A DNA stretch of 64,000 nucleotides, from NCBI RefSeq assembly GCF_003001995.1, contig NZ_PVNB01000005.1:62001-126000 (forward strand), written 5' to 3'. The translations under genes and the position numbers were made by a program. The notes under the pieces are model-generated. The model did not search any database, was not told the origin of the DNA, and was given only the letters and a program-made list of their open reading frames with translations. Below, piece by piece: positions 1-64,000 of this stretch; the stretch's first letter is position 1, and the number at the start of each line of letters is the position of its first letter. This DNA is from Orenia metallireducens (lineage in GTDB: Bacteria; Bacillota; Halanaerobiia; Halobacteroidales; Halobacteroidaceae).

Positions 1-390
1 TATTCCTACGGTCTCTCCGATTCCAGCATCACCAAATAACTTCTGACTTCCTGACACTCTAATAGGACGATGTAAGCCTTTCTTATACATCCAAGTATTA
101 GTACCAATAGCTAAAAATTTATTATCAGTTAATCTTTCAGGAGCAGTAAAGGTTACCATCTGCCGTTCTCCACCATTATAGATATAAACCTTCAAGCTAG
201 AGCTATCTCTCTTATCACCCTCACTTACTATACATTCCATCTCAAGCAGATATGAATCTTGATATAGATTCTGTTTTTCTAGGGCTAATTTAATTATATC
301 CTTAGGTTCTTTGGCATAAATAACATTAGCACTGAAGATTAAGGTAATTAAAAATAAAAGTAAGATTAACCTTTTATTTATAGATTTCAT
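1..390 (-). CDS. LolA-like outer-membrane lipoprotein-sorting protein, N-terminal part (runs off window)
   Basis: I translated the 130 codons from ATG at 390 down to base 1; the frame stays open and the C-terminus lies outside the window. Residues 1-26 form a signal peptide (basic start, hydrophobic LILLLFLITLIF core, AxA-like end VIYAKE). The mature part reads as the COG2834/LolA-like fold, with 'TFTAPERLTDNKFLAIG' followed by a 'WMYKKGLHRPIRVSGSQ' strand, as in lipoproteins and periplasmic carriers that accompany LolE/MacB permeases. The Shine-Dalgarno GAGGTG lies 8 nt upstream. It is the last visible gene of the minus-strand operon ATPase-permease-flavoprotein-this gene, so it probably accepts a lipid or lipoprotein from the ABC transporter. 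The family assignment is by motif reading only. Confidence 0.75.
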   Translation of the reverse strand, partial: MKSINKRLILLLFLITLIFSANVIYAKEPKDIIKLALEKQNLYQDSYLLEMECIVSEGDKRDSSSLKVYIYNGGERQMVTFTAPERLTDNKFLAIGTNTWMYKKGLHRPIRVSGSQKLFGDAGIGETVGI

Positions 391-427
391 TGAATACACC
401 TCGACTTCAATTGTTTTTGATTGCTAA

Positions 428-1801
428 TCATAGTCTTTCAAAACCTCTAATCATATGCTTTCTCATATTCTTTTGAATCTCTCTTCTAATAAAAGGTACC
501 TTGTAAAAAAAATTAGCAAATAAATTTATAAACCTTTGCTTCCAATTTTTTTGGGGGAAATCATATAATTTATTCTTTTTATAATAAATATGATCTGCTC
601 TAAAAGGAAAACGAAGATCTCCCCAGATCTCATCTCTAAAGATCTTATATGCACTAACACCTCTACAGGTCATAGGTGCTATGAAATTCTCCCTTGAAAG
701 TTCTACAAGCCTTTTTGCCGCACTATATAGTAATTCATCAATTACTGCCATATCATTATATTCATCAGCTATAATATCTACCAAATTGGCTTGATCAAAC
801 TCAGTAGATGTTCTAATTATTTCATCTATATTATTATTTTGACTGATTACCCCTGAGATGAGATAGGCAACCTGCTTTCCAACAAGATGAGGTTGATGGG
901 TCTTAAAGAACCGCCTATCTATAAACCTTTTAAATAAGGCACTAAGGTATCTATCTTTAATAGTAACTGCAAATACAATAATATCTGCTTGTTGAATCTT
1001 ACCTTCATATATCCCTCTAATAGCATCCTGATTGTCATAAGCACAGCTATTATCGTAAGCACATTTTAAACAACCAAGGCATCCCCCTTTAATATCTTCT
1101 TTTGAAAGATCGATCAGTTCAGGGCTTTGAGTAAAGAAAGATTTGAATCTATCTACCATTCTACCAAGGTTAGTGTCAGAGTCATAATAATCACAGATTA
1201 TCAGTATATTCTCTGTTCTATTAGCAATTTTTGGCTGATCGGTAGGTAGAGTTGGGTTATATTCTAGAACTTTCTTATCTATTCTTGAAAATCTCTTGCT
1301 AGTTCTTCTATTATTAGAGGCTGTATTCACTATCTCCTTAAAGAAATAGTTTAGTTTCTCTCTATTCTCTTCTGCTAACAAGTCATACATCTTAGCTGAG
1401 AAAGAGCTAATAAAGTTCATCTCCAAATCTTCAGATATCGCCTGAATATAATTATGAGCGGTATGGTCAAAAAAGTTAACTGAGGTACTCAATGATGCAG
1501 AGTATTTCCCTTTAAAGTCTTTAACATAATCGGATTCAAAGATCAGCTCGATAAATCTCTTATACTCTGAATGAACTAGGTACACATAAAGAGGAAAAGC
1601 CCAGAATACCAAATCACATTCAAGTATTGATTGCATTAAAGTATCGAACTCTTCTTTTGAGTCTTCAAGCTTTACTATTTGATTAGATACATTGAAGTAC
1701 TTAAATTGATGATCACTAAAGTTCTCCTCTAAATATTTCACATATTGCATAGTAACACTTGTCTGCCCCTTAGGACTTCCATTCAATATAGCAATTTTCA
1801 T
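428..1801 (-). CDS. Tandem flavodoxin-like NAD(P)H/FMN oxidoreductase
   Basis: A 457-residue protein with two flavodoxin-like domains. Residues 1 to about 160 begin MKIAILNGSPKGQTS, the phosphate-binding loop of the NADPH-dependent FMN reductase/WrbA group. Residues about 195-370 begin ILIICDYYDSDTNLGRM. The second domain carries 'GGCLGCLKCAYDNSC', the cysteine cluster seen in iron-sulfur-associated flavodoxins. The C-terminal 60 residues are very basic and aromatic. The usual family length is about 200 residues, so this is a duplication or fusion. It lies 44 bp after the LolE-like permease stop and 37 bp before the LolA-like gene, in the same operon; its link with lipoprotein sorting is not established. 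The start is ATG with SD GAGGTG 7 nt upstream. Confidence 0.75.
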   Translation of the reverse strand: MKIAILNGSPKGQTSVTMQYVKYLEENFSDHQFKYFNVSNQIVKLEDSKEEFDTLMQSILECDLVFWAFPLYVYLVHSEYKRFIELIFESDYVKDFKGKYSASLSTSVNFFDHTAHNYIQAISEDLEMNFISSFSAKMYDLLAEENREKLNYFFKEIVNTASNNRRTSKRFSRIDKKVLEYNPTLPTDQPKIANRTENILIICDYYDSDTNLGRMVDRFKSFFTQSPELIDLSKEDIKGGCLGCLKCAYDNSCAYDNQDAIRGIYEGKIQQADIIVFAVTIKDRYLSALFKRFIDRRFFKTHQPHLVGKQVAYLISGVISQNNNIDEIIRTSTEFDQANLVDIIADEYNDMAVIDELLYSAAKRLVELSRENFIAPMTCRGVSAYKIFRDEIWGDLRFPFRADHIYYKKNKLYDFPQKNWKQRFINLFANFFYKVPFIRREIQKNMRKHMIRGFERL

Positions 1802-1844
1802 AAGAACACCTCGTTTTTAATTTTTTATTCTTAATTGCTTTTTA

Positions 1845-3038
1845 TCAAACATGTCTCAGCATCTCAACTACCTTAAGTCGTGATGCTTTTAAGGCAGGAT
1901 ATAATGCCGATAAAGTAGTTGCCAAAATTATTATGAAAAAAGGTGTTATTCCATTATTTAAAGCTAATTTAATATAGAGAGGAACCGCACCACTACTAGG
2001 TGGAGTATAGGTTATATTTAAATTATTAATAATTACACCTGCTCCCCAACCCAAAGCAACCCCCACAATACCACCTATAATTCCCAAAATTAAAGCCTCC
2101 TCAATTAATTGGACAAAAACTTGACTTCTTCTCGTGCCAATTGCTCTAATTGTTCCGATTTCACCCATTCTTTCAAAAAAGGACATCGACATAATCTCTA
2201 AGATGCTCATAAAGATTAAAATAAAGACTAAAATTGATAAGAAGAAGAAGGCTGTATCATACAATCCTTTAACCTGATGATAAAAGTTAGCCAAATCACG
2301 CCAACTCCTAACTTCCACCGCTAAACCTTCTCTTTTAAACTCCCTTTTCAACTCTTGAATAGTACTATCAGTCAATTCAGTATCACTTAGCATTACTTTA
2401 AAATTATCTACTCCATCAGTATTGAGCATAGTCTGAGCAAAGCTAAGGGGCATCATGATATAATGGCTATCAGCATCATCATTTCCCACAGAGAAAGAAC
2501 CACTTAACTGTAAACTGCCTGCATTATAGGCTCCATCAATGGTAGTAGCCATAATAGAGACCCATTCATCAACTTTAAGATGAAGCTTCTTTCTTACCCC
2601 TTCACCTACTATTACTCTCGTCTCATCTCCAGCAAATAATTTAGTTCCACTTTTGATTTCAAGATTCTGTCCATTATCTGTCTCTATTCCCATTCCCGAA
2701 ACGATGGTACTCCTATCTTCAGTTCCTAAAATCCCTGCTATCTCTAGTGTATTTGTATAGTCTATAACCTCTTCTTTAGCATCAAGTATCTTTGTAATCT
2801 TATTGATATCTTCACTACTTAAGATCTTTCTTTCCTCACTTCCCTCATTCCAAAAGCCTTCTTTAGCAATCTGCAAATGGCTATATTGATTAATTGCCAT
2901 CAATTCTAAACCATCATAGGTTGCTGAAAAATACCCCCTCAGTAGGAATAATACTGCTACACTGATAAGAATCAATACTAAACTCAATAAGGAGCGTCGC
3001 TTATTTCTTAAGATATTACGCCAGGCTATTTTAAGCAT
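1845..3038 (-). CDS. LolE/MacB-type FtsX-like ABC transporter permease
   Basis: A 397-residue inner-membrane permease. One membrane segment lies at about 17-37 (SLLSLVLILISVAVLFLL). A periplasmic MacB_PCD domain follows at about 40-255. Three C-terminal membrane segments lie near 265-285, 312-335 and 365-385, which is the FtsX topology of LolC/LolE/MacB. The motif 'MGEIGTIRAIGTRRSQVFVQ' just before the third segment is the coupling-helix region typical of this family. The ATG start has SD AAAGGAGG upstream and overlaps the ATPase stop by 8 bp, so the two are translationally coupled. With a LolA-like gene in the operon it is best read as the Lol-type (lipoprotein-releasing) permease, probably a homodimer because no second permease is visible. 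Confidence 0.85.
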   Translation of the reverse strand: MLKIAWRNILRNKRRSLLSLVLILISVAVLFLLRGYFSATYDGLELMAINQYSHLQIAKEGFWNEGSEERKILSSEDINKITKILDAKEEVIDYTNTLEIAGILGTEDRSTIVSGMGIETDNGQNLEIKSGTKLFAGDETRVIVGEGVRKKLHLKVDEWVSIMATTIDGAYNAGSLQLSGSFSVGNDDADSHYIMMPLSFAQTMLNTDGVDNFKVMLSDTELTDSTIQELKREFKREGLAVEVRSWRDLANFYHQVKGLYDTAFFFLSILVFILIFMSILEIMSMSFFERMGEIGTIRAIGTRRSQVFVQLIEEALILGIIGGIVGVALGWGAGVIINNLNITYTPPSSGAVPLYIKLALNNGITPFFIIILATTLSALYPALKASRLKVVEMLRHV

Positions 3039-3723
3039 ATTCGTTAACCTCCTTTATCTTCAAGATACCATCTTGAATCTCAATCAGCTTTTGAGCATAT
3101 TTATTGACAAATAAGTCATGGGTTACAATCACAAAAGCAACATTATATTCTCTATTTAAATTTAACATTAGCTCAATTATCTTCTCTCCAGTTTTAGTAT
3201 CGAGATTTCCTGTTGGCTCATCTGCTAAGACTATTTCTGGATCAGTAACTAAAGCTCGGGCAATAGCGACCCTCTGCTTCTGCCCACCAGATAATTGACT
3301 AGGTAAACGCTGAGCCATTTTAGATAGACCAACCTGTTCTAGAATTCTATCAACCTTTCTTCTTCTTTCCGACTTACTAACCTTCTGTAAGAGCAGGGGA
3401 TACTCTACATTTTCCCATGCTGTCAGAACTGGAATCAACTCAAAGTATTGAAATACTAACCCAATCTTATTCCTCCTAAGCTCTGTCCGTTCTCTATCAC
3501 TTAATGAACTTAAAGAAATATTATTAATCTGAATATCTCCTAAGCTAGCTTCATCAATACCAGCTAACAAATTAAGCAGAGTAGATTTACCGCTACCTGA
3601 AGGTCCATTTACTACAATAAAATCACCTTTATCAATAGTTAAGTTTATATTCTTTAAAGCCTGAACCTCTTCAACTTGACTAGAGTAGGTCTTACTTAGA
3701 TTTTCTAGCTTAATAATAGCCAA
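3031..3723 (-). CDS. LolD/MacB-type ABC transporter ATP-binding protein
   Basis: A 230-residue ATPase with Walker A GPSGSGKST (about 39-47), Q-loop 'VFQYFELIPVLTAWENV', signature LSGGQKQR (about 143), Walker B VLADEPTGNLD and the H-loop VTHD. The sequence is typical of the LolD/MacB/FtsE subgroup that works with FtsX-like permeases. The start is TTG at 3723 with SD GGGGGAG 5 nt upstream. It is the first gene of the operon and overlaps the permease by 8 bp. It provides energy for extraction of a lipoprotein or lipid from the inner membrane; the substrate is inferred from the LolA-like neighbour. Confidence 0.9.
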   Translation of the reverse strand: MAIIKLENLSKTYSSQVEEVQALKNINLTIDKGDFIVVNGPSGSGKSTLLNLLAGIDEASLGDIQINNISLSSLSDRERTELRRNKIGLVFQYFELIPVLTAWENVEYPLLLQKVSKSERRRKVDRILEQVGLSKMAQRLPSQLSGGQKQRVAIARALVTDPEIVLADEPTGNLDTKTGEKIIELMLNLNREYNVAFVIVTHDLFVNKYAQKLIEIQDGILKIKEVNEYA

Positions 3724-3844
3724 TTTAACTCCCCCTTGAAATCATCTCTTAATTATATTATATGTACTAGCTCTCTTTACCACATCTACTAAAGGTTCCA
3801 TTTCTATCAGACAAGAAGTAGGAAGAAATCTCATACCATTGGAG

Positions 3845-4090
3845 GATAGACTAGCCTGATATGTTCAGCAGGCTGGTCATCACGGAGAGTTATTTATAAC
3901 TCGGAGGGGACTTGACTTAGAGCAAAATCTCAATAATTAGAGTCTCATTAAGAATATGCTAATTATCTAACTTAGATAGAATCATCTGTTATGTTCATAC
4001 ACGGAGAATTATTTATAACTCAGAAGGAGCTTAACTTGGATTAACAGATATATTTAGAGTCATACTAAAATAAATCTAACTAATATTTAG
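3845..4090 (+). repeat. Tandem imperfect repeat, about 130 bp per unit, with conserved hairpin core
   Basis: Two units begin with GATAGA at 3845 and 3975. They share an ATGTTCA box and then a core of the form ACGGAGARTTATTTATAACTC followed by GGAGGGGACTTGACTT in unit 1 and AGAAGGAGCTTAACTT in unit 2. Inside the core GAGTTAT-TT-ATAACTC is self-complementary. Unit 1 also has a 10-bp stem (GACTAGCCTG with CAGGCTGGTC). Unit 2 has ATCTGTTA pairing with TAACAGAT around its core. The pair fills most of the 372-bp gap between the Lol operon and the YbjQ-like gene and ends at that gene's SD. I do not recognise a known riboswitch class. Confidence 0.6.
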
Positions 4091-4095
4091 AGGAG

Positions 4096-4419
4096 ATGAT
4101 TAACATTATTATTGTCAATACCGATTATATTACTGGACAGGAGATAGAGAATATTATTGGATTGGTCAAGGGAAGTACCATTAAAGCAAGGCATATCGGC
4201 AGTGATATTGGGGCAGGGTTAAGAAATTTGGTGGGCGGTGAGGTCAAGGGCTATACCAAGATGATTGATGAAGCACGCGATGAAGCTTTGGAGAGAATGA
4301 AAAAAGAGGCTGAAAACTTAGGAGCTGACGCTATTATCAATGTCAGATTTACCACTTCTCAAGTGATGGCAGGAGCATCAGAGATTTTAGTTTATGGAAC
4401 TGCTGTAAAATTAAAATAG
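4096..4419 (+). CDS. YbjQ/UPF0145 family protein
   Basis: A protein of about 105 residues of the YbjQ (UPF0145) family, sometimes called heavy-metal-binding domain proteins. It has the family hallmarks IIVNTDYITGQEI at the N-terminus, 'VKGSTIKARHIGSDIGAGLRNLVGGEVKGYT' in the middle and 'AENLGADAIINVRF' near the C-terminus. The function of the family is not known; members form small oligomers. The ATG at 4096 directly touches the SD AGGAG (4091-4095), which leaves no spacer. The family's usual beginning MIIV matches a start at the ATT codon 4105, 9 nt after the SD, so a non-canonical start is likely. The gene is monocistronic, preceded by the tandem structured repeat and followed by a hairpin at 4419-4441. 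Confidence 0.85.
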   Translation: MINIIIVNTDYITGQEIENIIGLVKGSTIKARHIGSDIGAGLRNLVGGEVKGYTKMIDEARDEALERMKKEAENLGADAIINVRFTTSQVMAGASEILVYGTAVKLK

Positions 4420-4441
4420 GGACAGAATAAACTTCTGTCCC
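4419..4441. terminator. Hairpin between convergent genes
   Basis: GGGACAGAA-TAAAC-TTCTGTCCC is a perfect 9-bp stem. On the minus strand it is followed by TATTTTAATTTT, so it looks like the terminator of the LysM-BsuPI gene. It also overlaps the stop codon of the plus-strand YbjQ-like gene. Confidence 0.75.
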
Positions 4442-4448
4442 CTCATCA

Positions 4449-5057
4449 CTACTCTTCAATTCTAACAAATACATCTAACCTATAATCACTGATCTCTTTA
4501 GCGACATTCCAACCTTGAATTCGATAAACTCCTTCGTCAATCTCTGCTCCTGGACTCCAAATCTCCTTATAAACTAGAGATTGACCAGGTTCTAGAGTTA
4601 TTACTTTGGTAGACTGGACAAAGCTTCTATTAGCTGACCAAGTCCAGATTCTCCTTCCACTATCATAAGCTACCAACTCAATTCTTTGTCCTGACTTATA
4701 ACTTAATTTAACAGGTGAATTAGTGATGTTAGTCTTTACTAAGGTAACTTTAATATTCTCACCTGGAGCATAGCTATCCTTATTGGTGAACATTACAATT
4801 AATAATCCATTAATAACAGTATAATCAAAATTCTTAGTCCTTACCTCTACCCTTCTCTCCACATCTCTATCAAAATCTTCATCGAAATCTCTATCTATAT
4901 CCCTGTCAATATCTCTATCTGGTACTATTATTATTTGACCAACCTCTATCATATCAGGATCTTGAATATCATTTAAATCTATCAAAGTCTGTACTGTAGT
5001 TCCAAAACGTTGGGCAATCTCATAAAGGGTATCACCAGATTTGACTCTATAACGCAT
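4449..5057 (-). CDS. LysM domain protein with C-terminal BsuPI domain
   Basis: A 202-residue protein. Residues 1-47 are a LysM peptidoglycan-binding domain ([20 protein letters not shown], then [10 protein letters not shown]). Residues 48-75 form a strictly charged linker built on repeats of D-R-D-I/F-D. Residues about 80-200 match the BsuPI intracellular proteinase inhibitor fold ([20 protein letters not shown], then [13 protein letters not shown] and an 'EGVYRIQGW' strand). There is no signal peptide, so its export route is unclear; LysM-only proteins of spore-forming firmicutes often lack one. ATG start with SD AAAGGAGG upstream. It diverges from the chemoreceptor at 5405. Confidence 0.8.
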
Positions 5058-5404
5058 AATTTACCTCCTTTCTATTATTAAAGATACTTACTCTATCTAT
5101 AGTATTCTATAGAAGGCATTATAGTGATATGTTTTGTAAAATATTCTTTAAATCCAAAAATAAGGATTAGAATAATTAATTATTTTTATCTACTTAAAGT
5201 TATAATATTAAAATTTACGTTAAATAAAAAACTGCCAAAAGGAATTTGTCTAATTTTATCGAATTTTGAAACTATACATCTTAATAACCATATTATTTAT
5301 TAAGCTTCTTTATAAAATATAAACATATATTTAATTAAAGATTAAACACTAAAAATAGTCTTATTTATAAATCAAAAATATAAAAATAGAAAGAGGGAGA
5401 ACTT
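5058..5404. other. AT-rich divergent intergenic region
   Basis: 347 bp between the divergent LysM and chemoreceptor genes, very AT-rich. It must hold both promoters. I see no convincing -35/-10 pair, no hairpin and no conserved RNA. The SD GAGGGAGA precedes the chemoreceptor. Confidence 0.4.
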
Positions 5405-7324
5405 ATGAGATTAAATTCACTGGCAGCAAAAATTATTACCGCTATGTTGATATCGGCAACTCTAATATTTTCGATTCAAATTTATTTAACTACAAATTCA
5501 GAATTAACTAGACTCACAAACAATGCTAAAGAGTACCTAATAGCCAAAACCAATGAAGAGGTTGAAAAAGTTAATAGTGATTTCTTAAGAATAGACCAAG
5601 GAGCACAGGGATTGGCCTCTCTTATAGCCGTAAATAGGGAGCATAATACAGATCTAAATCTAGAATATATAAGAAGTTTAATTAAGGATATAGATTTAGT
5701 TATTGGCTCTGGTTTTTGGATGGAGCCTTATCAATATAATAAAGATCAGAAATATTTTGGTCCCTATCTCTACAAGGATAGTAATGATATCATACTGACT
5801 TGGGATTATAGTAATAGTGATTATGACTATTTTAATTATGACTGGTATAAAAATGGATTTAAGAGCAAAGACTCAACTTGGACTGAGCCTTACTATGATG
5901 AAGTTTCAGGAATAACTATGATGACATATACTACTCCTATTTACTCCAACAATGATATTATAGGAGTAACAACTCTAGATATAAATTTAAAGGATATGAT
6001 CGATTATATAAAAAATATTAAAGTCAGTAAACATGGACAAGTCTATTTAATAAATGATATAGGAAATTTTATTGTTAGCCCTGATCATAGTAAGCAGGGT
6101 ATCAATATTCAAGATAAAAACAAAAGTAAGTTTAGTGACTTTGCCTCTGAGATTTTATCTAAAGAGGATACGATGATACTCAATAAAAAATTAGCTGGTG
6201 AAGATCATTTTATTGCCTATTCATCTATTGGAAATACTGGTTTAAAACTTATCTTAACCTTTCCACTAAAGGATTTAGGCATAAAGGAGAAAGTTATCTT
6301 CTCATTAATAACCTCAATTCTTAGTTTAATCTTGTTTATGATAACACTATACTATTTGCTAAGATATCTTGTTATAAAACCAATAACTATTACCAGTCAT
6401 TTTACCCAGTTTATTTCCCAGGGAGACTTTACTAAAGATATCCCTAGTAAATATACTAAAAGAACTGATGAAATAGGCAAATTAGCAAGTAGCTTTGATA
6501 CAATGTCTAATAATTTAAGAGATATGATAGAAAAACTGATAAGTCTCTCTGAACAGATGGCTAGTTCAAGTCAAGAGTTATCAGCTTCTGCTGAAGAAGG
6601 TACTACATCTATCGAGAGTACTAATGAATTAATAGAAAATATCACTGCTACCATAGAACAAATATCTGCAAGTGCAGAAAGAGTAGCTAGCTTTGCTCAA
6701 AAATCAAATTCAAAAACAGAACTGGGTACAATTAATATTCAGAATACACTAACAACTATGAGCAACATTAGTCAAACTGTTAATAAAGCAGTAAATGTTG
6801 TCACTAGTTTAAACAGTACATCCCAGGAAATTGAACAAATTGTAGAAATGATTACTAACATTGCAGATCAAACTAATTTATTAGCTTTAAACGCTGCCAT
6901 TGAAGCCGCTAGAGCTGGAGAAGCAGGGAAAGGATTTGCAGTGGTTGCAGATGAAATAAGAGAATTGGCTAAAGAAACAAATAAAGCTACAGAAAAAATA
7001 ATTAACTTAATTTCTGAAACTAAAAATAAGACTACTTTAGGAATAAAAGTAATTAATGAAGTAGCAGATATAACAAAACACGGAGAGGATGTTGTGGCTA
7101 AAACAGGAGATGTCTTTGTAGAGATAAGCTCTGCCAGTGAAGAAACCTCTATTCAAATTGAAGAAACAGCTAAAGCTACCCATGAATTGGCTCAAAATAG
7201 TAGTCAAATTACTGAATCTACTAATGAGATTAAGAACATGTCTGAAGAAATAGCCTACTCAGCTCAAGAGTTAGCTAATATGTCTATAGAATTAAGTGAT
7301 TTAATAGAGAAGTTTAAAATATAG
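5405..7324 (+). CDS. Methyl-accepting chemotaxis protein, dCACHE type
   Basis: A 639-residue membrane chemoreceptor. TM1 is at about 8-27. An extracytoplasmic dCACHE sensor spans about 35-290, with paired '[10 protein letters not shown] ... WTEPYYDE ... MMTYTTPIY' strands typical of small-molecule or amino-acid CACHE domains. TM2 is at about 297-320, HAMP at about 322-376, and the cytoplasmic signalling coiled coil at 400-639. The conserved hairpin tip reads [19 protein letters not shown]. The ligand cannot be read from sequence. The ATG start has SD GAGGGAGA. It is monocistronic and ends 40 bp before a perfect inverted repeat. Confidence 0.95.
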
Positions 7325-7363
7325 ATAATTAAGCACTTAAATTTAATAACACACTTGTTAAAT

Positions 7364-7397
7364 AAGATTAGACATCTAATATTAGATGTCTAATCTT
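7364..7397. terminator. Bidirectional terminator, 34-bp perfect inverted repeat
   Basis: AAGATTAGACATCTAAT is followed directly by its exact reverse complement. It lies between the convergent chemoreceptor and amylase-family genes, so it can end both transcripts. Confidence 0.75.
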
Positions 7398-7407
7398 ATA
7401 ATTACTA

Positions 7408-8775
7408 TTAAACTTTTTCTAATCTCATAACTCTTCCCCAAGCAGCTGGAATCTCTTTTATCATTACCTTCCCGTCTTGAATAATAAAGCTATCACCATC
7501 ATTTAATAAATCTCTTAATAAATATTCTCCTTCTACATCAAGTTCTAACTCAATATCAACAGGCTTGTCCGAAGAGTTTACTACTGTTAATACCTGTTCA
7601 TCTTCATACTCTCTTAAGAAAGCAAATTGTTGATGGTCAACAAAGATTTGCTGATAATTTCCATGGCATAAGGCTTTAGAATTCTTTCTAATCTCTGCTA
7701 AAGCAGTAATTACTTTTCCTAAGTCTTTATTTGCACTCTTCTTGGCTACCTCATTAATATTTAATTCAGGACGAAGTGGAGTATCATCACCATTAAGTTT
7801 CTTACCCTCTATCCCCCATTCACTACCATAATAAATTGATGGTATACCAGGCATTGCAAATAAGAGCAAGTGTAAAGGATACAAGTGAGCAGGATTATCA
7901 AGGGTGCTTGCTATTCTATTCACATCATGATTATCTACAAAGCTATATAAGGGTAGATGCTTATATATACCCCCTTCTCCAAATTGCCTCTTCAAAGAAT
8001 AAGCAATCTCAAAATAATTCTTATCATTATGACTTGAATATAGACCTTTATAAGCTTCATAGTTGGTTACAGAATCCATCATAGCAGCCCCAGCCCATTT
8101 TCTATAATCACCATGGATTACCTCACCTAATATCCAGAAATCAGGCTTTAAATCTCTACAAAACTCACCTAACTCAACAATAAATTCAGGCTCTAAGCAA
8201 TCAGCAGCATCTAGTCTTAGACCAGAAATATCAAATTGCTTGATCCATTCTTTGACTGCATTAAAGAGATGCTCCTTTACTTCAGGATTCTTAAGGTTTA
8301 ATTTAACCAGATTATAATGCCCTTCCCAAGCTTCATAGGTAAAATCATCACCATAAGGGCTTTGATATTCAAAGTTCAAGCCAGCAAACCAATCACAATA
8401 TGTTGAACTCTCTCCTTGCTCCAATACATCTTGAAATGCCCAAAAATCTCTGCCAACATGATTAAAGACCCCATCTAAAATTACTCTAATCTCATTATCC
8501 TTCAAATGGGATACTAGTTTAGCCAAGCTTTGATTATAACCTAACCTGCGGTCAACCTGATAGTAGTCCTTGGTATCATAGCCATGGCTAGTCGATTCAA
8601 ATACAGGACCTAAGTACATCGCATTCACACCTATAGTTTTAAGGTGCTCTACCCAATCATAGATTCTATCCAAGGTATGATTAACAGGTGCTGAAAAATC
8701 ATTCTCCTTAGGAGCACCACAAAAACCCAAAGGATAGATATGATAAAAAACAGATTCACAAGGCCAACTTTTCAT
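7408..8775 (-). CDS. GH13 alpha-amylase family glycosidase
   Basis: A 455-residue cytoplasmic GH13 enzyme without a signal peptide. The four GH13 regions are visible. Region I is DGVFNHVG. Region II is GLRLDAADC, with the nucleophile Asp. Region III is ILGEVIH, with the acid/base Glu. Region IV is FVDNHDVNR. The short length and the 'YHIYPLGFCGAPKEND' start resemble cytoplasmic maltodextrin-type glucosidases/cyclomaltodextrinases, so oligomaltoside hydrolysis is inferred; that fits the malEFG transporter at 23.6-27 kb. ATG start, SD AAGGAGG. A TATACCGAACGGTATA palindrome at 8821-8836 lies 45 bp upstream, so the gene is probably repressed by the adjacent TetR protein. Confidence 0.88.
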   Translation of the reverse strand: MKSWPCESVFYHIYPLGFCGAPKENDFSAPVNHTLDRIYDWVEHLKTIGVNAMYLGPVFESTSHGYDTKDYYQVDRRLGYNQSLAKLVSHLKDNEIRVILDGVFNHVGRDFWAFQDVLEQGESSTYCDWFAGLNFEYQSPYGDDFTYEAWEGHYNLVKLNLKNPEVKEHLFNAVKEWIKQFDISGLRLDAADCLEPEFIVELGEFCRDLKPDFWILGEVIHGDYRKWAGAAMMDSVTNYEAYKGLYSSHNDKNYFEIAYSLKRQFGEGGIYKHLPLYSFVDNHDVNRIASTLDNPAHLYPLHLLLFAMPGIPSIYYGSEWGIEGKKLNGDDTPLRPELNINEVAKKSANKDLGKVITALAEIRKNSKALCHGNYQQIFVDHQQFAFLREYEDEQVLTVVNSSDKPVDIELELDVEGEYLLRDLLNDGDSFIIQDGKVMIKEIPAAWGRVMRLEKV

Positions 8776-8820
8776 AATTAATTCCTCCTTATAATTTTAA
8801 TGTATTTAAGACTCAACATC

Positions 8821-8836
8821 TATACCGAACGGTATA
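8821..8836. promoter_or_regulatory. TetR operator upstream of GH13 gene
   Basis: TATACCGAACGGTATA is a 16-bp inverted repeat. Its reverse complement occurs again at 9467-9482 in the tetR promoter. It overlaps a possible -10 (TATAGA) for the glycosidase gene. Confidence 0.75.
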
Positions 8837-8857
8837 TTAAGGCTAAAAAAATAACTT

Positions 8858-9424
8858 TTAAGAATAGATTCCGTGCATAAATTGGTGAACTGCTTGATAT
8901 AATAACTCATCATTTAACTCCCTATCACCTCGTAGTGATAACGCTATATATGTATTAATCATTCCTAGTAATGTAGCTGCATAAGCCTGATGCCTACCTT
9001 TCATATTACCATGATCTTCTGCTGCTTGAATAAAGAGATCTTCCACCATCTCATATTGCTCTTTGATATATTTAGAGACAGCCTTATTAGATTCACTATC
9101 TACTGGTGCAAAAGCCATCGCCAATTGCATCCTATAAAAGATTCTATTATTTTTTGCAAAATTAAAATAAGTAGCTACTAATCTATTTAATGTAAAAGGT
9201 AAATCATGATTATACCTTGTTGCCTCTTTAACCAAGTTATTTATCCTAGAAAACTTTTCTGCCAATAGCTCCTCTAGAAGTCCCTTTTTATTTCCAAAGT
9301 AATGATAAAGAGTAGGTTTAGTAACACCTGCTTCCTCAGCTAACTCTTTTACACCCACTCCATCATAACCCCGCGAAGCAAAAAGCTTTACTGCAACCTC
9401 TATAATCCTAGCACGATTATCCAC
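8858..9424 (-). CDS. TetR family transcriptional repressor
   Basis: A 188-residue regulator. The N-terminal TetR helix-turn-helix is intact (residues about 6-50: AVKLFASRGYDGVGVKELA, then VTKPTLYHYFGNKKGLL). The C-terminal two thirds are helical ligand-binding sequence without a recognisable specificity. The gene lies immediately upstream of the GH13 gene on the same strand, with an 82-bp gap that holds an operator identical to the one in its own promoter, so autoregulation and repression of the glycosidase are the simplest reading. The inducer is unknown and may be a sugar. ATG start; SD GGAGGTGAG. Confidence 0.93.
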   Translation of the reverse strand: MDNRARIIEVAVKLFASRGYDGVGVKELAEEAGVTKPTLYHYFGNKKGLLEELLAEKFSRINNLVKEATRYNHDLPFTLNRLVATYFNFAKNNRIFYRMQLAMAFAPVDSESNKAVSKYIKEQYEMVEDLFIQAAEDHGNMKGRHQAYAATLLGMINTYIALSLRGDRELNDELLYQAVHQFMHGIYS

Positions 9425-9464
9425 CTAAGCTCTCACCTCCTAGAATACTCTTAGTGTTAAACCT

Positions 9465-9493
9465 ATTATACCGTTCGGTATAGGAGATGTCAA
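9465..9493 (-). promoter_or_regulatory. Consensus promoter of tetR with operator in the spacer
   Basis: Read on the minus strand: TTGACA (9493-9488), a 17-bp spacer, then TATAAT (9470-9465). Both hexamers are perfect sigma-A consensus. The 16-bp TATACCGAACGGTATA operator (9467-9482) fills the spacer and overlaps the -10, so bound repressor would block RNA polymerase. Confidence 0.85.
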
Positions 9494-9528
9494 GAAGATA
9501 ATAAAAAATGTTAGTCTAAAAAATAAAA

Positions 9529-9553
9529 CCCTCTCAACTATCCTAAGAGAGGG
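9529..9553 (-). terminator. Intrinsic terminator after ferritin gene
   Basis: CCCTCTC and GAGAGGG form a 7-bp stem with an 11-nt loop. On the minus strand it is followed by TTTTATTTTTT, a strong U-tract. It ends the ferritin transcript read from 10088. Confidence 0.8.
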
Positions 9554-9599
9554 ACTGAAATGATTATTTTAACTGTCACTCATTATTAATTAACAATTA

Positions 9600-10088
9600 C
9601 TAATGAATTTGCAATAATTCTTGGTCTAATTTATGTAGTTTCTCATCATCTTTATTTAATGATTCTACCCTAGCTAAAATATCTTCTATTAGATGCTCCT
9701 CCTCAACCTGATGGTCAGCAAATTCTTTTAAAAAATCAATGATTGACTCTTTGTTCTCTCCTTCTACTTTAGAAAATAGGTTATATGCCTCTTCAGTTAA
9801 CTTATGCTCATAATCAAAAGCAACTTGAAAAGCTTCTTCTAATGAAGCTATATTGGCTTTTAAACCATTAGTCTCTTTTACCTTAACCCTACCACCATAC
9901 TTATCAATAAAATCAAATAGTTTTTGTGCATCATAATATTCTTCCTCAGCTTGTTTGACGAAAAAATTAGCAAAACCTTCTAAATCAATTGCACGACAAT
10001 AGTCACAGGCTGCTAAATAATAATAGGCAGATTCATATTCATAATTCATACACTGATTTAACTCTTCAGATAATTGATCTAAGTTCAT
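9600..10088 (-). CDS. Ferritin-like protein with altered ferroxidase ligand
   Basis: A 162-residue four-helix ferritin starting MNLDQLSEELNQCMNYEYES. I place the start at 10088, where SD AAGGGGG lies 7 nt upstream; an upstream in-frame start lacks an SD. Glu ligands of the di-iron centre are present in helix A (NYEYESAYYY), helix C (DYEHKLTEE) and helix D (DHQVEEEHL). In helix B the usual E-x-x-H reads EEEYYDAQ, so the His ligand is replaced by Asp. The neighbour ferritin (10197) keeps the His. The protein may therefore mineralise iron slowly or form mixed shells; that is inference. It is about 100 bp downstream of the paralogue but separated from it by a terminator. Confidence 0.88.
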   Translation of the reverse strand: MNLDQLSEELNQCMNYEYESAYYYLAACDYCRAIDLEGFANFFVKQAEEEYYDAQKLFDFIDKYGGRVKVKETNGLKANIASLEEAFQVAFDYEHKLTEEAYNLFSKVEGENKESIIDFLKEFADHQVEEEHLIEDILARVESLNKDDEKLHKLDQELLQIH

Positions 10089-10152
10089 TCTAATCCCCCT
10101 TATAATAACTTTAAAGTTATTATAAACCAAAAAGAGAATATTAATTAAAAAA

Positions 10153-10176
10153 AGAGCTCCCAATTACGGAAGCTCT
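10153..10176 (-). terminator. Intrinsic terminator between the two ferritin genes
   Basis: On the minus strand AGAGCTTCC and GGGAGCTCT pair (one G-U) and are followed by seven Ts. It ends the transcript of the upstream ferritin (10197-10706), so the two ferritins are separate units. Confidence 0.8.
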
Positions 10177-10196
10177 AATATTTATGTAGTGTTCTA

Positions 10197-10706
10197 TTAC
10201 TCTTCAGTAGGTGGAGTAAAAGTTCTCTGGGCTAATTCACTATCTAACATATAAATTCCATTTCCATTCTCACCAATTCGCTCTACCTTCTTTAATAATG
10301 CATCCATTGTAGCTTCCTCTTCAACCTGCTCATCAACAAACCACTGCAACATACTAATTGCCGGATAACAGCTCTCATTTTGAGCAATATCCATCAATTT
10401 ATAGATACGCTTAGTAACTCCTTTTTCGTGGTGTAGAGCATATTTAATAGCATCTGCAATAGAGTCAAATTCATTTCTAGGCTCTCCTAAAGCTTTCAAG
10501 ATTACCCTTTCACCCATCTCATCAATAAAGTTGGAGAACTTCTGAGCATGGAATCGCTCTTCTTCTGCTTGAATTTCAAAGAAATGGGCAAAACCTTCTA
10601 AGTCCTCTGACTTGAAATAAGCTGCTATAGCTAAATAATAGTGAGCCGATTCATACTCATATCTAACCTGTTCATTCAATTCTTCTAATAATTTCTCTGC
10701 TAACAT
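10197..10706 (-). CDS. Ferritin (non-haem, FtnA-like)
   Basis: A 169-residue cytoplasmic ferritin that stores iron as a 24-mer shell. The ferroxidase ligands are all visible: helix A 'RYEYESAHYY', helix B E-x-x-H within QAEEERFHAQKF, helix C HHEKGVTKR and helix D DEQVEEEATM. The length is that of bacterial FtnA. ATG start, SD GAGGTTAGAAC just upstream. It is followed by its own terminator (10153-10176) and then by a divergent paralogue lacking the helix-B His. Ferritins and rubrerythrin in this window suggest peroxide/oxygen defence in an anaerobe. Confidence 0.93.
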   Translation of the reverse strand: MLAEKLLEELNEQVRYEYESAHYYLAIAAYFKSEDLEGFAHFFEIQAEEERFHAQKFSNFIDEMGERVILKALGEPRNEFDSIADAIKYALHHEKGVTKRIYKLMDIAQNESCYPAISMLQWFVDEQVEEEATMDALLKKVERIGENGNGIYMLDSELAQRTFTPPTEE

Positions 10707-10816
10707 TGTTCTAACCTCCTCAAATTATATGTGCTTACTAGTAATTATTCTCTATAAAGGTGAATTATCCTTCATTCTTTCGATATTATTATATCCAATT
10801 CTAAAAATAAATGTAC

Positions 10817-11380
10817 TTACGTATCTAATATTTTAGCATTCCTTCTATTTGAAAATCTCTCTAAAGCACTTCTTACTTCTTTTTCATCAATATCTGGAAT
10901 TGTCACATTTTCTTCAAACCCATCCATTTCTACACCATCAAAACGATATAACTTCTTCAGTAATTTCCATAGAGTTTCTATTTCTTCTTTATTAAAACCT
11001 TTGAAGATATCAGCCATAAAATCAACACTAATGCTAGCTCCGGATTTTACCATAATATCAATTCCTGAATCAGTCAAACATACATTAACAGCTCTTTTAT
11101 CTTTTTCACTCGTTTTAACATATATAAAATCTTTTTTTTCAAGACTCTTAATTATTTGTGCGATATTTTGCTTAGTTGTACCTAATTTCTTGGCGATATT
11201 AACTATTGTAGTCTCATCTTCAGGTAAATGAAGCACTGCTAACATAGCCATATATTGTCTAGAAGTTAATTTCTCACAATATTGATTACCTGTAATTTGA
11301 AGTTTATTTGAAACTGAAATCAGACTTGAATATGACTGCTGCATAATATGTAATAAATAATATTCTCCATTATATTCCAT
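10817..11380 (-). CDS. MarR family transcriptional regulator
   Basis: A 187-residue winged-helix regulator. The MarR core spans about 35-140, with the recognition helix region 'IAKKLGTTKQNIAQIIKSLEKKDFIYV' and the wing 'SEKDKRAVNVCLTDSG'. About 40 extra C-terminal residues follow the dimerisation helix. It is the second gene after the BAAT-type hydrolase (113-bp gap). CAATATRTT-type motifs occur upstream of both genes, which suggests co-regulation. The ligand is unknown. ATG start, SD AAAGGAG. Confidence 0.92.
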   Translation of the reverse strand: MEYNGEYYLLHIMQQSYSSLISVSNKLQITGNQYCEKLTSRQYMAMLAVLHLPEDETTIVNIAKKLGTTKQNIAQIIKSLEKKDFIYVKTSEKDKRAVNVCLTDSGIDIMVKSGASISVDFMADIFKGFNKEEIETLWKLLKKLYRFDGVEMDGFEENVTIPDIDEKEVRSALERFSNRRNAKILDT

Positions 11381-11493
11381 GTTAAAATCTCCTTTATTAA
11401 GTTTAATCTATAAGCATCACATTTAGTCAATGTATTGCTTATATTTTATAACTTTATTCAAGAAATATCAATATATTAAGATATTTTCTAAAT

Positions 11494-12783
11494 TCACTCT
11501 GACAAAGGCTCTTTATAAAATTCAATTGTTCTTTTCCATGATTTATACTGTCCTTCTGCATTACCTTCTATTGTTCCACCTGAAGAAAACACTCCATCCT
11601 CCATCTTCATAGATATAGTTTCGCTTAATGGTATAATATATGGAATTGGTAAGGGATGACCCATTTCTTCATATACTAGTAATTCGACATTATATGGGTA
11701 GTTATTATTTTTTAGATTTTTCAATATTTCTGTACATCCATCATAACTATTCCATATATTATCTTCCTTTCCTGCAATCATAAGAATATCTGCTTTAGCA
11801 TTCTCTACTTTTATTCTTGCTTCTTCTTTATTTGTTGCTCTTTCTATACTTTTTTTATAAGTACTAGCGAATCCAAAGGGAATTCCTTTTTCAACATCCG
11901 TTTTTTGAGTTTCAAAAAATATATTATTATCAACTTTGATAAATGGAATTGACTGTCCTTTATATGACCATGAGGAGATATTCTTACCACTCATCATTCC
12001 ATCAAGAGCTTGAAAGCAATAAGCATGAGGCTCTACTACAACCACTTTTTTAATCTGTTTATATCTTGAAGCAAGTAATAATGCCAGTTCACCACCTTTT
12101 GATGTTCCATGCACAAATATCTCTTTAGTGTTAGTAATTTCATTCTGTTCTATCCATTTAAATATTTTTTCAAAGTACTCTAATTGAATTTTTTCTAATT
12201 TATCTGGTAATCCTTCTGAAGCAAAATATGACACCATTAAAACATTAAATCCTCTAGATGCAAGCGGAGCGGCTAAAAGAGCTAATGACCTCATACTTCC
12301 ATCTGAACCACCTAACATCAAAATTGTTTGATTATTTGATTTTTCTTTATATAACAATTTGCCATTAATTCCTTCCTCAGATACATGCTTTATAATAAGT
12401 TCATCTGTTTTAAACAGCCTTTTTAATTTAACTTGCTTTCTTTCAATAGAAGATTCAAATAACATATTCATAATAATCGGTTCATCAATAGAAATATTTT
12501 CTGCAATGTTTTTACCTTCAGTACTGGTCTTCTTCAAAGAATAAACTAGCCCCATACTATCAGCAGTATCATAACTACCTTCAATAGGTTTATCTGTATC
12601 TAAATCAACTTCACCTCTTTCATTAGCTCTAAATATTGCATATGATGAAAAATATTCTCCCTTACACCAAGGAAGTTCCATCTTCATACTAACTTTTAGT
12701 TTGCTATCAGGACTCAACTTAGTGATTTTAACCCTAATTCTATCATCTACAAGTGTTTCTGTATCAGACAAATAAATGTTCAT
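11494..12783 (-). CDS. Acyl-CoA thioester hydrolase/BAAT family alpha/beta hydrolase
   Basis: A 429-residue protein with the two-domain layout of the BAAT/acyl-CoA thioesterase family. An immunoglobulin-like N-terminal domain (about 1-130, 'RVKITKLSPDSKLKVSMKM', 'MGLVYSL') is followed by an alpha/beta-hydrolase domain. The nucleophile elbow is GTSKGGE (about residue 225), the acid is probably the Asp in IAGKEDNIW, and the catalytic His is in EMGHPLPIPY. BAAT enzymes usually have Cys as nucleophile; here it is Ser, as in bacterial homologues and thioesterases. The substrate is not known. ATG start, SD AAGGAGA. It precedes the MarR gene in the same direction. Confidence 0.85.
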   Translation of the reverse strand: MNIYLSDTETLVDDRIRVKITKLSPDSKLKVSMKMELPWCKGEYFSSYAIFRANERGEVDLDTDKPIEGSYDTADSMGLVYSLKKTSTEGKNIAENISIDEPIIMNMLFESSIERKQVKLKRLFKTDELIIKHVSEEGINGKLLYKEKSNNQTILMLGGSDGSMRSLALLAAPLASRGFNVLMVSYFASEGLPDKLEKIQLEYFEKIFKWIEQNEITNTKEIFVHGTSKGGELALLLASRYKQIKKVVVVEPHAYCFQALDGMMSGKNISSWSYKGQSIPFIKVDNNIFFETQKTDVEKGIPFGFASTYKKSIERATNKEEARIKVENAKADILMIAGKEDNIWNSYDGCTEILKNLKNNNYPYNVELLVYEEMGHPLPIPYIIPLSETISMKMEDGVFSSGGTIEGNAEGQYKSWKRTIEFYKEPLSE

Positions 12784-13306
12784 ATCTAGATTCTCCTTTA
12801 TTATTTATTTTTGACTCAAGAACTCTTTCATTGACAAACTCATCAATATTACCTAGTATAATCGACAATATATTGACTATTATACTAGTCTAATTCGTTA
12901 TTATCAATATGTTGTCTTTTTTATTTTAAAAAAATTATATTGCTAAGTTCACTTTTTAAATAAAAGAAACTATTTTGAATCAAAACTAAACTTTATGTTT
13001 ACAAATAATAATTTATATAACTAGAGAGTTTAATGCGTAGTTTATGCAAAATTTATACGCCACTACAGGCTAAAGGCTAATAAAATAAATAATACAAATT
13101 CACAAAGTTAGTGAATTTGTATTGACTAATCCTTTAATACACAAAATATTCAAGATATCATAAAGATTAATGTATTTCCAGAATAACCCACAAGTGATAA
13201 AATTAATTGACAAACTTCACTAAAAAGCTACTAGTAGCATATACCTATATAGCATTTGTGAAGTATAAAGAAACACCACCTAAATTTTGAATTTAGGTGG
13301 TGAGGT
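12784..13306. other. 523-bp intergenic region with operator-like palindromes and hairpins
   Basis: Near the hydrolase start are CAATATATTG (12866-12875, perfect palindrome) and CAATATGTTG (12905-12914). A similar CAATATATTA is at 11469-11478 upstream of the marR gene; these are candidate MarR sites. A 13-bp perfect stem, AATACAAATTCAC/GTGAATTTGTATT (13091-13123), has a 7-nt loop and no nearby gene. GCTACTAGTAGC is a short palindrome near 13230. The rlmH terminator occupies 13274-13302. I see no coding sequence. Confidence 0.45.
13274..13302 (-). terminator. rlmH terminator
   Basis: CACCACCTAAATT-TTG-AATTTAGGTGGTG is a perfect 13-bp stem. On the minus strand it is followed by TTTCTTTATACTT. 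It lies 5 bp after the rlmH stop. Confidence 0.85.
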
Positions 13307-13786
13307 TTATAAATGATATGGTTCATTCTTCATAATCTTAAAAGCCCGATAAACCTGCTCTAATAGAATTAATCTAGCCATCTGATGAGTAAAGGTCATA
13401 TGGGAGAAGCTCAATATATAGTCTGCACTCTTTCTCACTTTTTCATGTAAGCCCAATGCTCCACCGATAATAAATTCAATACTGCTATAGCCTTGTAGCT
13501 GTAAATTGCCAACAGACTTGGCAAGACCTTCAGAACTCATTGGCTTTCCTTGAGGGTCTAAAGCAATTGTATAAGAACGATTATCCATCTTCTCTATAAT
13601 CTTCTCACCCTCTGCTTCCTTAATCTGGTTCATCTCAGAAGAGCTCAAATTTCCTGATATTTTCTCATCCTTAACCTCAATTACCTCTAAAGAGGTATGT
13701 CTCTGTAACCTCTTGATAAATTCATCAATTCCTTGATTAATATAGCTCTCTTTAATCTTTCCAACAGCAATCACTCTAACCTTCAT
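13307..13786 (-). CDS. rlmH: 23S rRNA (pseudouridine1915-N3)-methyltransferase RlmH
   Basis: A 159-residue SPOUT methyltransferase. It methylates pseudouridine 1915 in helix 69 of 23S rRNA, on assembled 70S ribosomes. The trefoil-knot SAM site is visible: 'IALDPQGKPMSSE', then 'FIIGGALGLHEKV' and the conserved C-terminal tail 'ILLEQVYRAFKIMKNEPYHL'. The length equals the family standard. I chose the ATG at 13786 (MKVRVIAVGKIKE) because AGAGG lies 9 nt upstream; the ATG three codons earlier touches that SD. It follows walJ and htrA in the conserved walJ-htrA-rlmH order of Firmicutes. Confidence 0.97.
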   Translation of the reverse strand: MKVRVIAVGKIKESYINQGIDEFIKRLQRHTSLEVIEVKDEKISGNLSSSEMNQIKEAEGEKIIEKMDNRSYTIALDPQGKPMSSEGLAKSVGNLQLQGYSSIEFIIGGALGLHEKVRKSADYILSFSHMTFTHQMARLILLEQVYRAFKIMKNEPYHL

Positions 13787-13839
13787 CTTAACCATCCTCT
13801 CAAAGTAAAAGACTAGCTCTAAGCTAGCCTTTAAAAACT

Positions 13840-15027
13840 CTATTCTATTGGTCTCTCCTCGAGTTTTAATTCCAGAGTAAGAGACTTATTTCCTCTATGG
13901 ACTAATAACTTAATTTTATCATTAATCTGGTAACTTTTCAAAATATCTTTTAAACTATCCATACCATCAACCTTTTGACCTGCTATCTCTGTAATTATAT
14001 CACCTTGCTGTAATCCACTATCCTCGGCAGGACTACCTTCTATAACTTTAACTACATAAACACCAGAATCCTTCACAAAACCATACTCTTTAGCACTCTC
14101 AGGGCTAATGTCCATTCCATAAATCCCAATCCAAGGTCTAATAATTCTACCATCCTTAATTAATTGCTTAGCTATCTCCTTAGCTACATTGATTGGAATA
14201 GCAAATCCTAAACCTTGAGCTTGTTGGATAATAGCAGTATTAATACCAATTACTCTGCCAGCTCTATCTAGTAAAGCTCCACCACTATTACCTGGGTTAA
14301 TAGCAGCATCGGTTTGAATCATATTGGTCAACTCTACCCCTTCTTGAATAGGCAAATCCCTGTTTAAAGCACTGATCACACCAGTAGTAACAGTATTGGA
14401 GAATCCATAAGGGTTACCAATTGCAATAGCTAATTCTCCTACCTCTAATTTAGTTGAATCACCAAACTCTAAAAGAGGCAAATTATAATCTTCTACATCA
14501 ATCTTAACCACAGCTAAATCTGTGATTGGATCTCGTCCAACTACTTCACCCAAGTAATCTATATCATCTTTGGGAAAGATTACTCTAATCCGATTAGCAC
14601 CCTCAACTACATGGTTATTTGTAATAATATAGCCTTCCTTATTTAAAATTACTCCAGAACCTTCTCCTTCTACCTCTTGTTCAGTTCGACGAGCAAAAAA
14701 ATCATAAACAACTCTCTCTCTAACAGTCTTAATCTTAACAATCCCAGGACCTACTTCTTTTACTACATCTACAATACTCAGCTGATTATCATCTACTTTA
14801 GCAACCTGTTGACTAGCAACTTCCTTCTCCAAATCTTCTGCTAAATTAGAACTTCTCCCTTCTAATAAATTTTCATTAGCCTTCTTGGGTTGAGAATTAA
14901 AGGCTAGCTGTTGGGAGAAGAAATATAACAATCCAGCCCCTAATAAGAAAGAGATTATTGCTATAATAAGATACGATTTAAATGTTGACTTGAACTCATA
15001 ATGGTCATCTCTAGAAAAAAGATCCAT
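13840..15027 (-). CDS. htrA: HtrA/DegP-like trypsin-type serine protease with PDZ domain
   Basis: A 395-residue membrane-anchored quality-control protease. An N-terminal cytoplasmic stretch is followed by one membrane segment at about 17-37 (YLIIAIISFLLGAGLLYFF). The protease domain has His in TNNHVV, Asp in TDLAVVK and Ser in NPGNSGGAL. One PDZ domain lies at about 295-390 (SGVYVVKVIEGSPAEDSGL). I chose the ATG at 15027 (MDLFSRDDHYEF), preceded by SD GGGGTGG. A longer version would start inside the walJ coding end and adds a non-conserved tail. Synteny walJ-htrA-rlmH is the standard firmicute arrangement. Confidence 0.95.
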   Translation of the reverse strand: MDLFSRDDHYEFKSTFKSYLIIAIISFLLGAGLLYFFSQQLAFNSQPKKANENLLEGRSSNLAEDLEKEVASQQVAKVDDNQLSIVDVVKEVGPGIVKIKTVRERVVYDFFARRTEQEVEGEGSGVILNKEGYIITNNHVVEGANRIRVIFPKDDIDYLGEVVGRDPITDLAVVKIDVEDYNLPLLEFGDSTKLEVGELAIAIGNPYGFSNTVTTGVISALNRDLPIQEGVELTNMIQTDAAINPGNSGGALLDRAGRVIGINTAIIQQAQGLGFAIPINVAKEIAKQLIKDGRIIRPWIGIYGMDISPESAKEYGFVKDSGVYVVKVIEGSPAEDSGLQQGDIITEIAGQKVDGMDSLKDILKSYQINDKIKLLVHRGNKSLTLELKLEERPIE

Positions 15028-15052
15028 CTTGTCCACCCCATCTTTATTATTT

Positions 15053-15847
15053 TTAGCCAATCTGATACAAAGGACTAACCTTATCTTGTAAAGCAAAGTC
15101 TAATTTTATATCCTTGTCCAATCTAATTCCTGCATCAACAAGCATATTCTTGATAGTCAAAAAAGCCAATTCGGGTACATTATTATCTTTGCTAAGATGG
15201 GCTAATAATATACGGGAGACAGAACTTTTAGCTAGCTCTACCACTGTAGCTCCTGCATCATCATTAGATAAATGACCTTGAGTTCCCATAATCCTCTTCT
15301 TTAATGCCCAAGGGTATGGACCAATCTTTAACATCTCTAAATCATGATTTGACTCCAATATCACTAAGTCAGAATCGCTAATCTCTAACCTTACCTCATC
15401 AGTAACCTCTCCCATGTCAGTAGCAATTGCTACTTTAGTATCTTTAAAACTGATCGTATAACCAACAGGTTCTTTAGCATCATGGGAGATACTAAAGGGT
15501 TTAACTAAACAGTCGCCAATAGTAAAAGCATCAGTTTTAATAATAATCTTATTCTTCTCATCTATATTTCCTAACTTAGGAGATGCTCCTTCCCAAGTAC
15601 CTTTAGTAGCATAGATTGGCAAATTACACCTTCTAGATAATACTCCAGCACCTTGAATATGATCACTATGTTCATGGGTTAACAAAATAGCATCTAAATC
15701 ATCGACTCTTAAATTTGCCTCTTTTAATTTATTATTAATCTGTTTACCACTCAATCCAGCATCAACCAATATCTTCTTACCCTTAGTTCCAACATAAATA
15801 GAATTTCCTGAGCTTCCACTGGCTAAGGTACATACTTCTAAGCTAAT
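15053..15847 (-). CDS. walJ: WalJ/YycJ metallo-beta-lactamase fold hydrolase, ATT start
   Basis: A 264-residue MBL-fold protein of the YycJ/WalJ family, linked in Firmicutes to cell-wall/replication coordination with 5'-exonuclease-like activity. The metal-binding motif THEHSDH and later ATDMGEVTDE, ESNHD and LAHLS are present. The conserved N-terminal strand LASGSSGNSIYVGTKGKK lies upstream of any ATG, GTG or TTG in frame. The frame is closed by TAA at 15848-15850, directly next to ATT at 15845-15847. SD AAGGAG sits 9 nt before this ATT, so translation very probably starts at ATT (MSLEVCTLASG). A later TTG would remove the conserved motif. walR/K/H/I are not adjacent. Confidence 0.93.
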   Translation of the reverse strand: MSLEVCTLASGSSGNSIYVGTKGKKILVDAGLSGKQINNKLKEANLRVDDLDAILLTHEHSDHIQGAGVLSRRCNLPIYATKGTWEGASPKLGNIDEKNKIIIKTDAFTIGDCLVKPFSISHDAKEPVGYTISFKDTKVAIATDMGEVTDEVRLEISDSDLVILESNHDLEMLKIGPYPWALKKRIMGTQGHLSNDDAGATVVELAKSSVSRILLAHLSKDNNVPELAFLTIKNMLVDAGIRLDKDIKLDFALQDKVSPLYQIG

Positions 15848-15990
15848 TTAAATCATCTCCTTAAATTAAAATAAATTCAATTATTTCTTCATAAAAAAAG
15901 GATTTACTCCATTAAAACGGAATTAATTTAATAATATAATAGATTTCTTTTAATAATATTATTATATAAGTAAATACAAGGAGGTTAGTA

Positions 15991-16761
15991 ATGGATTTTC
16001 TCGAATTTCAAAATAAAGTATCCAATAAAATAAATGTGGATCTTAGTAGTTATAAAAGAAACAGAGTTGAACGTCGGATTAATAACTTGATGAAAAAACA
16101 TAATCTTAGTGATTATAGAAGTTGTTTAGAAAAACTAAATACTAGTCATGATTTTCAGGAAGAATTTTTAGAACATATGACCATTAATACTTCAGAATTT
16201 TATCGCAATCCAAAAAACTACGAATATCTACAGGATAAACTCTTCCCAGAGTTATTTGCTAATAAGAGTAAAATCAAGATTTGGAGTGCTGCTTCTTCTA
16301 ATGGTTGTGAAGCTTATACCCTAGCAATTATCTTAAACGAACTGGGAATTGACCCTAGCAAATACCAAATTAAGGCTACAGATATTGATCCTGCTATCTT
16401 ACAAGAAGCAAGAGCAGGAAAATATAAAGAAAATTCACTTAAAAAAGTACCAGAAAAAGTCCTTAATAAATATTTTACTAAAAAAGATGACTATTATCAA
16501 CTAGACCGTAAGATTATGAGCAGAGTACAATTTGGTAGATTAGATTTATTAAAGGATAGATACGATACCAATATAGATTTAATCCTATGTAGAAATGTCT
16601 TTATCTACTTTACCAAAGAGATAAAGGACCAACTGACTAAAAAGCTAAGTAATTCCTTAGTCAATGGTGGTATTCTATTCTTAGGAAATACAGAGTACCT
16701 GCTAAAACCTGAAGAATTTAACTTAAATAAAATATACAACTCTTTTTATAGAAGAAAATAA
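15991..16761 (+). CDS. cheR: CheR-type chemoreceptor glutamate methyltransferase
   Basis: A 256-residue SAM-dependent methyltransferase that methylates glutamates on chemoreceptor signalling helices for adaptation. A CheR N-terminal helical domain spans about 1-70. The catalytic domain has the receptor/SAM motifs 'EHMTINTSEFYRNPKNY', 'IKIWSAASSNGCEAYTLA' (motif I), 'ATDIDPAIL' and 'LILCRNVFIYF'. 'G-E-E' of motif I reads G-C-E here, a common variant. The ATG start has a strong SD AAGGAGG. It is followed by a perfect 40-bp inverted repeat and a convergent chemoreceptor, whose product is a likely substrate. Confidence 0.93.
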   Translation: MDFLEFQNKVSNKINVDLSSYKRNRVERRINNLMKKHNLSDYRSCLEKLNTSHDFQEEFLEHMTINTSEFYRNPKNYEYLQDKLFPELFANKSKIKIWSAASSNGCEAYTLAIILNELGIDPSKYQIKATDIDPAILQEARAGKYKENSLKKVPEKVLNKYFTKKDDYYQLDRKIMSRVQFGRLDLLKDRYDTNIDLILCRNVFIYFTKEIKDQLTKKLSNSLVNGGILFLGNTEYLLKPEEFNLNKIYNSFYRRK

Positions 16762-16794
16762 AAGGTGGCGAGTTAACTCGCCACCTTTTATTTT
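16755..16794. terminator. Bidirectional terminator, 40-bp perfect inverted repeat
   Basis: The half site AAAATAAAAGGTGGCGAGTT is followed immediately by its reverse complement. It overlaps the cheR stop and lies 6 bp from the stop of the convergent chemoreceptor; T-tracts are present on both strands. Confidence 0.85.
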
Positions 16795-16799
16795 CTCTA

Positions 16800-18506
16800 T
16801 TAGACTCTAAATTGAGAGATCAACTTCTCTAGTCTTTCTGACTTACTATCTAAGTCCATAGATATATCAGAAATTGAACGTGAAATATCTTCCAAGTCAT
16901 AAACTACCTTAACCACTTCTCCAGCACTAGATGCCAAATCATGGGTTGCAGCACTTGTCTGTTCCATTTGCAAGGCTGTCTCGTTAGTAGCCTCTTTAAT
17001 ACCTTCAAAAGCCTTACCTGCTCTATTAATAACCTCTTCCCCATTTTCTACTTCTTTAGTACCCTTTTGAATCGCTTCCACAGCTTTATCTGATTCATCC
17101 TGAGTCTCTTTAATCAGACCATGTATCTTATCAGCAGCCTCAGATGACTGACTTGCTAAATCTCTAATTTCATCTGCTACCACCGCAAAGCCTCTACCAG
17201 CATCTCCAGCTCTAGCAGCTTCAATAGCTGCATTTAAAGCTAATAAATTTGTCTGTTCTGAAATTGCAGTAATTAATTGGACAATCTCTCCAATCTGTAA
17301 AGACTTCTTGTCCAAATTACCAATTACCTCAACCGACTCTTGGACTGTCATTTTAATATTTGTCATCTGTTCTACAACCATTTTAATCGCTTTATTACCT
17401 TCAACAACAATATTTTTGGTCTCTTCAGCCATAGATGCTACCTCTTCACTATTAGCAGATACTTCTTCAGTAGATGCAGAGATTCTATTTACTTGATCTA
17501 AGGTAGAATCAACATCTTCAGTAAAATCTTCTAAGCTAACCGATAAATCTCTACTAGATGAATTAAGACTATTAATAACAGCTTTGACCTCATTAATCAT
17601 TGTAGACTGCTTTTTAGCCATTTGATTAAAACTTGTAGCTAGCTCACCTAACTCATCTTTTCTCTTAATATCAAGAGATGTAGTAAAATCACCTTCAGCC
17701 ATCCTCCTCATACCTTCAGTAGCACTTTTAATTGGCTTAGATAAATTTTGTGAAATTTTAATAGCAAGCACAGTAACTATTATTATAGAAACGATTCCAA
17801 ACAAGGTAATCATATTCCTAACCTTACTAGCAGTAGCGATAATAGCATTCTCTTTAGCCTCTACCACCAATGTCCAGTTATATGAGGCTATCTTGGCATA
17901 AGCACCTATATACTTTACACCCTTCTCTTCTCTATTGAAATATCCTGTAGCAGCAATTCTTGCCATAACCGTTGAAGAGTTATCTTCATTATGTCCATTA
18001 CTAATTTCTTTAGCTTGGGCAATATTATTTTTGAAAAAATTACTCTCTCCATAATTACTTACCTTATTCTCACCATCACTATGCTGTAAAACCTTTCCAT
18101 CTGTATCAAGTAGGTATATATTACCTGTTAAATTTAAGGCTTTAAAGACTTCATTATAATTATTTTCAACTTCCTCAGCAATATCAGTCATTGTCATAAA
18201 AAAGACCATCTCTGGCTTTAGACTATCTACCCGCATATTGCTCTTTGTAACCTTATCTTCAATTGTCTTATGAACCCTTGAAGCTGCAGAGCGAGAGATC
18301 ATCATCAATTGTTTTTTAGATGTATCTAGTAATGAATCTCTAAAATAAAAATAAGAGAAACTACCTACTGCTAAGGTAACCCCTAGAGTAATAGCCAATA
18401 AAATTCCTAAAATCCTATTAAAAATACTACCAGACTTAAGTTTATTAACTACTTTAACCTCTTTTACTACCTCTTTATTATTAACCTCAGCCTCTTTTTC
18501 AGGCAT
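16800..18506 (-). CDS. Methyl-accepting chemotaxis protein
   Basis: A 568-residue chemoreceptor. A 25-residue charged cytoplasmic tail precedes TM1 (about 32-52). The extracytoplasmic CACHE-like sensor runs to about 225 ([19 protein letters not shown], then [20 protein letters not shown]). TM2 is at about 232-250, HAMP at about 252-305 ([17 protein letters not shown]), and the signalling domain follows with tip [22 protein letters not shown] start, SD AAGGGAG. The upstream 0.55 kb is a decayed copy of this gene's N-terminal half. It is convergent with cheR. Confidence 0.94.
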
Positions 18507-18594
18507 TAAACCAACTCCCTTGTGTTAAAGTATTTATTGTTATTATAAACTTGTATTAATTATACAATTTATTTCTTTTTATTGTATTAATTAA

Positions 18595-19140
18595 TTCTAC
18601 TAGTAGCATTTTTAATTGAATTAAATAAAGCCTTTGAAACTTTAACAACAATTAAAATAGCTATTGTTGTAGAAATAATTCTAAACAAGATAATTATATT
18701 TATGACCTTAGCTGCAAGTAGTTGCTCTACCACTAATATTCCATCATAAACAGCTATATCTCTTTATTTAAGCAATCGATAGAAACGATTTCATTGATAG
18801 CAGATTGAGAGCGATATTGATAGTAAAGATTATTATCTCTTTAATTCTTGCAATATTATTCTTGAAGAAATAATAATCTACATAATTACTTATTTCATTT
18901 TTTCATCACTATACTGCATGTTGATAAAATATATCACCTATTAAGTTTAACAAATTCAATATAATTCTTCTGAACTCCATTATACCTATACTCAGTTATA
19001 GCCATAATCTAAACTATCTACTCTCAGATTACTATTTATAATTTTTCCTATACTTATTTTATAGTCATTTAAAGCCACAAAACCGAATGTCATCATCTTT
19101 AACATCTTTATCGGTCATCGCACTAGCTTCTTTATATTAA
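18595..19140 (-). pseudogene. Decayed duplicate of a chemoreceptor N-terminal region
   Basis: The segment aligns by eye with the N-terminal half of the adjacent chemoreceptor gene (about 17710-18500). Shared blocks include GCAATATTATT-TTGAA, CATAATTACTTA, TCATCACTAT and AATTAAAATAGC-type stretches in the same order. The reading frame is broken by many stops and indels, and the HAMP and signalling parts are absent. Only the N-terminal, transmembrane and start of the linker are recognisable. It fills most of the 759-bp gap between the chemoreceptor and rex. Confidence 0.7.
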
Positions 19141-19265
19141 AGCAATTATTATTATAAAAACTTATAATACTTGTAAAAATCTGTTTTTCTTCTTTTATTT
19201 AGATAATTCCACATTTATCTTTATAATCCTTCTTTGTACATAATTATTTTTCAATATATATAATA

Positions 19266-19889
19266 TTAATTGGATAGGTAATATGATAAACTGATTAATC
19301 CTATAGATAAATCTTCATCACGTACCTTTATATCCTCTGATACCCTTAAATGTATAGGTGCAAAGTTCCAAATTGCTTTTATTCCCCCATCTATTAATTC
19401 ATCTGCCACCTGTTGAGCCACTTCTGAGGGAACAGCAATAATTCCTATTCTAATATCATTATCTGTTACCACTCTTCTTAGTTCCTTCATAGAGTAAACT
19501 TGTGCATTTCCTAAATTACTTTTTACCTTATCAGGATCAATATCTAGAACATAACTTATATCTAGCCCAAGCTTCTTAAATCCACCATAATTGACTAATG
19601 CTTGCCCTAGATTACCTGCCCCAACAAGAACAACTTCCCAATTATTATCTAAACCTAAAATTCTTTCTAAATTCTTCATTAAATCACTTACTTCATAACC
19701 TACACCTCTTCGACCAAATTCACCATAATAAGATAAATCCTTTCTAACTTGAGTTGAAGGAATTCCTAAGCCATCTCCTAACTCTTTAGAAGAGATAACC
19801 TCTACACCTTGGCTGTCCATCTTCTGTAAATAACGGTAATAAAGCGGTAACCTCTCAACAGTTGTAGCAGGTGTCGTTATATTCTTCAT
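19266..19889 (-). CDS. rex: Redox-sensing transcriptional repressor Rex
   Basis: A 207-residue Rex. It represses fermentation and electron-transport genes and is released by NADH. The N-terminal winged helix spans about 1-85 (VERLPLYYRYLQKM, 'ISSKELGDGLGIPSTQVRKDLSYYGEFGRRGVGY'). The Rossmann domain has the GAGNLGQAL dinucleotide loop and a DIDPDKV motif, and a swapped C-terminal helix ends the protein. I chose the ATG at 19889. A GTG four codons upstream (19901) lies only 1 nt from the SD AAGGAG. No TTGTGAN-type Rex site was recognised upstream. Confidence 0.96.
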   Translation of the reverse strand: MKNITTPATTVERLPLYYRYLQKMDSQGVEVISSKELGDGLGIPSTQVRKDLSYYGEFGRRGVGYEVSDLMKNLERILGLDNNWEVVLVGAGNLGQALVNYGGFKKLGLDISYVLDIDPDKVKSNLGNAQVYSMKELRRVVTDNDIRIGIIAVPSEVAQQVADELIDGGIKAIWNFAPIHLRVSEDIKVRDEDLSIGLISLSYYLSN

Positions 19890-20049
19890 TTTATAATCCA
19901 CTCTCCTTTTAAAATATTACTAATATTATTAAACCTTTAATTATATACTAATATTCAGTTGTAAATTAGTCTATCTTATAACTTGACTAACCTCTAATTT
20001 TATTATAATCTTAAAGTTAAGTATGGTCAAATTAAAGGAGGAAATAATA

Positions 20050-20838
20050 ATGAATTCTAGCTATCTTAGTCCAATCGCTTTTAAACTAGGTCCTTTAAAA
20101 GTTCATTGGTATGGAATCATTATGGCATCTGCCGTATTAATAGGTTTGATTCTAGCTAGCAATGAAGCTAAAAGAAAGAAGATAAATCCTGATTTGATTT
20201 TAGATTTAGTAATTTGGGCAATTCCCTTTGCAATTATTGGGGCACGCACTTATTATGTAATTTTTGAATGGGATTATTATAAATATAACCCCTCTCAAAT
20301 AATTAAGATCTGGCAAGGTGGCATAGCTATACATGGTGCTTTAATTGGATCTATTATTGCTGCAATAATATTTACTAAAAAACATAAAATAAGATTTTGG
20401 GAAGTAGCCGATATAGCTGCTCCTAGTTTAATCTTAGGACAAGCTATTGGCCGATGGGGTAATTTTATGAACCAAGAAGCTCATGGTGGTCCTGTAAGTA
20501 GGTCATTTTTAGAGTCATTACATCTACCTAAATGGATTATAGAACAGATGAATATTAATGGTACTTATTATCATCCTACCTTCTTATATGAATCTATCTG
20601 GAACCTAATGATCTTCTCATTTCTATTCTTCTTCTGGAAGAAGAGGGATTTTTTAAAGAATGGGGAAATCTTCTTAACCTATATTAGCTTATACTCAATT
20701 GGACGGTTCTTCATTGAGGGAATGAGAACGGATAGCTTAATGATTGGTCCTTTAAGGATGGCACAATTAATCAGTATTTTCATTATTATAGTTTCTATTG
20801 CTATTAGCTACTATAGACGGATTTTAAAGAAAAGTTAA
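20050..20838 (+). CDS. lgt: Phosphatidylglycerol:prolipoprotein diacylglyceryl transferase Lgt
   Basis: A 262-residue polytopic inner-membrane enzyme. It moves diacylglycerol from phosphatidylglycerol to the lipobox Cys of prolipoproteins. The Lgt signature [14 protein letters not shown] is present, with the N-terminal HWYGI motif, '[11 protein letters not shown]' and about seven membrane segments. The start is ATG at 20050, 8 nt after SD AAAGGAGG. An ATG 9 codons earlier precedes the SD and is rejected. It feeds the lipoproteins seen in this window and fits the Lol-like operon. A terminator follows at 20854. Confidence 0.97.
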
Positions 20839-20853
20839 ATTTTTTGCTATATT

Positions 20854-20884
20854 GAATTTAGGGTGATACCCTAAATTCTTTTTT
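20854..20884 (+). terminator. lgt terminator
   Basis: GAATTTAGGGT-GAT-ACCCTAAATTC is a perfect 11-bp stem followed by seven Ts. It lies 16 bp after the lgt stop. Confidence 0.9.
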
Positions 20885-20952
20885 ATATGATATCGTTTTA
20901 GAGAGAGATTAAGACGTATTTTATTATATTATATATATTGATTTTGTTGTAG

Positions 20953-20972
20953 GGTCTGGTCGCGACCAGACT
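20953..20972. repeat. GC-rich palindrome upstream of P1 peptidase gene
   Basis: GTCTGGTCG is followed directly by CGACCAGAC (20954-20971), an 18-bp perfect palindrome with a GC-rich core in AT-rich surroundings. It sits about 70 bp before the start codon at 21040. It may be an operator or part of a dispersed repeat; no other copy is in this window. Confidence 0.5.
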
Positions 20973-21039
20973 CTATATAAATACAAGAATATATCCATAT
21001 TACATTATAAAACAATAAAAAATTATAAAGGAGGTTATT

Positions 21040-21957
21040 ATGAAAGACTATATTACCGATGTTCCAGGGATCAAGGTTGGACATCAAGATAATAAGAAAG
21101 GAATGACAGGCTGTACAGTTATCTTAGCTGATGAAGGTGCTGTAGCTGGGGTGGATGTCCGAGGTTCAGCGCCAGGAACCCGTGAAACCGATTTATTATC
21201 ACCTATTAATATGATAGAGAAGGTCAATGCTGTTTTACTCTCAGGAGGAAGTGCCTTTGGTTTAGCTGCTGCTGATGGAGTTATGGCCGCCTTAGAAGAG
21301 GAGGATAGAGGTTTTGATGTAGGCGTTACTAAAGTACCTATAGTCCCTGCTGCTGTGCTCTTTGATTTAACTGTAGGTGACCATACAATTCGCCCTGATT
21401 ATCAGATGGGCTATGAAGCTGCTAAGCTTGCTTCTAATAAAGAGAGTCGTTTGGGCAAGGTTGGTGTAGGGATGGGCTGTACAGTAGGTAAATTATTAGG
21501 TCCTAAGCAGGCTACCCCAAGTGGACTGGGAAGTGCTAGTATCAGATTAAAGGATGAGATATACATAGGTGCCCTTGTAGCTGTCAATGCCTTTGGAGAT
21601 ATATTTGACCAAGAAGGAAGAGTCATAGCTGGATGTAAGGGCGAAGATGGCAGGTTTATAAATACATATGAAGCCATGAAAGAACACCAAGTAAAAGGAT
21701 TTGGTCAAAATACTACCATCGGGGTTATTGCAACCAATGCCAAGCTAAGCAAGACAGAGGCTACAAAAATAGCCCAAGTAGCTCATAATGGTTATGCAAA
21801 GCATATCAACCCTGTCCATACTATGTTGGATGGAGATACTATCTTTGCTATGAGCACTGGGCATAAAAGTATCGATATTAATTTATTGGCTACTGCTGCT
21901 AGTGAAGTAATGGGAAGAGCAATTATAAAAGCAATTCAAGCTGTCAAACTGGATTAA
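21040..21957 (+). CDS. P1 family peptidase (DmpA/NylC-like N-terminal nucleophile hydrolase)
   Basis: A 305-residue S58/P1-family hydrolase. These enzymes self-cleave to expose a Ser or Thr nucleophile and act on D-amino-acid amides, beta-peptides or nylon oligomers. The N-terminal '[20 protein letters not shown]', '[13 protein letters not shown]' and '[17 protein letters not shown]' blocks are typical. The cleavage site is N-T-T-I-G-V at about residue 227, with Thr as the presumed nucleophile, as in NylC. The natural substrate is unknown. ATG start, SD AAAGGAGG. The stop overlaps the convergent tdk stop by 4 bp. Confidence 0.9.
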
Positions 21958-22592
21958 TCCTTCTTTAATTCATGGCAAGCACGACAACGGGGCTCATACT
22001 TCTCATCCCTTCGGGGATTAACATCCCACTTCGTGGCAGAACCTGTACCTACTACCACTATTGGGTCATTAATACTTGCTGGCTTGCCATCAATCAACCT
22101 CTGGTTTCTAGTAGCTGGATTAGAGCATTTAACACATACAGCATGTAATTTACTAACATACTCTGCCCTAGCCATCAATTCTGGTATAGGTCCAAAGCCT
22201 CTACCAGCAAAATCAGTATCTAACCCAGCTATAATTACCCGATAGCCCTTTTCTGCTAATTCATCAGCTAGTGGAACAATTTCATCAGAAAAAAACTGTC
22301 CTTCATCAATAGCCACAACATCTATCTTTTTTTGCTGGCTCTCTTCTTTAATTATTCTTCTAATCTGCTTAACATTATCAACAATCTGAGCCTTGATAGT
22401 AATACCATTATGTGTTGCTACTGCTGTATCACTATACCTATTATCTATACTTGGCTTAAAGACCAATACTTCCTGTTTAGCAATTACAGCTCTTTCTATT
22501 CTCCTAATCAATTCACTGCTCTTACCTGAAAACATTACTCCTGTCACCACTTCTACCCACCCAGTATTGACACATCCATAGTACCCATGCAT
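21954..22592 (-). CDS. tdk: Thymidine kinase
   Basis: A 212-residue type II thymidine kinase. It phosphorylates thymidine to dTMP in the salvage pathway. The P-loop is [11 protein letters not shown] (about 18-28), the catalytic Glu is in AIDEGQFF, the nucleoside lasso contains [11 protein letters not shown], and the four zinc cysteines are CVKC and CRAC. It has the GTGSATKW stretch near the C-terminus. ATG start with SD GGGAGG 9 nt upstream. It ends 4 bp inside the convergent P1 peptidase gene. Confidence 0.97.
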
Positions 22593-22784
22593 CTAAATAG
22601 CCTCCCTCTTTCTTGATAATTATTAAATATTCTTAATCTATAAAGAAAATAATTCTTGAAAAATCTAAAAACTACTAAAAATTATATATTAAAATTAAAA
22701 AAAGTTACTCTTTTACTGAGCAACTTAAATATCGAATTTATCTCTGTTATAATTATATGTAGTTTTAATTCAAATAATCTAAAA

Positions 22785-22860
22785 TGGTGGCAAAACCCGG
22801 ACTTGAACCGGGGACACGAGGATTTTCAATCCTCTGCTCTACCGACTGAGCTATTTCGCC
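22785..22860 (-). tRNA. tRNA-Phe (GAA)
   Basis: 76 nt including encoded CCA. The anticodon arm is GAGGA-TTGAAAA-TCCTC, so the anticodon is GAA. The D-arm (GCTCAG...GAGC) and T-arm with GGTTCAAGTCC are regular. Last tRNA of the five-gene operon. Confidence 0.97.
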
Positions 22861-22892
22861 AAAATTATAAATTAATTTATCAAAAAATAAAA

Positions 22893-22969
22893 TGGCGAGG
22901 ATGACGAGACTCGAACTCGCGACCTCCGGCGTGACAGGCCGGCGTGGTAACCAACTCCACCACATCCCC
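22893..22969 (-). tRNA. tRNA-Asp (GTC)
   Basis: 77 nt including CCA. The anticodon arm is GCCGGC-CTGTCAC-GCCGG, giving GTC. The acceptor stem GGGGATG pairs with CATCCTC (one G-U). Fourth gene of the tRNA operon. Confidence 0.97.
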
Positions 22970-22971
22970 GT

Positions 22972-23063
22972 ATTGTTAGCTTTTTACTTCTAGCTGTTGG
23001 CCTCTGGCTAAATCTTTAAAATCTGACTAGAAGCTAATAGCCAGTAGCTAATGGCTAAATAAA
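22972..23063. repeat. Spacer with short-period AGTAGCTA-like repeats (tRNA-Val to tRNA-Asp)
   Basis: The spacer is built from variants of AGCTAATAGCCAGTAGCTA and their partial complements (TAGCTGTTGGCCTCTGGCTA), so it can fold into an imperfect hairpin. It closely resembles the spacer at 23307-23402, down to the shared end TAGCTAAATAAATGG. Confidence 0.7.
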
Positions 23064-23139
23064 TGGTGGGCGAAACAGGACTTGAACCTGTGACCCCCTG
23101 CTTGTAAGGCAGGTGCTCTCCCAACTGAGCTATTCGCCC
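23064..23139 (-). tRNA. tRNA-Val (TAC)
   Basis: 76 nt including CCA. The anticodon arm CCTGC-CTTACAA-GCAGG gives TAC. Acceptor GGGCGAA pairs with TTCGCCC. Third gene of the tRNA operon. Confidence 0.97.
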
Positions 23140-23230
23140 TTATTAGTTGATAGTGTATAGTTTATAGTGGATAGTAAAATCTTTTGAACTTAACTATCAA
23201 TTATCAACTATCAACTGTTAACTTTATTTT
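23140..23230. repeat. Spacer with short-period ACTATCAA repeats (tRNA-Glu to tRNA-Val)
   Basis: One arm has GATAGTGTATAGTTTATAG, the other AACTATCAATTATCAACTA, so the arms are complementary. It is the same architecture as the neighbouring spacers, but with a different repeat word. Confidence 0.7.
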
Positions 23231-23306
23231 TGGTACCCCCAAGGGGATTCGAACCCCTGTCGCTGGGATGAAAACCCAGTATCCTAGGCCACTAGACGAT
23301 GGGGGC
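23231..23306 (-). tRNA. tRNA-Glu (TTC)
   Basis: 76 nt including CCA. The anticodon arm CTGGG-TTTTCAT-CCCAG gives TTC. Acceptor GCCCCCA pairs with TGGGGGT. Second gene of the tRNA operon. Confidence 0.96.
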
Positions 23307-23402
23307 CTAGATTAGTTGCTAGCTGTCAGCTGCTGGTTTCTGGCTTAAATCTTTAAAGATTCAGGCTAAAAATTAATAGCCAGTAGCTAGTAGCTAAATA
23401 AA
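23307..23402. repeat. Spacer with short-period AGTAGCTA-like repeats (tRNA-Lys to tRNA-Glu)
   Basis: Homologous to the 22972-23063 spacer. Blocks TAGCTGTCAGCTGCTGG and AATAGCCAGTAGCTAGTAG are partly complementary and form an imperfect hairpin in the primary transcript. Confidence 0.7.
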
Positions 23403-23478
23403 TGGTGAGCCATGGAGGATTTGAACCTCCGACACCCTGATTAAAAGTCAGGTGCTCTACCGACTGAGCTAATGGCCC
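23403..23478 (-). tRNA. tRNA-Lys (TTT)
   Basis: 76 nt including CCA. The anticodon arm CCTGA-CTTTTAA-TCAGG gives TTT. First gene of the operon, 10 nt after the predicted transcription start. Confidence 0.97.
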
Positions 23479-23494
23479 TCACTCACATTTATAA

Positions 23495-23523
23495 ATAATA
23501 CACTATATCTAATAGCTTGTCAA
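23495..23523 (-). promoter_or_regulatory. Promoter of the tRNA operon
   Basis: On the minus strand TTGACA (23523-23518), a 17-bp spacer and TATTAT (23500-23495). Transcription would start near 23488, just before tRNA-Lys. Confidence 0.85.
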
Positions 23524-23609
23524 TACTTTTTTATAAAATATTTAGTTTATACTTTAAGCGATATATTTATGCATAATTTTAAGTTAATTTTTATTAGTAA
23601 ATTATAGTT

Positions 23610-24458
23610 TTAACCTTTAGTAGCACCAGCAGAAAGTCCATGTACATAATATCTTTGCATAGATAAGAATACAATCATAATTGGAACAGCTGCTAATACA
23701 GCTCCTGCAGAGAACAATGTCCAATCATTATTAAACTGGCTATTAATCATATTATATAACCCTACTGCCAAAGTCTGCTTCTCTGGACTTCTTAAAACAA
23801 GGGCTGCCATAACAAAATCGTTAAATGGGTTGATGAAGTTCATCATCGCTACAACCGCTAACATCGGCTTAGCTAATGGTAGCATAATCTGCCAGAAGAT
23901 TCTAAAGCGATCAGCACCATCAATCTTAGCAGCCTCTACTAAACTAGATGGAATAGTATCAAAATAACCTTTGATCATCCATGTAGAGAAGGGAACTGCT
24001 CCACCTAAATAAACCAATAATAGACCTAAATGAGTGTCTAATAGCCCAAACATATTCAACAATACATAAATAGCTACCATAGACATAATCCCAGGAAACA
24101 TTTGAATAACTAAAAACGTCATTAATCCATACTTTCTTCCCCAGAATCTTGTCTTTGAGAAAACGTATGCAGTAAGAGAAGTTAACAATACTGCAAAGAA
24201 AGAATTTAAGGCACCGATTTTAATACTATTTATATACCACTTAACATAATGATACTCCTTAGTAGTCAGTATATCTTTAAAGTTCTTAAGACTTGCATTT
24301 TCAGGAATCAAACTTGAACTATACAAACTATTGCTAGGATTTAAAGCAGAACCTACAATCCAGATAGCTGGATATAATGCTGCTACAATCGCAATAGCAA
24401 TTATAGTATAACAAAAGATTAAACCAATTTGACTTCGTTTTTCTTGTCCTAAACTCAT
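23610..24458 (-). CDS. malG: Maltose/maltodextrin ABC transporter permease MalG
   Basis: A 282-residue inner-membrane permease of the CUT1 sugar family with six membrane segments. The EAA loop that docks on the ATPase is EAAKIDGADRFRIFWQIMLP (about 185-204). The C-terminus 'YYVHGLSAGATKG' is the typical MalG ending. The ATG start has SD GAGGAG and lies 2 bp after the malF stop. No MsmK/MalK ATPase is in the operon, so a shared ATPase encoded elsewhere must power it. Confidence 0.93.
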   Translation of the reverse strand: MSLGQEKRSQIGLIFCYTIIAIAIVAALYPAIWIVGSALNPSNSLYSSSLIPENASLKNFKDILTTKEYHYVKWYINSIKIGALNSFFAVLLTSLTAYVFSKTRFWGRKYGLMTFLVIQMFPGIMSMVAIYVLLNMFGLLDTHLGLLLVYLGGAVPFSTWMIKGYFDTIPSSLVEAAKIDGADRFRIFWQIMLPLAKPMLAVVAMMNFINPFNDFVMAALVLRSPEKQTLAVGLYNMINSQFNNDWTLFSAGAVLAAVPIMIVFLSMQRYYVHGLSAGATKG

Positions 24459-24460
24459 TA

Positions 24461-25762
24461 TTAACTCAACTCCTCTTCTTTAAAGGAATTTGTTCTTCTA
24501 AATTGATAAATACTAAATCCTGCAACTACGATAAAGATCAGGATTGAAATAGCCGCAGCATAGTTCCATTTTAATTTATCCATAGTCAATTTATATACCC
24601 ACGAAATAAGGATATCTGTTCCTCCAGCACCTTGATAACCAAATTGAGGAGGATTACCGTTATTCAACAGATAGATAATTCCAAAGTTATTAAATTGGAA
24701 AGCAAACTGCATAATCATCAAAGGAGCAATCTGTCTTAATACCAATGGTAATGTAATTCCTGTGAATTTCTGAACAACACTAGCCCCATCAACTTCAGCG
24801 GCTTCATATAAAGATTCTGGAATACTCTGTAGAACTCCTGAACATAATGCCATAACAAAGGGGAATGATAACCATAGATTAACAAGTAACACACTTATTC
24901 TAGCCCACATAATATCTTCTAACCAAGGGATTTTGTCTATACCGATAATTGCCAATAATTTGTTAACTTGACCAAAATTATAGTTCAACAACCCTCTCCA
25001 AATTAGCATAGAAACGAAAGCAGGAATAGCCCAAGGTATCATCAAAATAGTTCTTAAGATGTTTCTTCCTTTAATTTTCTTATGATTTAGAACAACAGCT
25101 AGAAATAGTCCTAAAGCAAAGATACTAACTGTAGATGATATTGTCCAAATAACTGTCCAAGAGAATACCTTAATAAAGGTCATTCTCCATGTAGATAAAG
25201 TCATGATATCTCTAAAGTTTTGGAATCCAACCCATTCAATTAGTTTAGCAGGTGGGGAATGATATAAATCATAACTAGTAAAAGCTAATAAAACAGAGAA
25301 GATTAATGGAAAAATAGTCGCAATGAATAACATAATCATACCTGGACTTATAGCAATATAAGGAAAACCAATCTCCATCATATTTTTAATAGAATCTTTA
25401 AAGCTAGGTACCTCTTCACCATTATCTATCTTTTTACCATTATTATATGCATCAACTATATTAAAAACATGAATACCTATTGCAACTAATAATAATACAA
25501 CACTTACAATACCATAAATCATCATAAAGATAGAATGATCTACTTCAGGGTTACTTCCTAAAGTAATCAAACCTTTAATATTTTCTATAAAATAACTTGG
25601 GCTCTGGAACCAAAAAGAAATATAATAAAGAAGAAATATAGCCCCTTTTACGTATTGACCATTTAAAAATTGTCCTAATCCCATAACTACAGTCGACAAT
25701 ATTGCACTATTTCTTGCTTGATTACTACCTACTCCAACATTTGTGCTAGTTTCTGACCTCAC
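24461..25762 (-). CDS. malF: Maltose/maltodextrin ABC transporter permease MalF
   Basis: A 433-residue permease partner of MalG. The first 130 residues contain extra membrane segments (MGLGQFLNGQYVKGAIFLLY, then two more), as in MalC/MalF of Firmicutes. The binding-protein-dependent transport domain follows, with EAA loop EAAEVDGASVVQKFTGITLP (about 325-345). GTG start with SD AAAGGAGG 7 nt upstream. It lies 85 bp after malE; the gap contains a strong hairpin. Confidence 0.92.
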   Translation of the reverse strand: MRSETSTNVGVGSNQARNSAILSTVVMGLGQFLNGQYVKGAIFLLYYISFWFQSPSYFIENIKGLITLGSNPEVDHSIFMMIYGIVSVVLLLVAIGIHVFNIVDAYNNGKKIDNGEEVPSFKDSIKNMMEIGFPYIAISPGMIMLFIATIFPLIFSVLLAFTSYDLYHSPPAKLIEWVGFQNFRDIMTLSTWRMTFIKVFSWTVIWTISSTVSIFALGLFLAVVLNHKKIKGRNILRTILMIPWAIPAFVSMLIWRGLLNYNFGQVNKLLAIIGIDKIPWLEDIMWARISVLLVNLWLSFPFVMALCSGVLQSIPESLYEAAEVDGASVVQKFTGITLPLVLRQIAPLMIMQFAFQFNNFGIIYLLNNGNPPQFGYQGAGGTDILISWVYKLTMDKLKWNYAAAISILIFIVVAGFSIYQFRRTNSFKEEELS

Positions 25763-25793
25763 AGAAAAACCTCCTTTTATTCATAATTACAAA

Positions 25794-25829
25794 TTCTAGC
25801 CTTACATTTACCCAAATGTAAGGCTAGAA
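25794..25829 (-). other. malE-malF intergenic hairpin
   Basis: A 16-bp perfect stem (TTCTAGCCTTACATTT with its reverse complement) and a 4-nt loop, 18 bp after malE stop. The following minus-strand sequence is TTTGTAATT, a weak U-tract. It probably stabilises malE mRNA or partly terminates, lowering malFG relative to malE. Confidence 0.7.
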
Positions 25830-25847
25830 AGATTTCTATCGAAATTA

Positions 25848-27071
25848 TTATCTCATTTGCATAATTCCTTCTTGAATCATATCAACAGTCATTGGCAGTA
25901 TAGTTTCAGCTGGCATTTGACCATTTAAGATAAATGTCATAGCATTATTAGCTGGTGACCATACTTGCATAAACTCAGGTGCATTTGGCATTGGAATTCC
26001 ACGTCTAGCTTGAATGATAAATCCACGGATATCAGGATTATTCATTAGTTTATCACTACCAACAATCTCTTTATGTGGTACAAGAATACCATTAGTTTCA
26101 TAGTGATCCATTGACATTTCAGTATTAGTTACAAACTTAATAAAATCAGCTGCAAGCTTTTTATTTTTAGAAAACTTACTTAAGTAATATCCTTTTACAG
26201 TTAGGAAAGTCTCAGGATATTTTCCATTAGGTAATTTGGGCATTGGAGCAACAGCATAATTAACCCCAGATTCTTTAATATCCTTAAGTCTCCAGTCACC
26301 ATTGAACATAGCTCCAACTTTACCTTCACCAAATAATCCATTGATAGTGTCTCCAGTAGTACCTTTAGGAATTAACCCTTCATCTCTAAAGCTCTTGATT
26401 AGTTTAGCAGCTTTAATACCACCTGCATTAGCTAATGTCATATCAGTAAAGTTATAGCTTCCATCAGGATTTTTACCAAATGCATATGCACCATAAGCAT
26501 TGAAGATAGCTCCACTATAATAGAAGTTATTAGCTTCAAATAAGAAGCCATATTTATCTTGTCTAGCATTAGTTAACTTTTTAGCTTCTGTAATCAATTC
26601 ATCAAAAGTCTTTGGTGGTTCTGAATAGAAATCCTTATTATAAATCATCGCAATACTTTGGAATGCATATGGTAGTCCATAAAGTTTTCCATTGTAAGTT
26701 AACGCATCGATAGAATTTTCTAAGTAATTTTCTTTAGCATAACCTGCTGGTAAATACTTATCAATAGGTTCAACTAATCCTTGAACTACAGTTCTACCAA
26801 GTTTATCATGGAACCATCCTACAACATCTGCACCCTTTCCAGAAGGACCATCTAAAGCCAATCTTTGGGCTTGATCTATCTCTGGTACACTTTCAACTTT
26901 AACTTTAACTCCAGTCTTTTGTTGATAAAGTTTAGCAGCCTTGATCATCCAATTTGTCTCATCACCATTACTTACCCATACAGTTAACTCTTCTGCAGCA
27001 AATGCAAATGGAGAAACTACTCCAACACAAAGAGCAACTATAAGTGTTAATACTAATATCTTTTTCTTCAT
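25848..27071 (-). CDS. malE: Maltose/maltodextrin-binding periplasmic protein MalE
   Basis: A 407-residue family-1 solute-binding protein that delivers maltodextrins to MalFG. The signal peptide is KKKILVLTLIVALCVGVVSPFAFA|AEE, cleaved after AFA by signal peptidase I; the Cys at residue 15 is not in a lipobox. So the protein appears soluble, as in diderms, and not lipid-anchored as in monoderm Firmicutes. The mature start 'ELTVWVSNGDETNWM' and 'PYAFQSIAMIYNKDFY', 'MFNGDWRLKDI' are MalE-like. The start is ATG at 27071, 8 nt after SD AGGAGGG. Regulatory sites are likely in the 27.1-27.3 kb region. Confidence 0.93.
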   Translation of the reverse strand: MKKKILVLTLIVALCVGVVSPFAFAAEELTVWVSNGDETNWMIKAAKLYQQKTGVKVKVESVPEIDQAQRLALDGPSGKGADVVGWFHDKLGRTVVQGLVEPIDKYLPAGYAKENYLENSIDALTYNGKLYGLPYAFQSIAMIYNKDFYSEPPKTFDELITEAKKLTNARQDKYGFLFEANNFYYSGAIFNAYGAYAFGKNPDGSYNFTDMTLANAGGIKAAKLIKSFRDEGLIPKGTTGDTINGLFGEGKVGAMFNGDWRLKDIKESGVNYAVAPMPKLPNGKYPETFLTVKGYYLSKFSKNKKLAADFIKFVTNTEMSMDHYETNGILVPHKEIVGSDKLMNNPDIRGFIIQARRGIPMPNAPEFMQVWSPANNAMTFILNGQMPAETILPMTVDMIQEGIMQMR

Positions 27072-27375
27072 CAATAATTCCCTCCTAATTTTTATTTAAT
27101 TAAAAATATTAAAACCTACATTAATTCCTTTTTAGAATCAAAAAGGAACATTATATAAATACAATAAAACCCAATAAATTAAATAAATACCAATTGGTAA
27201 AGCGATTGCACAATAGAGTTTAAAAAAATATCACATTATGCAATATCTTGCCAAAGGTAAATAATTCTTTAACTTATTGGGATTATTATCTTATTTAGAA
27301 TTATCTAAAATACCTTATATTATTAAGTTGTAAAAAATCTTAATTATAAAATCAAATAAATTACTATAATTATAT
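27072..27375. promoter_or_regulatory. malE upstream region: weak promoter and cre-like site
   Basis: A -10 TATAAT (27155-27150, minus strand) has only a weak -35 (TTTATT) 17 bp away. About 45 bp upstream lies GTAAAGCGATTGCA (27197-27210), matching 10 of 14 positions of the CcpA cre word TGAAAGCGCTTTCA. Next to it is the palindrome ACCAATTGGT (27189-27198). This suggests control by a LacI/CcpA-type regulator. Confidence 0.45.
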
Positions 27376-27464
27376 AAAGAAAACCCACCAACAATTGTAT
27401 TCAACAATCATTGCCGGGGTGCTTGTAAACTTATACAATCTTGCCCTTAAATTTTAATAGTTTC
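27376..27464 (-). ncRNA. Candidate small RNA with own promoter and terminator
   Basis: Consensus promoter at 27471-27499 would start a transcript near 27464. A terminator-type hairpin closes it (CCCACCAACAATTGT with ACAATCATTGCCGGGG, 27384-27419), followed on the minus strand by TTTTCTTT. The roughly 89-nt RNA also has a small 5' hairpin (TTGTA/TACAA). A short ORF of 11 codons (MKLLKFKGKIV) lacks an SD. It matches no RNA family I recognise. It could instead be a leader attenuator of malE, 300 bp downstream. Confidence 0.55.
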
Positions 27465-27470
27465 ATTATA

Positions 27471-27499
27471 ATTATACCTATAACTATATATAGTGTCAA
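27471..27499 (-). promoter_or_regulatory. Consensus promoter without an attached gene
   Basis: On the minus strand TTGACA (27499-27494), a 17-bp spacer and TATAAT (27476-27471): both hexamers perfect. The spacer also contains the palindromic CTATATATAG. Confidence 0.8.
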
Positions 27500-27803
27500 G
27501 ACATATTATTCCAATTGCACTATCTATTTTAATAACTTATAATAATAATTTCAAAAACAATCTAAATATGTCTTTAATTATTAGTTCTATATTTATGATA
27601 ATATTCCTGCTTAACTTTCTTTTTTTTAATAATTTTTTGATATCAATTTATTAGCTAAGTTAATTAATATTATTTAAAACCAATATTACTATGATTAATT
27701 TAGCTTTCTATTAAATTCATACAAGTAATTAATTGTACTATAATTTGGGGTTATTAACAGAGTATAATTAGTAACTTTAAAATAAAACAGTTATCTGATT
27801 TCC
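27500..27803. other. AT-rich intergenic stretch
   Basis: About 300 bp with no ORF and no strong hairpin. It separates the rubrerythrin terminator from the candidate sRNA promoter. Nothing else is recognised. Confidence 0.3.
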
Positions 27804-27853
27804 ATAAAACATAAATAAAAGGAGGGATATCCCTCCTTTTATTTATGTTTTAT
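27804..27853 (-). terminator. Rubrerythrin gene terminator, 50-bp perfect inverted repeat
   Basis: 25-bp half sites centred on GGAGGGAT|ATCCCTCC with A/T flanks that give U-tracts in both directions. It lies 17 bp after the rubrerythrin-like stop. Confidence 0.88.
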
Positions 27854-27869
27854 TCAGTTTTAAAATTAA

Positions 27870-28292
27870 TTATTCAGCAAAGTATCTGTCTAACATCCCT
27901 TTTAACATAGCGGCATGTCTAGCCTCATCTTTTGCAGACTCATTGAAGACATCATTAGCTGCATCTAAATTTTCTTCTTTTGCAGTTACAGCTGCTTTAT
28001 TCTTCATTTTATTAGCCCCTTGCTCTCCTTGTAACATCTTCTCAATATTCTCTTTAGTAGAAGCAGAAATCTTACCATTTAATTCAGCAAATCTAGCTGC
28101 ATGCTCAGCCTCTTCTATAGCAATTCTTTTTAATACTTCTGCTACTTCAGGATAACCTTCTCTTTGTGCTTGACGAGCCATAGCTAAATATAATCCTGTC
28201 TCTTGTGTCTCTCCTTTAAATTGTCCATCTACAACCTTTTCTAACTCTGTTCCTTTAGTTACTCCCAACTTGTTTTCAACAACAAAATCCAT
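27870..28292 (-). CDS. Rubrerythrin-like ferritin-superfamily protein (no rubredoxin domain)
   Basis: A 140-residue four-helix di-iron protein. Helices carry [20 protein letters not shown] and [13 protein letters not shown] in the first half and '[20 protein letters not shown]' at the end, giving the paired E-x-x-H motifs of rubrerythrin. The C-terminal rubredoxin domain of classical rubrerythrin is missing. Such proteins reduce peroxide in anaerobes. I chose the ATG at 28292, 9 nt after SD AAGGGGG. Monocistronic. Confidence 0.92.
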
Positions 28293-28430
28293 AATCAAAT
28301 TCCCCCTTATATGTATTTAGCTTACTTAATTAGTATTAGTAATTGTTACTGATAATAGTATATTATCTCTGCATCTATTTGTCAAGGAATCACCTGAATT
28401 AACAATGATTATTATTATCAAGATAATTAT

Positions 28431-29705
28431 TTATAAACTATAACAAGAATCAGATAATAAATTACAGTCTAATAGCCTAACATTATCTTGTTGCTGCTTA
28501 ATAAAGGAGAAGATACCCTTTAGTTTGAGTGAGCTTATTTTATCATTATTTAGTATATCCAAAATGACTTTTGAGTTATCCTTAAAGTTGACTATAATTG
28601 CCTTATCATCGCTTTTAATTTGATTATAATGATACTCAATATTTCCTTTATTATTATAATTGATAATTGTAAATCTTTTATTCAACCTTTGAGCTACAAA
28701 ATAAGAGAATAGATAATCATCACTATCAAAAGAGAGTATAGTATCAAAGGACTTAATATCTATTCTCTCTTTTAGAAAATCTACCATTTCATCAGCAAAC
28801 TCCTCTAATTCTATGAGGCTTCCTTTTATCTTATCTATGTCTTTTACACCTTTAAAAGTAGCTATCCCCCTTTTTAAGCGTCTGTCTTTAAAATAATCTA
28901 ATTTATTCTTAGTATTAGTATAACCAGAATTATATAACCACTCTTTATCCTCTTTACTTATAGAAAAATCAATTGCTTTAATCTCTCCTGTAGGAATAGC
29001 TATCACATGTGATTTAGATAATTCAATCTGCCGTTGTTCATTAACTATAATAACCATCTCCATTATTGCAGATAGATAATCAATGAAACTGTTTATCTTT
29101 TCTGCTCTATTACCTACTTCTTCTACTAGCATAAAACCTAAAGAAGGCAACCGAGAGTGATTAAATATCCTTAAAGGTAGATTGTTCATAACTGCCCCAT
29201 CAACATAGAAATTAGATTTATAGCAATAAGGTACATATACAATGGGAATACTCATCGACATTCTGACCGCTTCTGCAACTGATACATTAGGAGTGTCCCT
29301 TGTAGAAAAAACTTCGGATCTCTTATAATTAACATTTGAAGCTATAATATAGACATCTTTATTAAGATCCTTAAAGCTTCTAATTCCTCTAGAAGCTAAC
29401 TTAGACCTAATCCATTTCAGAACATTATTACCCTGATATAAACCATAGCTTCTAGCCAGCCTGATTAGTGAGAAGCTATCTTTAAATTGATCGAAGTTAT
29501 GCTCATACATAATCTCCTTTAACTCTTCACAGCTATAACCTGCACCATAAAGAGCTGCTATAATAGCCCCTGCTGAACTTCCCGCAATCCCCACAATCTC
29601 AATACCATCATCCTCCAAAGCCTTAATTCCACCTAAATGGGCTATCCCTTTAATCCCTCCTCCACTCAATGAGAGATTAATCTTTAATTTATTTATCTTT
29701 ACCAC
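28431..29705 (-). CDS. Patatin-like phospholipase with C-terminal extension
   Basis: A 424-residue protein (start uncertain). The patatin domain occupies about 1-200: oxyanion loop SGGGIKGIAHLGG, nucleophile elbow GIAGSSAGA, and catalytic Asp in VDGAVMNNLP. It hydrolyses acyl esters of lipids. The C-terminal 130 residues (KSFDTILSFDSDDYLFSYFV and following) are not recognised. The GTG at 29705 overlaps the SD AGGAGG and cannot be served by it; the in-frame ATA at 29696 lies 8 nt after the SD. A non-canonical start (MNKLKINLSLSGGG) is therefore possible. A second, unrelated-length patatin lies on the other side of purL. Confidence 0.88.
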   Translation of the reverse strand: MVKINKLKINLSLSGGGIKGIAHLGGIKALEDDGIEIVGIAGSSAGAIIAALYGAGYSCEELKEIMYEHNFDQFKDSFSLIRLARSYGLYQGNNVLKWIRSKLASRGIRSFKDLNKDVYIIASNVNYKRSEVFSTRDTPNVSVAEAVRMSMSIPIVYVPYCYKSNFYVDGAVMNNLPLRIFNHSRLPSLGFMLVEEVGNRAEKINSFIDYLSAIMEMVIIVNEQRQIELSKSHVIAIPTGEIKAIDFSISKEDKEWLYNSGYTNTKNKLDYFKDRRLKRGIATFKGVKDIDKIKGSLIELEEFADEMVDFLKERIDIKSFDTILSFDSDDYLFSYFVAQRLNKRFTIINYNNKGNIEYHYNQIKSDDKAIIVNFKDNSKVILDILNNDKISSLKLKGIFSFIKQQQDNVRLLDCNLLSDSCYSL

Positions 29706-29819
29706 CTCCTAGATAAACCGACTACCCTATAATCAATATATAACTAGAAATTATTTTTCGTTATATGTATTTTTTGGAAACAATTTATTTGTTACAATGA
29801 TTAATATTATCAATAAAAA

Positions 29820-29852
29820 AAGAGGCTACAGATTATTAATCTGTAGCCTCTT
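29820..29852 (-). terminator. purL terminator
   Basis: AAGAGGCTACAGATTA-T-TAATCTGTAGCCTCTT, a perfect 16-bp stem, followed on the minus strand by TTTTTTATTG. It lies 14 bp after the purL stop. Confidence 0.9.
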
Positions 29853-29865
29853 GTAACTCCACTAT

Positions 29866-32800
29866 TTATTTTGTAAAATACTCTACTCCTGCTTTAAATA
29901 ACATCTGATCTTTCTTACCAATTATATTCTTAGCCACATTGCTTCCAATCCGTTCTGAATGCCCCATCTTACCTAAGACACGACCATCAGGGCTTGTAAT
30001 TCCTTCAATAGCATAGACTGAACCGTTAGGGTTAAAGGCTATATTTGAGCTTGGAGTTCCGGCTAAATCTACATATTGGGTAGCCACCTGTCCATTGGCA
30101 AATAACTCTTTTGCCATCTCTTCACTAGCTACAAAACGACCTTCTCCATGGGAGACAGGAATTGCATGAACATCGCCTACCTCTACATTAGCTAGCCATG
30201 GTGATTTATTTGAGACTATTTTGGTATTAGCAATGCAAGACACATGGCGTCCGATTGTATTATAAGTTAAAGTTGGTGCCTCTTTGGTCAACTCTCTAAT
30301 CTCTCCATAAGGTACTAAACCTAGCTTGATTAGAGCTTGGAAACCGTTACAGATACCTAGCATTAATCCATCTCGCTTATTTAATAGGTTCATTACCGCT
30401 TCCTTAATCTGAGGATTTCTAAAGACAGTTGCTATAAATTTACCTGAACCTTCTGGCTCATCTCCTGCACTAAACCCTCCTGCTAACATTACAATTTGAG
30501 AGCTATTAATTGACTCTGCCATAGCCTCAATTGACTCTTCTATCTGCTGAGGCTTTAAGTTTTTAAATACTAGAGTCTCTACCTCTGCTCCTGCTTGCTC
30601 AAACTGTTTTGCTGTATCATATTCGCAGTTTGTTCCAGGGAAGACTGGAATCAAGACTTTAGGCTTAGCTACCTTAATCTTTGGTGTATAAATCTCTTTC
30701 ACATTGTATGGTTTGAACTTATACTCTTTAGGTGCTTCCTCTGTCTTAGTTCGATATACCTTCTCTAAAGGCTCTTCCCAAGCAATTATTGCTTCATCAA
30801 TAGCTAGTTCAGTATTATTTACTTTGATAGTCTCTTCAGCGCTTGTTCTTCCTAATAACTCATACTCTACTTCTCCAAATAAATCTGCTAACTCTGCTCC
30901 TGCTTTCACCTCTAACACAAGTGCTCCATATTCTGGAGTAAATAATTTGTCTTCTACTATCTCTTCTTGGAAGCTAAATCCTATCTTATTACCAAAGCTC
31001 ATCTTAGTTACTGCTTCTGCAATACCACCTAAGGTGATTGCTTGAGCTGCTAAGACTTCACCTACTTTAATTAATTCAGTTACTTTACTATATGCAGCTG
31101 TTAATTTATCGAAGTTAGGCATATCAGCTTCATCTTTCTCTACAGGGATATAAACTACCTGACTACCAGCCTCTTTAAATTCTGGTGAAATAACATCATT
31201 TACATCTACTGTATCTACTGCAAAGGATACTAAGGTAGGTGGTACATCAATCTCATTAAAGGTTCCTGACATACTATCCTTACCACCGATTGCAGGTAAA
31301 CCAAATCTCTTCTGTGCATAATAAGCACCTAATAAAGCACTAAAAGGTTTACCCCATTTAGAATAGTCATTATTCAATCTTTCAAAGTACTCTTGGAAGG
31401 TAAATCTAATCTTCTCATAGCTTCCACCAGTTGCTACTACCTTAGCCACCGATTCGATTACTGCATACAAGGCTCCATGGAAAGGACTCCAAGCTGATAG
31501 CTTTGAATTATAACCATGGCTCATAATAGTACCTGTACTTGTATCTCCTTTTAGCATAGGAATCTTAGCCACCATACTTTGAGTAGGTGTTAATTGATAC
31601 TTTCCTCCAAAGGGCATTAAGACAGTTCCTGCTCCAATTGAGCTATCAAATTTCTCTATTAATCCCTTTTGGCTACAGACATTAATATCTGAGATATTCT
31701 CTAGCCATTTTGCTTTTAAATCACTATCTGTTGCTAATCTAGTTTTTGTTGCTGTTTCGAAGTAGCTCTCTTCTTGAGGTTGCTTAACTATTACCTTAGT
31801 TTGCTGAGTTGCACCATTAGTATCTAAAAAGTCTCTGCTGATATTGACTATATCCTTACCTTGCCAGTTCATGATTAATCTTCTATGACCTTTGACCTCT
31901 GCTACAACTGTTGCTTCTAAGTTCTCTGTCTCTGATAACTCTATAAATTCCTCTACATTCTCTTGATCTACTACTACAGCCATCCGTTCTTGGGATTCAG
32001 AGATAGCCAATTCCGTTCCATCTAATCCTGCATATTTTTTCGGTACAGCATCTAAATCAATCTCTAAAGCATCTGCTAACTCACCAATGGCTACTGATAC
32101 CCCACCAGCTCCAAAATCATTACAGACCTTGATCATCTTGCTTACCTTAGGATTTCTAAATAATCTCTGAATCTTTCTCTCTGTAGGAGGATTACCTTTC
32201 TGTACTTCTGCTCCACACTCTTCGATAGACTCTTCTGTATGTGCCTTTGATGAACCAGTAGCACCACCACATCCATCACGACCAGTCTGTCCACCTAAAA
32301 GAATGATAATATCTCCTGGCTCAGCACTTCCTCTAACAACATTCTCCTTAGGAGCTGCTGCAACTACTGCTCCTATCTCCATATGCTTAGCTAGATATCT
32401 TTCATCATAAATCTCCTGTACCATTCCTGTCGCTAGTCCGATCTGGTTTCCATAAGAACTATAGCCATGAGAAGCTTCTTGTGCTATCTTCTTTTGGGGT
32501 AACTTCCCTGGGATTGTATCTTCTATTGAGGTTCTTGGATCTCCACTTCCTGTAATACGCATCGCTTGATAGACATAAGAACGACCTGATAATGGGTCAC
32601 GGATTGCTCCACCTAAACAGGTTGCTGCTCCACCAAAAGGCTCAATCTCTGTAGGATGGTTATGGGTTTCATTCTTAAACATTACTAACCATTCCTCTTC
32701 TTCTCCATCTACATCTACTGGTACAACTATACTAGCAGCATTGACTTCATCAGAAATCTCTAAGTCTTCTAATTTACCGTCTTTTCTTAACTCTTTCATC

Positions 32801-33642
32801 CCCAGCAAAGCTATATCCATTAAACAGATATCCTTCTCTTTGCCCTCATAGACTACTTCTCTTCCTGCTAAATACTCTGCATAAGCTTCAGCAATTGGTT
32901 TAGTATATTTACCCTCTTCTATCTCTACATCCTCTATCTTGGTTAAGAAGGTTGTATGGCGACAATGATCTGACCAGTAGGTATCTAATAATCTGATCTC
33001 TGTAATTGTAGGGTTTCTCTTCTCTGTATCTCTAAAGTATTTTTGAGTATGGAGTAAATCCTCTTTACTCATTGCTAGTCCTAATTCTACTAATAAGTTC
33101 TCTATACCTGCTTCTTCAGCTTCAATAAATCCATCAATTGTTTCTACCTCTGTTGGTACTTCATACTTCATCTCCAAAGTCTCTGGCTTTGCCAAATCTG
33201 CTTCTCTAGAATCTACAGGGTTGATATAATACTCTTTAATCTTCTCTACCTCTTCTGCTGTTAAATCTCCTTTTAATACAATCACTCTAGCAGCTCTTAC
33301 TATTGGTTTTTCATCATTATTTAAGATCTGTATACACTGCTCTGCTGAATCTGCTCGCTGGTCATATTGTCCTGGTAAATACTCTACTCCAAAAGCAGTT
33401 TCTGATTCAGCTAACTCTAATTCTTCTTCAACCAACTTATCCACTGTTGGCTCTGATAAGATTGTAGTACAAGCCTGCTGATAGGCTTCTTCAGATATCT
33501 TAGCAATATCATACCTATTAATAACTCTGACATCCTCTAAATTGTCTAACTGTAAACTCTCCTTAAAGTCAGCTAATAATTGCTTAGCCTCTACATTATA
33601 ACCTTCTTTCTTCTCTACATAGACTCTTCTGATTTGCGACAT
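29866..33642 (-). CDS. purL: Phosphoribosylformylglycinamidine synthase, fused PurL-PurQ form
   Basis: A 1258-residue single-chain FGAM synthase that converts FGAR, glutamine and ATP to FGAM, step 4 of purine synthesis. Order: N-terminal PurS-like region (about 1-130), linker, two AIR-synthase-like ATPase halves (FKNETHNHPTEIEPFGGAAT; GGKDSMSGTF), and a C-terminal class I glutamine amidotransferase from about 1000 (VLIPVFPGTNCEYD; nucleophile Cys in GICNGFQALI; 'PVSHGEGRF'). Many Firmicutes encode PurS, PurQ and PurL separately; the fused form is found in proteobacteria and some clostridia. No other pur gene is adjacent. ATG start, SD GGGAGG. Confidence 0.96.
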   Translation of the reverse strand: MSQIRRVYVEKKEGYNVEAKQLLADFKESLQLDNLEDVRVINRYDIAKISEEAYQQACTTILSEPTVDKLVEEELELAESETAFGVEYLPGQYDQRADSAEQCIQILNNDEKPIVRAARVIVLKGDLTAEEVEKIKEYYINPVDSREADLAKPETLEMKYEVPTEVETIDGFIEAEEAGIENLLVELGLAMSKEDLLHTQKYFRDTEKRNPTITEIRLLDTYWSDHCRHTTFLTKIEDVEIEEGKYTKPIAEAYAEYLAGREVVYEGKEKDICLMDIALLGMKELRKDGKLEDLEISDEVNAASIVVPVDVDGEEEEWLVMFKNETHNHPTEIEPFGGAATCLGGAIRDPLSGRSYVYQAMRITGSGDPRTSIEDTIPGKLPQKKIAQEASHGYSSYGNQIGLATGMVQEIYDERYLAKHMEIGAVVAAAPKENVVRGSAEPGDIIILLGGQTGRDGCGGATGSSKAHTEESIEECGAEVQKGNPPTERKIQRLFRNPKVSKMIKVCNDFGAGGVSVAIGELADALEIDLDAVPKKYAGLDGTELAISESQERMAVVVDQENVEEFIELSETENLEATVVAEVKGHRRLIMNWQGKDIVNISRDFLDTNGATQQTKVIVKQPQEESYFETATKTRLATDSDLKAKWLENISDINVCSQKGLIEKFDSSIGAGTVLMPFGGKYQLTPTQSMVAKIPMLKGDTSTGTIMSHGYNSKLSAWSPFHGALYAVIESVAKVVATGGSYEKIRFTFQEYFERLNNDYSKWGKPFSALLGAYYAQKRFGLPAIGGKDSMSGTFNEIDVPPTLVSFAVDTVDVNDVISPEFKEAGSQVVYIPVEKDEADMPNFDKLTAAYSKVTELIKVGEVLAAQAITLGGIAEAVTKMSFGNKIGFSFQEEIVEDKLFTPEYGALVLEVKAGAELADLFGEVEYELLGRTSAEETIKVNNTELAIDEAIIAWEEPLEKVYRTKTEEAPKEYKFKPYNVKEIYTPKIKVAKPKVLIPVFPGTNCEYDTAKQFEQAGAEVETLVFKNLKPQQIEESIEAMAESINSSQIVMLAGGFSAGDEPEGSGKFIATVFRNPQIKEAVMNLLNKRDGLMLGICNGFQALIKLGLVPYGEIRELTKEAPTLTYNTIGRHVSCIANTKIVSNKSPWLANVEVGDVHAIPVSHGEGRFVASEEMAKELFANGQVATQYVDLAGTPSSNIAFNPNGSVYAIEGITSPDGRVLGKMGHSERIGSNVAKNIIGKKDQMLFKAGVEYFTK

Positions 33643-33743
33643 GATGGAGCCTCCCTTTTATATTTTAAGTTCAAAAGATTTCATTTTTTAACTCATTTAT
33701 ATTAACTCAAATGCTTGATTTAATCTATTAACTGTACACTTAC

Positions 33744-33772
33744 ATTATAGTATGATATCATTAAGTAGTAAA
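33744..33772 (-). promoter_or_regulatory. Likely purL promoter
   Basis: On the minus strand TTTACT (33772-33767), 17 bp, TATAAT (33749-33744). The 100-nt leader shows no purine riboswitch core that I can recognise. Confidence 0.5.
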
Positions 33773-33882
33773 ATTAATAATTCTAATATTATTAATTAGT
33801 ATTGGTTATATATAAATATTAATTATGAATTTTATTTTTGAAAAATCAAAGGTCAAAATAAGAATAATAGGAGGTAGCATTG

Positions 33883-35079
33883 ATGTATGGTCTTGTTTTA
33901 GAAGGTGGCGGTGCTAAAGGCGCTTATCATATTGGAGCATATAAAGCGATCAATGAATTAAATCTAGATATATCTGGAATTACTGGAACTTCAATTGGAG
34001 CTATTAATGGTGCTTTAATCGCAGGTGAAGATTTAGAATATGTCTATGATCTATGGTATAATTTAAAGCCTTCTCAACTATTTGATGTTAATGAAAAAGT
34101 ACTCAAAGACTTAAGAGAATTCAACTTCAATCAAAAAAATGTAAATTATATCATCAACAAAATAAAAGAGATTTTTAATAATGGGGGGATAGAATTAAAT
34201 AAAATCAAATCTTTTCTTTCAGAAAATATCGATGAAAAGAAAGTTAGAAATACTAATATAGATTTTGGAATAGTTACCGTTAACATCTCTCAAAAAAAAG
34301 CAATGGAACTCTTTATTGAAGATATACCCCGAGGAAAATTATTAGATTATTTAATGGCTAGTGCCTATCTGCCTACTTTTAAAATGGAAAAGATAGATGG
34401 TGAATTATTTCTAGATGGTGGTTTCTATGATAATCTACCTATAAATTTACTAGCCCAAAAAGGCTATAAAGAAATTATTGCAATTAGAACCTTTGGAATG
34501 GGACGAGTTCGTGAAGTAGAAAACAAAGATCTAAACATCACTTATATCTCACCTAATGAAGATTTAGGAAGAACCCTTGATTTTGATCAAGAACAAATAA
34601 GATATAATCTGAAATTAGGTTATTTTGATGCCCTTAAAGTTTTTAATAACTTAAAAGGAAAAAAATATTATCTTAATGTTAATAAAAAAGAAAAAGACTA
34701 TATAGAACTTTTACTAAAACTTAATCAAGAGCAGCTTGCCAAAATAAGTGAAATATTAAATATAAAAGAATTAACTGGCTATAGAATGTTATTTGAAGAA
34801 GCTATTGCTAAACTAAGTGTCTTATTAGACCTTGATAAGCAGAGCACTTATGAAGATATCCTTTTATCTTTATTAGAATTCATAGCTGAAAAAATTGATA
34901 TAGAGAGATTTAAAGTTTATGACCTTGATGATTTTATAAAACAGATTAAAAAAGCTTTTCCTGAAAATAAAACACTAGAAAGTAATAACATTCCTAGCTT
35001 TATTAAAGATAATAAGTTACTATCACGAACTGTAAAAGATGCATTACTAGAAGATATAATTACTATAATTCTTGATTAA
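33883..35079 (+). CDS. Patatin-like phospholipase family protein
   Basis: A 398-residue patatin. The oxyanion loop is EGGGAKGAYHIGAY, the Ser is in GTSIGAING, and the Asp is in LDGGFYDNLPI. The C-terminal 200 residues are helical, without a recognised domain. It differs from the patatin at 28431 in both length and C-terminal half. I chose ATG 33883, 8 nt after SD AGGAGG; a TTG one codon earlier is less likely. It diverges from purL. Confidence 0.92.
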   Translation: MYGLVLEGGGAKGAYHIGAYKAINELNLDISGITGTSIGAINGALIAGEDLEYVYDLWYNLKPSQLFDVNEKVLKDLREFNFNQKNVNYIINKIKEIFNNGGIELNKIKSFLSENIDEKKVRNTNIDFGIVTVNISQKKAMELFIEDIPRGKLLDYLMASAYLPTFKMEKIDGELFLDGGFYDNLPINLLAQKGYKEIIAIRTFGMGRVREVENKDLNITYISPNEDLGRTLDFDQEQIRYNLKLGYFDALKVFNNLKGKKYYLNVNKKEKDYIELLLKLNQEQLAKISEILNIKELTGYRMLFEEAIAKLSVLLDLDKQSTYEDILLSLLEFIAEKIDIERFKVYDLDDFIKQIKKAFPENKTLESNNIPSFIKDNKLLSRTVKDALLEDIITIILD

Positions 35080-35150
35080 ACAATCCCACTCTCCTTATAT
35101 ATTATCTTTAATTTTTAATTCTAATATTATTTAATCAGAGGTGTTTATCA

Positions 35151-36035
35151 ATGAATGTTAACTATGAACTCTACAAAGTCTTTTATTATGTAGCAAAACA
35201 TCTTAGCTTCTCAAAGGCTGCTGATGAACTCTTTATCTCCCAATCGGCTGTCAGTCAGAGTATTAAATCTCTAGAAGAGGAATTAAATACATCTTTATTT
35301 ATTAGAAGCACAAAGAAAGTCAATCTTAGTAAAGAAGGCGAAATATTATTAAAACATATTGAACCTGCCCTCAACCTGATTAAAAGTGGTGAGCGAAATA
35401 TTCAAGAGATTAACTCCTTTGAAAAGGGAGAGATACATATTGGAGCAAATGACACTATCTCAAAGGATTTCTTATTACCCTATCTGAAGAAATTCCATCA
35501 ACTCTATCCCCAAATCCATATCCAGATTACCAATAGAACCTCTAGCACCTGTGTAGAATTATTAAAGCAAGGTACTGTTGATTTAATCATCACTAACCTA
35601 CCTAATAACAATATTAGTGACTTTATGGAAGTTAAAGAGATTTTCACTTTTAAAGATATCTTTATCAGTGGATATGATTTTAAGAAACTCCAGGGAAGAG
35701 AGATTGAACTTAAGGATTTAGCTGATTATCCTATTTTAATGTTAGAGAAGAAGACTACAACGAGAAGATTTTTTGATAAATTGATGGATAACTTTGAAAT
35801 TGAAATTACTCCTGAGGTAGAGCTAGGCAGTATTGACTTACTGATTGAGATGGCAAAGATAGGATTAGGCATCTCCTTTGTACCTGATTATTGTATCAAT
35901 ACAGCTAACAGAGAATTATTTAAAGTAGATATAAAAGAAGAACTGCCAGCACGCAAATTGGCAGTTGTCACTAATAAAAATATTCCCTTTTCTATTGCTA
36001 GTCAGAAGTTTATGGAATTATTGATTAAAATTTAA
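35151..36035 (+). CDS. LysR family transcriptional regulator
   Basis: A 294-residue LysR-type regulator. The winged helix-turn-helix spans about 1-60 (FYYVAKHLSFSKAADELF, 'SQSAVSQSIKSLEEELNTSLF'). The periplasmic-binding-protein-like effector domain follows (about 90-290), with GEIHIGANDTISKDFLLPYL. ATG start, SD GAGGTG. The target is not clear: the downstream gene is convergent. Three broken copies of its C-terminal part occur at 39.1, 41.5 and 42.4 kb on the same strand. Confidence 0.93.
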   Translation: MNVNYELYKVFYYVAKHLSFSKAADELFISQSAVSQSIKSLEEELNTSLFIRSTKKVNLSKEGEILLKHIEPALNLIKSGERNIQEINSFEKGEIHIGANDTISKDFLLPYLKKFHQLYPQIHIQITNRTSSTCVELLKQGTVDLIITNLPNNNISDFMEVKEIFTFKDIFISGYDFKKLQGREIELKDLADYPILMLEKKTTTRRFFDKLMDNFEIEITPEVELGSIDLLIEMAKIGLGISFVPDYCINTANRELFKVDIKEELPARKLAVVTNKNIPFSIASQKFMELLIKI

Positions 36036-36122
36036 GTTTAAATTCACACATCTATATGAATATCCAATTCTAAATATCTATTAATAAATCTTTTTACAGA
36101 GGTCAAAATCTCTCTTATGTAC

Positions 36123-37244
36123 TCAGGGGAGATTATTGACCTTAACTTTAGGTATTAAATAAGCCGCAATTAAAGAGACCATAGGTACTGTAAATATAAC
36201 TCCTAAACTTCCTGAAATACCTCGTAAAATTTCAATTCCTATTGGATACATGTTCATAATCTGATTATACTCCATATCATAGGCGTAAATAAAAATTAGT
36301 GTATTAATTGATCCACCTGTAAAAGCTAAAATCAAAGTATTAGCCATTGTACCCATCATATCTCTTCCTACATTCATCCCAGATTTAAAGAGCTCTATTC
36401 TATTTAATGTAGGTTTTTGTATATAAATTTCATTGATAGCTGAACTGACAGACATACTAACATCCATAACTGCACCTAATGAGGAGATTAATAATCCTGA
36501 AAATAATAATCCTGAAATCTTTAGTTCTGTTAACGACCCTATGAAGATAAGTTCTTCAATATCTGATACATTATTTCCTGAAATTTTTGTTAAATAACCG
36601 AATAAACTAGCAAAAGCACCTGCTATCACTACACCTAAGATAGTTCCTAAAATAGCCGATAGAGTTTTATAAGTTATCCCACTGATAAGATAAAGGCTGA
36701 CAATTGTTGTGAGGATAACTATAAGCACTGCTGACCAAAAAGGTGAATATCCCTTATATAACATCGGTAAATAGAGATAGATAATACAGATAAAAGTAAA
36801 GATTAGTCCTAAAGCTGAATTAAGACCCTTTGTAGAGCCTATCAACCAGATACTTCCAATAAACAAAGCTATCATAGCATATAAAGCTGGTGATCTGTGA
36901 TAATTATATACAGAGACAAAAATAGTATCATTGTGAACATTTACTTCTGCAATTACAGTCATTCCTTCTTTACAATCAGCTCCATTTAAATAGCCTGAAA
37001 AACTTGTTGCCTCTACAACCTTACCTTTTTTAGTACCTGACAGTAACTTTAACAGAACTCTTTGACTGCCTATTCTTGAACCATCTTCCTTTAAGTTGTC
37101 TTCTATCACCTTGATTACTTTAGCCTTTTCAAAGCTTCTGCCTTGTTTATTGATAAGTTCTACTTTATCTACCTTGTTAAAGAAGAATAAAAATATTCCA
37201 AATAAGATCATTATAATTATAATAATAAGTTGTCTACGTCTCAT
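36123..37244 (-). CDS. YibE/F-family polytopic membrane protein
   Basis: A 373-residue protein of the YibE/F-like family, whose function is unknown. One N-terminal membrane segment (about 5-22) and a 100-residue extracytoplasmic beta domain (VLLKLLSGTKKGKVVEATSF; 'GMTVIAEVNVHN') precede about seven membrane segments from residue 122 on. Conserved motifs include ISSLGAVMDVSMSVSSA and 'GRDMMGTMANTLILAF'. Homologues are found next to regulators and phosphatases in Firmicutes. ATG start, SD AGGGGG. Confidence 0.88.
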   Translation of the reverse strand: MRRRQLIIIIIMILFGIFLFFFNKVDKVELINKQGRSFEKAKVIKVIEDNLKEDGSRIGSQRVLLKLLSGTKKGKVVEATSFSGYLNGADCKEGMTVIAEVNVHNDTIFVSVYNYHRSPALYAMIALFIGSIWLIGSTKGLNSALGLIFTFICIIYLYLPMLYKGYSPFWSAVLIVILTTIVSLYLISGITYKTLSAILGTILGVVIAGAFASLFGYLTKISGNNVSDIEELIFIGSLTELKISGLLFSGLLISSLGAVMDVSMSVSSAINEIYIQKPTLNRIELFKSGMNVGRDMMGTMANTLILAFTGGSINTLIFIYAYDMEYNQIMNMYPIGIEILRGISGSLGVIFTVPMVSLIAAYLIPKVKVNNLP

Positions 37245-37270
37245 TGATAGCCCCCTGCTTTTTTGTCCTT

Positions 37271-37314
37271 AAACTATTAACAGAAGTAGACATGTCTACT
37301 TCTGTTAATAGTTT
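37271..37314 (-). terminator. 44-bp perfect inverted repeat after metallophosphoesterase gene
   Basis: 22-bp half sites (AAACTATTAACAGAAGTAG and onward) without a loop. It separates the metallophosphoesterase from yibE/F-like gene. No clear U-tract follows on the minus strand, so termination is likely but not certain. Confidence 0.55.
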
Positions 37315-37345
37315 ATTACCTAATTATATTTAATGATAAATAACC

Positions 37346-38872
37346 CTAGTTTTTATCTGTTTTTACAATTGCGAATGTATTGTCTATCTTTTTCATAGTA
37401 TCAGTTCTATAAGTATCGATAGTAAAACGGTTCCCAGCAATATTAATTACTGAAAAAGTAGGCACATTTCTCTGCCATCTTTTAGCAATATAAGCTTGCT
37501 GATTATCTACTAACTCATAATATTTACTACCTGTAGCAGAGTTAGCAGTTATATAAAGGATTCCCTCTGGATTGACTACCTCTGATAATTTATTGCTATC
37601 TTTGATTGCATCTTTGTCTGCAACACTTGATAAATATGCATTGTATCTATTATCTACTGATTTATCACCTTCAAAATATTCATCAAATTCATCACCTGTT
37701 AACATTTTATCTCTTTGGATTCTACCACCCTTTAGTAGAAAAGTTCTTGAATAAGTATGATCATGTCCTGCTAAAACTATATCGATATTATTTTTTTCAA
37801 AAATAGAGATTAAATTATATCTTAAACTAACAATTTTAGGTTCATTAGAATGTTCACCTGAACCATAAATATCATGGTGAACAGTCACAATACGCCATTT
37901 TGTATTAGGATTCTCATAAACTGCTCTTTCTATAAACTCTTTATGTTCTGCAATATTTCGATTATTGGTATTTAACATAATAAATAATGTATTCCCATAA
38001 GTGTAATAATGATCCCCACCAGCATTTGTTCTACCAAGATCACTAGTATTAGGATTATTGAAATGGAAAAAATAATTTTTTGATAATGAATCATGGTTTC
38101 CTATGGTAGTAGCAATAGGAACAGATTTCAAAACATCAGCACTTAAGAAAGCAGCATACTCAATTTCATTTCCTGTATAAAGAGGATTCTTAGTTTTCTT
38201 ATCTCTTGATTGAACCTGATCTCCTGCTGATAAGATAAAACTAGCCTTAGGTGATATTGACAAAGCAAGATTAAGAGTGTTATTCCAGTTAAAACCATCA
38301 TTTCTACATCCTAAATCTTGTCCTTGTTTTTTTAGACTACCAGTTGCTTTATTACGACTTGAAGAACCTATTTGTGGGTCACCAACGTAGATAAAACTGA
38401 AATTTTTAGTATTTTGAGTCTTATAGATCATAGGTTGAGACCATCTTCCATTCTTTATATAACTATAATAATATGTAGTATTTTCTTGCAATCCTGTTGC
38501 TGTAGCTTTATTTGATCGATACCCTTTTACAGCTGAGGTTGATACTACTTTCAGTTCCTTAGCATCATTTAAATCACTATGTTTACCTATTTTGATTTTA
38601 GGATTTGAATCTGTATCTTTACTATACCATCCAAAATTTAATTCTGTTGCATTAGCACCTGGAGTAAGAGAAATCTGTGTCCAATCATCTTTGAGATTGT
38701 CCCATTTTTTACTCCATTTTTCGAATGAACCATTTTTAGCAGCCTCTGTTTGAGCAGCTTCTGTCCAGGCATCATTTGATGCAGCAAAACTATTTAGACT
38801 AGTACCTATCAATATAGTTACTGCCAATAACAATCCTACTAATAATTTTTTTCTTCTTTTGTAATTAATCAT
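37346..38872 (-). CDS. Secreted purple-acid-phosphatase-like metallophosphoesterase
   Basis: A 508-residue exported phosphoesterase. Signal peptide 1-31 (LLVGLLLAVTILIGTSLNSFAA). A fibronectin-like N-terminal domain lies at about 65-155 ('QISLTPGANATELNFGWYS'). The catalytic domain has the dimetal motifs VGDPQIG, SAGDQVQ, IGNHDS, VTVHHDIYG and LAGHDHTYSR. The exported enzyme would release phosphate from organic esters. ATG start, SD AAGGAGG. The promoter would lie in the AT-rich gap to the LysR remnant. Confidence 0.92.
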   Translation of the reverse strand: MINYKRRKKLLVGLLLAVTILIGTSLNSFAASNDAWTEAAQTEAAKNGSFEKWSKKWDNLKDDWTQISLTPGANATELNFGWYSKDTDSNPKIKIGKHSDLNDAKELKVVSTSAVKGYRSNKATATGLQENTTYYYSYIKNGRWSQPMIYKTQNTKNFSFIYVGDPQIGSSSRNKATGSLKKQGQDLGCRNDGFNWNNTLNLALSISPKASFILSAGDQVQSRDKKTKNPLYTGNEIEYAAFLSADVLKSVPIATTIGNHDSLSKNYFFHFNNPNTSDLGRTNAGGDHYYTYGNTLFIMLNTNNRNIAEHKEFIERAVYENPNTKWRIVTVHHDIYGSGEHSNEPKIVSLRYNLISIFEKNNIDIVLAGHDHTYSRTFLLKGGRIQRDKMLTGDEFDEYFEGDKSVDNRYNAYLSSVADKDAIKDSNKLSEVVNPEGILYITANSATGSKYYELVDNQQAYIAKRWQRNVPTFSVINIAGNRFTIDTYRTDTMKKIDNTFAIVKTDKN

Positions 38873-39086
38873 CTAATATCCTCCTTATTATCTTATAGAC
38901 TTAATTTTACAATAAATATTATTTTCTTTTTAATAAGGATTACTATATCAGATATATATGATGATTTCAATCAAGTTAACATATATTTAACTTTATTTAC
39001 TCATTTTTAACAATAGTGTAGTTTATTTTATTATTTTTGATATTATATCAAAGTATGGTATAATAATTAATTAAATATAATTATAA
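38873..39086. other. AT-rich gap upstream of metallophosphoesterase
   Basis: 214 bp of very AT-rich sequence with runs such as TATATATGATGATT. It must hold the minus-strand promoter of the metallophosphoesterase. I see no clear hexamer pair or operator. Confidence 0.3.
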
Positions 39087-39507
39087 ATGGATGTTAACTA
39101 TGAGCTCTACAAAGTCTTTTATTATGTAGCAAAACATCTTAGCTTATCTAAAAGCTGTTGATAACATCTTTATATCTCAATCGGCTGTTAATCAAAATAT
39201 TGAATTTCTAGAAAAAATTAAAAACTTCAGAGTTAGTTTAACTAAAATTTGATAGGTTAATGGACAACTTTGAAGTTAAGCTTCTGAGGTAGAGCTAGGC
39301 AGTATTGATTTACTGATTGAGATGGCAAAGATAGGATTAGGCATCTCCTTTGTGCCTGATTATTGTATCAATACAGCTAACAAAGAATTATTTAAGGTTG
39401 CTATAAAAGAGGAACTGCCAGCACAACAATTGGCAGTTGTTACTAATAAGAACATTCCTTTTTCTATTGCTAGTCAGAAGTTTATGGAGTTGATGGTTGA
39501 TATTTAG
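39087..39507 (+). pseudogene. LysR regulator pseudogene, remnant 1
   Basis: The first about 90 bp (start ATGGATGTTAACTATGAGC) match the start of the LysR gene at 35151 almost base for base. A frameshift and a large internal deletion follow. From about 39280 the last 75 codons match the intact gene again (MAKIGLGISFVPDYCINTAN). The promoterless N- and C-terminal halves are out of frame. Confidence 0.88.
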
Positions 39508-39652
39508 CCTAATAGTAAAAAAACTACTAAGATATAAGTTATCCTTTCTTAGTTATTTACAAAAAAACATTTAATTTTAATATAGTTGATTTCTACAACC
39601 AAATCTATTATAATGTAATAAATTAAATATTTGCTAAAAGAGGTGATAATTC

Positions 39653-41269
39653 ATGATTAAAAAACAATTATTTATTATTTTTTCGCTTTTATTTATTATT
39701 TCTTTAGTTGGTTGTAGTTCAACAAAAGAAACAGGTATAATCACTAAAAACTCTTTAACTGTTAGCATTAAAAATAATATACAAACTCAAACCCTTCAAC
39801 CAAATATCCCTATGACAATTATTTCTTATACTATTTCTGGAATTGGTCCTAATAATGAAACTTTTACAGAGAATACTAGTGATTCTTTTTGTGAAATAAA
39901 AGATTTATCAATAGGAACATGGGAAATTACTGTAGAAGGATACAATAGTGAAAAAACAAAAATTGCTCTAGGAACTACTTCTGCTATAATTAAAGCAGGA
40001 GAAGCTACTCAAACAGATGTTACGGTAACTCCTCTTACTGATAGCGGTACCTTCTCTTTAAATTTATCATGGCCATCTGAAGAGATAACTGATCCAATTA
40101 TCACTGCTAGCATAACATCTAGCAGTTCAGAAATAACTACTGATATTTCTTCAAAAATTAATCTTTTAAATAATACTGCTAATTATACTGAAAAATTAGA
40201 ACCTGGTTATTATAAGTTTAGTTTGAGCTTAAATGATGGAGAAACTCTAATCTGGCAAACTCAAGAAGCAATGAGAATCGTAGGTGAGCAAACTACTTCA
40301 GCTATTTATGAATTAAATGTTAACGATTTAGAAGAACCCCAGAATAATAACTCAGAAAGCGGTATTCAAATAAGTGTAACAACTGAGCTAAATAATCCAA
40401 TTAATATTTCTTTATATGGGGGAAAATCTGATTTAGGAATTAAGGAAACCATGACCGTTTCAGCAAGTACAGATCAAGTAGTAGATTCTTATCAATGGTA
40501 TCTAAATGGTCAACTCTTAAATGATGAGATAGACAAGGAAATTACTATTGGTTCTAATTTAGGAACAGGACATTATAAGCTAACCTGCTTAGTTAAAAAA
40601 AACAATATTTTAAGTTCTGAAGAATTTAATTTTTCAGTTAGACAAGGGATTACAGGAATAGGAGAAATTAATTTGGCTTCAGCTATTAATGATGTTATCT
40701 GGGATGGGACTAATTACTGGGGATATCGCTTTGATACTTTATATAAGTATGATTCTAATTTTAATGTACTTGAAGAACATAATCTAAGCTTATCTTCAAA
40801 TATAATGGGAATCACATGGGATGGAAGTAATTTTTGGATTTTAAGTTATTCTACTCTTTATAAAATTGATAGTACATATAATATAGTAGAATCATTCGAA
40901 GTTCCTTTGGATTGGGTTGGTGCTATAGCCTGGGATGGACAGCACTTATGGATTGCTACAGACAATTTAATAGTTGAATATGATACAAATTTAAATGAAA
41001 TAGCAAGGTACACAGATAATATACCTTCTATTGAAGAAATGACTTGGGTAAATAATAATTTATGGATAATGGATAGGAGTATTTATCCTGAACTCTATCT
41101 ATTTGATAGTTCTTTAGAAAAAGTATATAAATATGATGTTTATGATAATATACCAAATAAAGAATTTCAAAATGATGTTTCTGGACTTGTATGGGATGGA
41201 TCTAACTTTATCACCTTCTCTAGAAGTGAATTTAAGAGAGCTTATAAAATATATGGTTTACAACCTTAA
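39653..41269 (+). CDS. Lipoprotein with Ig-like domains and WDG-repeat beta-propeller-like region
   Basis: A 538-residue surface or periplasmic lipoprotein. Signal peptide with lipobox LVGC (Cys 21). Residues about 30-240 form Ig/fibronectin-like beta repeats rich in Thr and Ser. About 250-330 is a PKD/Ig-like module (SYQWYLNGQLL). From about 335 to the end come five repeats of the pattern W-D/V-G/N-x3-W followed by L-x-Y/I-D (IWDGTNYWG, TWDGSNFWI, AWDGQHLWI, TWVNNNLWI, VWDGSNFIT), about 40 residues apart, as in beta-propellers. Function unknown. ATG start, SD GAGGTG. Ser/Thr/Asn-rich composition suggests an adhesin-like role. Confidence 0.75.
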   Translation: MIKKQLFIIFSLLFIISLVGCSSTKETGIITKNSLTVSIKNNIQTQTLQPNIPMTIISYTISGIGPNNETFTENTSDSFCEIKDLSIGTWEITVEGYNSEKTKIALGTTSAIIKAGEATQTDVTVTPLTDSGTFSLNLSWPSEEITDPIITASITSSSSEITTDISSKINLLNNTANYTEKLEPGYYKFSLSLNDGETLIWQTQEAMRIVGEQTTSAIYELNVNDLEEPQNNNSESGIQISVTTELNNPINISLYGGKSDLGIKETMTVSASTDQVVDSYQWYLNGQLLNDEIDKEITIGSNLGTGHYKLTCLVKKNNILSSEEFNFSVRQGITGIGEINLASAINDVIWDGTNYWGYRFDTLYKYDSNFNVLEEHNLSLSSNIMGITWDGSNFWILSYSTLYKIDSTYNIVESFEVPLDWVGAIAWDGQHLWIATDNLIVEYDTNLNEIARYTDNIPSIEEMTWVNNNLWIMDRSIYPELYLFDSSLEKVYKYDVYDNIPNKEFQNDVSGLVWDGSNFITFSRSEFKRAYKIYGLQP

Positions 41270-41290
41270 TTAGTATAAATATAGGTAAAA

Positions 41291-41361
41291 AGCATTAACC
41301 TACTTAACTCTGCTAGCTTAATTATTTAATAAGGTATAAAACAAAAGGTTAATGCTCTTTT
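41291..41361 (+). terminator. Terminator of the lipoprotein gene
   Basis: AGCATTAACCT (41291-41301) pairs with AGGTTAATGCT (41346-41356) and is followed by CTTTTTAT. The loop of about 44 nt is long but can form a small inner stem. Confidence 0.6.
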
Positions 41362-41458
41362 TATAGTTTAAATTGAACCTTGCTAAAGATATAATATCTT
41401 TAGCAATTGATATACTGTTCTTTAATTAAATGATCTACCTCTATATTGACAATTATAT

Positions 41459-41540
41459 AATCAAAAAAAGAACTGCTAATAAGAATATTCTTTTTTCTAT
41501 TGCTAGTAAAAAATTCATGGAATTGATGGTTGAGATATAA
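41459..41540 (+). pseudogene. LysR regulator pseudogene, remnant 2
   Basis: Only the last 25-27 codons are recognisable: AAAGAACTGC, then AATAAGAATATTC, TCTATTGCTAGT and TTCATGGAATTGATGG follow the same order as the end of the LysR gene (35.15 kb). It lies on the plus strand, between the lipoprotein and the convergent methyltransferase. Confidence 0.75.
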
Positions 41541-41545
41541 AATAA

Positions 41546-42244
41546 TCATCTTCTCCCACCATAAACTCCATAATTATAATATTTCCAAATTACATCAACA
41601 TTTTCAAAGCCTATCTCCTGCAACCAGTTCAAATGATTGAGTAATGTAGTTGGACTATCCTCTTCACGATACTTACAAAACCAAGTATTCTCTATCTCTT
41701 CAATTGAACAACTTTTGCTCATAAACTCTTTCCATTTTTCCATATAGCTCTCTTGCAGTTGCTGATTGGAACCTAGTACCACATCAGCATTATAGAATAC
41801 TCCCTTTGAAGAGAGTGCATTATATATTTTTCGATAAAATTCCTTTTTATCCTCATCGCTTACTAAATGATGTAATGCTAAGGAAGATATTATGACATCA
41901 TATTTATTAGGAAATTCAAAATTATAAAAGTCATCTACATAATACTCTACTTCATCATATCCATCTAGCTTTAACTTAGTCATCTCTATCATATTTATAG
42001 ATAGGTCAACAGCAGCCAATTTAGCCTTAGGAAACTCTTCTTTCACCCTCTTAATTATATTTCCTGTTCCACATCCCAAATCTATCATCTCTATCTTACT
42101 ATCTTTCTCAAAGGGGATAGCCGAAAGCAAGGCTTCAATCATTTGATCATAATAAGGAATTAATTTTAATATAATCTGATCAAATTCCTTAGCCTCTTGT
42201 TCAAAGTGATCTCTTATTCTCTCCATTTTACTTGGCTCTTCCAT
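41546..42244 (-). CDS. Class I SAM-dependent methyltransferase
   Basis: A 232-residue Rossmann methyltransferase. Motif I is EMIDLGCGTGNIIKRV, with SAM-binding Asp in 'KLAAVDLSINMI' and motif IV 'DVIISSLALHHL'. The pattern resembles UbiE/TrmN-like small-molecule methyltransferases. The substrate is not predictable. ATG start with SD GAGGTG 8 nt upstream. It sits in the accessory patch flanked by LysR remnants, so it may be horizontally acquired; base composition is not obviously different. Confidence 0.9.
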   Translation of the reverse strand: MEEPSKMERIRDHFEQEAKEFDQIILKLIPYYDQMIEALLSAIPFEKDSKIEMIDLGCGTGNIIKRVKEEFPKAKLAAVDLSINMIEMTKLKLDGYDEVEYYVDDFYNFEFPNKYDVIISSLALHHLVSDEDKKEFYRKIYNALSSKGVFYNADVVLGSNQQLQESYMEKWKEFMSKSCSIEEIENTWFCKYREEDSPTTLLNHLNWLQEIGFENVDVIWKYYNYGVYGGRR

Positions 42245-42422
42245 AGATCATTCACCTCTTTATTAGTTAATTTTTAAATTAATAGAAAGAGACTAACAAT
42301 AATAGTCAGTCCATTTAGTTTAGGCATTCAAATTATACATAAGCTTTATCTACCTAAAATCATTTTTTCTACATTAAAATTCCAATTTCCTTTTTAATTA
42401 AAATAATTATAGCTTTAAAATC
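42245..42422. other. Intergenic region upstream of methyltransferase
   Basis: About 180 bp of AT-rich sequence holding the methyltransferase promoter. No clear motif. Confidence 0.3.
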
Positions 42423-42676
42423 TTAGCCAACTTGAGCCTGAGATTTCCCCTAAAATAGAATTAGGAACTATTGACCTCTTGATTAAAACAATAAAGATAA
42501 GACTAGGAATCCCTTTTGTTTCTAATTATTGCATTAATAAAGACATTAATAAATTATTTAAAGTAGATATAAAAGAAGAACTGCCAGCACAGAAGCTGGC
42601 AGTTGTCACTACTAATAAGAATATTCCTTTTTCTATTGCTAGTTAGAAGTTCATTGAACTAACGCTTAAAACTTGA
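42423..42676 (+). pseudogene. LysR regulator pseudogene, remnant 3
   Basis: About 85 codons match the C-terminal third of the LysR gene (35.15 kb): 'ELGTIDLLI', 'IKIRLGIPFVSNYCINKD', 'KEELPAQKLAVVT' and 'NIPFSIAS'. The frame is broken after AVVT by a 3-bp-unit duplication (ACTACTAAT) and by an in-frame TAG in TTGCTAGTTAG. No N-terminal part is present. Confidence 0.82.
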
Positions 42677-42743
42677 GAAAGATAACTATATATTAATTTT
42701 ACACATTGTGATAATTAAATTTTGATATAAATAACACTAACCT

Positions 42744-42977
42744 CTAATAAAGATATTTTTCTAGCTCCTCAATCTCCTTTATATCTATTATCTTCTCTAG
42801 AATAATTTCTAATTCTTTAACCTTCTTATCTTCTATAATTTTCTTATACTCTTCGTCTAAATCTCCAAATTGCTTTAATAACAACTTTAAAACTATCCTT
42901 CTAGTCGCCCTTTCTTCTCCAATCTTAATCCCTTTTTCAACTCCTCTTTCTTCTATCATCTTAAGGGCTTTGAGCAT
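42744..42977 (-). CDS. Small protein resembling the C-terminal tail of Rpn/PD-(D/E)XK transposase-like nucleases
   Basis: A 77-residue helical, charged protein: ERGVEKGIKIGEERATRR, 'IVLKLLLKQFGDLDEEYKK' and a leucine/isoleucine heptad tail. It resembles the C-terminal region that follows the PD-(D/E)XK domain in Rpn-family (DUF4351-like) proteins; the nuclease part is missing. I chose the ATG at 42977, 8 nt after SD GGGAGG. It lies 16 bp after the chemoreceptor stop and would be cotranscribed with it. It may be a stand-alone remnant. Confidence 0.55.
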   Translation of the reverse strand: MLKALKMIEERGVEKGIKIGEERATRRIVLKLLLKQFGDLDEEYKKIIEDKKVKELEIILEKIIDIKEIEELEKYLY

Positions 42978-42993
42978 GTTCTCTCCTCCCTTA

Positions 42994-44916
42994 TTAAACC
43001 TTAAACTTAGCAACTAAGCTCTGTAGCTCTTCTGCAACAGCCGCTAGCTCTTGAGAAGAATTGGCTATTTCAACAGACATATTCTCAATATCTTCAGAAG
43101 CATTCATCACATTTGCAGTCTCTTCATCTAATTCTTGGGTTGACATAGCAGTCTCTTCGATTTGGGCTGAAGTATTTTCACTAGCACCTTGAATTACCTT
43201 AAAGACCTCACCAGTCTGAGTCGCAATCGCTTCACCCTCTTTAGCCTTCTCTTCTACATCTTTGATTGCTTCAAAGCCTGTTTCTACATTATTCTGAGTC
43301 TGCTTAATTAAGTTAGATATATTATCAGTAGCCTTAGTAGTCTCCTCAGCAAGTCCTCTAATCTCTTCAGCTACTACGGCAAAGCCTCGACCATGTTCTC
43401 CAGCTCTAGCTGCTTCAATGGCTGCATTTAATGCCAATAGATTGGTCTGTTCAGCAATATTATTAATCAACTCCACGATTTTTCCGATTTCTTCAGAATT
43501 CTTCTCTAAAGCAGTTACAGCTTCTACTGTCTTCTTTACTGACTGATTAATTTCTTGAATACTATGGATAGTATCCTCTATATTCTTACTACCAGCTTCA
43601 GTCTGTGAACTACTCTCTTGGGCAAACGCAGTCACCTCTTGAATACTACCTGAAATCTGCTCAATATTAGTAGCCATCTTTCTCATCAACTCATTACTAC
43701 CTTCAATACTAGCAGTTCCTTCTTCGGCACTAGCTGACAACTCTTCACTTTGAGCTGACAGGTTCTCTACTGATTCTAAGATATTGGTAACCATATCTCT
43801 AATGCTGCTTCCCATTTGATTTAAAGAATCAGCAATCTGACCTACTTCATCATTTGAATCAACCTTAAACTCAACTCTAAAATCCCCTTGACCAAACTTA
43901 TCTATATCCTTGGCTAGCTTTTCTATTGGTTTTGCTATACTATTACCAACTAGATAAGAAGCTCCAACCATTAATATTACTAGAATAGCTATAACTATAA
44001 TAACCATGTCAATTACACTCTTTGTTTCTTTTAACATCTCTTCTGTAGAAATATTGACTGCTAAACTCCACCCTGGTGTATTAGGAATAGGACTATAAAA
44101 TACCTGATTCCTAGCTCCATCCGGAGTAACTAACTCTCTACTACCAGTTTTTCTGGCTATCATTTCCTGACCTATTTCTGTTAATCCTTTGAAACCATCC
44201 TTATCTCCATCTAAAACATTTATCTTCATTACTGCTTCATCATTAGGATTAGCAATCATTAATCCAGTCTTGTCAATTGCCCAAGCAAAGCTTTCCTCTC
44301 CTATTTTAATTTCATTAACTCTATTAGAAAATTCTTTTAGCAAAATAGGGAATGCAAGTAACCCTATAGTCTGGTCTTGATCATTCTTAATCGCCTGTGC
44401 CACCATAAATATAGGCTCTCCTGAAGCTTTAGAAATCATAGAATTACTTATAAAAGTATTCTTCCCATTCATTATCTCTTGAAAGTAATTTCTACTACTT
44501 ACATTAATCTTAACACCATTAAATAAATAAGCATCTCCCTTACTATCAACAATAGTCATTTGTTCATATGGTATATCACTTTCTTCCATATCTTTAAGTA
44601 ACTCTTTTTTAGCTCCATCCCAATCCAGAGATCTAACTACTTCTTTTTGAGCAATATTACTGGTCTCCTTTAAAATTCCATCCATCAGCTCTCCTAGCTC
44701 TGCAGACCTTGCCTTTACAATACCTTGAGACATATCTGACACTAGAGGTATCAGCCTCTTATTTAACTCAAATCGCAAGAAAGCTCCCATAATAGCCAAT
44801 GAAATAATACTGATACTTACAAAGGAGATTAAAATCTTCTGCTTAATACTCTTAATCTTTATCTTGTCTTTAAGATATCCAGTTTTAACCTTATCTTTAA
44901 TGTCCTTAATTTTCAT
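42994..44916 (-). CDS. Methyl-accepting chemotaxis protein, dCACHE type (paralogue A)
   Basis: A 640-residue chemoreceptor. TM1 is at about 25-47. The dCACHE sensor spans about 50-280 ([35 protein letters not shown]). TM2 is at about 297-317, HAMP at about 320-372, and the signalling domain follows with tip [18 protein letters not shown]. It shares most of its sequence with the chemoreceptor at 45198; the sensor diverges most ('SFAWAIDK' against 'SYGFVIDS'), so ligands probably differ. SD AAGGTGGGG. It shares a 29-bp upstream block with its paralogue. Confidence 0.95.
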
Positions 44917-44991
44917 CTGATCCCCACCTTAGAAAATTTTTTTATTTATTGTCTACTTTTATTTTATTATTTTTACTCATCATGTTCATTT

Positions 44992-45020
44992 AATCTTATG
45001 TCCACATTTAATTCGACATT
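44992..45020 (-). promoter_or_regulatory. Conserved upstream block of chemoreceptor paralogue A
   Basis: 29 bp identical to 47170-47198. On the minus strand it contains TGTCGAATTAAATGTGGACA, with TGGACA as a possible -35 and TGTC/GACA flanks forming a partial dyad. It lies about 75-105 bp before the start codon. Confidence 0.6.
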
Positions 45021-45159
45021 TTTCAATAAAAATATAAAATAAGCTAGCAACCTTGTTAGTAAGGATTAACCCGAAATAAAAAATAAAAATCATAGACAAG
45101 ATAACTGCAACTCAAATCCTTACACTCATTTTTAATTACTAAACAAAATTAAATAAAAA

Positions 45160-45184
45160 GCTGTGACCTGTTACAGGTTACAGC
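45160..45184 (-). terminator. Terminator of chemoreceptor paralogue B
   Basis: On the minus strand GGCTGTAACCTG-TAA-CAGGTCACAGC (one G-U) is followed by TTTTTATTT. It ends the paralogue at 45198 before the upstream block of paralogue A. Confidence 0.82.
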
Positions 45185-45197
45185 CTTCCCACCCTTA

Positions 45198-47093
45198 TTA
45201 AACCTTGAATCTAGCAACTAAACTCTGTAACTCTTCTGCTACAGCCGCTAGTTCTTGAGAAGAATTAGCTATTTCGACAGACATATTCTTAATATCTTCA
45301 GACGCATTCATCACATTTGTAGTCTCTTCACCCAACTCTTGCGTTGACATAGCAGTCTCTTCGATTTGGGCTGAAGTCTCTTCACTTGCACCTTGAATTA
45401 CCTTAAAGACTTCACCAGTCTTGGTAGCAATTTCTTCACCTTCTTTTGCTTTCTCTTCTACATCTTTAATTGCATTGAAACCTGCTTCCACATTATTCTG
45501 AGTTTGATTAATTAAATCAGAGATATTATCAGTTGCCTTGGTAGTCTCTTCAGCAAGTCCTCTAATCTCTTCAGCTACTACGGCAAAGCCCCGTCCATGT
45601 TCACCAGCTCGAGCTGCTTCAATAGCTGCATTTAACGCCAATAGATTAGTTTGTTCAGCTATATTAGTAATTAATTCTACAATCTTACCGATCTCTTCAG
45701 AGTTCTTCTCTAATGAAGTGACAGCTTGTACTGTTTTCTTTACTGCTTGATTGATCTCTTGAATACTATGGATAGTATCCTCTATATTCCTGCTACCAGC
45801 TTCAGTCTGGGAGCTACTCTCTTGAGCAAAGGCAGTCACCTCTTGAATACTACCTGAAATCTGCTCAATATTACTCGCCATCTTTTTCATTAAATCATTA
45901 CTACCTTCAATACTTGCACTTCCCTCTTGGGCACTAGCTGATAGCTCTTCACTTTGAGCTGAAAGGTTTTCTACTGATTCTAAGATATTAGTAATCATCG
46001 CTCTAATACTACTACCCATTGTGTTTAAAGAGCTGGCAATCTGAGCTATTTCATCATTAGAAGCTACTTCAAATTCAACTCTAAAGTCACCTTCACCGAA
46101 CTTATCTATATCCTTTGCTAGCTTTTCTATTGGTTTTGCTATATTATTACCGACTAGATAAGAAGCAATAACCATTAGTCCTATTATAATAACTATTACC
46201 ATAATAACTAGCATAATTATACCATTAGTCTCTTTTAGCATCTCTGCTGTAGAAATATTAACTGCTAAGCTCCAGCCTGGTGTATTAGGTACGGGACTAT
46301 AAAACACCTGATTCCTCTCTCCATTAGGCGTAATAACCTCTCCGTTACCCGCTTTTCCGGCTATCATGTTCTCAGCTATCTCTGTTAAACCTTCAAAGCC
46401 ATCCTTACTCCCATTTAAAATATTGATCTTCATTACTACCTCATCATTAGGATTAGAAATCATTAAACCAGTACTATCAATTACAAAGCCATAACTTCCT
46501 TCTCCTATTTTAATCTCGTTCACTCTCTTAGAAAATTCTTTCAACAAAATAGGAAATCCAAGAACTCCTATAGTCTGACCTTTACCATCCTTTATTGCCT
46601 GTGCTATCATAACTATAGGTTCTCCTGAAGCTTTAGAGATAAGAGGATCACTTATAAAGGTATCCTTTCCTTTTATTATCTCTTGAAAGTAATCTCTACT
46701 ACTTAAATTAACCTTAGCACCATTAGGTAAATACCCATATCCTTTATTGTCTAAAATAAAAGGATTTTCATATGCTATATTGCTCTCCTCTTTATCTTTA
46801 ATTAATTCTTTTTTAGCTTCATCCCAATCCAGAGATCGAACAACTTCTTTTTGAGCAATATTACTAATCTCTTTTAAAATTCCATCCATCAGCTCTCCTA
46901 GCTCTGCAGATCTTGCCTTTACAATATCTTGAGACATATTTGACACTAGAGGTACTAGTTCTTTATTTAGCTCAAAATGCAAAAAGGCTCCCATAATCGC
47001 TAGTGAAATAATACTGATGCTTACAAAAGAGATTAAAATTTTCTGCTTTATACTCTTAACTTTTATCTTGTCTTTAATATTCTTGATTTTCAT
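45198..47093 (-). CDS. Methyl-accepting chemotaxis protein, dCACHE type (paralogue B)
   Basis: A 631-residue chemoreceptor highly similar to the next gene along (42994). TM1 about 16-38, dCACHE about 42-272, TM2 about 288-310, HAMP and signalling domain with tip [18 protein letters not shown]. Paralogue A has nine extra N-terminal residues (KTGYLKDKI). The pair is a tandem duplication with separate promoters and a terminator between. ATG start, SD AAGGTGGGG. Confidence 0.95.
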
Positions 47094-47169
47094 TTTATCC
47101 CCACCTTAGAAGATTATCTTTATTTATTCTTTAATTTTATTTTATTATCATTACTTATAATAGTCATCC

Positions 47170-47198
47170 AATCTTATGTCCACATTTAATTCGACATT
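47170..47198 (-). promoter_or_regulatory. Conserved upstream block of chemoreceptor paralogue B
   Basis: Identical 29-bp copy of the block at 44992-45020. In this copy TGGACA is followed 17 bp later by TATAAG, a plausible -10. Confidence 0.65.
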
Positions 47199-47205
47199 AT
47201 TAAAC

Positions 47206-47243
47206 AAAAACAGCGTAACGGGAATCCCCATTACGCTGTTTTT
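47206..47243 (-). terminator. Terminator of the kinase-PRD operon
   Basis: AAAAACAGCGTAA and TTACGCTGTTTTT form a 13-bp perfect stem with an inner GGG/CCC. The minus strand has a five-T tract. It lies 17 bp after the PRD regulator stop. Confidence 0.9.
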
Positions 47244-47259
47244 GTCTCACTCTCAATTT

Positions 47260-48825
47260 TCAACTAGCAAAATAAGTCTTTAAATCTAGTAACACTTCGA
47301 TTCTTTCCTCTATTCTTATGATATCATCCTGCTTAGCCAAAGGACTAATTACCATAATATCTTCACTTCCTTCTATCTCTCTTGAACTAATAATTAAATC
47401 GATACCATCTCTCTTAATCTTATTAAGATGACTGTAGTAAATAAAATCAACAACCTCTAATCTAGGCACTCTTCGCTCTAATCTTGCTTTCATCAACTGT
47501 GATACAGCCAAATTCCCATCAAAAACTATTAATGCTCGGATTTTATTCTTCTTACGTTCAACTGCAGCTAATAACATTAATCCAATAAAATCAATCTCAT
47601 TTTCTCCAACCTCTATCTCTAATTCTTCCTTTAAAATACTATAGCTTATCCTAGCTTTTTTGAATAAATAGGGGTTATCCTCCTTAAGTTCATTAAACTC
47701 TACTTGATCCCAATAACTATCCTCATAATTAATCCCATAACTTTTAGCATAAAATAATGCTCTAATATATAAGACTATTCCTTTAAATAAATCCCAATCC
47801 TCAGCCAGCTTGCTTCCCAAGTCAAGCTCTATTTCAGCAATCAACCTCTCTGCTACTAAAACAATTTTCTTACTAGTTCTATTAATTATATCTTCTCTAC
47901 TCTCCAAATCCTTACTGCTATATATTTCACCCGCTAAAACTTGCAGTAAGGCTGCTGCCTTCTCAGCTTCAGAGAGCTTAATCCCTAACTTCTTTTCTAA
48001 CTTTTCAGACATAAAATCAGCTAAACTAAAATCTTCCTCACCTTTTAATTTATTTAATTCATCTCTTGATAAGCTCACTTCTTTACCTTCAACTATTCTC
48101 TTAAAACTGATTGCAGAATATAGACAGAAGTATAAAATTGAATGATTAGTATATAATACTCTTCTTTTGGCTTCTATTAGACCAATAGATTTTCTAATAA
48201 GCTGTAAATCTATTGCTGAACAGAACTCCTTTAAGACCTTATGATCACTAGTCTTCACTCCAATACCTTCATTCAATAAATCTATTATCTCTTTGCTTCT
48301 TTTAGATCCCAATAACTCTAAAAGAAGGTTAACCATCGCTACTCTAATATTCCTTTCTCTACCTACAATAATCAGATTATTGTTCTCTTTATCTAATGAT
48401 AGAGCATATCTTCTTAACCAAGCCTCTACACTATCCAAATCATTATAAACAGTTGATCTACTGATATAAAGCTTCTCCTCTAATTTTTCAACTTTACATT
48501 CACTACTCCCAATCAGTAACCTCTTTAGAATCCATCTAACCCTTGCTTCTGGACTCAAAAATTGATCTTCTACTCTAGCCTCATCTAAGCTTTGTTTTAG
48601 CTTAAGAGCTTTAGTCTCTTCTAATTTTAGATAAACACCTACTCTGGCCTTCTTGATTAATTTAATATCCTCTTTCTCTAAACACTGCTCAAGCTCATCT
48701 AAATCCCTTCTGATAGTTCTAGCCGATACTCCTAAAAAATTTGCTAACTCACTAATAGTTATTGGTTTATTGAGTTCTAATAATCTATATAATAACTGTT
48801 TATGCCTTCTTTTCTCTAACTCCAA
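47260..48825 (-). CDS. PRD-domain transcriptional regulator with EIIB-like tail lacking Cys
   Basis: A 521-residue BglG/LicR/MtlR-like regulator. HTH_11 at about 5-58 (ITISELANFLGVSARTIRRD). A second HTH at about 95-140 (YISRSTVYNDLDSVEAWL). PRD1 at about 190-285 (TNHSILYFCLYSAISF, with a His) and PRD2 at about 310-415 (ENEIDFIGLMLLAAVE). An EIIB-Gat-like domain spans about 420-495. The EIIB phosphorylation loop normally starts with Cys; here it reads IVFDGNLAVSQL, with no Cys. TTG start after SD GGAGGG, 3 bp after the response regulator stop. No PTS enzyme gene is near, so input may come from the kinase upstream. Confidence 0.85.
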   Translation of the reverse strand: MELEKRRHKQLLYRLLELNKPITISELANFLGVSARTIRRDLDELEQCLEKEDIKLIKKARVGVYLKLEETKALKLKQSLDEARVEDQFLSPEARVRWILKRLLIGSSECKVEKLEEKLYISRSTVYNDLDSVEAWLRRYALSLDKENNNLIIVGRERNIRVAMVNLLLELLGSKRSKEIIDLLNEGIGVKTSDHKVLKEFCSAIDLQLIRKSIGLIEAKRRVLYTNHSILYFCLYSAISFKRIVEGKEVSLSRDELNKLKGEEDFSLADFMSEKLEKKLGIKLSEAEKAAALLQVLAGEIYSSKDLESREDIINRTSKKIVLVAERLIAEIELDLGSKLAEDWDLFKGIVLYIRALFYAKSYGINYEDSYWDQVEFNELKEDNPYLFKKARISYSILKEELEIEVGENEIDFIGLMLLAAVERKKNKIRALIVFDGNLAVSQLMKARLERRVPRLEVVDFIYYSHLNKIKRDGIDLIISSREIEGSEDIMVISPLAKQDDIIRIEERIEVLLDLKTYFAS

Positions 48826-48828
48826 GTT

Positions 48829-49293
48829 TTATCCCTCCAAGCTTAAACCTGCTTTAATTACTCCTTTCTTCAATCTACTATTCTCTTTGATTAAATTATA
48901 CCTTTCAATAGCCCTTTTGATTACAGGAATGAATTCAATCTTGTATCCTTCATCTCTGTTAACGATCCCTTTAGAAATATAATGATAGACATCTCCTGAG
49001 TAGAGAGCTGAGATCATTGTTTGACTATCTGAATAACTAGAGAAGATAATCTTAACAAGATCAGGATAATCATGATTGATCATCTTTAATAACTTTATCC
49101 CATTAACCTTAGGCATACTTAAATCAATTACAATTACTGCTATCTCATTCTCTTTAAGAATCCTTAATGCTTCTCTCCCTGAATTAGCAAAGAACATTGT
49201 AAAATCTTCTTTATTTAACTTTCTTTCTATCTTAGCTAAAATCAACTCTTCATCATCAACAAATAGGACGTTATTATTAGTTATTTCAATCAT
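48829..49293 (-). CDS. Single-domain response regulator with C-terminal helical tail
   Basis: A 154-residue REC protein. The acidic pocket is in FVDDEE, the phosphoacceptor Asp in VIDLSMP (about residue 57), the switch Ser in FSSYS and the Lys in YISKGI. The last 30 residues form a helix (IPVIKRAIERYNLIKENSRL), as in the REC part of RpfG/FixJ-type regulators, but no output domain is attached. It lies 45 bp after the hybrid kinase stop and 3 bp before the PRD regulator, so it probably connects them. ATG start, SD GGAGGG. Confidence 0.9.
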   Translation of the reverse strand: MIEITNNNVLFVDDEELILAKIERKLNKEDFTMFFANSGREALRILKENEIAVIVIDLSMPKVNGIKLLKMINHDYPDLVKIIFSSYSDSQTMISALYSGDVYHYISKGIVNRDEGYKIEFIPVIKRAIERYNLIKENSRLKKGVIKAGLSLEG

Positions 49294-49338
49294 AGTATCC
49301 CTCCGATTACTAACTAAATTTCTTAAAATTTAAGTAGA

Positions 49339-52300
49339 TCAGATCTTTAATTCTCTCTTTATTACTTCTCTTAATCTATCCTTATCTACTGGTTTAGTAA
49401 TATAATCTTTACACCCCAGTACTAAACATTTCTCAGCAACCTCCTTCTCTACAGAAGCAGTTATTGCAATTATAGGTATATCAACCTCTATCTCTTCCAT
49501 AACCTCTAAACCACTCATGATAGGCATCTGAATATCTAGTAATAGTAGATCATATTTATCTTTCTCTAACTTATCTAAAACATCTTTACCGTTACTGACT
49601 GTTTTAATTTCTAATTTGAAATTCTTAAGTATCTCTTTAATTAAAAGTTGGTTTAACCTTTCATCCTCAGCCAGAAGCACTTTAAAGCTATTTTCTTCTT
49701 TAGCTGATAAATAATGAGCTGGTATAATAGAAAGAATATTCTTTAATTCTTCTAAATCTAGCTTTATTATCTCTAAATCAAAATCATCACTTCTTGCAGT
49801 ATCTGTTATCTTTGCTGCAATTTTATAAACTTCTTCCATATTAAAATTAGCAGCTAACCCCTTTAACTTATGGGCAATAGTCTCTATTTTCTCTTTCTTA
49901 GCAGACTTTACAGCCTCCTCTAGCTTAGTAATTCTATCAGATAGCTCCTTGATAGCCTTGAGAGTTAAATCTTTTATTTCAAGATCAAAGGCTAACCATC
50001 GCTCAATCATTTTTTCACCCTTGACCATCTCATTAAATCCACCTTGACCATTATCTTCCTTATTACTATCCTCTAACACCTCTAAGGGCAACTTAATTAT
50101 AAAACTACTTCCTTGACCTAACTGACTTTTTAAAGTTAGCTCACCTGCCATTAAATCAACTAATCTTTTAACAATCGCTAGACCCAGTCCAGTTCCTCCA
50201 TATTTCCTACTTATAGAGCTATCGACCTGCTCAAAAGCAGAGAAGACCTTACCCTGCTTTTCATCGGAAATCCCTATTCCTGTATCTTCTATCTTAATAA
50301 TAAATTCTTGATCATAACTACAAGCAAGTTTGACCCTTCCTTTAGTAGTAAATTTAAAAGCATTACTTAAAAGATTAATAATAATCTGACTAATTCTATA
50401 CTTATCTGCCCAAACCCTTTCTGGTAAAGAGTCATCTATATCTAATACAAAATCTAATCCTTTCTTATTCTCATTAAGCCAAAACATATTTTTAATCTCT
50501 AATAATAATTCCTTAAAAGAAAATTCTACCTTTTCTAACTCAATCTTTCTAGCCTCTATCCTTGAAAAATCAAGAATATCATTAATAATCTCAACTAAAT
50601 GCTCTCCTGAATTAACAATTGTCTTTAATTTTTCTATTTTATTATAATCTCTTTCTTCTTCTAATAATAGTTGACTAAATCCAATTATACTATTAAGAGG
50701 TGTTCTAATTTCATGGCTCATATTGGCTAAAAATTCTGATTTAGCTTGATTTGCCTCTTCTGCTCGCTGTTGAGCTAGCTTTAATTCTGTAATATTACGA
50801 CCTACACCTTGAATTTCTATTATATTCCCAGATTCATCTCTAATACCGTAAGATTCCCAGTCTATCCAATATTCTTGATGATTACTTATAAATTTATGCT
50901 CTAAGTTTACTCTATAGGGTGGATTCTTTAGTTTCTCTATTGTTATCATTACCTGCCTTTTTAACTTAGTTTCATCTATAAAATCAGTGAAACTGTTGCC
51001 TATTAATTCTTCTCTCTTTCTATTAAAAAATTCACAGTAAGCATCATTGACATAAGTAAATCTATTATTAATATCAACTCTAACAATTAAATCGTTTTGA
51101 GTCTCTAATAAACCACGATATCTCTCCTCACTATATCTTAATCTCTCTTCAACCTCTTTAATTCTACTAATATCCCTTGATGAAACTACAATTTTTATTA
51201 CTTCATTATCAACAATTACTGGAAATAAAGTAGTTAGCCAAGTTTTACTATCCTCAAAAAAATCTAAACTCTCTTCATAGGTAATCACTTCTCTTTTTTC
51301 TACACATTCCTTATAATTTACTCCGACTACCTCACCTATCTCCTTACCAAAAATATCTTCTAAGCTCTTACCCTGCAACTCCTCAGTACTTAAACCAGTT
51401 AAGTCTTCTTGGATTTTATTAACTCTTTGAAAAACAAAGTCTTGTCCATCTATAACATCCAATAAAAAAATTGCATCTTTAGTATTATTAAAGATAGTTT
51501 CATACTCTTGATTCAAACTCTTTAATTTATCCTCTAGCAATTTATGCTCTGTAATATCTTCACCAGAACAGATTATACAACCAATCCTACCCTCTTTATT
51601 AAATTGGGGAGTCTTAGTAATTGCCAATAACCTCTTTTCTCCTTGAGCATTTATTATCCATTCTTCTGAATATACTGCCTCTCTCTTCTCAAATACCTCT
51701 TTATTGACTTTTATACAGATTTCTGCTTCATTTGTAGGAAGTATATCATATAAAGATTTATAGTATATCTCTTCTTTCTTGGCTCCTATAAAATCAGCAT
51801 GGGCTTGATTGACTGCTCCATATCTCTCTATATCTTGTAAATACCAAATTTGAGTATTAATATTATCTAATAACAGTTCTTGCTCCTCATTTTGCTCCCT
51901 TAATTGATTGTGCATCAGCTCTAACTCTTTATTCTTAGCTTTGATATCCTGTTCAACTGTCTTTTTATCAGTAATATCACGAGCCAGTACAATAGCCTTA
52001 TCCCCATCTATAGCATTCATCCTAACTTCATAGTATCTTGTTTCATTAGGAAAGATTAGTCTGTCCTCAAAAAACTCCACTTTCTTTAATTTAAAAGCCC
52101 TATTTAAATGATACCTTATCTTCTCAACATTCTCTTTAGGAAATATTTCATCAATATTTTTTCCTACAATCTCTTTAGGGAAGTGTTCATTAGACTCATC
52201 CCTCCAAACGTCTAGATGATAACCTTCCTTATCAAGACAGCTAATAATATCTGGAGTAGATAAAATAATTGACTGCAAATAATCCTGGTTCTTCTTTAAT

Positions 52301-52461
52301 TCAACCTTTAATTCTCTTCTATGTTCTACAAAAATAACTATAAACAAAAAAAGGATACAAACTAACCCCTGAACCAATCTAGCTAGATCCAAAAAGTATA
52401 CAAAGATTATTATCCCAAATAAGGTTATAGATATTTTTATACAATTATCTGCTAATCTCAA
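49339..52461 (-). CDS. Hybrid sensor histidine kinase with PAS domains, Hpt and REC
   Basis: A 1040-residue membrane kinase. Two N-terminal hydrophobic segments (about 8-28 and 30-46). Four PAS domains at about 58-165, 195-305, 315-430 and 440-555. HisKA has the phosphoacceptor His in FLANMSHEIRTPLNSI (about 572-587). The HATPase has N, G1 and G2 boxes (NLLSNAFKFT, EDTGIGISD, GGTGLGLAIV). An Hpt domain with the His in IAHKLKGLAANF (about 855-866) precedes a C-terminal REC with Asp in LLLLDIQMP (about 975). Hpt before REC is unusual. Periplasmic sensing is minimal, so input is probably cytoplasmic. TTG start, SD GGAGG. First gene of the operon. Confidence 0.93.
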   Translation of the reverse strand: MRLADNCIKISITLFGIIIFVYFLDLARLVQGLVCILFLFIVIFVEHRRELKVELKKNQDYLQSIILSTPDIISCLDKEGYHLDVWRDESNEHFPKEIVGKNIDEIFPKENVEKIRYHLNRAFKLKKVEFFEDRLIFPNETRYYEVRMNAIDGDKAIVLARDITDKKTVEQDIKAKNKELELMHNQLREQNEEQELLLDNINTQIWYLQDIERYGAVNQAHADFIGAKKEEIYYKSLYDILPTNEAEICIKVNKEVFEKREAVYSEEWIINAQGEKRLLAITKTPQFNKEGRIGCIICSGEDITEHKLLEDKLKSLNQEYETIFNNTKDAIFLLDVIDGQDFVFQRVNKIQEDLTGLSTEELQGKSLEDIFGKEIGEVVGVNYKECVEKREVITYEESLDFFEDSKTWLTTLFPVIVDNEVIKIVVSSRDISRIKEVEERLRYSEERYRGLLETQNDLIVRVDINNRFTYVNDAYCEFFNRKREELIGNSFTDFIDETKLKRQVMITIEKLKNPPYRVNLEHKFISNHQEYWIDWESYGIRDESGNIIEIQGVGRNITELKLAQQRAEEANQAKSEFLANMSHEIRTPLNSIIGFSQLLLEEERDYNKIEKLKTIVNSGEHLVEIINDILDFSRIEARKIELEKVEFSFKELLLEIKNMFWLNENKKGLDFVLDIDDSLPERVWADKYRISQIIINLLSNAFKFTTKGRVKLACSYDQEFIIKIEDTGIGISDEKQGKVFSAFEQVDSSISRKYGGTGLGLAIVKRLVDLMAGELTLKSQLGQGSSFIIKLPLEVLEDSNKEDNGQGGFNEMVKGEKMIERWLAFDLEIKDLTLKAIKELSDRITKLEEAVKSAKKEKIETIAHKLKGLAANFNMEEVYKIAAKITDTARSDDFDLEIIKLDLEELKNILSIIPAHYLSAKEENSFKVLLAEDERLNQLLIKEILKNFKLEIKTVSNGKDVLDKLEKDKYDLLLLDIQMPIMSGLEVMEEIEVDIPIIAITASVEKEVAEKCLVLGCKDYITKPVDKDRLREVIKRELKI

Positions 52462-52989
52462 TTCAACACCTCCAATTATACAAGTATCATGATAATAATT
52501 TGGTTATTATGTTCAAATCTTATAAAATATCCCTTGAAAGCAATAGACAGTATAATTTAAAATATTCAAACTCAATCATTCCTCCTCTAATATCTTAAAT
52601 TATACTTTTTATTCAATATTCCTTTATTAACTATTAGAATAGCCCTTTGTAATAATTATCTAAAAATAAAAAAATTATCACTATTATATCTTTTAGCTCT
52701 TAATACCAAATTTATAAATTACTACATCAATTATTTGCCATCCTTAAAATTAGACGTTAAAATATATAAAGAGAAGCAGTTTAAATACTTAAGTCACTTT
52801 ATTTACTAGCAAAGTAATAGAGCTTATTTAATCCATAAGCAGGTAGAAGCAATTAAATCTAGAATTAATTATGTTAGTAGATTAATAATTTTAATAAGCA
52901 GAAGATGAGTGAAATTACCCATCTAATTATAAGTATTATAATATAAAATTACATTGTTATAGCAGAGATAATAATTAAGGGGGTATATG
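52462..52989. other. 528-bp region upstream of the Omp85 gene
   Basis: No ORF or strong hairpin. A possible -10 TATAAT is at 52937-52942 (plus strand), but its -35 (ATTACC) is poor. The start of the kinase operon also needs a promoter here on the minus strand. Nothing else is recognised. Confidence 0.35.
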
Positions 52990-54711
52990 ATGTTTAGAAA
53001 AATTGGAATTATAATTATATTAATATCTATAATTGTAATCAATACTAATCAAGTAATGGCTAATAGTATTAACTCTAATACTATTGCTGATATTACGGTA
53101 TCAGGGAATGAAGTTATTAAAGTGCAAACGATTCTAGAGCAGGTAAGTACTAGTATTGGAGAGGAAATATCTAATGAGAAATTAAAAGCAGATATGCAAG
53201 CTATCTATAACTTAGGTTATTTTAATAACATCGAAGTACTTTTTAAAAACTATGCAGGGGGAATACAGATAATCTTTAAAGTAGATGAAACCCCTGTGAT
53301 ATCTAATGTAGTTATTAAAGGAAATCAAGAGGTTAGTAATGATAAACTTAAAGAACTATTGACAGTTAAAAGTGGTCAAATCTTAAATTTTAATCAGTTA
53401 AATAAGGATAGGGATAGTATAAATCAATATTATTATGAGCAAGGCTTTGTTTTAGCTAGAGTAATTGATATTGAAATGGAAGAAGACCAGCTAAATATTA
53501 TCGTAGATGAGGGTAGATTGAATAAGATTATAATCAATCCTGAGGATAATACAAAGGATTATGTTATTAGAAGGCAATTATCTATGGAAGAAGAAGAGCC
53601 TTTTAATATCAACGATGTTAAAAAAGATATTTCAAAAATTCAAAGCTTGAAGTACTTTGAAGAGATAAAACCAGAATTTGAACAGGTTCCTAATGATCCT
53701 CAAGCAATCGATGTCAAGTTAAATCTCAATAAACCGATAAATGGAAGAACAGTCTTTGGAGTAAAGGATTCAGCAGAGGGCAGTGTTGTCGGTAATATTA
53801 TGTTAGAAAAACATAATATCTTAGGTAGAGGGCAGAAGCTAACCTTGAATTTTGAGGGTGGAAGTGATGTTACTGATTACAGCCTTAATTTCTCTGATCC
53901 TTGGGTCTTTGAAAGTCAGACTAGCTTTAATATTAATCTCTTCAACCAAATGACAGAAGAGACTACCAATATAAGCAATATAGGTGGTTTAGATGATATA
54001 GGCGGTAGTAATAGAGTTGAGAGAGATGTCAAAGAAAAAGGTGGAAATATTCAATTTGGTAGAAAACTGGCTGAAAATATAAGAGGTTACTTAAACCTTC
54101 ACTATGATAAGACCAAAGAGGGTGAAGCCCCCTATCAAGATACTCGAAGTATTGCCGTTACTACTATTAGAGACCTTAGAGACAATTATCTTCACCCTAG
54201 GTCAGGAAGCAGGCAGGAATTTAAAATTGAAAAAGCAGGCTTTAATGGTGATAATGATTTTCTTAAAAGCCATTTAGATCTCAGAAATTACTATAAAGCA
54301 GGTGAAAAGGGTAGTTGGGCACTTAGAATGAAGTTAGGTGCTAGTGATGGAGAATTACCAAGTTATAAGAAATATAAGTTAAAGCCTGGTTTGCTTGATG
54401 GAGTTCGTGGCTATGATAGCAGCCATTATGGAGGTACCGATGGCTTCAAAGGAGATTCTATCTTCTTGACCAGTATAGAATATAGAAGGGATTTATATAA
54501 AGCAGTTAGAGGTGTTCTCTTTACTGATGTAGGTCGTACCTTTGAAGACAATGAATTCAGTTTAAATGATTTGAATTATTCTGTTGGTGCTGGAATAAGA
54601 TTCTTCGTTCCTGTACTAGGTGCAGAGTTAGGATTTGATTATGGCTATGCTCCAGAAGGAGATGATGGTCATAAGGATGAATTTACCTTTAAGGTGGGTA
54701 CTAGTTTCTAA
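52990..54711 (+). CDS. Omp85-family outer-membrane protein with three POTRA domains
   Basis: A 573-residue BamA/TamA-like protein. Signal peptide at about 1-24 ending VMA. Three POTRA domains at about 29-103 (ADITVSGNEVIKVQTILEQV), 104-178 (VISNVVIKGNQEVSNDKLKE) and 179-253. A 16-strand-type barrel covers 255-573 with the Omp85 block VRGYDSSHYGGTDGFKGDSI and the C-terminal beta-signal FKVGTSF ending in Phe, as required for outer-membrane insertion. This marks the organism as diderm. Three POTRAs and this length are like TamA or a short BamA. I chose the second ATG, which lies 6 nt after SD AAGGGGG. Monocistronic. Confidence 0.92.
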   Translation: MFRKIGIIIILISIIVINTNQVMANSINSNTIADITVSGNEVIKVQTILEQVSTSIGEEISNEKLKADMQAIYNLGYFNNIEVLFKNYAGGIQIIFKVDETPVISNVVIKGNQEVSNDKLKELLTVKSGQILNFNQLNKDRDSINQYYYEQGFVLARVIDIEMEEDQLNIIVDEGRLNKIIINPEDNTKDYVIRRQLSMEEEEPFNINDVKKDISKIQSLKYFEEIKPEFEQVPNDPQAIDVKLNLNKPINGRTVFGVKDSAEGSVVGNIMLEKHNILGRGQKLTLNFEGGSDVTDYSLNFSDPWVFESQTSFNINLFNQMTEETTNISNIGGLDDIGGSNRVERDVKEKGGNIQFGRKLAENIRGYLNLHYDKTKEGEAPYQDTRSIAVTTIRDLRDNYLHPRSGSRQEFKIEKAGFNGDNDFLKSHLDLRNYYKAGEKGSWALRMKLGASDGELPSYKKYKLKPGLLDGVRGYDSSHYGGTDGFKGDSIFLTSIEYRRDLYKAVRGVLFTDVGRTFEDNEFSLNDLNYSVGAGIRFFVPVLGAELGFDYGYAPEGDDGHKDEFTFKVGTSF

Positions 54712-54725
54712 ATTAAATTCAAAAA

Positions 54726-54752
54726 CCAGTATGTTGCTAGCCAATATACTGG
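54726..54752. terminator. Terminator after the Omp85 gene
   Basis: CCAGTATGTTG-CTAG-CCAATATACTGG (one G-U) followed by CTTTTCTAATTTC on the plus strand. On the minus strand it is followed by TTTTTGAATTT, so it can also end the aldo/keto reductase transcript. Confidence 0.8.
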
Positions 54753-54845
54753 CTTTTCTAATTTCTTACTAAATCCTGTACTCTATCATAATATTATAGG
54801 TTCAATAAGCAAAGCTCTAGAATTACTTAAGTTAACTATTCAACT

Positions 54846-55829
54846 TTACTCCTCTACCCCTAACATTCCCGATTTTGTATAACGCTCACCTTTAATCCCA
54901 TCAGCTAAGATAGTTTCAATCTCTTCTAATTCTTTAGCATCAAATTCAACATCAACGGCTTTTATGTTTTCCATTAAATACTTAATTCGTTTGGTACCGG
55001 GAATAGGTATAATATCTTCACCTCTTGATAGAACCCATGCCAGTGAGAGCTGTGCTGGCGTAATTTCTTTTCGTGTTGCTATATTTATCAGCTTTCTTAC
55101 AACTTTATTATTATGTTCAAGATTTTCACCTTGTAACCGAGGTAACATCCTTCTAAAATCTCCTTCTTGCTTTAGTAAATCTTGATTTAACTTTCCAGTT
55201 AGCAAGCCCCGACTTAATGGACTATATCCAACAAACCCTATACCCAATTCTCTTAAAGTAGGGAGTATCTCTTTTTCAATATGCCTTGTTGCAAGTGAAT
55301 ATTCTGATTGTACAGCAGTTAATGGATGGACACTATGGGCACGCCTAATAGTATCCACTGAAGCTTCTGAAATACCGATATATCTTACCTTACCTTCCTT
55401 AACTAAATCTGCCATTGCACCAATAGTCTCCTCAATAGGAGTATCATTATCCATTCTGTGTAGGTAATATAGATCAATCACCTCACGCTCTAATCTCTTT
55501 AGACTAGCCTCAGCAGCTTGCTTGATATATTCTGCTTTACCATTGATTTTACGCTCATATGCTCCAGGCTTTCTTATAATTCCAAATTTAGTAGCTACAA
55601 AAGCCTCACCACTCCATTCCTTTAGAACCTTTCCTAGCAATTTTTCATTTTCTCCATTACCATACATATCAGCAGTATCCAAAAAATCAACCCCAGATTC
55701 CAGTGCTGTAAGAATGGTATTACGAGAGTCTTCATAAGTGCTTTTCCCATAAAATTCGCTCATCCCCATACAACCCAATCCAATTGCTGAGACCTGCGGA
55801 CCATTTTTTCCTAATCGTCTTTTTTTCAT
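54846..55829 (-). CDS. Aldo/keto reductase
   Basis: A 327-residue NADPH-dependent AKR of the (alpha/beta)8 fold. The catalytic tetrad is visible: Asp in FLDTADMYG, Tyr in [10 protein letters not shown], Lys in VATKFG, His in YYLHRMD. The cofactor loop '[16 protein letters not shown]' is at the C-terminus. It reduces aldehydes. ATG start, SD AAAGGAG. It follows the CMD-type gene and the MerR regulator on the same strand (160-bp gap), which suggests an aldehyde-stress role. Confidence 0.94.
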
Positions 55830-55988
55830 CTTTTCATACTCCTTTACAAAATTTTATCAGTTCAACAACAAACCTTGTGGCTCGATACAACGTTAGTGTG
55901 AGTTTTTTATAAATTTATCTAATATCATATTTTCATTCAGTTATTTTAGAATTGAGAGATGTTTTAATTAAGTTACTTAAAAAAGTTA

Positions 55989-56789
55989 CTATTTCTTTCT
56001 CTGATTTAAAACTTCTTTTAAAATATTTGTTCCATTTATTGCTGATGGAAAGCCTGAATAAACAGTCATTAATAACATGATCTCTTTTATATCATCAACA
56101 CTTAAACCAATATTAAGCCCTCCATTAATATGAAATTTCAATTGAGATTGTGCATTACCTAAGGCTGTTAGTGCTGCAATTGTAGCAATTTGTCTATATT
56201 TTTTATCTAAATTATTTCTTGCAAAGATATCTGCATAACCATATTCAAGTATAAATTTAGTAAGACTTGGCGAAAAATCTTTATAAGCTTTCTCAAGTCT
56301 CTCCACTTGCATACTATCTAATTGTTCAAGCTCCTTTGCTCCAATTTCATATCTACTATTTGATGATGTTTCATTTACTGGACTATCCCCAATCAAATCA
56401 TTTTTTCCTTGCTTTTGACGTTCATTTAATACCTCTTTTAAAGCATTCATCCCATTAATACAACTTGGAAATCCAGAATATACAGACATCTGAAGTATTA
56501 TTTCTTTGATTTCATTAATAGAACACCCAACATTAAGTGCACCGTTAATATGAACCTTTAATTGAGGCTTTGCATTGCCCAAGGCTGTTAAAGCTGCCAC
56601 AACAGCAATTTCTTTTGATTTTAAGTCAAGTACATCTCTTGAATATACATCTCCAAAACAGTACTCAATTATATATTTTCCTAAATCAGGAGATATATCT
56701 TTTAAATTCTCCACTACCATTTCTCCTGCTTCTCCATCTATTTCAGATAATTTCTTATATCCTTTTTCGAATCTACTCTCTTCTATCAT
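55989..56789 (-). CDS. Carboxymuconolactone decarboxylase family protein, tandem-domain
   Basis: A 266-residue protein with two CMD domains at about 20-125 and 150-262. Both share 'EIAVVAALTALGNA-PQLKVHINGALNVG' and 'YSGFPSxINGxNxLKEVLN' patterns. The reactive CxxC of AhpD is absent; each half carries the His of the CMD group. Such proteins are induced with AdhR/NmlR-type MerR regulators. The start is ATG at 56789, 9 nt after SD GGAGG inside the merR end; the genes overlap by 17 bp. Confidence 0.9.
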   Translation of the reverse strand: MIEESRFEKGYKKLSEIDGEAGEMVVENLKDISPDLGKYIIEYCFGDVYSRDVLDLKSKEIAVVAALTALGNAKPQLKVHINGALNVGCSINEIKEIILQMSVYSGFPSCINGMNALKEVLNERQKQGKNDLIGDSPVNETSSNSRYEIGAKELEQLDSMQVERLEKAYKDFSPSLTKFILEYGYADIFARNNLDKKYRQIATIAALTALGNAQSQLKFHINGGLNIGLSVDDIKEIMLLMTVYSGFPSAINGTNILKEVLNQRKK

Positions 56790-57156
56790 TAAAGTCTTCC
56801 TCCATTTCCTTATAAATTTCAATCTTATCCTTAACATATTCTTGAGTTTCTAAGAGCACCTTAATTTCATCCTCTATTAAGTTCAAATGTTCTTTTAATA
56901 TAGTTCTTCTCTGGCTAATAGTTGTATCTCCCAAATTCTTCAATTCAGCATATTCTTTCATTTTACTTATTTTCATTCCAGTAGCTTTCAGTCTCTTTAA
57001 AAACTCTATCCATCTTAAATCTTTTTCACTATAAATTCTATTTCCCGAATCATTCCTCTTTACATCTTTAATTAATCCAATATTTTCATAATATCTAAGA
57101 GTATGAGGCTTTAATTTAATCAGTTTTGCTACTTCACCTATTTCCAATTCTTTCAT
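56773..57156 (-). CDS. MerR family transcriptional regulator (AdhR/NmlR-like)
   Basis: A 127-residue MerR regulator. The winged helix spans 1-70 (EIGEVAKLIKLKPHTLRYYENIGLI; 'RNDSGNRIYSEKDLRWIEFL'). A coiled-coil dimer helix follows (about 78-112) and there is no large effector domain. The family has a conserved Cys in some members; I see none here. I chose ATG 57156, where SD GGGAGG lies 7 nt upstream. It heads the operon MerR-CMD, with the aldo/keto reductase next. The promoter has a 19-bp spacer with the dyad ACTTAAAGTATACTTTAAGT, as in MerR-activated genes. Confidence 0.93.
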   Translation of the reverse strand: MKELEIGEVAKLIKLKPHTLRYYENIGLIKDVKRNDSGNRIYSEKDLRWIEFLKRLKATGMKISKMKEYAELKNLGDTTISQRRTILKEHLNLIEDEIKVLLETQEYVKDKIEIYKEMEEDFNDRRE

Positions 57157-57178
57157 TAAGACACCTCCCAATGCTAAG

Positions 57179-57209
57179 AGTGTATCACTTAAAGTATACT
57201 TTAAGTCAA
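57179..57209 (-). promoter_or_regulatory. MerR-type promoter with 19-bp spacer and dyad operator
   Basis: On the minus strand TTGACT (57209-57204), a 19-bp spacer, TACACT (57184-57179). A 20-bp perfect palindrome ACTTAAAGTATACTTTAAGT (57187-57206) covers the spacer. The overlong spacer and central dyad are diagnostic of MerR-family activation by DNA untwisting. Confidence 0.85.
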
Positions 57210-57276
57210 TATTAATTTATAATTTTATCAATTAAATTATAAATCAAAAATATATACTACTTATTCTCTTAACCTT

Positions 57277-58059
57277 TTATTTAATTATTTCAGCTAAACT
57301 AATCTCTGGATGATGATACCTACTCTTATTAAGAGTATTATTTCCTAGATTTATTGCACTTTGTGGACACCAATGAAAACAAGCCAGACATCCCTCACAG
57401 TTGTTACCCCATTCTACCTCTTGTTCTTCTAAAGTAATATTCTCTGTTGGACATATCTTCTTACAGATACCACATCTTCTACACTGCTTTGTTGTCCAGA
57501 AATGATTCTGAGGCTTATAGATTTTATAAACAGCTAGTTGATAAATTAATCCTTTAATGCTATCTTTTAAAGAAAAATCCCCCTCAATAGCTGCTTTTCT
57601 CTTCTCTTGAATATCTTTTATCATTTCCCTTATAATTACTTTAGAATTGTTAATCCTTAATATCTGCTCCTCTCTAGAATTTGTATTATCTTGAATCACT
57701 ACTGAATTTCCTGGCATAACTAAGGTATATCCTAAATCAAGGTTCTGACCTTTCTCTTTTAGTAGCTTATCAATAGTAGCAAGAGTATAACCAGGCTCCC
57801 GATTATTAGTTGCAATAGAGAATATGTATGGATTACTATTAAAATTTACTTTCTTTATAAACTCTCTGACTATTTTAGGAGCATCTAAACAATATACAGG
57901 AAATATCAAGCCAACCATCTCACTATCGATATCATAGCTCTCTTTTTTAACTACCTCTGCAATTGATATCAGCTCACAGTTTTCTAACTTATTTGCTATC
58001 TCTTTGCTAACAGCTAACGAATTACCTGTAGCTGAAAAGTAAAACAAACTATTTTTCAT
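57277..58059 (-). CDS. EFR1-type ferredoxin flavoprotein
   Basis: A 260-residue protein with an N-terminal flavodoxin domain (SLFYFSATGNSLAVSKEIAN, phosphate loop TGNS) at about 1-160 and two C-terminal 4Fe-4S motifs, CRRCGICKKICP and CEGCLACFHWCP. It moves electrons in anaerobes; the partner is not known. It lies 42 bp after the upstream flavodoxin-like gene (58102) and is probably cotranscribed. ATG start, SD TAGGAGG. Confidence 0.9.
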   Translation of the reverse strand: MKNSLFYFSATGNSLAVSKEIANKLENCELISIAEVVKKESYDIDSEMVGLIFPVYCLDAPKIVREFIKKVNFNSNPYIFSIATNNREPGYTLATIDKLLKEKGQNLDLGYTLVMPGNSVVIQDNTNSREEQILRINNSKVIIREMIKDIQEKRKAAIEGDFSLKDSIKGLIYQLAVYKIYKPQNHFWTTKQCRRCGICKKICPTENITLEEQEVEWGNNCEGCLACFHWCPQSAINLGNNTLNKSRYHHPEISLAEIIK

Positions 58060-58101
58060 TTTAGCCTCCTAATATAAGTTTTTAAATCAATTATTTTCTG
58101 C

Positions 58102-58782
58102 CTAGATTATCTCTTTATCTTTCCAAATATCTAAGACACCTTGATACTCATCTCTTCTTTTTAAAAATCTAGGCTTCCAAATCAATGGGAGTAAAAGTAC
58201 TTTCGTGAAGATAAACTCAAAAATACTTCTACTTTTTCTCCCTTTAACTACCTGATAGAAACTTTCTACCTTCTTTTCTAATTTTGAAAGAAATTTTTTA
58301 TCAGCAAAAGGATCTTCGTTAAATTTTAATCTCTTTAAAATACTACCACTTCTTATTGCACCAGAGACAAGAAAGAATTTCTTAATTGCATTAAGTGCTT
58401 TACTTCCTTCAGCTATCTCATATGTAGTAACTGAAAAACCATATTTATTGTAAAGGGATTGTTCTACAATAAAGTGTCCACGATCCCAAAAAGACTTTAG
58501 TCTCCCCGTCACATAACTTCCAAAGGTGGAACTTCCCATAATAATCCCATCAGCTCTTTTGATCTGTTCTGATAATTTTTCAATATCATCAGAAGTTATA
58601 GAACATTTTCCAGTTCTATAACAGACTCTACATCCAGTACAATACTCAAGTTGATAATCAACTAAATCATAATAATTGATCTCTACCTCATCTTTTTGAG
58701 TTAAAATCTCAGAAATTTTACCCAATATCTTTGCTGTTGCACCATCTTTTCTAGTACTTCCATTTACAATAGCTATTTTCAT
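58102..58782 (-). CDS. NADPH-dependent FMN reductase/flavodoxin-family protein
   Basis: A 226-residue flavodoxin-like oxidoreductase. The FMN loop is NGSTRKDGATAKI. The cysteines in YCTGCRVCYRTGKC are as in iron-sulfur flavoproteins. 'MGSSTFGSYVTGRLKSFWDR' is the conserved flavin side. The last 50 residues have a hydrophobic, basic stretch (FIFTKVLLLPLIWKPRFL) possibly associated with the membrane. ATG start, SD AAGGGAAGAG. Upstream sites TTAACTAA suggest control by the MarR gene at 59139. Confidence 0.9.
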   Translation of the reverse strand: MKIAIVNGSTRKDGATAKILGKISEILTQKDEVEINYYDLVDYQLEYCTGCRVCYRTGKCSITSDDIEKLSEQIKRADGIIMGSSTFGSYVTGRLKSFWDRGHFIVEQSLYNKYGFSVTTYEIAEGSKALNAIKKFFLVSGAIRSGSILKRLKFNEDPFADKKFLSKLEKKVESFYQVVKGRKSRSIFEFIFTKVLLLPLIWKPRFLKRRDEYQGVLDIWKDKEII

Positions 58783-59138
58783 TACTCTTCCCTTTCTTAA
58801 AGTAAACTGTTTTTGTAATTAACTAACTCACCCTATTAACATGTTTATTAGATTGATATTTTTAATAGGGAAACTTGGACATCACTAATATCTATTAATG
58901 ATTATATTGGGACAGTTTAGTAATTAGTGACGAGTAACAGGTAACGAGTAAAAACCTCCTCTCTTCACTTGTTACACATCACTCGTTACTGTCATAATAT
59001 CTACCTAATATATTAATTTCCAAATATCACAAAACTTTAAAACATAATTTTAATTAGTTAATTAAGTGAACTAACTTTATAGACAAAATATATAGGTTAA
59101 CCTATATATTTCTCCATAAAATAATTATATATACATAT
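58783..59138. other. 356-bp intergenic region with inverted repeats and MarR-like half sites
   Basis: TTAACTAA (58819-58826) and TTAGTTAA (59054-59061) share a word with the marR upstream palindrome at 59603-59614. Repeats of GTAACGAGT/ACTCGTTAC form a degenerate inverted element at about 58925-58993. A 24-bp perfect palindrome AATATATAGGTT/AACCTATATATT is at 59087-59110, 29 bp after the marR stop. No ORF. Confidence 0.5.
59087..59110. repeat. 24-bp perfect palindrome after marR
   Basis: AATATATAGGTT followed by AACCTATATATT. It has no clear U-tract beyond its own T-rich arm. It could be the terminator of marR or an operator of the flavoprotein operon. Confidence 0.5.
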
Positions 59139-59567
59139 CTATTTTCCTCCTGAAATAATCTTCTCAGAAAGTTCAATAAAGCTATCTACTTCATCTTCAC
59201 TCAAAGAATCCATTACATGATCAACAAAATTTAGATAACCCTGCTGGTAGGCATAAGAAATCTTCTCCCCTTCTTTAGTAAGGTGGATAAAATAAACACG
59301 CCTATCTTTCACAGACCGGCTCTTATATACTATATCTTGAGAGATTAATTTATTGATAATAGCCGTTACTGCCGGCTTACTTAAATCTAATGCTTCAGCC
59401 AATTCAGTATATGTAGGATTTTTGAGCTTATCTATCACATTTATATACTCAAAAAATTTTAAAGAAAGATCTCCACCCTTTGTTCCTTTGAACTCATTTT
59501 GTTTAAATTTCATTAGTATAGTTGCTAAACCTTCTGTTACTTTTAATATTTTATTTCCTTTATCCAT
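59139..59567 (-). CDS. MarR family transcriptional regulator
   Basis: A 142-residue MarR protein with the winged helix 'YTELAEALDLSKPAVTAIINKLISQDIVYKSRSVKDRR'. Dimerisation helices flank it. The ligand is unknown. ATG start, no strong SD (AGGAG about 19 nt upstream overlaps the preceding TTTTAGTC stretch); TTTAGT lies closer. A perfect TTAGTTAACTAA palindrome (59603-59614) lies 36 bp upstream of the start. The downstream flavoproteins carry related sites, so this regulator probably controls them and itself. Confidence 0.9.
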   Translation of the reverse strand: MDKGNKILKVTEGLATILMKFKQNEFKGTKGGDLSLKFFEYINVIDKLKNPTYTELAEALDLSKPAVTAIINKLISQDIVYKSRSVKDRRVYFIHLTKEGEKISYAYQQGYLNFVDHVMDSLSEDEVDSFIELSEKIISGGK

Positions 59568-59602
59568 AGCTTTGACTAAAACTCCTTTTGAATATAGTTA
59601 AT

Positions 59603-59614
59603 TTAGTTAACTAA
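59603..59614. promoter_or_regulatory. MarR operator candidate
   Basis: TTAGTTAACTAA, perfect 12-bp palindrome. A minus-strand -10 TATAAT lies at about 59619-59624, so the operator falls at the transcription start. Confidence 0.6.
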
Positions 59615-59713
59615 TTGTATTATAATTAAGAATATTAAAGGTGTCAATGATAATATCAATAAAAATCTAAATTAATCTTATCAATTAATTGAATATAAGC
59701 TCAGGTAAAAAAG

Positions 59714-59737
59714 ACTAACCACTGAAATCTGGTTAGC
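59714..59737 (-). terminator. Terminator of the azlCD-DUF3024 operon
   Basis: On the minus strand CTAACCA-GATTTCAG-TGGTTAG is followed by TCTTTTTT. It lies about 25 bp after the DUF3024 gene. Confidence 0.85.
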
Positions 59738-59762
59738 CCTCAAAATCAATATTTACTTTTTA

Positions 59763-60104
59763 CTATCCCCAAAATATACAAAGGGGGTCTTTCTCTACTT
59801 CCTCTAACAGAACTTCAAAGTTAGAATTTGGCTTTACATCTTCATATCTATACCATCTTCCTGTATGCCTCCACCAATATAGCGACCACTTATTATCATC
59901 TTGGTTATATCTAAATTGAGCAATATTTGTTTTTATCCATTCCTCACCTTGATAGCTTTTTCGCTCCTCAAATAAAGTTACACTATTACCTCTTATCCCA
60001 TATCCTAACTTAATTTTATTTCTAACATGCATTGGGATACGATTCTCACAATAATCCCCTAATAGTTTCTCTACCCTTCTTCTTATCAATTCATTTAATA
60101 CCAC
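59763..60104 (-). CDS. DUF3024 family protein
   Basis: A 113-residue protein of the DUF3024 family, function unknown. The family signature is visible: 'AQFRYNQDDNKWSLYWWR', 'GRWYRYEDVKP' and the C-terminal 'EEVEKDPLCIFWG'. It lies 13 bp after azlD and is cotranscribed. ATG start, SD GAGGGGG 8 nt upstream. Confidence 0.85.
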   Translation of the reverse strand: MVLNELIRRRVEKLLGDYCENRIPMHVRNKIKLGYGIRGNSVTLFEERKSYQGEEWIKTNIAQFRYNQDDNKWSLYWWRHTGRWYRYEDVKPNSNFEVLLEEVEKDPLCIFWG

Positions 60105-60117
60105 TATAATCCCCCTC

Positions 60118-60423
60118 TCAAAAAGATAAATTTAAAATATAAACCACTAATATAGTTCCACCTACCACAATAATCATATTCTGCTTCTTTATAATCAAAA
60201 CAGTAGCACATATTCCTCCTAAGACTGCTGTAAGGATAGATTCTGTTGAATATAGTATCTCTGGAAATAAGAGTGCTCCTAAGGCTGCATAGGGTATATA
60301 TTCTAAAAAAGAACGTAAAAATTTTGATGGTTCTTTACCTCTATATAATAACAAAGGAATAACCCTTGCTAAATAAGTTACTACTCCAGTAAGTAAGATC
60401 ATAACAATTGCTCTATTCATCAT
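60118..60423 (-). CDS. azlD: AzlD-type branched-chain amino acid exporter subunit
   Basis: A 101-residue protein with four membrane segments and the AzlD motif 'TYLARVIPLLLYRG' and 'YIPYAALGALLFPE'. With AzlC it exports branched-chain amino acids (and azaleucine). It overlaps azlC by 11 bp, so the two are translationally coupled. ATG start. Confidence 0.93.
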   Translation of the reverse strand: MMNRAIVMILLTGVVTYLARVIPLLLYRGKEPSKFLRSFLEYIPYAALGALLFPEILYSTESILTAVLGGICATVLIIKKQNMIIVVGGTILVVYILNLSF

Positions 60424-61141
60424 TATCTTCTTCCTCCATCGGTAAAAAGATTGCCCCCATTAGAGATGCAAACATGATAGTAATAATTATTCTCCAATTT
60501 CCAATAAAATCATTTAAAGCTGGAATCCAATAAATAATCGAGCTAATAAGCATTGCTAACCCTGCTACTATCGCTATCTTCAACGAGTTGATAATAGGAG
60601 GAACCAGTAGCCCTAAAAACATGATATAGATTGCAATTCCAATACTATTTATAATAGATGCTGGCAATATATCTGCTATCATCACTCCAGTTAATGTTCC
60701 TAAAACCCAGCCACTATAAGAGATAAGCTGTGCTCCAAAGGTAAAGGATGTCTCTAACTTCTCTTTGGTCATAGAGACGACAAAGACCTCATCGGTAACC
60801 CCAAAAGCTAATAAGGGCTTCTCTTTATCAGATAATACGCCCTTTAATTTATTGGCAAAGCAGAAGGACATCAGTAGATATCTGGCATTGATCATAAAGG
60901 TAGTTAAGACAATATTTCCAATTCCAATCCCTTGAGCCAACATCTTGACTCCAATAAATTGGGTTGCACCAGTAAAGTTAGTCAGTGACATCAAGACTGC
61001 TAAAAAGCCAGGTAATCCTGTCGCTTTGGCAATCAAACCAAAGGTAAGGGATATGGGGAAATACCCCATAAAGATTGGTATCCCTGCTTTAATTCCATCT
61101 TTAAATTCTTCTTTATCCTCTAAATAAATACTCTGTTCCAT
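60413..61141 (-). CDS. azlC: AzlC-type branched-chain amino acid permease
   Basis: A 242-residue membrane protein of about seven segments. AzlC hallmarks: 'GIPIFMGYFPISLTFGLIAK', 'NFTGATQFIGVKMLAQG', 'NARYLLMSFCFANKLKG' and 'FGVTDEVFVVSM'. Partner of AzlD. ATG start, SD GGAGGTAGAGA. Confidence 0.94.
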   Translation of the reverse strand: MEQSIYLEDKEEFKDGIKAGIPIFMGYFPISLTFGLIAKATGLPGFLAVLMSLTNFTGATQFIGVKMLAQGIGIGNIVLTTFMINARYLLMSFCFANKLKGVLSDKEKPLLAFGVTDEVFVVSMTKEKLETSFTFGAQLISYSGWVLGTLTGVMIADILPASIINSIGIAIYIMFLGLLVPPIINSLKIAIVAGLAMLISSIIYWIPALNDFIGNWRIIITIMFASLMGAIFLPMEEEDNDE

Positions 61142-61532
61142 TCTCTACCTCCTTACTAAATATCTTTACATTATATAATATTATTAGGATATTTTTCAAC
61201 TAGAAGTCACTCTATACCAGCTCATATAATCTGAAAGATGAGTTTAATCTAATTATAAATCTAACTAAATCTAGCATTTGACATAATAAATAGTAATATA
61301 TATAATTAACACTAAATTAACATAATTATAATTTCTTTATTTAACTTACATTAAATTAGCACTAACTATAGCTATTAGTCTATAAGTCTTTAATTACTTA
61401 TTTATCTTTAAATTAGTCTTATTTTATGGCTAATTATCTTTTTTCATCTTCAGATATAACCTTTTAATTTGATAAATTTAGCAATTTAAATTAAAATGTA
61501 GGAAAGATAACATTTTTAAGGAGGAGAGAGAA
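61142..61532. other. 391-bp divergent intergenic region
   Basis: AT-rich. A plus-strand promoter TTGATA (61469-61474), 17 bp, TAAAAT (61492-61497) precedes the solute-binding-protein gene. No operator or RNA structure is apparent; the azlC promoter must be near 61150-61250. Confidence 0.5.
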
Positions 61533-63119
61533 TTGAGAAAAAAACTAACATTAGTATTAGTTACTCTATTAGCATTATTTCTGTTGGTAGGATGTTCAAC
61601 TCAACAAGAAGCAGCAGTTCAAAAAGAAGGTCAAACAAGTCAGAATAATACAGAAACTCTTAAGATAGGAATTGCCAAAGAGCCAGCAAATCTAAACCCT
61701 GTACTAATCTCTGGGCTTTATGGAGAAAGCTTAGCTGGTAATATCTTTGACACTCTGGTCTCTTTTAAAGAAAACTCAGCAAAAGCTAGTCCTGCTTTAG
61801 CTGAAAGTTGGGAAATTAACAAAGCTGGAACAGAGTATACCTTTTATTTAAGAAAGGGAGTTAACTTTCATAATGGTGATAAGTTAACTGCCGATGATGT
61901 TAAATTTACTCTAGAGGCCATTATGAATCCAGAGAATGCATCACCAAGTAAAGAATTCTTTGAACCTGTTAAAATGATAGAAGTTATAGATGATTATACT
62001 GTTAAAATCACTTTGAAGAATCCATATTCACCCTTTATGATGGCACTAGGTAATCCTACTGCTGGAATTATACCTAAAAAGGTCGTTGAAAAGATTGGGA
62101 TGGATGAATTTGATCGTAATCCAATTGGAACAGGTCCTTTCAAATTTGCAGAATGGATTCCTGATGACCATATTAAATTAGTTAAGAATAAAGACTATTT
62201 TCTAGCTGAACCAAACTTAGATGAAGTAATCTATCGACCGATCCCTAAAGCTGAAGTTATGGCAGCAGAGATCCAAGCTGGGGGAATTGATATAGCAAGT
62301 GATCTACTACCACAAGATATCAAGAAATTATCTCAAGATGATTCCTTAGTAGTCAAGACTGTATCAGGTTTATCTTTAAAATATGTTGGATTTTCAGCTC
62401 AGATAAAGCCATTCTCAGATGTGAGATTTAGAAAAGCAGTCTATTATGCTGTCCCAATTGATGATGTAGTACAAGGAATCTTTGGAGACACTGGAGATAG
62501 AGCTTATTCTTGGATTCCACCTTCAGTCTTTCCTGATGACAACGAGTATATGAAAGCACATGCTCTTAAGCAGAATGAAGATAAAGCTAAAGAGTTATTT
62601 GCTCAACTAAAGGCAGAGGGAATTTTAAAGGATGGATTTGAATTCTCTATCTATTCACCACAAGATCCTTATCGAAAGAAAGTAGCTACAGCAATTGCTA
62701 CCGAGCTTAAAAGTTATGGTCTCAATGCCAAAGTAGAGGCATTAGAATGGGGAACTTTATTACCGCTCTTAAAGAAGGGAAAAGCAGGAATCTATATTAT
62801 GGGATGGGGTTCTGTTCCTGACCCAGATAGATGGACATATAAGATCTTCCATACAGGATCAGCAATGAACTTCTCCAAATATAGTAATAAAGTAGTAGAT
62901 CAAGCCTTAGAACAAGGAAGAAGACTAGTAGGTAGTGACAAGAGAGGAACAGAATATAAGAAAGCTATGAGAAAAGCCTTAGTCAAAGATTATATTCACA
63001 TTCCATTAGCCTTTACTAATGTCACAACAGTAATGAATAAGAATGTTGAAGGTTTTGAACCTTCTCCACAAGGATACTTCCACCTAGTAACTGATAAAAG
63101 AAATGTAACAATCAAATAG
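61533..63119 (+). CDS. Peptide/nickel-type ABC transporter solute-binding lipoprotein
   Basis: A 528-residue SBP family 5 protein (DppA/OppA/NikA type). Lipobox LFLLVGC (Cys 20). The family signature 'AESWEINKAGTEYTFYLRKGVNFHNGDKLTADDV' is present, with 'NPIGTGPFKFAEW', 'FRKAVYYAV' and 'WGSVPDPDRW'. The ligand is probably an oligopeptide, but could be nickel or a sugar. TTG start, 8 nt after SD AAGGAGG. The permease gene follows after 119 bp with a hairpin between. Unlike MalE it is a lipoprotein. Confidence 0.94.
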   Translation: MRKKLTLVLVTLLALFLLVGCSTQQEAAVQKEGQTSQNNTETLKIGIAKEPANLNPVLISGLYGESLAGNIFDTLVSFKENSAKASPALAESWEINKAGTEYTFYLRKGVNFHNGDKLTADDVKFTLEAIMNPENASPSKEFFEPVKMIEVIDDYTVKITLKNPYSPFMMALGNPTAGIIPKKVVEKIGMDEFDRNPIGTGPFKFAEWIPDDHIKLVKNKDYFLAEPNLDEVIYRPIPKAEVMAAEIQAGGIDIASDLLPQDIKKLSQDDSLVVKTVSGLSLKYVGFSAQIKPFSDVRFRKAVYYAVPIDDVVQGIFGDTGDRAYSWIPPSVFPDDNEYMKAHALKQNEDKAKELFAQLKAEGILKDGFEFSIYSPQDPYRKKVATAIATELKSYGLNAKVEALEWGTLLPLLKKGKAGIYIMGWGSVPDPDRWTYKIFHTGSAMNFSKYSNKVVDQALEQGRRLVGSDKRGTEYKKAMRKALVKDYIHIPLAFTNVTTVMNKNVEGFEPSPQGYFHLVTDKRNVTIK

Positions 63120-63171
63120 ATTAAAGTAATAATTAGTCAAGGGTGATAAAATAAAAGACCTGTAAAAACTG

Positions 63172-63203
63172 GTGGTAAGTAACTATTAATAGTTGCTTAC
63201 CAC
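63172..63203 (+). other. Hairpin between solute-binding protein and permease genes
   Basis: GTGGTAAG-T-AACTATT pairs with AATAGTT-G-CTTACCAC, a 16-bp stem without loop and with one T-G wobble. No U-tract follows. As at malE-malF it probably stabilises the upstream mRNA. Confidence 0.65.
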
Positions 63204-63238
63204 TTAATTACTCATGCTAATTAAAGGAGATGCAAATT

Positions 63239-64000
63239 ATGCTTAACTATATTCTCAGAAGATTACTAATCTTAATTCCTATACTGATCTTTATTTCTCT
63301 ATTTATCTTTGTAATTATAAAATTAACCCCTGGAGACCCTGCCCTTGTCCTGTTAGGGGAGCGGGCTACTGAGCAAGCCCTTAACCAGACACGGATAAAA
63401 TATGGCTTAGACCAACCTTTACATATTCAGTATTTTAAAATGATGGAAAATTTCTTTAAAGGAGATCTAAAATCTATCAATTATAAGCAGAATGTCATCT
63501 CTGTGATAATTAATAGATTACCTGCAACCTTAGAATTGGGAGCAGCAGCTTTAGTTATTGCTATAATAGTCTCAATCCCTGCTGGCATCATCTCAGCTAT
63601 CAAGAGAAATTCTGTGTTTGATTATATCTCGATGTCAATAGCTTTATTAGGGATCTCAATTCCAGTCTTTTATACAGGAATAATCTTGATGTATATCTTT
63701 GCAGTAAAGTTAAATTGGCTCCCTGCTTCAGGCTATGGGGGTCACATCTGGACAACAGAAGGATTTAAATACTTTATTCTCCCAGCAATCTCCCTCTCCT
63801 TTGTATTGATGGCATCTACAACTAGATTGACCCGCTCCTCTATCTTAGAGGTAATTCAAGAGGATTATATCCGTACTGCAAGAGCAAAGGGAGTTAAAGA
63901 AAAATCAGTCATACTGATTCATGCTTTCAAAAATGCCTTGGTTCCTATAGTAACTAATATCGGTAATCAGGTCGCTGGAATCTTTGCCGGTGCAGTCTTA
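63239..64000 (+). CDS. ABC transporter permease, DppB/OppB type (runs off window)
   Basis: I translated the first 254 residues from ATG at 63239; the frame is open at base 64000. The start is MLNYILRRLLILIPILIFIS. 'LTPGDPALVLLGERA', 'KYGLDQPLHIQYF' and the EAA-type loop 'EVIQEDYIRTARAKGVKEKS' are typical of DppB/OppB. About five membrane segments are visible. SD AAGGAG lies 9 nt upstream. It transports peptides or related substrates with the preceding lipoprotein. Confidence 0.95.
   Translation, partial: MLNYILRRLLILIPILIFISLFIFVIIKLTPGDPALVLLGERATEQALNQTRIKYGLDQPLHIQYFKMMENFFKGDLKSINYKQNVISVIINRLPATLELGAAALVIAIIVSIPAGIISAIKRNSVFDYISMSIALLGISIPVFYTGIILMYIFAVKLNWLPASGYGGHIWTTEGFKYFILPAISLSFVLMASTTRLTRSSILEVIQEDYIRTARAKGVKEKSVILIHAFKNALVPIVTNIGNQVAGIFAGAVL

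Follow-up and report, generated by a model that had tools for sequence, protein, structure and literature searches.

A putative cis-acting attenuation element in the leaders of malE and other alpha-glucan genes of Halobacteroidaceae and Bacilli

The leader upstream of the malE-like gene in Orenia metallireducens is very probably a copy of an element that attenuates transcription in cis and belongs to an alpha-glucan (maltodextrin/starch) regulon, and this element probably switches starch and maltose genes by a choice between two competing hairpins. The initial annotation had suggested, as one of two readings, an attenuated mal operon leader, and this is now well supported: the same leader recurs before other starch and maltodextrin genes, both within this genome and among relatives as well as distant Bacilli, and a hairpin resembling an antiterminator overlaps its terminator. 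At the level of sequence this reading is carried by conservation, by covariation in an upstream hairpin (P2) and in the terminator, by a segment common to both folds and by gene association; the GGG:CCC stem, actual termination and the direction of control we infer. Our best reading is that the element is a previously unlisted RNA family, a candidate antitermination attenuator or orphan riboswitch. Its recurrence ties malE, maltoporin, amylase, phosphorylase, CGTase and neopullulanase genes of two bacterial classes into what would be one RNA-controlled regulon, and as an orphan it is compact and open to testing: it would be either a sugar-sensing RNA, few of which are known to us, or the target of some antiterminator protein. 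As CGTases are in industrial use, a possible control element immediately 5' of their genes has practical interest as well.

The leader RNA upstream of malE

The perfect promoter reported in the initial annotation was recovered, with TTGACA at 27499-27494 and TATAAT at 27476-27471 on the minus strand, a spacer of 17 and a match at 12/12 positions (Table 1). Perfect sigma-70 promoters with a spacing of 16-18 occur 4 times in the window (the whole 64-kb stretch of DNA analysed), as compared to 0.03 times per simulated window. The predicted RNA lies 306 nt upstream of the malE ATG, and no ORF of at least 80 aa was found inside it, in line with the earlier statement that it holds no gene. Its 3' end forms the hairpin CCCG-G-CAATGATTGT / ACAATTGTTG-G-TGGG, followed by the T-rich TTTTCTTT. 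This hairpin, previously described as strong, is clear, but there is a G.G mismatch in the outer stem, folding of the entire RNA shows only a modest advantage over its shuffles (z −1.4 to −2.0), and the terminator is missing from a strict terminator scan of the window.

Table 1. Features of the malE leader and its downstream genes
Feature	Position	Strand	Basis
Leader promoter TTGACA-17-TATAAT	27471..27499	minus	12/12 consensus match; retained in four genomes
Leader RNA, ~89 nt, predicted ends	27376..27464	minus	covariance-model match 27464-27377; homologues L003, L004, L005
Conserved 5' core TTAAAATTTAAGGGC (family consensus AA-N3-RAGGGC)	27443..27457	minus	AA 35/36 and 34/36, AGGGC 36/36
P2 hairpin TTGTA-TAAGTT-TACAA, putative antiterminator part	27423..27438	minus	fold and family-wide covariation
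CCCC common to proposed P1 (GGG:CCC) and terminator	27417..27420	minus	position; first three C invariant, 36/36
Predicted terminator hairpin and T-tract, degenerate in malE copies	27376..27419	minus	folds, −17.3 kcal/mol here; covariation
malE-like sugar-binding protein gene, ATG at 27071	25848..27074	minus	SBP_bac_8/SBP_bac_1; MalE, GanS models below cut-offs
malF	24461-25762	minus	best NCBIfam model MalF, below cut-off
malG	23610-24458	minus	best NCBIfam model MalG, below cut-off

Promoter and RNA are kept in two congeners at 94% and 89% identity (BLAST), and in a third relative, from another genus of the family, the core is 75% identical, with TTGACA and TATAAT retained at a spacing of 18. 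In every case the BLAST homologues of the leader precede a malE homologue. Of the two parts whose conservation had been proposed as a check, the promoter is retained in four genomes but the T-tract is not strictly conserved: the block AAGGGC(A/T)AGATTGT..ACAAGCACCCCGGCAA is nearly constant across genera while the T-tract decays (variants TTTTCTTT, TTTTATTT, ATTTATTT and ATATTTAA among the malE leaders), a pattern more suggestive of an RNA domain than of a simple terminator. Within the family, terminators are weakest in the malE copies, including that of the window, with a G.G mismatch and a broken T-tract, and in the copy of Halonatronum saccharophilum (G004) the T-tract is not clear; control at malE may therefore be weaker than at other copies.

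Copies of the element before alpha-glucan genes

Covariance models built from the four malE leaders (R1), from 13 copies (R2) and from 19 copies (R3) led to a total of 36 copies, with gene context playing no part in finding them: 17 in five Halobacteroidaceae genomes (4 of them in O. metallireducens) and 19 in Bacilli. R1 retrieved paralogues within the same genomes (E down to 5.8e-7), located between a LamB porin gene and a secreted alpha-amylase gene, before a GH13 amylase gene and before a GT35 phosphorylase gene. R2 contributed copies before phosphorylase genes, here and in two other genera (E = 3.0e-8 for the phosphorylase copy), and R3 homologues in Bacilli (E down to 1.7e-8). The Bacilli copies are spread over 17 genomes of one order, that of Oceanobacillus, in which 397 genomes were searched with R3.

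Genes of alpha-glucan metabolism (malE, lamB/alpha-amylase, GH13 amylase, GT35 phosphorylase, CGTase or the neopullulanase type) lie downstream of 35/36 copies. Those of the Halobacteroidaceae precede malE, the lamB/alpha-amylase pair, a GH13 amylase gene or an alpha-glucan phosphorylase gene, with a single exception (L108 in G002; 1649-2690) that lies directly before genes for an ABC transporter ATPase and two permease-like proteins. All 19 Bacilli copies precede CGTase or neopullulanase-type genes, labels that outside Oceanobacillus rest on similarity of the encoded N-terminus, judged by reading. In Oceanobacillus indicireducens (L171) an exact-pattern match sits directly 5' of a gene that we read from its protein as CGTase-like (in the NCBIfam scan its matches were GH13 relatives only, all below cut-off), and a second copy, found as a model match, precedes the next gene, of the neopullulanase/cyclomaltodextrinase type. 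When Bacilli matches with E <=0.01 are considered, all 19 that have AGGGC precede GH13 genes, and the rest resemble ordinary terminators. In the Halobacteroidaceae, most copies before malE and amylase genes have a promoter matching at 11-12/12 positions 20-40 nt upstream of GGG; such a promoter is mostly lacking at those of the lamB/amylase pair and the phosphorylase.

Two of the downstream genes have additional N-terminal features: the LamB porin (L100:577-2226) carries a CBM48/AMPK1_CBM glycogen-binding domain, and the GH13 amylase (L101:1-2181), with similar genes behind the element in G001, G002 and G004, has a weak HSDR_N_2 match.

Under strict filters, a survey of 398 genomes of its own phylum gave no convincing copy beyond this genome, and a survey of 398 genomes of the phylum around Oceanobacillus gave Oceanobacillus alone; filters were stricter in both surveys, as in the survey of the 397-genome order, and weak copies were perhaps missed. 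R3 matched neither PTS-glucose loci nor the loci of malE homologues in more distant genomes, among them those of Halanaerobacter jeridensis (G003). A malE protein search of the genome contigs gave no match, and the malE homologues came from a separate genome search.

Searching with short patterns was less informative. The short core with mismatches returned background matches only, and AGGGCWA..CCCCG alone gave many chance matches in some genomes. Three of the 18 exact-pattern matches in named genomes are real (L170 in Halonatronum, L171 in Oceanobacillus and L183 in Halanaerobacter), and the other 15, having no adjoining terminator on reading, were taken as chance. Weak matches rejected on reading were L048, L146-L152, L166-L168, L216, L219, L222-L228 and L231-L233; among these, an ORF overlaps L166 with its 3' end, and L168/L232 resembles a T-box.

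Two competing hairpins

The consensus of the family reads AA-N3-R-A-GGG-C-N-A, P2, A/U, CCC(C)G and a terminator ending in CGGGG, followed by a T-rich stretch. The base of P2 is often UG..CA, and in many Bacilli copies a CU or CA bulge follows it. Among the bases predicted to be unpaired, the A before GGG and the C are present in 36/36 copies, the following A in 34/36, and the upstream AA in 35/36 and 34/36. In each copy the terminator reuses the CCCC.

Both P2 and the terminator show strong covariation, with pair counts flattered in the R2 and R3 alignments, which are model-fitted. In an alignment of 19 sequences, 17/22 pairs changed on both sides, with 100 such cells as compared to 35.9 after shuffling, and the signal collapsed when partners were slid; a 38-row alignment (A9), which includes two reverse-strand rows, agrees with this result. 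The shuffle tests on the 36 copies and the 38 rows ignore kinship among copies, and one copy (L220) was misparsed in the 36-copy parse. GGG and CCC never vary among the copies, so the stem that they would form is a prediction only, with no covariation support.

In many copies the 3' strand of P2 is complementary to the bases after GGGG (AACAA/TTGTT, AAGAA/TTCTT and TAGAG/GTCTT), a complementarity that 0/5000 shuffles equalled when kinship was ignored, and the P2 and terminator folds would therefore compete and be mutually exclusive. Together with the covariation of P2 and terminator and the common CCCC, this gives the element the mutually exclusive folds with a common strand that characterize an attenuator. 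In 36/36 copies the isolated terminator is predicted to be more stable than the antiterminator (mean −18.7 vs −4.8 kcal/mol), and early termination is hence the expected default.

According to the mechanism that we propose, RNA polymerase would start at the consensus promoter and transcribe AA-N3-RAGGGCNA, then P2, then CCC, which would close a three-pair GGG:CCC stem at the foot of P2, the two being separated by a conserved, asymmetric internal loop (CNA / A or U). Such an antiterminator would be weak and would stand against the terminator, in which the same CCCC pairs with GGGG and, in many copies, the bases after GGGG would also capture the 3' strand of P2. Transcription would end early by default and proceed into the gene when a signal keeps the antiterminator in place.

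Candidate signals and comparison with known RNAs

At the gathering score of Rfam 15, no family matched the window leader or 13 loci; relaxed E-values gave weak matches to unrelated families near terminators only, and a literature search found no description of the element. Conserved candidate RNA motifs named msiK and malK reportedly occur before sugar ABC-transporter genes and are similar in location; our leaders match no Rfam model, which would set them apart from these motifs to the extent that the release includes them.

It is quite conceivable, if somewhat short of probable, that the core serves as a minimal aptamer in which direct binding of a sugar or a sugar phosphate stabilizes the antiterminator, making it a candidate ON riboswitch. 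Consistent with this, one core with invariant unpaired bases accompanies one gene theme in two bacterial classes, no regulator gene common to both groups was noticed adjoining the copies, and, where this was checked, the sole BglG-type antiterminator of the Halobacteroidaceae genomes comes with RAT sites of its own. Terminator-controlled ON riboswitches have a small conserved 5' domain and a strand common with the terminator; the element resembles them in its conserved 5' domain, its terminator-common strand, its gene association and its occurrence in two bacterial classes, but, unlike the known ones, is matched by no Rfam family. The core is also only ~35 nt long and contains a single variable hairpin, whereas most aptamers are more complex, and to our knowledge neutral sugars are not common RNA ligands.

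The signal might also be a protein, a reading that we regard as possible without expecting it: some RNA-binding antiterminator would bind the hairpin, in the way that LicT and SacY bind a RAT, and block the terminator. Like the copies, BglG-family targets consist of an imperfect hairpin of ~30 nt that contains an asymmetric internal loop and overlaps the 5' arm of the terminator just downstream, and the expected default of termination and the association with sugar-use genes are likewise shared with the BglG, LicT and GlcT systems. However, unlike the targets in those systems, the copies have no RAT sequence, the classical form (TGTTAC..GGCA) being found in 0/36. CAT_RBD proteins occur once in each of G000-G006, within a PTS-glucose operon in the genomes whose neighbourhoods were read (G000, G003 and G004); two classical RATs each (ACTAGCGTGTTACTG..CAGGCATAAGCTAG) are found in L193 and L194, at the glcT/ptsG operon of G003 and G004. 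The BglG/LicT RAT route was rejected on these two grounds. An ANTAR target, made of two hairpins with conserved six-base loops, was rejected by reading, as the P2 loop varies in length and sequence, and outside the ANTAR and GlpP families no other candidate antiterminator was found.

We judge direct recognition of a metabolite (maltose, maltodextrin, cyclodextrin or glucose-1-phosphate) to be slightly likelier than an RNA-binding protein, because two distant groups have the same core and no regulator was seen adjoining the copies. That the element forms a new riboswitch class, in which one of these starch-derived sugars switches on genes for alpha-glucan uptake and breakdown in halophilic Halanaerobiales and in Bacilli, we put forward tentatively.

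The initial annotation had also considered a trans-acting sRNA, in which other mRNAs would be bound through base pairing by the terminated RNA of ~89 nt. The strong promoter and the compact terminated RNA would fit such a role, but we consider it improbable, given that 36 copies precede co-functional genes and that the conserved bases form the overlap between antiterminator and terminator. In Vibrio, the sRNA Vsr217 is derived from the malK 5' UTR under MalT control and works both in trans and in cis (PMC8265627). It is like our element in coming from the leader of a maltose-transport gene and in having a cis role; unlike for our element, the abstract describes no multi-gene leader family (PMC8265627), and the likeness is one of description. 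The trans-acting reading would be superfluous given cis attenuation, although a terminated leader could also act in trans, as Vsr217 does.

Attenuation through a leader peptide, with a ribosome on a short leader ORF deciding the fold, is very unlikely and was rejected: an ATG at GGGCNATG does follow an SD-like RAGGG in 23/36 copies, but the gap between the two is only 2-3 nt, the ATG is absent in 13 copies, that of the window included, and CCC falls in each of the three frames (9/8/6), so that no peptide is conserved. It is just as hard to credit that the copies are unregulated terminators lying behind strong promoters by chance. Terminators alone do yield weak model matches (L216, L222-L228 and L233) but such chance matches have neither AGGGC-P2-CCC nor the gene association.

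Apart from the attenuation element, other sequences around malE drew our attention. A second conserved element lies between the leader and malE (27150-27290, minus strand) in four genomes, with arms CCAATAAGTTAAAG ... TTTAATTTATTGG that can pair, including a conserved G.U and one C-G to U-A change, around a variable loop; this inverted repeat could be either an RNA helix or a DNA operator. The sequence TTGTGCAATCGCTTTACCAA, resembling a LacI-type operator, precedes malE at 27190-27215 (minus strand) in this genome and in G001 and is absent in G002 and G004. The inverted repeat and, in these two genomes, the operator-like sequence may point to further control of malE. On the other side of the leader, a 20-bp inverted repeat with a T-rich tail at 27805-27852 is probably the terminator of a rubrerythrin-like gene (27870-28298). 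Five tRNA genes are located directly downstream of malG (22788-23478, minus strand).
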